Of a stretch of 11,231 nt of DNA, positions 1 through 11,231 are shown piece by piece. Made by a program: the position numbers and the translations under genes. Source of the stretch: an uncultured Aliterella sp. (GTDB lineage: Bacteria; Cyanobacteriota; Cyanobacteriia; Cyanobacteriales; Chroococcidiopsidaceae); NCBI GenBank assembly GCA_905479905.1, contig CAJQOK010000244.1, positions 1 to 11,231 on the forward strand, read 5' to 3'. The notes under the pieces were generated by a model, which worked only from the letters and a program-made list of their open reading frames with translations, had not been told where the DNA came from and did no database searches. The stretch's first letter is position 1. Every line of letters begins with the position of its first letter.

Positions 1-154
1 CACGACGCATTTCTATTAGTAATTTTTCTAAATAAGGTGCGGGAATATTTTGCCGCAAAGCAATGGTTTTTACAGCAATTGGCTTTTGACGTGGTTGCAA
101 GCTCAAATCAAGTAATGCCTTGACGCTATAATGTCCGCGAGTTGTTAATTTCAT
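1..154 (-). CDS. Rrf2-family transcriptional regulator, N-terminal fragment
   Basis: The minus-strand frame opens with ATG at 154-152 and stays open to the window edge, giving 51 residues of a cut-off gene. It begins MKLTTRGHYSVKALLDLSLQ and continues through IAVKTIALRQNIPAPYLEKLL. This is the typical start of Rrf2/IscR-like winged-helix regulators: the first helix, then the helix-turn-helix with the conserved YLEKLL recognition stretch. Members of the family sense iron-sulfur clusters, nitric oxide or cysteine status. The cluster-binding cysteines would lie in the missing C-terminal part, so the ligand cannot be judged. It is divergent from the AbrB gene across a 707-base spacer. I am confident of the family but not of the specific regulator. 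Confidence 0.85.
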   Translation of the reverse strand, partial: MKLTTRGHYSVKALLDLSLQPRQKPIAVKTIALRQNIPAPYLEKLLIEMRR

Positions 155-328
155 CTAACAGCTATTTACCAAACCTGCGATCGCAACCCTTGGGTAAGTT
201 TATCTACCTTTGCCTTGCCTCAAACCAAAATGTTAGCTAGTAAATAGACCTATCTAAACCTTATTATGCCTTGCAATGCGATTAATCAATATTTGCCTAC
301 TACTTAAAACTTTTCTACCTAAGCCTGC

Positions 329-368
329 ATTTTGGCTTCAATTTTTTGATTTTGGCTTCATTTTGCGC
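329..368. repeat. Two-copy direct repeat, 20-base period
   Basis: The 12-mer ATTTTGGCTTCA occurs at 329-340 and again at 349-360. The offset is exactly 20 bases, about two helical turns, and the flanking bases are T-rich in both copies. Two same-face sites upstream of a regulatory gene could be operator half-sites, or simply a small tandem duplication. The repeat itself is certain; any function is inferred. Confidence 0.6.
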
Positions 369-603
369 TTTTTTGGTGATAAGTCAGTATCTTGACCATT
401 TTTTGTCTTCGTACCACTACCGCCTGTTAATTTTTTCTCTGTGTATATTTTGAATTTTCTTACGGTGGTAGTCAAAGAAACTAATTTAGCCGCTCCTTAG
501 CTTTTAGGTAATACATCTAACGTTATTATTTTATTGCTAGTATTCGCAATTAACATTAATATTTATAGTTTTTTTTTTCATATAATCTCAGTAATATCAT
601 CAT

Positions 604-631
604 TTAACAATCAAAATTAGTGTATTATAAT
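604..631 (+). promoter_or_regulatory. Candidate sigma-70 promoter for cyAbrB
   Basis: A -35 box TTAACA (604-609, five of six matches to TTGACA) is followed after 16 bases by TATAAT (626-631, a perfect -10 box). Transcription would start near 638 and leave a leader of about 220 bases before the AbrB start codon. A second TATAAT at 581-586 has no good -35 partner. Confidence 0.5.
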
Positions 632-663
632 TTGTCAAGCTAAGTAGAATTAAGCAATATCGT

Positions 664-694
664 AGCCTTGGCGAAAATTATTTTTGTCAAGGCT
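664..694 (+). promoter_or_regulatory. Leader hairpin upstream of cyAbrB
   Basis: Bases 664-677 pair with 681-694 around a three-base loop (TTA), giving 14 consecutive pairs. Two are G-U pairs (671 with 687, 673 with 685), which form only in plus-strand RNA and become mismatches in RNA of the other strand. This points to an RNA element transcribed toward cyAbrB. It lies about 26 bases downstream of the predicted transcription start and about 170 before the start codon. No T run follows closely, so a simple terminator is unlikely. Confidence 0.5.
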
Positions 695-861
695 TGGGTA
701 AGAGTCAAACTAAAAATAAAATTCAAAATGCACTATATTTGCTCTCAGCATTTTGCTAATTTTTACTGCCTTAAGCCACTGAACCTATTGCTTTAAAGCT
801 CGTATTAGCTAAAATAAAACTTAACTGAACAATTAAACCATTAGTTATCTACCTTAAGTCG

Positions 862-1260
862 ATGAATAAAAAGAAAAAATTAGAGCCATTAATCGGTCAA
901 GAACTTCTTGATAAAGTCAAAGAGCTAGAGCTTATCAGCAAAGAAGATAAAGCTAAACAGTGTGGCTACTACACAGTTACCAAAAATGGTGTAGAGCGGG
1001 TCAACATGATGAAGTTCCTTAATGCTCTAATTGATGCAGAAGGCATCGAATTAGATACCCATAGTAGTTCCGATGGGCGGGGAGGACGTAGCGCCAGCTA
1101 TAAGATTAGCGTTCAGAGAAATCAAAACTTATTGATAGGTTCAGCCTACACAAAACAAATGGGCTTGGAGCCGGGAGATGAGTTTAAAATAACTTTAGGA
1201 CGCAAACACATTCGTTTACAACAAGTAGACCAAGAGGATGATACCGAAGCTACAGCGTAA
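862..1260 (+). CDS. cyAbrB-family transcriptional regulator
   Basis: This 132-residue protein has the cyanobacterial AbrB layout. An N-terminal helical region (residues 10-60, with KQCGYYTVTKNG at 32-43 and RVNMMKFLNAL at 46-56) is followed by a C-terminal SpoVT/AbrB-like swapped-hairpin DNA-binding domain (about 78-122, with AYTKQMGLEPGDEF at 95-108). Bacillus AbrB has its binding domain at the N-terminus. In cyanobacteria these proteins act as global regulators linked to carbon/nitrogen balance, hydrogenase and redox genes. A lysine-rich start and acidic tail flank the domains. The single cysteine (C34) matches the one I remember as conserved in the family. The sequence does not let me assign it to clade cyAbrB1 or cyAbrB2. 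No clear ribosome binding site precedes the ATG. Confidence 0.9.
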   Translation: MNKKKKLEPLIGQELLDKVKELELISKEDKAKQCGYYTVTKNGVERVNMMKFLNALIDAEGIELDTHSSSDGRGGRSASYKISVQRNQNLLIGSAYTKQMGLEPGDEFKITLGRKHIRLQQVDQEDDTEATA

Positions 1261-1272
1261 GCGCTCTATTAA

Positions 1273-1313
1273 AGAGGAGTAAGGCTCTTACTAAATCCTC
1301 ACCTCTGTTTTTA
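1273..1313 (+). terminator. Terminator-like hairpin after cyAbrB
   Basis: Thirteen bases past the stop codon, AGAGG (1273-1277) pairs with CCTCT (1302-1306). Inside it GTAAG (1279-1283) pairs with CTTAC (1287-1291) around a three-base loop. A G then a T-run (1308-1312) follow, as expected of a Rho-independent terminator. The unpaired bases on the 3' side weaken it. Confidence 0.55.
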
Positions 1314-1845
1314 AATTTTTAGCATCTACCACAAACGAGAATATCCTTAATGGTAAAGTAGCAACAATTAATGGAACTGAAAACCTTATTTGTTGCTGCA
1401 AAATTACCTAGTGAGACAAAGAATTTTTGATTGTCTCTATAAATATCTTGAATATTTATATCTCCTAAACAATAATGTCAGTTTTGCATCTATCTTTGGT
1501 AATAAGTTTTAGTAAGGAAAACTTATTAATTGATATTTTTTGCTTTTTTATCGCTAAAATATGCAGAAATTGCATTGGCTTTATGAGATGTCTGCATAGG
1601 GCAGCTAACATAATTTTAGTCAAAATTGATGATAGGAGAACATTGCCAATCGATACTTTTATGATTGGTTGCAAAAGTTAGCAATTATTCTTAAATAGGT
1701 AGAGAAAATTAAGAATATGTACGCAGGGCTTCGCGCATTGAAGTAGGTTATCATGGCGATCTATGACAAAAAAGGGCAATACTTTAGTTAGGACGCTCAA
1801 TGAATTCTGTTGGAGCCAAGCAACGCACGCAAATTAGGTTGACCT
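1314..1845. other. Long non-coding gap rich in inverted repeats
   Basis: Between the cyAbrB terminator and the zinc-ribbon gene no credible protein is visible. Short open frames on both strands near 1465-1681 overlap each other, have low-complexity composition and resemble nothing known. The stretch 1358-1717 instead contains a run of perfect or near-perfect inverted repeats, described separately. Bases 1718-1845 hold no clear stem, and the upstream promoter of the next gene is not obvious. Confidence 0.6.
1358..1717. ncRNA. Candidate structured RNA region: run of seven hairpins
   Basis: In order: (1) 1358-1367 with 1390-1399, 10 pairs including one G-U. (2) GAGACAA 1413-1419 with 1431-1437. 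(3) TATAAATAT 1438-1446 with 1452-1460, 5-base loop. (4) TAATAAGTTTT 1500-1510 with 1518-1528, 11 pairs, 7-base loop. (5) A nested pair, 1553-1559 with 1614-1620 around TATGCAGA 1560-1567 with 1591-1598. (6) CCAATC 1646-1651 with 1663-1668. (7) TATTCTTAA 1686-1694 with 1709-1717. AT-rich DNA gives some stems by chance, but seven close together with mostly short loops is unusual. They could be one or more small RNAs, a decayed miniature transposon or a leader of the next gene. I recognise no known RNA family here, and the strand is undecided. Confidence 0.3.
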
Positions 1846-2238
1846 ATGAACACTCACACCTTTGGTAATCATCATCATACTACTTGCCCAATTTGTCAAA
1901 AAAGCACCAACCTTAAGTTGGTCAAGATGTGCAAAGGATTGTTTACTTGCAATTCATGCCAAGAGAAGTTAGTAGTAACTTGGAGTGGTCATTACGTCCG
2001 CGATCCCTTTAGTGGTAAACAAATGTTAGCTGGTCAATTGTTGCGCCGTCAAAGCAACCCTTGGGCAAGAATTATGCGCGACTTGGGTTCTATCAAGCGT
2101 CCTTTTATGTATGTTGCTATGGGTGTGTTGATTGTGGGCGCTAGTGTTTTTAGTATAGACAGTATCCACAATCAACAGAATCCTCAAAATCAAGTTGTAG
2201 AAAAAATTAACGATGCCAAGAATCAACCAAAATTGTAA
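1846..2238 (+). CDS. Zinc-ribbon, single-pass membrane protein of unknown function
   Basis: This 130-residue protein is not one I can name. A histidine-rich start (H9-H11) leads into a four-cysteine zinc ribbon, CPIC at 14-17 and CNSC at 35-38, with a further C29 in the loop. A basic linker (about 60-85, with RRQSNPWARIMRDLG at 67-81) precedes one membrane segment (about 86-104, FMYVAMGVLIVGASVF). A short, Asn/Gln-rich polar tail follows. Basic residues before the membrane segment suggest that the zinc ribbon is cytoplasmic. The gene converges on the GT39 gene only 13 bases away with no visible terminator between them. The start ATG gives the complete ribbon and lies after an in-frame-free, hairpin-rich gap. 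A role as a small membrane-anchored adaptor is possible but unsupported. Confidence 0.75.
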   Translation: MNTHTFGNHHHTTCPICQKSTNLKLVKMCKGLFTCNSCQEKLVVTWSGHYVRDPFSGKQMLAGQLLRRQSNPWARIMRDLGSIKRPFMYVAMGVLIVGASVFSIDSIHNQQNPQNQVVEKINDAKNQPKL

Positions 2239-2251
2239 GATGCGGTTATTT

Positions 2252-3862
2252 TCAGCTTTGGTGCTTAATTAAAGTCCAACCTTCTCTTGTACCCAATCGT
2301 TGAACAGATTTTAAGCTTAGACTTTTAAGCTTAGTCGGTTCGACGAGTAAGTAGGGGTTTGATTGTTGCCAGTATTGTTGTAGTTCTTCGTTAGTGGCGG
2401 GAATGACTTGGCGATCGCTATAAAAGTTCAAAGATGGTCGATGATAGGGAAAAGAAGTATAAATTTTTTGCTGTGGGGTTGTATTGCTTTGAATCATCGC
2501 CGCTACAGGTTTTACCGGGTAAGCTTCGGCTAATTCCCATACCCAATGACGAGAAGTTACAAATAAAGCTAGGGAAAGATAACAACCCCAAAATAAAATT
2601 ACGATAAATTGGCGATCGCATTCTTGGGCTAAAATTGCCGCAATGGTCATTGTCAGCGCGATACAAGTTAAGATCGTTTGCAATTGCAAGTCTTTGGCGG
2701 GACTTAGGGGACTAAAGTATAAGCTACCACCCCAGGAAATTAGTGCAAGGATTGTGAGAATGGCGAAGCCCGTAACCGTTCCAGCTTGCGCTATCGCACT
2801 CTTGGAATAACTTAAGCGTAATTTGTGCCAAACTTGGGTTAGTTGTACTCCTACGGCTAAAGCAAAAGCTGGGTAAACGGGTAAAACGTACCAAGGCAAT
2901 TTAGTCGTCATTACAGAAATTGTCAGTAAGTAAACACCCAGCCAAACAACAATTAGTTTGGAGTAGCTGATATTGCTATTAATCCAAGCAAAACGAAATC
3001 CTTGGGGCAAAAATAGCAGCCAAGGAAAGGAATATTTGACAATTTCTAGTAGGTAATACCAAGAGGGCTGGGCGTGGTTTTCGACTCCTTGCCAAATTCG
3101 ATTGAGAGACTGACTAACTATAGCAGTTTGGGTAAAAAAGCTACCGTAATGCCACCACTGGGCAATATACCAACTAACCACAGGAGTAATACCAATTGCT
3201 ACTCCTAGCCATAAATACCAACTGGTAAGTAAGCGTGGCGTATCCCAGAACAGAAATAATAAAGCGATCGCACCTAATAATAAACCTAAAAGCCCCTTAG
3301 TAAAGCAAATTAACCCTAAACCAACCCCCACACCCAAGCAGTAGCGCAAATTTCGCCTACTTCGCAACACGCACAAAATTGTAAATATAAAAAAACTGAC
3401 TACTGCGCCATCCAACATTGCCAGTCGTCCGTGACGTACCATTGGCAGCATAGTTAAATAGACTAAACTTGCAAAAATAGCCGTTATTCGTTGCGGGAAT
3501 ATTTCTCGACCGATACAGTAAAGTAAGGGGACAGAAAGCGCCGTCAAAATTGCCCCAGGTAAGCGCGAAGTCCATTCATTTACCCCGTAACGGTAAGCCA
3601 AAGCAATCAGCCAATGGATAAGCGGTGGTTTGTTTAGGTAAGGTTCTCCGCCCAAGGTAGGATAAAGCCAAGCATCCGTTGCAATGGGATGAAGCGAAAT
3701 TTCCCGCGCAACTTGAGCAACTGTACCCTCATCCCAATCCCGCAGCGCTACTCCGCCTAAATTAAGCGTAAATAGTATTAGTGCAGCGATTAATAATCCT
3801 AAAACCCACAACCAATCTAATAAACGTCTTTGGGTGAAATTTTTATAATACAAACGAGCCAT
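2252..3862 (-). CDS. GT39 / ArnT-like membrane glycosyltransferase
   Basis: This 536-residue polytopic membrane protein has about a dozen hydrophobic segments and a soluble C-terminal tail of about 80 residues. The first external loop carries RDWDEGTVAQVAREI (41-55), whose Asp44-Glu45 pair matches the catalytic acidic pair of the PMT/ArnT family. YLNKPPLIHWL (75-85) and RHGRLAMLDG (143-152) are further family signatures. Such enzymes move a sugar from a polyprenyl-phosphate carrier to a lipid or protein on the outer face of the plasma membrane, as ArnT does for lipid A and PMT for proteins. The acceptor in cyanobacteria is not evident. It lies downstream of the recombinase homologue on the same strand but is separated from it by a 183-base gap with a folded repeat, so shared transcription is uncertain. 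Two HIP1 sites (2612-2619, 3264-3271) lie inside, and another at 2411-2418. Confidence 0.88.
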   Translation of the reverse strand: MARLYYKNFTQRRLLDWLWVLGLLIAALILFTLNLGGVALRDWDEGTVAQVAREISLHPIATDAWLYPTLGGEPYLNKPPLIHWLIALAYRYGVNEWTSRLPGAILTALSVPLLYCIGREIFPQRITAIFASLVYLTMLPMVRHGRLAMLDGAVVSFFIFTILCVLRSRRNLRYCLGVGVGLGLICFTKGLLGLLLGAIALLFLFWDTPRLLTSWYLWLGVAIGITPVVSWYIAQWWHYGSFFTQTAIVSQSLNRIWQGVENHAQPSWYYLLEIVKYSFPWLLFLPQGFRFAWINSNISYSKLIVVWLGVYLLTISVMTTKLPWYVLPVYPAFALAVGVQLTQVWHKLRLSYSKSAIAQAGTVTGFAILTILALISWGGSLYFSPLSPAKDLQLQTILTCIALTMTIAAILAQECDRQFIVILFWGCYLSLALFVTSRHWVWELAEAYPVKPVAAMIQSNTTPQQKIYTSFPYHRPSLNFYSDRQVIPATNEELQQYWQQSNPYLLVEPTKLKSLSLKSVQRLGTREGWTLIKHQS

Positions 3863-3955
3863 GCAAGGTTTGAAGCGACTGCTAAGAGGATGATTTGAAA
3901 GACTTTAACTTGTTTATAGTTGCACTCTTTTCAAAGGGAACTATCCAGATATTTT

Positions 3956-4027
3956 CCCCCTTTTTAAGGGGAGTCAAAAAGCGGTGTAGCTGAACCTGAC
4001 CGCTTTGTTGACGTGGGTTAGGGGGGA
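3956..4027. repeat. Folded intergenic repeat between recombinase and GT39 genes
   Basis: CCCCTT (3957-3962) pairs with AAGGGG (3966-3971). Next to it, GTCAAAAAGCGGT (3973-3985) pairs with 3999-4012 through 13 pairs with one bulged base around a 13-base loop. A G-run (4021-4026) at the far end can pair with the first C-run. The ends, a C5-T5-AAGGGG motif and TTAGGGGGGATC, look like the interspersed repeats common in cyanobacterial intergenic DNA, here split by the AAGCGGT hairpin. On the minus strand it lies just after the recombinase stop and could end or stabilise its transcript. Open frames through it are by-products of the repeat. Confidence 0.55.
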
Positions 4028-4045
4028 TCTTACCAACCATACATT

Positions 4046-5323
4046 CTAAAAAATAAAGATAATTTGCAAGTTCCAACTTTTATCTTGACGTACTATTTCA
4101 ATTTGCTGAATAAACTCCCGAAAGTAAAATCGCCGCTCTGATTCTGATAAATCAAGCCAAAACTGAGGAATTGAAACTAATTGAGCAACTGAGCGCAAAT
4201 TTACGGGAGGCAAAGTTGCTAATTTTCCCTGTAACGTCGAAATTTCAGTACGCAGGTTGTAAGTGCGTAGAGTTGCCGTCTCTATATCTAGGATGCCATT
4301 ATCGAGCAAATTTGGTATAAGCGCGAGAATTTCTTGCTTACTTGCAATTTCTGCTAACCAAGAATTTTTTACACCGTCTAACTGAGAAAAATTCACGCCA
4401 CTTACAGCTAAAGGTAAATCGCGGCAAATAGTTTGAATAGTTTGCTGCAATACTTCTTCGTAAATAAGACGACACTTAGGACGACGGGGACATAAAGTTG
4501 GGCGCAAGTAGAGGTATTCGCCCTTTTTGCGGGGCTTATTAACGCTAACAACAGTCATGGGCGACGAGCAGGTTATGCAACTAACTAATCCTGCTAAAGA
4601 ACGGTTAGCGCTGGCTGTACGCGGTGGTAAGCGACGATTGCGGCGCAATAAGCGATCAATTTGGGCGGCTTCTTCTCTAGAAATAATCGGCGGATGAGTA
4701 TCAGACAATATTTGTTCGTTTTGATAAGCCGTATCGCCACGATAAACGGGATTAGTTAACCACCGTTTTCCGGTAGTGACAGAGATTTTTTTACCATATT
4801 TTTGGGCTAAGTAACGCACCGCACCCCGCAAAGAACCGTAAAGCAAAAAGCGATCAAAAAAGTCTTTGACTACGGGGGATGTAGTACGATCTACGGCATA
4901 AAGATCTTTGATTCTGCGGTAGCCGTAGGGAACTTTACCGGGTGGAGTAAGGGCGTTGAGACGGTTACGGGCGTGTCCTTGGCGGATGCTGCGGCTATGC
5001 TGTTCGTATTGAATTTGTTGCAGTTGTACTAAGTCGGCTTGCATATCCGCCGCTTGTTCGGTAGTAATAAGTTTGATGTTGAGTGCTTGTAATTCGCTCA
5101 AACGATTGTTAATTTCTGGGATAGAGTCGCCAAGTTCTTCGATGCGGCGAATTAGCAGGTAATTGGCGGGATCGGTTTTTGCTTCTCGTAGTAGTTGCTG
5201 CAATTGCGATCGCTTTCCTAAGTCTTGATACAATTTATCTAGTTCCCACCCCCATAAATTCGGCTCTGGTGGTGCTTCTAGTAAAGGGTTTGTGTAACTG
5301 TAGGCGATAATTTTCATTGACAA
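4046..5323 (-). CDS. XisF-like serine recombinase homologue, catalytically degenerate
   Basis: The 425 residues follow the large serine-recombinase layout. There is a resolvase-type N-terminal domain (4-90), a linker helix and recombinase DNA-binding region (about 105-235, with PPGKVPYGYRR at 127-137 and NPVYRGD at 191-197), a zinc ribbon (C249, C252, C278, C284), and a C-terminal helical part ending in FYFREFIQQIEIVRQ. Such proteins are usually annotated as fdxN-element excision recombinase (XisF) homologues. The active site, however, does not fit. The Y-x-R-x-S strand is YSYTN (8-12), so R becomes Y10 and the nucleophile S becomes N12. The LDRLGR motif is IEELGD (61-66), so both arginines become acidic. 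A DNA-binding role without strand cleavage is my inference. It lies 17 bases after the VOC gene and is probably co-transcribed with it. I see no attachment sites or cargo genes nearby. Confidence 0.85.
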   Translation of the reverse strand: MSMKIIAYSYTNPLLEAPPEPNLWGWELDKLYQDLGKRSQLQQLLREAKTDPANYLLIRRIEELGDSIPEINNRLSELQALNIKLITTEQAADMQADLVQLQQIQYEQHSRSIRQGHARNRLNALTPPGKVPYGYRRIKDLYAVDRTTSPVVKDFFDRFLLYGSLRGAVRYLAQKYGKKISVTTGKRWLTNPVYRGDTAYQNEQILSDTHPPIISREEAAQIDRLLRRNRRLPPRTASANRSLAGLVSCITCSSPMTVVSVNKPRKKGEYLYLRPTLCPRRPKCRLIYEEVLQQTIQTICRDLPLAVSGVNFSQLDGVKNSWLAEIASKQEILALIPNLLDNGILDIETATLRTYNLRTEISTLQGKLATLPPVNLRSVAQLVSIPQFWLDLSESERRFYFREFIQQIEIVRQDKSWNLQIIFIF

Positions 5324-5340
5324 ACCGCACTATAAAAAGT

Positions 5341-5703
5341 TTAGATTTGAGTCAGTTCGATAATATTGTTGTCTGGGTCTTTGGTAAATAAAGCACTTCT
5401 ACCAGAAGCGCTAGATTGAACAGAGTAATTACCAGCTATTAGTTGAGTTTTGGCGGCTTCTAAGTCAGCAACTTTAAAAGCAAGGTGGGGGTTGCGTCCT
5501 AGTTTTTCTGCGTTGTGTAAATCAGTAGAGATAGAGCTATCAACAATGAGATGCAGTTGAAAGTTGCCTATTTGATACCATGTACCGGGATAGTTAAGGC
5601 TGCGGTCAATTTTAGTTAAACCGAGAACATGACTATAAAAATCTTCAGCTTTTTGTAAATCTGTGACAAGTAAGGCTGTATGGAAACACTCAATAATTTG
5701 CAT
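5341..5703 (-). CDS. VOC-fold (glyoxalase/dioxygenase superfamily) protein
   Basis: At 120 residues this is one complete VOC domain made of two beta-alpha-beta-beta-beta modules. The first strand is CFHTALLVTDLQKAEDFY (6-23), the second module starts NPHLAFKVADLEAAK (71-85), and the end is FTKDPDNNIIELTQI (106-120). The four expected metal-ligand positions are H8, H51, H73 and E116, so a metal-dependent enzyme is plausible. Members include glyoxalase I, ring-cleaving dioxygenases and antibiotic-resistance proteins, and the substrate cannot be told from sequence. The gene is divergent from aroC across 115 bases. On the minus strand AGGA lies about 13 bases before the ATG, further than ideal. 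It leads the recombinase homologue in what looks like a two-gene operon. Confidence 0.85.
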   Translation of the reverse strand: MQIIECFHTALLVTDLQKAEDFYSHVLGLTKIDRSLNYPGTWYQIGNFQLHLIVDSSISTDLHNAEKLGRNPHLAFKVADLEAAKTQLIAGNYSVQSSASGRSALFTKDPDNNIIELTQI

Positions 5704-5818
5704 GGTTTACTACTTTTCCTGAATATTTAGCAATTAAAGACCAAAATTTAGGACTTTTAACTTTAACCTTACAACTTGTTTATGCTAGAAAATAGCAGGC
5801 TATCTTTAAAGACGCATC

Positions 5819-6910
5819 ATGGGTAATACTTTTGGGCATTTGTTTCGAGTCACTACTTTTGGTGAGTCTCACGGCGGCGGCGTTGGAGTGACAATTGATG
5901 GTTGTCCGCCACAATTGGAGATTACCGCCGAGGAAATACAAAAAGAATTAGACCGTAGGCGACCAGGACAAAGTAAAATTACAACACCGCGCAAAGAAGC
6001 TGATACTTGCGAAATTCTTTCCGGGATATTTGAAGGCAAAACTTTAGGTACGCCGATCGCTATTTTAGTGCGAAACAAAGACACTCGCTCTCAAGATTAT
6101 GATGAGATGGCGCAATCTTATCGTCCTTCTCACGCTGATGCTACCTACGATGCTAAGTACGGAATTCGCAATTGGCAAGGTGGGGGACGTTCTTCGGCGC
6201 GGGAAACTATTGGACGAGTGGCAGCAGGTGCGATCGCTAAAAAAATTCTTGCTACAGTTGCTAATGTAGAAATTGTTGCCTACGTTAAGCGCATCAAAGA
6301 TTTAGAAGCGGTAATCGATTCTAATACAGTTACCTTAGAACAAGTTGAAAGTAACATTGTACGTTGTCCTGAGACCGAATCTGCCGAGCGGATGATCGAA
6401 CTTATCGAGCAAGTAGGACGACAAGGCGATTCTATTGGGGGTGTAATTGAATGTGTCGCCCGTAACGTACCAAAAGGTTTAGGTTCGCCCGTTTTTGACA
6501 GAATAGAAGCAGATATTGCCAAAGGTGTAATGTCTCTCCCAGCAACTAAAGGGTTTGAAATTGGTTCAGGGTTTGCGGGAACTTTGTTAAATGGTAGCGA
6601 ACACAATGACGAATTTTATACCGATGAAAATGGCGAACTCCGTACAGTAACTAATCGCTCTGGTGGCGTTCAAGGTGGCATTTCTAACGGTGAAAATATC
6701 ATTTTGCGGGTAGCTTTTAAGCCGACAGCTACAATTCGTAAAGAGCAACGGACTGTGAATAAAGAAGGCGAGGAAATGCTACTCAAAGGCAAAGGTAGAC
6801 ACGATCCTTGTGTACTTCCTAGAGCAGTGCCGATGGTTGAAGCGATGGTAGCATTAGTATTATGCGATCATTTATTGCGCCATTACGGACAGTGTAAAGT
6901 GTTACCTTAA
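5819..6910 (+). CDS. aroC: Chorismate synthase
   Basis: The 363 residues match the usual length. The enzyme turns 5-enolpyruvylshikimate-3-phosphate into chorismate, the last common step of aromatic amino-acid, folate and quinone synthesis, and needs reduced FMN. The three family signatures are present: [18 protein letters not shown] near the start (15-32), [14 protein letters not shown] (102-115) with [18 protein letters not shown] (121-138), and [17 protein letters not shown] (327-343). Catalytic H18, H105 and D329 correspond to the known His-His-Asp set. The ATG at 5819 begins the conserved [19 protein letters not shown]. No obvious ribosome binding site precedes it, as is common in cyanobacteria. 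A HIP1 site lies at 6230-6237. Confidence 0.98.
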
Positions 6911-6914
6911 TAGT

Positions 6915-6951
6915 TACAAGATGGGCTTTTTGCCCGTTTTGTAGGTTTTAT
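6915..6951 (+). terminator. Rho-independent-type terminator after aroC
   Basis: Bases 6915-6926 pair with 6932-6943 around a five-T loop, giving 12 pairs with a GGGC/GCCC core and G-U pairs in the middle. GGTTTTATT follows. The hairpin starts five bases after the aroC stop, so aroC is probably transcribed mainly as a single-gene unit. Confidence 0.75.
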
Positions 6952-6977
6952 TGTTAGTAATAGTTGCAACTTTTTAA

Positions 6978-7232
6978 ATGAATTCAATTACAATTTTAGG
7001 ATTAGTTGCAGGTACGCTAACAACCCTGGCTTTTTTACCTCAGTTATTAAAAATCTGGCAAACTAAATCGGCTAAAGATATTTCTTTTAATACCCTAATT
7101 ATTTTTAATATAGGTATTTTCCTTTGGCTAATTTATGGAATTTATCTCAACGAATTGCCGATTATTCTAGCTAATTTATTTACTTTGATTTTCAACATGA
7201 TAATTGTATGGCTTAAAATTAAGTATAAGTGA
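6978..7232 (+). CDS. SemiSWEET-type sugar transporter (PQ-loop, MtN3/saliva half)
   Basis: The protein has 84 residues and three membrane helices (about 4-22, 38-56, 61-80), the size of a bacterial SemiSWEET, which dimerises to form one transport path. The first helix ends in FLPQLLKIWQTKSAKDIS (19-36), the conserved Pro-Gln hinge (P21, Q22) with the following basic loop. W50 in NIGIFLWLIYGIY and N66 in ILANLF sit where SemiSWEETs line the sugar pocket. It probably moves sugars by facilitated diffusion across the plasma membrane, but the substrate is unknown. It comes 67 bases after aroC, beyond the terminator, and 20 bases before the radical SAM gene, so it may head a three-gene run. Confidence 0.88.
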   Translation: MNSITILGLVAGTLTTLAFLPQLLKIWQTKSAKDISFNTLIIFNIGIFLWLIYGIYLNELPIILANLFTLIFNMIIVWLKIKYK

Positions 7233-7252
7233 TTTTAATTTAAAAAAATATT

Positions 7253-8875
7253 GTGACTGCTTTTGCTGCTGAAAGACTGCTATTTACTCCTGCTACTCCT
7301 GACACCGACGCTATCGAGACTATTTTTGCCTTTCCCAACGAATACACGGTAGGCATTACTAGCTTAGGCTATCAAGTAGTATGGGCTACTTTGGCAATGC
7401 GTTCGGATGTAGCTGTTAGTCGCTTATTTACTGATGTACGTGAACAATTACCCCCTTCGCCGGAATTGCTAGGTTTTTCCTGTTCTTGGGAGCTAGATTA
7501 CGTTAATATTCTCAATTTGCTCGAATCTCTCCAAATCCCAATTCGCGCCGCTAATAGAGATGAAAATCATCCTTTAGTTTTTGGTGGTGGTACGGTATTT
7601 AGTGCTAATCCCGAACCTTTTGCAGATTTTTTTGACATCATCTTGTTAGGTGATGGGGAAAATTTATTAGATAGCTTTTTAGACGCATACAAGCAAGTTA
7701 GAAATGCTGATAAAAGGACGCAATTAATTCACTTAGCACAAATACCAGGGATTTATATTCCTAGCTTATACGAAGTAATTTATACCGAACAAACAGGCGG
7801 TATAAAGTCAATTCAACCAGTTACAAATAAAATTCCTAGCTATGTAGATAAACAGACTTATCGAGGTAATGTTTTATCGGCTTCAACGGTAGTTACTGAG
7901 AAAGCCGCTTGGGAAAATATCTACATGGTAGAAGTGGTGCGTAGTTGTCCTGAAATGTGCCGTTTTTGCCTTGCAAGTTACTTAACCTTACCTTTTCGGA
8001 CTGCAAGCTTGGAATCGTCTTTAATTCCCGCAATTGAGCGCGGATTAGCTGTAACTAATAGATTAGGATTGCTTGGCGCGTCGGTTACTCAACATCCAGA
8101 ATTTGCAACTTTGCTTGATTATTTAAGTAAACCCCAGTATGACAATGTACGTTTAAGTATTGCTTCGGTGCGTACAAATACAGTTACTCAAAAGTTAGCA
8201 GAAACTTTAGCAAAACGAGATACGCGATCGCTTACAATTGCTGTAGAAAGTGGTTCGCCTCGTATCCGCCAAATTGTCAATAAAAAACTAAGTAACGATG
8301 AGATTATCACCGCAGCAATTAACGCCAAAGCCGGGGGATTAAAGGCTTTAAAGCTATACGGAATGGTTGGTGTACCGGGGGAAGAATTAGAAGATGTCGA
8401 ACAAACTGTAACGATGATGCGGTCGATTAAAAAGGCTGCTCCCGGCTTGCGTTTGACCCTCGGATGCAGTACCTTTGTCCCAAAAGCACATACACCTTTT
8501 CAATGGTTTGGTGTCAAACCTCAAGCTGAGAAACGTTTGCAGTTATTGCAAAAACAGTTGAAACCTCAAGGTATAGATTTTCGCCCAGAAAGCTACAATT
8601 GGTCAGTTATTCAAGCATTATTGTCTAGAGGCGATCGCAGATTGTCTTATTTGCTAGAATTAACTCGGCATTATGGCGACTCTTTGGGTAGTTATCGCCG
8701 TGCTTTTAAGGAATTACGAGGACAAATTCCAGAAATGGAGTTTTATGTTTATCAAACTTGGTCTACTGAGCAGATATTACCTTGGGAGCATTTGCAAATA
8801 GCTTTACCAAAATCTACACTAATCAAGCACCTAGCAATGGCGGAAGCAGAATTTAATTTATTAGCAGCAAGTTAA
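7253..8875 (+). CDS. Radical SAM protein with B12-binding-like N-terminal domain
   Basis: This 540-residue protein starts with GTG at 7253; the next in-frame Met is residue 49 and would cut into the N-terminal domain. That domain (about 25-145) has PNEYTVGITSLGYQVVW (28-44) and FFDIILLGDGE (126-136), typical of the B12-binding-like fold of this group, but I see no cobalamin-ligating DxHxxG motif. The radical SAM core starts at VRSCPEMCRFCLAS (229-242), with cluster cysteines C232, C236 and C239 (CX3CX2C). VESGSPR (331-337) and LKLYGMVGVPGEE (367-379) are further SAM-binding elements. The N-terminal part resembles the unnamed fusion family TIGR03960 as I know it. The reaction is unknown. It sits 20 bases after the SemiSWEET gene and 11 before the pentapeptide gene, which suggests co-transcription. 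Two HIP1 sites lie inside (8224-8231, 8631-8638). Confidence 0.88.
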   Translation: MTAFAAERLLFTPATPDTDAIETIFAFPNEYTVGITSLGYQVVWATLAMRSDVAVSRLFTDVREQLPPSPELLGFSCSWELDYVNILNLLESLQIPIRAANRDENHPLVFGGGTVFSANPEPFADFFDIILLGDGENLLDSFLDAYKQVRNADKRTQLIHLAQIPGIYIPSLYEVIYTEQTGGIKSIQPVTNKIPSYVDKQTYRGNVLSASTVVTEKAAWENIYMVEVVRSCPEMCRFCLASYLTLPFRTASLESSLIPAIERGLAVTNRLGLLGASVTQHPEFATLLDYLSKPQYDNVRLSIASVRTNTVTQKLAETLAKRDTRSLTIAVESGSPRIRQIVNKKLSNDEIITAAINAKAGGLKALKLYGMVGVPGEELEDVEQTVTMMRSIKKAAPGLRLTLGCSTFVPKAHTPFQWFGVKPQAEKRLQLLQKQLKPQGIDFRPESYNWSVIQALLSRGDRRLSYLLELTRHYGDSLGSYRRAFKELRGQIPEMEFYVYQTWSTEQILPWEHLQIALPKSTLIKHLAMAEAEFNLLAAS

Positions 8876-8886
8876 ATATTAGATAA

Positions 8887-9366
8887 ATGCTAACTCAAAA
8901 TCTTTATCAAATAAGTATAGACTTTTTAGAAAAGTCGCCACAAAAACGCTTGCTAATTCTCAAAGAAATGGGTTTAGCTCGTTATGCAGACTTTTTGACT
9001 ATTATGCCCCTTGCCGAAGCTAATATAGCCTGCATAATGCGCTTTTTTAGCAACCCTAGTCAAGCTAAGTTTCCTAACTTGCAAGGTGCGGAGCTATCTG
9101 GGTTAGTTTTAGATGGTGTAAACTTTATTCGTGGCGATTTATCTGGGGCAAATTTGAGTAGTAGTAGTTTAGTTGATGCGGATTTAATATTTGCTAATTT
9201 TAATAGCGCAAATCTCAGTAATGCTAATTTGCAAGGTGCAACCCTAAACGAAACTATATGGGATGGCGCAATAGTAGAAAACTGTAACTTTGGCGCAGGA
9301 ATTGGCATTACAAATAAGCAGCGTCAGGAATTAGTAAGTTGCGGTGCAATGTTTACTGGCAATTAA
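8887..9366 (+). CDS. Pentapeptide-repeat protein
   Basis: The 159 residues form two parts. A helical N-terminal region (1-60) is followed by about 15 tandem pentapeptides (65-139). These include LSGAN, LVDAD, FNSAN, LSNAN and LQGAT, fitting the A(D/N)LXX pattern with Leu/Phe at the centre. Such repeats fold into a right-handed square beta-helix of four repeats per coil, so roughly four coils here. The last units degrade before a short polar tail (140-159). Cyanobacteria carry many of these, mostly of unknown role; some known members mimic DNA and inhibit gyrase, but this one is too short and general to assign. It starts 11 bases after the radical SAM gene and converges on the GT2 gene 32 bases away. 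Confidence 0.9.
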   Translation: MLTQNLYQISIDFLEKSPQKRLLILKEMGLARYADFLTIMPLAEANIACIMRFFSNPSQAKFPNLQGAELSGLVLDGVNFIRGDLSGANLSSSSLVDADLIFANFNSANLSNANLQGATLNETIWDGAIVENCNFGAGIGITNKQRQELVSCGAMFTGN

Positions 9367-9398
9367 CGTGCCTTAATAATACACGCGAATTAAATATT

Positions 9399-10340
9399 TT
9401 ACCAATTTAGCTTAGGCTGATAAGCAGGTATTAAAATTGTTCCTACAACTTTAGACAATAAAGAAAACTTAAAGCGAATTTGCCGATATTTAGACGCATC
9501 ACTTTTGATATAGCTCCACAGCAGTTTACCAGCTTTTATTCCTGCTTGTCGTCCTCTAGATTCTTCCAATACTTTGTAGATTAAATACTGGTAAAGAGCA
9601 GTTAAACTTTCACTTTTTAGAGACTGGAGGTGTTTAGGAGATTGGCTGTAATATTGTTCAATAATTCGTAAAGATACCGCTTCCATTTTAAAAATATTGC
9701 TAGATAAAGATGTAGAAGTTATGCGGTATAAAATTTGTGGAGATGGAACTGCAATAAAATGATAGCGGGAAGCTAATCTTAAGTACATATCCCAATCATC
9801 CGCAGGAGTGAATGATTGATTAAATCCACCTACTTCTATTAAAGCTTGGGCGCGAATTAATATATTAGAGCCATTGGCTAAAAAATTACTTTTCAAAAGC
9901 TCTGCGTACACATCCCCATTTATAGTGTAGTGAGAACCTGCTCTTAAAAATTGACTATTTTCATCAATATGATCAGTCCAACTATAGGCTACTCCTGCTT
10001 GCGGATTATCTTGCAAAGCTTTTAATTGAGCTTCTAGCTTGTCTAGTGTCCAAAGATCGTCTGCATCTAAAAAGCTGATAAACTCACCCTCCGCTTGAGA
10101 AGTTCCCCGATTGCGACTAGCTGATACGCCAGCATTAGTATAAGAAAATACCTTTAAGCGCGGATCTTTTATACTGGTAACAATATCTAAAGTTGAGTCT
10201 TGGGAACCATCGTTAACTACAATTAATTCTAAGTTTCTCCAAGTTTGATTTAAAACTGATTCAATTGTTTCAAAAATAGTTTTTTCACTATTAAAGGCTG
10301 GAATAATTACAGAAATTAGAGGTGTGCTTGTTAATGTCAT
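9399..10340 (-). CDS. Family 2 glycosyltransferase
   Basis: This 313-residue soluble protein carries a GT-A fold near its N-terminus. SVIIPAFNSEKTIFETIESV (10-29) is the nucleotide-binding start. VVNDGSQDST (41-50) and FLDADDLW (90-97) hold the acidic residues for the metal and nucleotide-sugar. ADDWDMYLRLA (180-190) matches the (E/D)DxD-like acceptor loop. The C-terminal third (about 210-313) is basic and helical without clear membrane segments. Such enzymes usually build cell-surface polysaccharide or lipid-linked glycans; donor and acceptor are unknown. It has its own near-consensus promoter (10369-10396). No glycan cluster surrounds it, so it looks like a lone accessory gene. The start ATG at 10340 comes 12 bases after the conserved promoter region, immediately downstream of a HIP1 site. 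Confidence 0.88.
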   Translation of the reverse strand: MTLTSTPLISVIIPAFNSEKTIFETIESVLNQTWRNLELIVVNDGSQDSTLDIVTSIKDPRLKVFSYTNAGVSASRNRGTSQAEGEFISFLDADDLWTLDKLEAQLKALQDNPQAGVAYSWTDHIDENSQFLRAGSHYTINGDVYAELLKSNFLANGSNILIRAQALIEVGGFNQSFTPADDWDMYLRLASRYHFIAVPSPQILYRITSTSLSSNIFKMEAVSLRIIEQYYSQSPKHLQSLKSESLTALYQYLIYKVLEESRGRQAGIKAGKLLWSYIKSDASKYRQIRFKFSLLSKVVGTILIPAYQPKLNW

Positions 10341-10344
10341 TATG

Positions 10345-10352
10345 GCGATCGC
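10345..10352. repeat. HIP1 octamer, one of eleven in the window
   Basis: GCGATCGC occurs at 177-184, 2411-2418, 2612-2619, 3264-3271, 5206-5213, 6230-6237, 8224-8231, 8631-8638, 10345-10352, 10908-10915 and 10978-10985. That is about one per kb against roughly one per 65 kb expected by chance. This density is a hallmark of cyanobacterial chromosomes and of DNA long resident in them. The copy at 10345 lies in the leader of the GT2 gene. Confidence 0.95.
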
Positions 10353-10368
10353 TGATTTCCTCTACTTT

Positions 10369-10396
10369 TGTATACATGATAAAGTATTTTTGTCAA
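10369..10396 (-). promoter_or_regulatory. Sigma-70 promoter of the GT2 gene
   Basis: Read on the minus strand, a perfect -35 TTGACA (10396-10391) is followed by a 16-base spacer and TATACA (10374-10369, five of six matches to TATAAT). Transcription would begin near 10362, giving a short leader of about 20 bases containing HIP1 before the ATG at 10340. Confidence 0.7.
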
Positions 10397-10465
10397 TAGT
10401 TAAGGGAAAGTTTCAAAGTTTAAAAAATCGATTAACCTAGCTTAATATGCGTAGAACATAGTTAA

Positions 10466-10471
10466 TATAAT
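10466..10471 (+). promoter_or_regulatory. Possible -10 box of the DUF62-like gene
   Basis: TATAAT at 10466-10471 is a perfect -10 hexamer 22 bases before the start codon. No matching -35 box lies at the expected distance, so this is tentative. Confidence 0.3.
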
Positions 10472-10493
10472 TTGTAGCAATCAGATAGAGAAT

Positions 10494-11231
10494 ATGCTTG
10501 TTAATTTAATTGCTGATTATGGCAACGGCGATCCAGCCTTTACAGAAGTAACGCAACGGCTTTCTATGGGCTTACCTAATGCTCAAATTTATTGTCTCTC
10601 TGTACCGCCTTTTAGTACCTTAGCTACAGGCTTTTGGATTGCTCAACTAGGGCTTAATCCAGGCGCAGAAAACCGCTTAATTTACCACAACTGCGCCCCC
10701 CGTCAAGATGACTCCGAACCAAGGATAGATAATGAAGGTGAAGGACTCACTTATGCACTGTTGCCTAATGGAGTCAAAGTAGTAGGAGTAATTGCAGGTT
10801 ATACTTTGTCATTTATTAAAGACTATGCCGAAGTTATACATACTATAAAAGTATCACGCGCAGGTTCGCAATTTCGCTCCCGCGATGTATTTCCAATCGC
10901 CGCTATAGCGATCGCAAAGGGAGACTTTAGCCTACTCGGAGACGAGTTAAACCCCAATCAAATACCCAATGTACCAGGCGATCGCGTAGCTTGGATTGAT
11001 GGCTACGGTAATATTAAAACTACAATCTCTAGCGATAGTCTTAGTTTAAAACCAGAATCGAAAGTAGTGATCAGAGTTGGCGATGTAGTCAGCGACGCGG
11101 TTTATTCTGATGGTAGCTTTAAAGTCCCTGAGGGAACTTTAGCATTTTCTCCTGGTAGTTCGGGTTGGGATAAAAATGGTCAACCTTTGCGGTGGATGGA
11201 GTTATTTTTGCGCGGTGGAAATGCTTGGGAA
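10494..11231 (+). CDS. DUF62 / SAM hydroxide adenosyltransferase homologue, partial, triad altered
   Basis: The frame opens at ATG 10494 and runs off the right edge after 246 residues. The two-domain layout matches the SAM hydroxide adenosyltransferase (DUF62, fluorinase/chlorinase) superfamily. The N-terminal domain has LIADYGNGDP (5-14) in place of the family DFG-x-x-D start. The C-terminal beta domain contains WIDGYGNIKTT (168-178) for the D-x-x-GN motif and ends RGGNAWE (240-246) for the GNA motif. In the active site two of the Asp-Arg-His residues seem replaced. The VDPGVG region reads NCAPRQDDSEPR (66-77) with Ala68 for Asp, and the FHGRD motif reads FRSRD (127-131) with Arg128 for His. 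R77 may stand for the triad Arg. Known members hydrolyse SAM to adenosine and methionine; this one may only bind a nucleoside. Two HIP1 sites lie inside. Confidence 0.8.
   Translation, partial: MLVNLIADYGNGDPAFTEVTQRLSMGLPNAQIYCLSVPPFSTLATGFWIAQLGLNPGAENRLIYHNCAPRQDDSEPRIDNEGEGLTYALLPNGVKVVGVIAGYTLSFIKDYAEVIHTIKVSRAGSQFRSRDVFPIAAIAIAKGDFSLLGDELNPNQIPNVPGDRVAWIDGYGNIKTTISSDSLSLKPESKVVIRVGDVVSDAVYSDGSFKVPEGTLAFSPGSSGWDKNGQPLRWMELFLRGGNAWE

What the first reader, a model, noticed from the sequence alone, without database searches (positions are those of the whole stretch)
4046..5323. Serine recombinase homologue with the nucleophile and three catalytic arginines replaced
The sequence shows YSYTN (8-12) where resolvases have Y-x-R-x-S, and IEELGD (61-66) where they have LDRLGR. 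Aligned with gamma-delta resolvase, S10 becomes N, R8 becomes Y, R68 becomes E and R71 becomes D. The DNA-binding region, the four-cysteine zinc ribbon and the C-terminal domain are intact, and the frame is full length, so this is not random decay. I recall near-identical proteins in many cyanobacteria annotated as XisF-type recombinases. The inference is a domesticated recombinase that binds a fixed DNA site without cutting it, possibly a nucleoid, chromosome-architecture or regulatory protein. The lack of cargo or attachment repeats nearby agrees.
Basis: partly seen in the sequence, partly recalled or inferred. Interest (0 to 1): 0.72.

Follow-up and report, generated by a model that had tools for sequence, protein, structure and literature searches.

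The report
Dead recombinase kept by cyanobacteria
Many cyanobacteria, including nearly all sampled from this one's order, carry a DNA-cutting recombinase whose cutting machinery was lost long ago while its DNA-gripping parts stayed strongly conserved, so it has probably become a DNA-binding regulator or chromosome organiser with an unknown target.

Summary
The frame at 4046-5317 (-) encodes a 423-aa protein with large-serine-recombinase (LSR) architecture; an AlphaFold model (mean pLDDT 90.9) matches LSR and gamma-delta resolvase structures domain by domain. Catalytic residues are replaced: R8 to Y, S10 to N, D67 to E, R68 to E, R71 to D. D36 and R45 equivalents remain.

This is a family trait. 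Of 330 homologues scored (listed best hits), none keeps more than one of R8/S10/R68/R71; all have the four zinc cysteines. Nine other LSR-type proteins read from related genomes (five of them XisF) keep the active-site motifs.

The gene is in 98 of 105 same-order genomes (four copies damaged), reaches Thermostichus and Gloeomargarita, broadly tracks taxonomy, was not found on the plasmids or phages searched, and is under purifying selection (dN/dS 0.12; 0.05 in the DNA-binding domain). A VOC gene lies directly upstream in 48 of 108 loci. One genome has lost the catalytic domain but kept the DNA-binding half.

Best reading: an ancient, mostly vertically inherited, non-catalytic DNA-binding protein. 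Target unknown; regulation versus DNA bridging unresolved.

The parts
4046..5317 (-). CDS of the inactive large-serine-recombinase-like protein (423 aa, ATG at 5317; a TTG at 5323 would add 2 residues)
   Evidence: PF07508 E 4e-13, PF00239 E 6e-5; most homologues start at this ATG
5033..5317 (-). N-terminal resolvase-fold domain (residues 1-95), catalytic residues lost
5288..5302 (-). YSYTN (residues 6-10): Y6 kept, R8 to Y, S10 to N
5210..5224 (-). D32...R36: retained equivalents of D36 and R45
   Evidence: D 328/330, R 323/330; alignment
5126..5143 (-). IEELGD (residues 59-64): D67 to E60, R68 to E61, R71 to D64
4958..5035 (-). long helix E (residues 95-120) linking to the DNA-binding part
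   Evidence: AF2
4610..4945 (-). Recombinase DNA-binding domain (residues 125-236), the most conserved part
   Evidence: PF07508; dN/dS 0.048; A118 integrase match
4430..4609 (-). zinc ribbon (residues 237-296; C247, C250, C276, C282)
   Evidence: PF13408 (22.6 bits, below its 25.3 cut-off); the four Cys 330 of 330
4217..4390 (-). two long predicted helices, likely the LSR coiled coil (residues 310-339 and 345-367)
   Evidence: AF2; A118 4kis_B match spans residues 109-423
4049..4207 (-). conserved C-terminal segment PPVNLRSVAQ..QFWLDLSESERRFYFREF..IFIF (residues 371-423)
5341..5703 (-). VOC/glyoxalase-like gene directly upstream, probable operon partner
   Evidence: PF00903 E 1e-9; upstream on the same strand in 48 of 108 loci, 9 of them overlapping by 4 nt

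Best explanation
A large serine recombinase was domesticated early in cyanobacterial evolution into a host DNA-binding protein. It should no longer cut or rejoin DNA, because the nucleophile and three catalytic arginines are replaced throughout the family. It still has the LSR fold. By analogy with LSRs it should dimerise through helix E and grip a fixed DNA site with its recombinase and zinc-ribbon domains. Shown here: loss of catalytic residues, retained architecture (predicted structure), purifying selection strongest in the DNA-binding domain, mostly vertical inheritance, and a frequent VOC partner. Inferred: inactivity in a test tube, dimerisation, binding to one or few conserved chromosomal sites, and a role as transcription regulator (possibly of its own VOC operon) or as a DNA-bridging protein through its coiled coil.
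For: 0 of 330 homologues keep more than one catalytic residue of the four. Other serine recombinases from related genomes keep the motifs in 9 of 10 loci, the tenth unreadable. LSR fold at pLDDT 90.9. Four zinc Cys in 330/330. dN/dS 0.117 overall, 0.048 in the recombinase domain, 0.169 in the dead NTD (830 non-independent pairs). 98 of 105 same-order genomes have a copy. The gene tree needs 30 changes for 28 labels (27 family codes plus the outgroup; minimum 27, shuffled mean 64.6). No family member among the listed plasmid and phage matches, and no relative confirmed in viral contigs. L183, in a one-contig genome, has lost only the NTD.
Against: No DNA binding, target site or phenotype was shown. 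No upstream motif common to the clades. The dead NTD still has strongly conserved positions (Y6, Y8, D32, R36, L62, G63 at 95-99%), so it does something beyond what DNA binding alone needs. The gene is lost or broken in some genomes (relic or fragment in G147 and G326; degraded in G159; split in G066; absent in G048, G103, G183, G268, G374), so it is not essential everywhere. Vertical descent rests on a quick tree; label f26 is not clustered on it.
Confidence: 0.72

Rival explanations
1. DNA-bridging or chromosome-architecture protein: dimers on distant copies of a site pair through the coiled coil, as LSR synapsis does but without cutting. A sub-case of the best explanation, kept apart because the test differs.
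For: Predicted coil helices and full LSR architecture retained; coil dN/dS 0.11.
Against: No site or site pair identified. HIP1, a tempting dispersed site, is unlikely as the target: the gene is present in genomes with few HIP1 copies (G177, G332, G241: 57, 42, 52) and has no match in one with 6745 (G407).
Confidence: 0.22
2. The old active-site pocket has been rewritten for another job (binding a ligand, metal or partner, or new chemistry) rather than merely disabled.
For: The replacements are themselves conserved: Y8 313/330; acidic at both 61 and 64 in 296/330; D32 328/330; R36 323/330.
Against: Position 10 varies (D 220, N 53, E 11, T 11, R 9, others; some may be misalignment); all of 10, 61 and 64 are acidic in only 209/330; NTD dN/dS is the highest of the segments; one genome lost the NTD.
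Confidence: 0.1
3. It modulates other serine recombinases, for example as an inactive partner in mixed complexes.
For: LSRs act as dimers and tetramers (family knowledge).
Against: All 23 relatives with a PF07508 match carry the family member, and in 19 it is the only PF07508 match; the plasmid XisF is only 24.6% identical.
Confidence: 0.03
4. Still an active recombinase using S9/T9 or another residue.
For: Position 9 is S or T in 253 of 330.
Against: Position 9 also holds C, Q, I, G, A, N and others; R8, R68 and R71 are replaced, at 61 and 64 mostly by acidic residues; no family member on the plasmids or phages searched.
Confidence: 0.02
5. A decaying relic or annotation artefact.
For: Some genomes carry broken copies (G159, G147, G066).
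Against: Uninterrupted near-full-length frames in most of the 118 carriers; dN/dS 0.117; hundreds of homologues with conserved replacements.
Confidence: 0.01

Closest known systems
XisF (fdxN-element excision recombinase of Anabaena/Nostoc)
   Same: Same LSR architecture in cyanobacteria; best NCBIfam hit
   Different: True XisF (L194, L200: 537 and 556 bits) keep Y-x-R-x-S and the R68/R71 motif; L200 lies on a plasmid and XisF is known from excisable elements (PMC4874684, passages); about 25% identical to the window protein, which misses the XisF cut-off
Phage large serine integrases (A118, Bxb1, phiC31, SPbeta YokA)
   Same: Predicted fold of the domains; whole-chain TM-scores are low (0.2-0.45) because domain orientations differ
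   Different: Active enzymes of mobile elements that bind attP/attB (family knowledge); this family lacks the active site and was not found on phages or plasmids
gamma-delta/Tn3 resolvase and Sin catalytic domains
   Same: NTD fold; D36 and R45 equivalents kept
   Different: R8, S10, R68, R71 replaced; helix A shortened; C-terminal LSR domains added

Membership tests
Active serine recombinase | Nucleophilic serine S10 | tested here: not met
   N10 in the window; S in 3 of 330 rows
Active serine recombinase | Catalytic R8, R68, R71 | tested here: not met
   Y8, E61, D64; R8 and R71 in 0 of 330, R68 in 4 of 330, the Gloeomargarita group
Active serine recombinase | D36 and R45 | tested here: met
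   D32 328/330, R36 323/330
Large serine recombinase (architecture) | Resolvase fold + recombinase domain + zinc ribbon + coiled coil | tested here: met
   four Cys 330/330. The zinc-ribbon Pfam model alone scores 22.6, under its 25.3 cut-off
XisF (NF041201) | NCBIfam equivalog cut-off 375 bits | tested here: not met
   127.4 bits; two true XisF 537 and 556
XisF (NF041201) | Carried on an excisable element | tested here: inconclusive
   No family member on plasmids or phages and gene tree broadly tracks taxonomy; element ends were not searched for
Sequence-specific DNA-binding regulator | Binds a defined DNA site | not testable with these tools
   needs DAP-seq, ChIP-seq or EMSA
Nucleoid or architecture protein | Bridges or bends chromosomal DNA | not testable with these tools
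   needs looping assays or Hi-C

The most novel reading that the evidence does not exclude
A previously undescribed chromosome-architecture or regulatory factor shared by much of the non-picocyanobacterial cyanobacteria, made from a large serine integrase disarmed before Thermostichus and Gloeomargarita split off, with its active site rewritten into a conserved acidic pocket and its DNA site fixed over that whole span.
Probability: 0.35. Interest if true: 0.82.

Novelty: new variant of a known kind. Interest (0 to 1): 0.64.

Why it matters
Large serine recombinases are known as mobile-element enzymes and engineering tools. Here one appears to have been disarmed and kept as a core, mostly vertically inherited gene over a wide part of a phylum, under the misleading label 'recombinase family protein'. 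If it binds a conserved site, that site and its role can be found with one DAP-seq or ChIP-seq experiment in a model strain, and the family would give a natural series of LSR DNA-binding domains uncoupled from cutting.

Tried and rejected
1) Common upstream or autoregulatory motif: an element ACGTCAAAATYTAAATAAA lies before the VOC gene in many Nostocaceae loci (seen). With up to 2 mismatches it matched 0-2 times per genome, in 5 of 8 genomes, 7 places in all against 21 for its reversed control. 8-mer enrichment over 184 upstream regions (top 30 printed) was led by pieces of that element, none in more than 32 regions, plus k-mers in 4-10 regions. 2) HIP1 (GCGATCGC) as target: unlikely by presence/absence in 25 genomes. 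3) Viral origin or mobility: 0 confirmed relatives in viral contigs; 86 phage records match, the 20 listed at 21-24% identity, and 5 plasmid records at 21-25%. 4) First AF2 run with 30 close sequences was poor (pLDDT 63.6); only the second was used. 5) S9/T9 as alternative nucleophile: see rivals. 6) aroC neighbourhood: a cluster at that place in 6 loci only. 7) Gloeobacter: f52 genomes G408, G417, G424 had no match; they are Gloeobacter-like by size only, names not available. Plastid or algal homologues were not tested.

Literature: eight searches on the protein and one on HIP1 listed no paper whose title or abstract start describes an inactive serine recombinase family in cyanobacteria. Seen: listings, plus passages of PMC5101192, PMC4874684 and PMC6188088; the last holds no domesticated serine recombinase in the passages shown. 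Subscription journals are not held, so this is weak evidence of absence.

Rows dropped before counts: one search left out L182, L183, L187 (broken or truncated), L002 and L088 (the window itself), rows with N or stop, and 5 duplicates; the first residue was set to M. One search's 191 rows include the window three times (WIN, L002, L088). One search covers the 330 distinct proteins listed (120 listed of 2524, 1435 and 332 hits), so it leans to the best hits. The VOC count uses 108 fetched loci (own window left out) of the 118 carriers, with limited flanks. The tree is a quick tree of 102 rows with long branches and cannot place the root.

Full report
OBSERVATION. The frame at 4046-5323 (-) is real and open. 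Pfam finds Recombinase PF07508 (4e-13), a weak Resolvase PF00239 match that begins only at residue 30 (6e-5), and a sub-threshold zinc ribbon. NCBIfam's best hit is XisF, at 127 bits against a cut-off of 375; true XisF proteins score 537 and 556.

FAMILY-WIDE AND CONSERVED. Among 330 proteins, position 8 is Y in 313, position 10 is D 220, N 53, S 3, position 61 is E or D in 314, and position 64 is D or E in 309. None has more than one of R8/S10/R68/R71; seven have one, four of which are the Gloeomargarita group with R68. The same picture holds in 191 rows from genomes and 178 distinct rows. As a control, 10 loci with other serine recombinases in related genomes were checked: 9 show Y-x-R-x-S and the R68/R71 motif (XisF L193-L197, near-identical copies from one genus; L221, whose frame is broken further on; L229; L230; L232), and L231 gave no readable N-terminus. 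The window genome's own small serine recombinase (L001/L198) has YCRVS and RWGRS, and 5 of 5 phage or plasmid LSRs checked (L199, L200, L201, L202, L204; L203 was fetched but not checked) are intact too.

SELECTION. Over 830 pairs of 82-97% identity, median dN/dS is 0.117; 0.169 for the NTD, 0.114 for helix E, 0.048 for the recombinase domain, 0.136 for the zinc part, 0.110 for the coil, 0.116 for the C-terminus (pairs are not independent). This is not decay, and the DNA-binding domain is the most constrained part.

DISTRIBUTION. In 386 genomes of the phylum, 122 match. Two of those (G048, G103) match only through an XisF-like protein and two (G147, G326) only as a relic or fragment, leaving 118 carriers. 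Of 105 genomes of the same order or closer (three listed without a match), 98 carry a copy; four of these copies are not intact (G014 without NTD, G066 split, G159 degraded, G229 in two pieces with extra sequence). No genome shows two intact copies; some genomes have two or three match pieces that were not examined. In 388 genomes of the class, 245 match at 1e-20, a count that includes G048 and G103 and some weak matches (G505, G544 near 1e-30). The f25 (small, picocyanobacteria-like) genomes among the listed non-carriers have none; only 20 non-carriers are listed per call. Deep members include Gloeomargarita lithophora (P0121) and Thermostichus (P0239, P0241). The gene tree needs 30 changes for 28 labels, that is 27 taxonomic family codes plus the outgroup (minimum 27; shuffled mean 64.6), as for mostly vertical inheritance; one label, f26, is not clustered. 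No family member is among the listed matches in 50,697 phage records and 72,556 plasmids, and no relative was confirmed in IMG/VR contigs, at the sensitivity used.

NEIGHBOURHOOD. A VOC/glyoxalase-like gene (window 5341-5703) lies directly upstream on the same strand in 48 of 108 phylum-draw loci, overlapping by 4 nt in 9, and in 61 of 80 named loci (earlier, cruder count). It is present in families f1, f2, f3, f5, f6, f7, f10, f13, f15, f16, f20 and f22, and was not found beside the gene in f4 (0 of 9), f8 (0 of 5), f9, f24, f27 and others, so it is a frequent but dispensable partner.

A NATURAL DELETION. In G014 (one contig; L183) the catalytic domain is missing: a full-length relative aligns only from residue 122 on, 55% identical over 314 residues, its first 125 residues find no meaningful counterpart in the locus, and the preceding gene ends close upstream. 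There the DNA-binding half persists alone, in a 347-aa open frame. It is one genome.

MECHANISM. Most likely a non-cutting DNA-binding protein with a fixed site. Whether it regulates transcription or bridges DNA cannot be decided here. The replaced pocket residues are conserved, which leaves room for a new binding role of the pocket. HIP1 as target is unlikely and no upstream motif common to the clades was found. Acting only on other LSRs is unlikely: all 23 relatives with a PF07508 match carry the family member and 19 have no other PF07508 match.

NOVELTY. No description of such a family was found in eight full-text searches of open-access papers, judged from listings and a few passages. It is a new, ancient, catalytically dead branch of a known protein kind.

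CHECK.

Noticed in passing
L183 (G014), about 6144-7185 of the reverse strand: Orthologue with the catalytic domain absent and the DNA-binding half kept in frame, in a one-contig genome
   Followed up: yes
upstream of the gene in many Nostocaceae loci (e.g. L007, L012, L064, L075): Runs of 7-base repeats (TGACTAA/TGACAAA/TGACCAA type) end at the start codon of the recombinase-like gene
   Followed up: no
upstream of the VOC gene in Nostocaceae loci (e.g. L054, L070, L075): Conserved element like AACTACGTCAAAATTTAAATAAA followed by CGCGATCGC just before the VOC start
   Followed up: partly
G147, G183, G268 (f4 g32, 2.8-3.1 Mb) against G143 (same genus, 4.8 Mb): Gene lost or a relic, and HIP1 count 103-142 against 2995, in the smaller genomes of one genus
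   Followed up: partly
window 6978-7232 (+): 84-aa PQ-loop/MtN3 (SemiSWEET-like) gene just after aroC
   Followed up: no
L001/L198 (window genome, contig C123): Small serine recombinase (163-aa open frame) with YCRVS and RWGRS in the same genome
   Followed up: partly
Gloeomargarita group (P0121-P0124): Keeps DRLGD, i.e. D67 and R68, while R8, S10 and R71 are gone: possibly a trace of the order of loss
   Followed up: no
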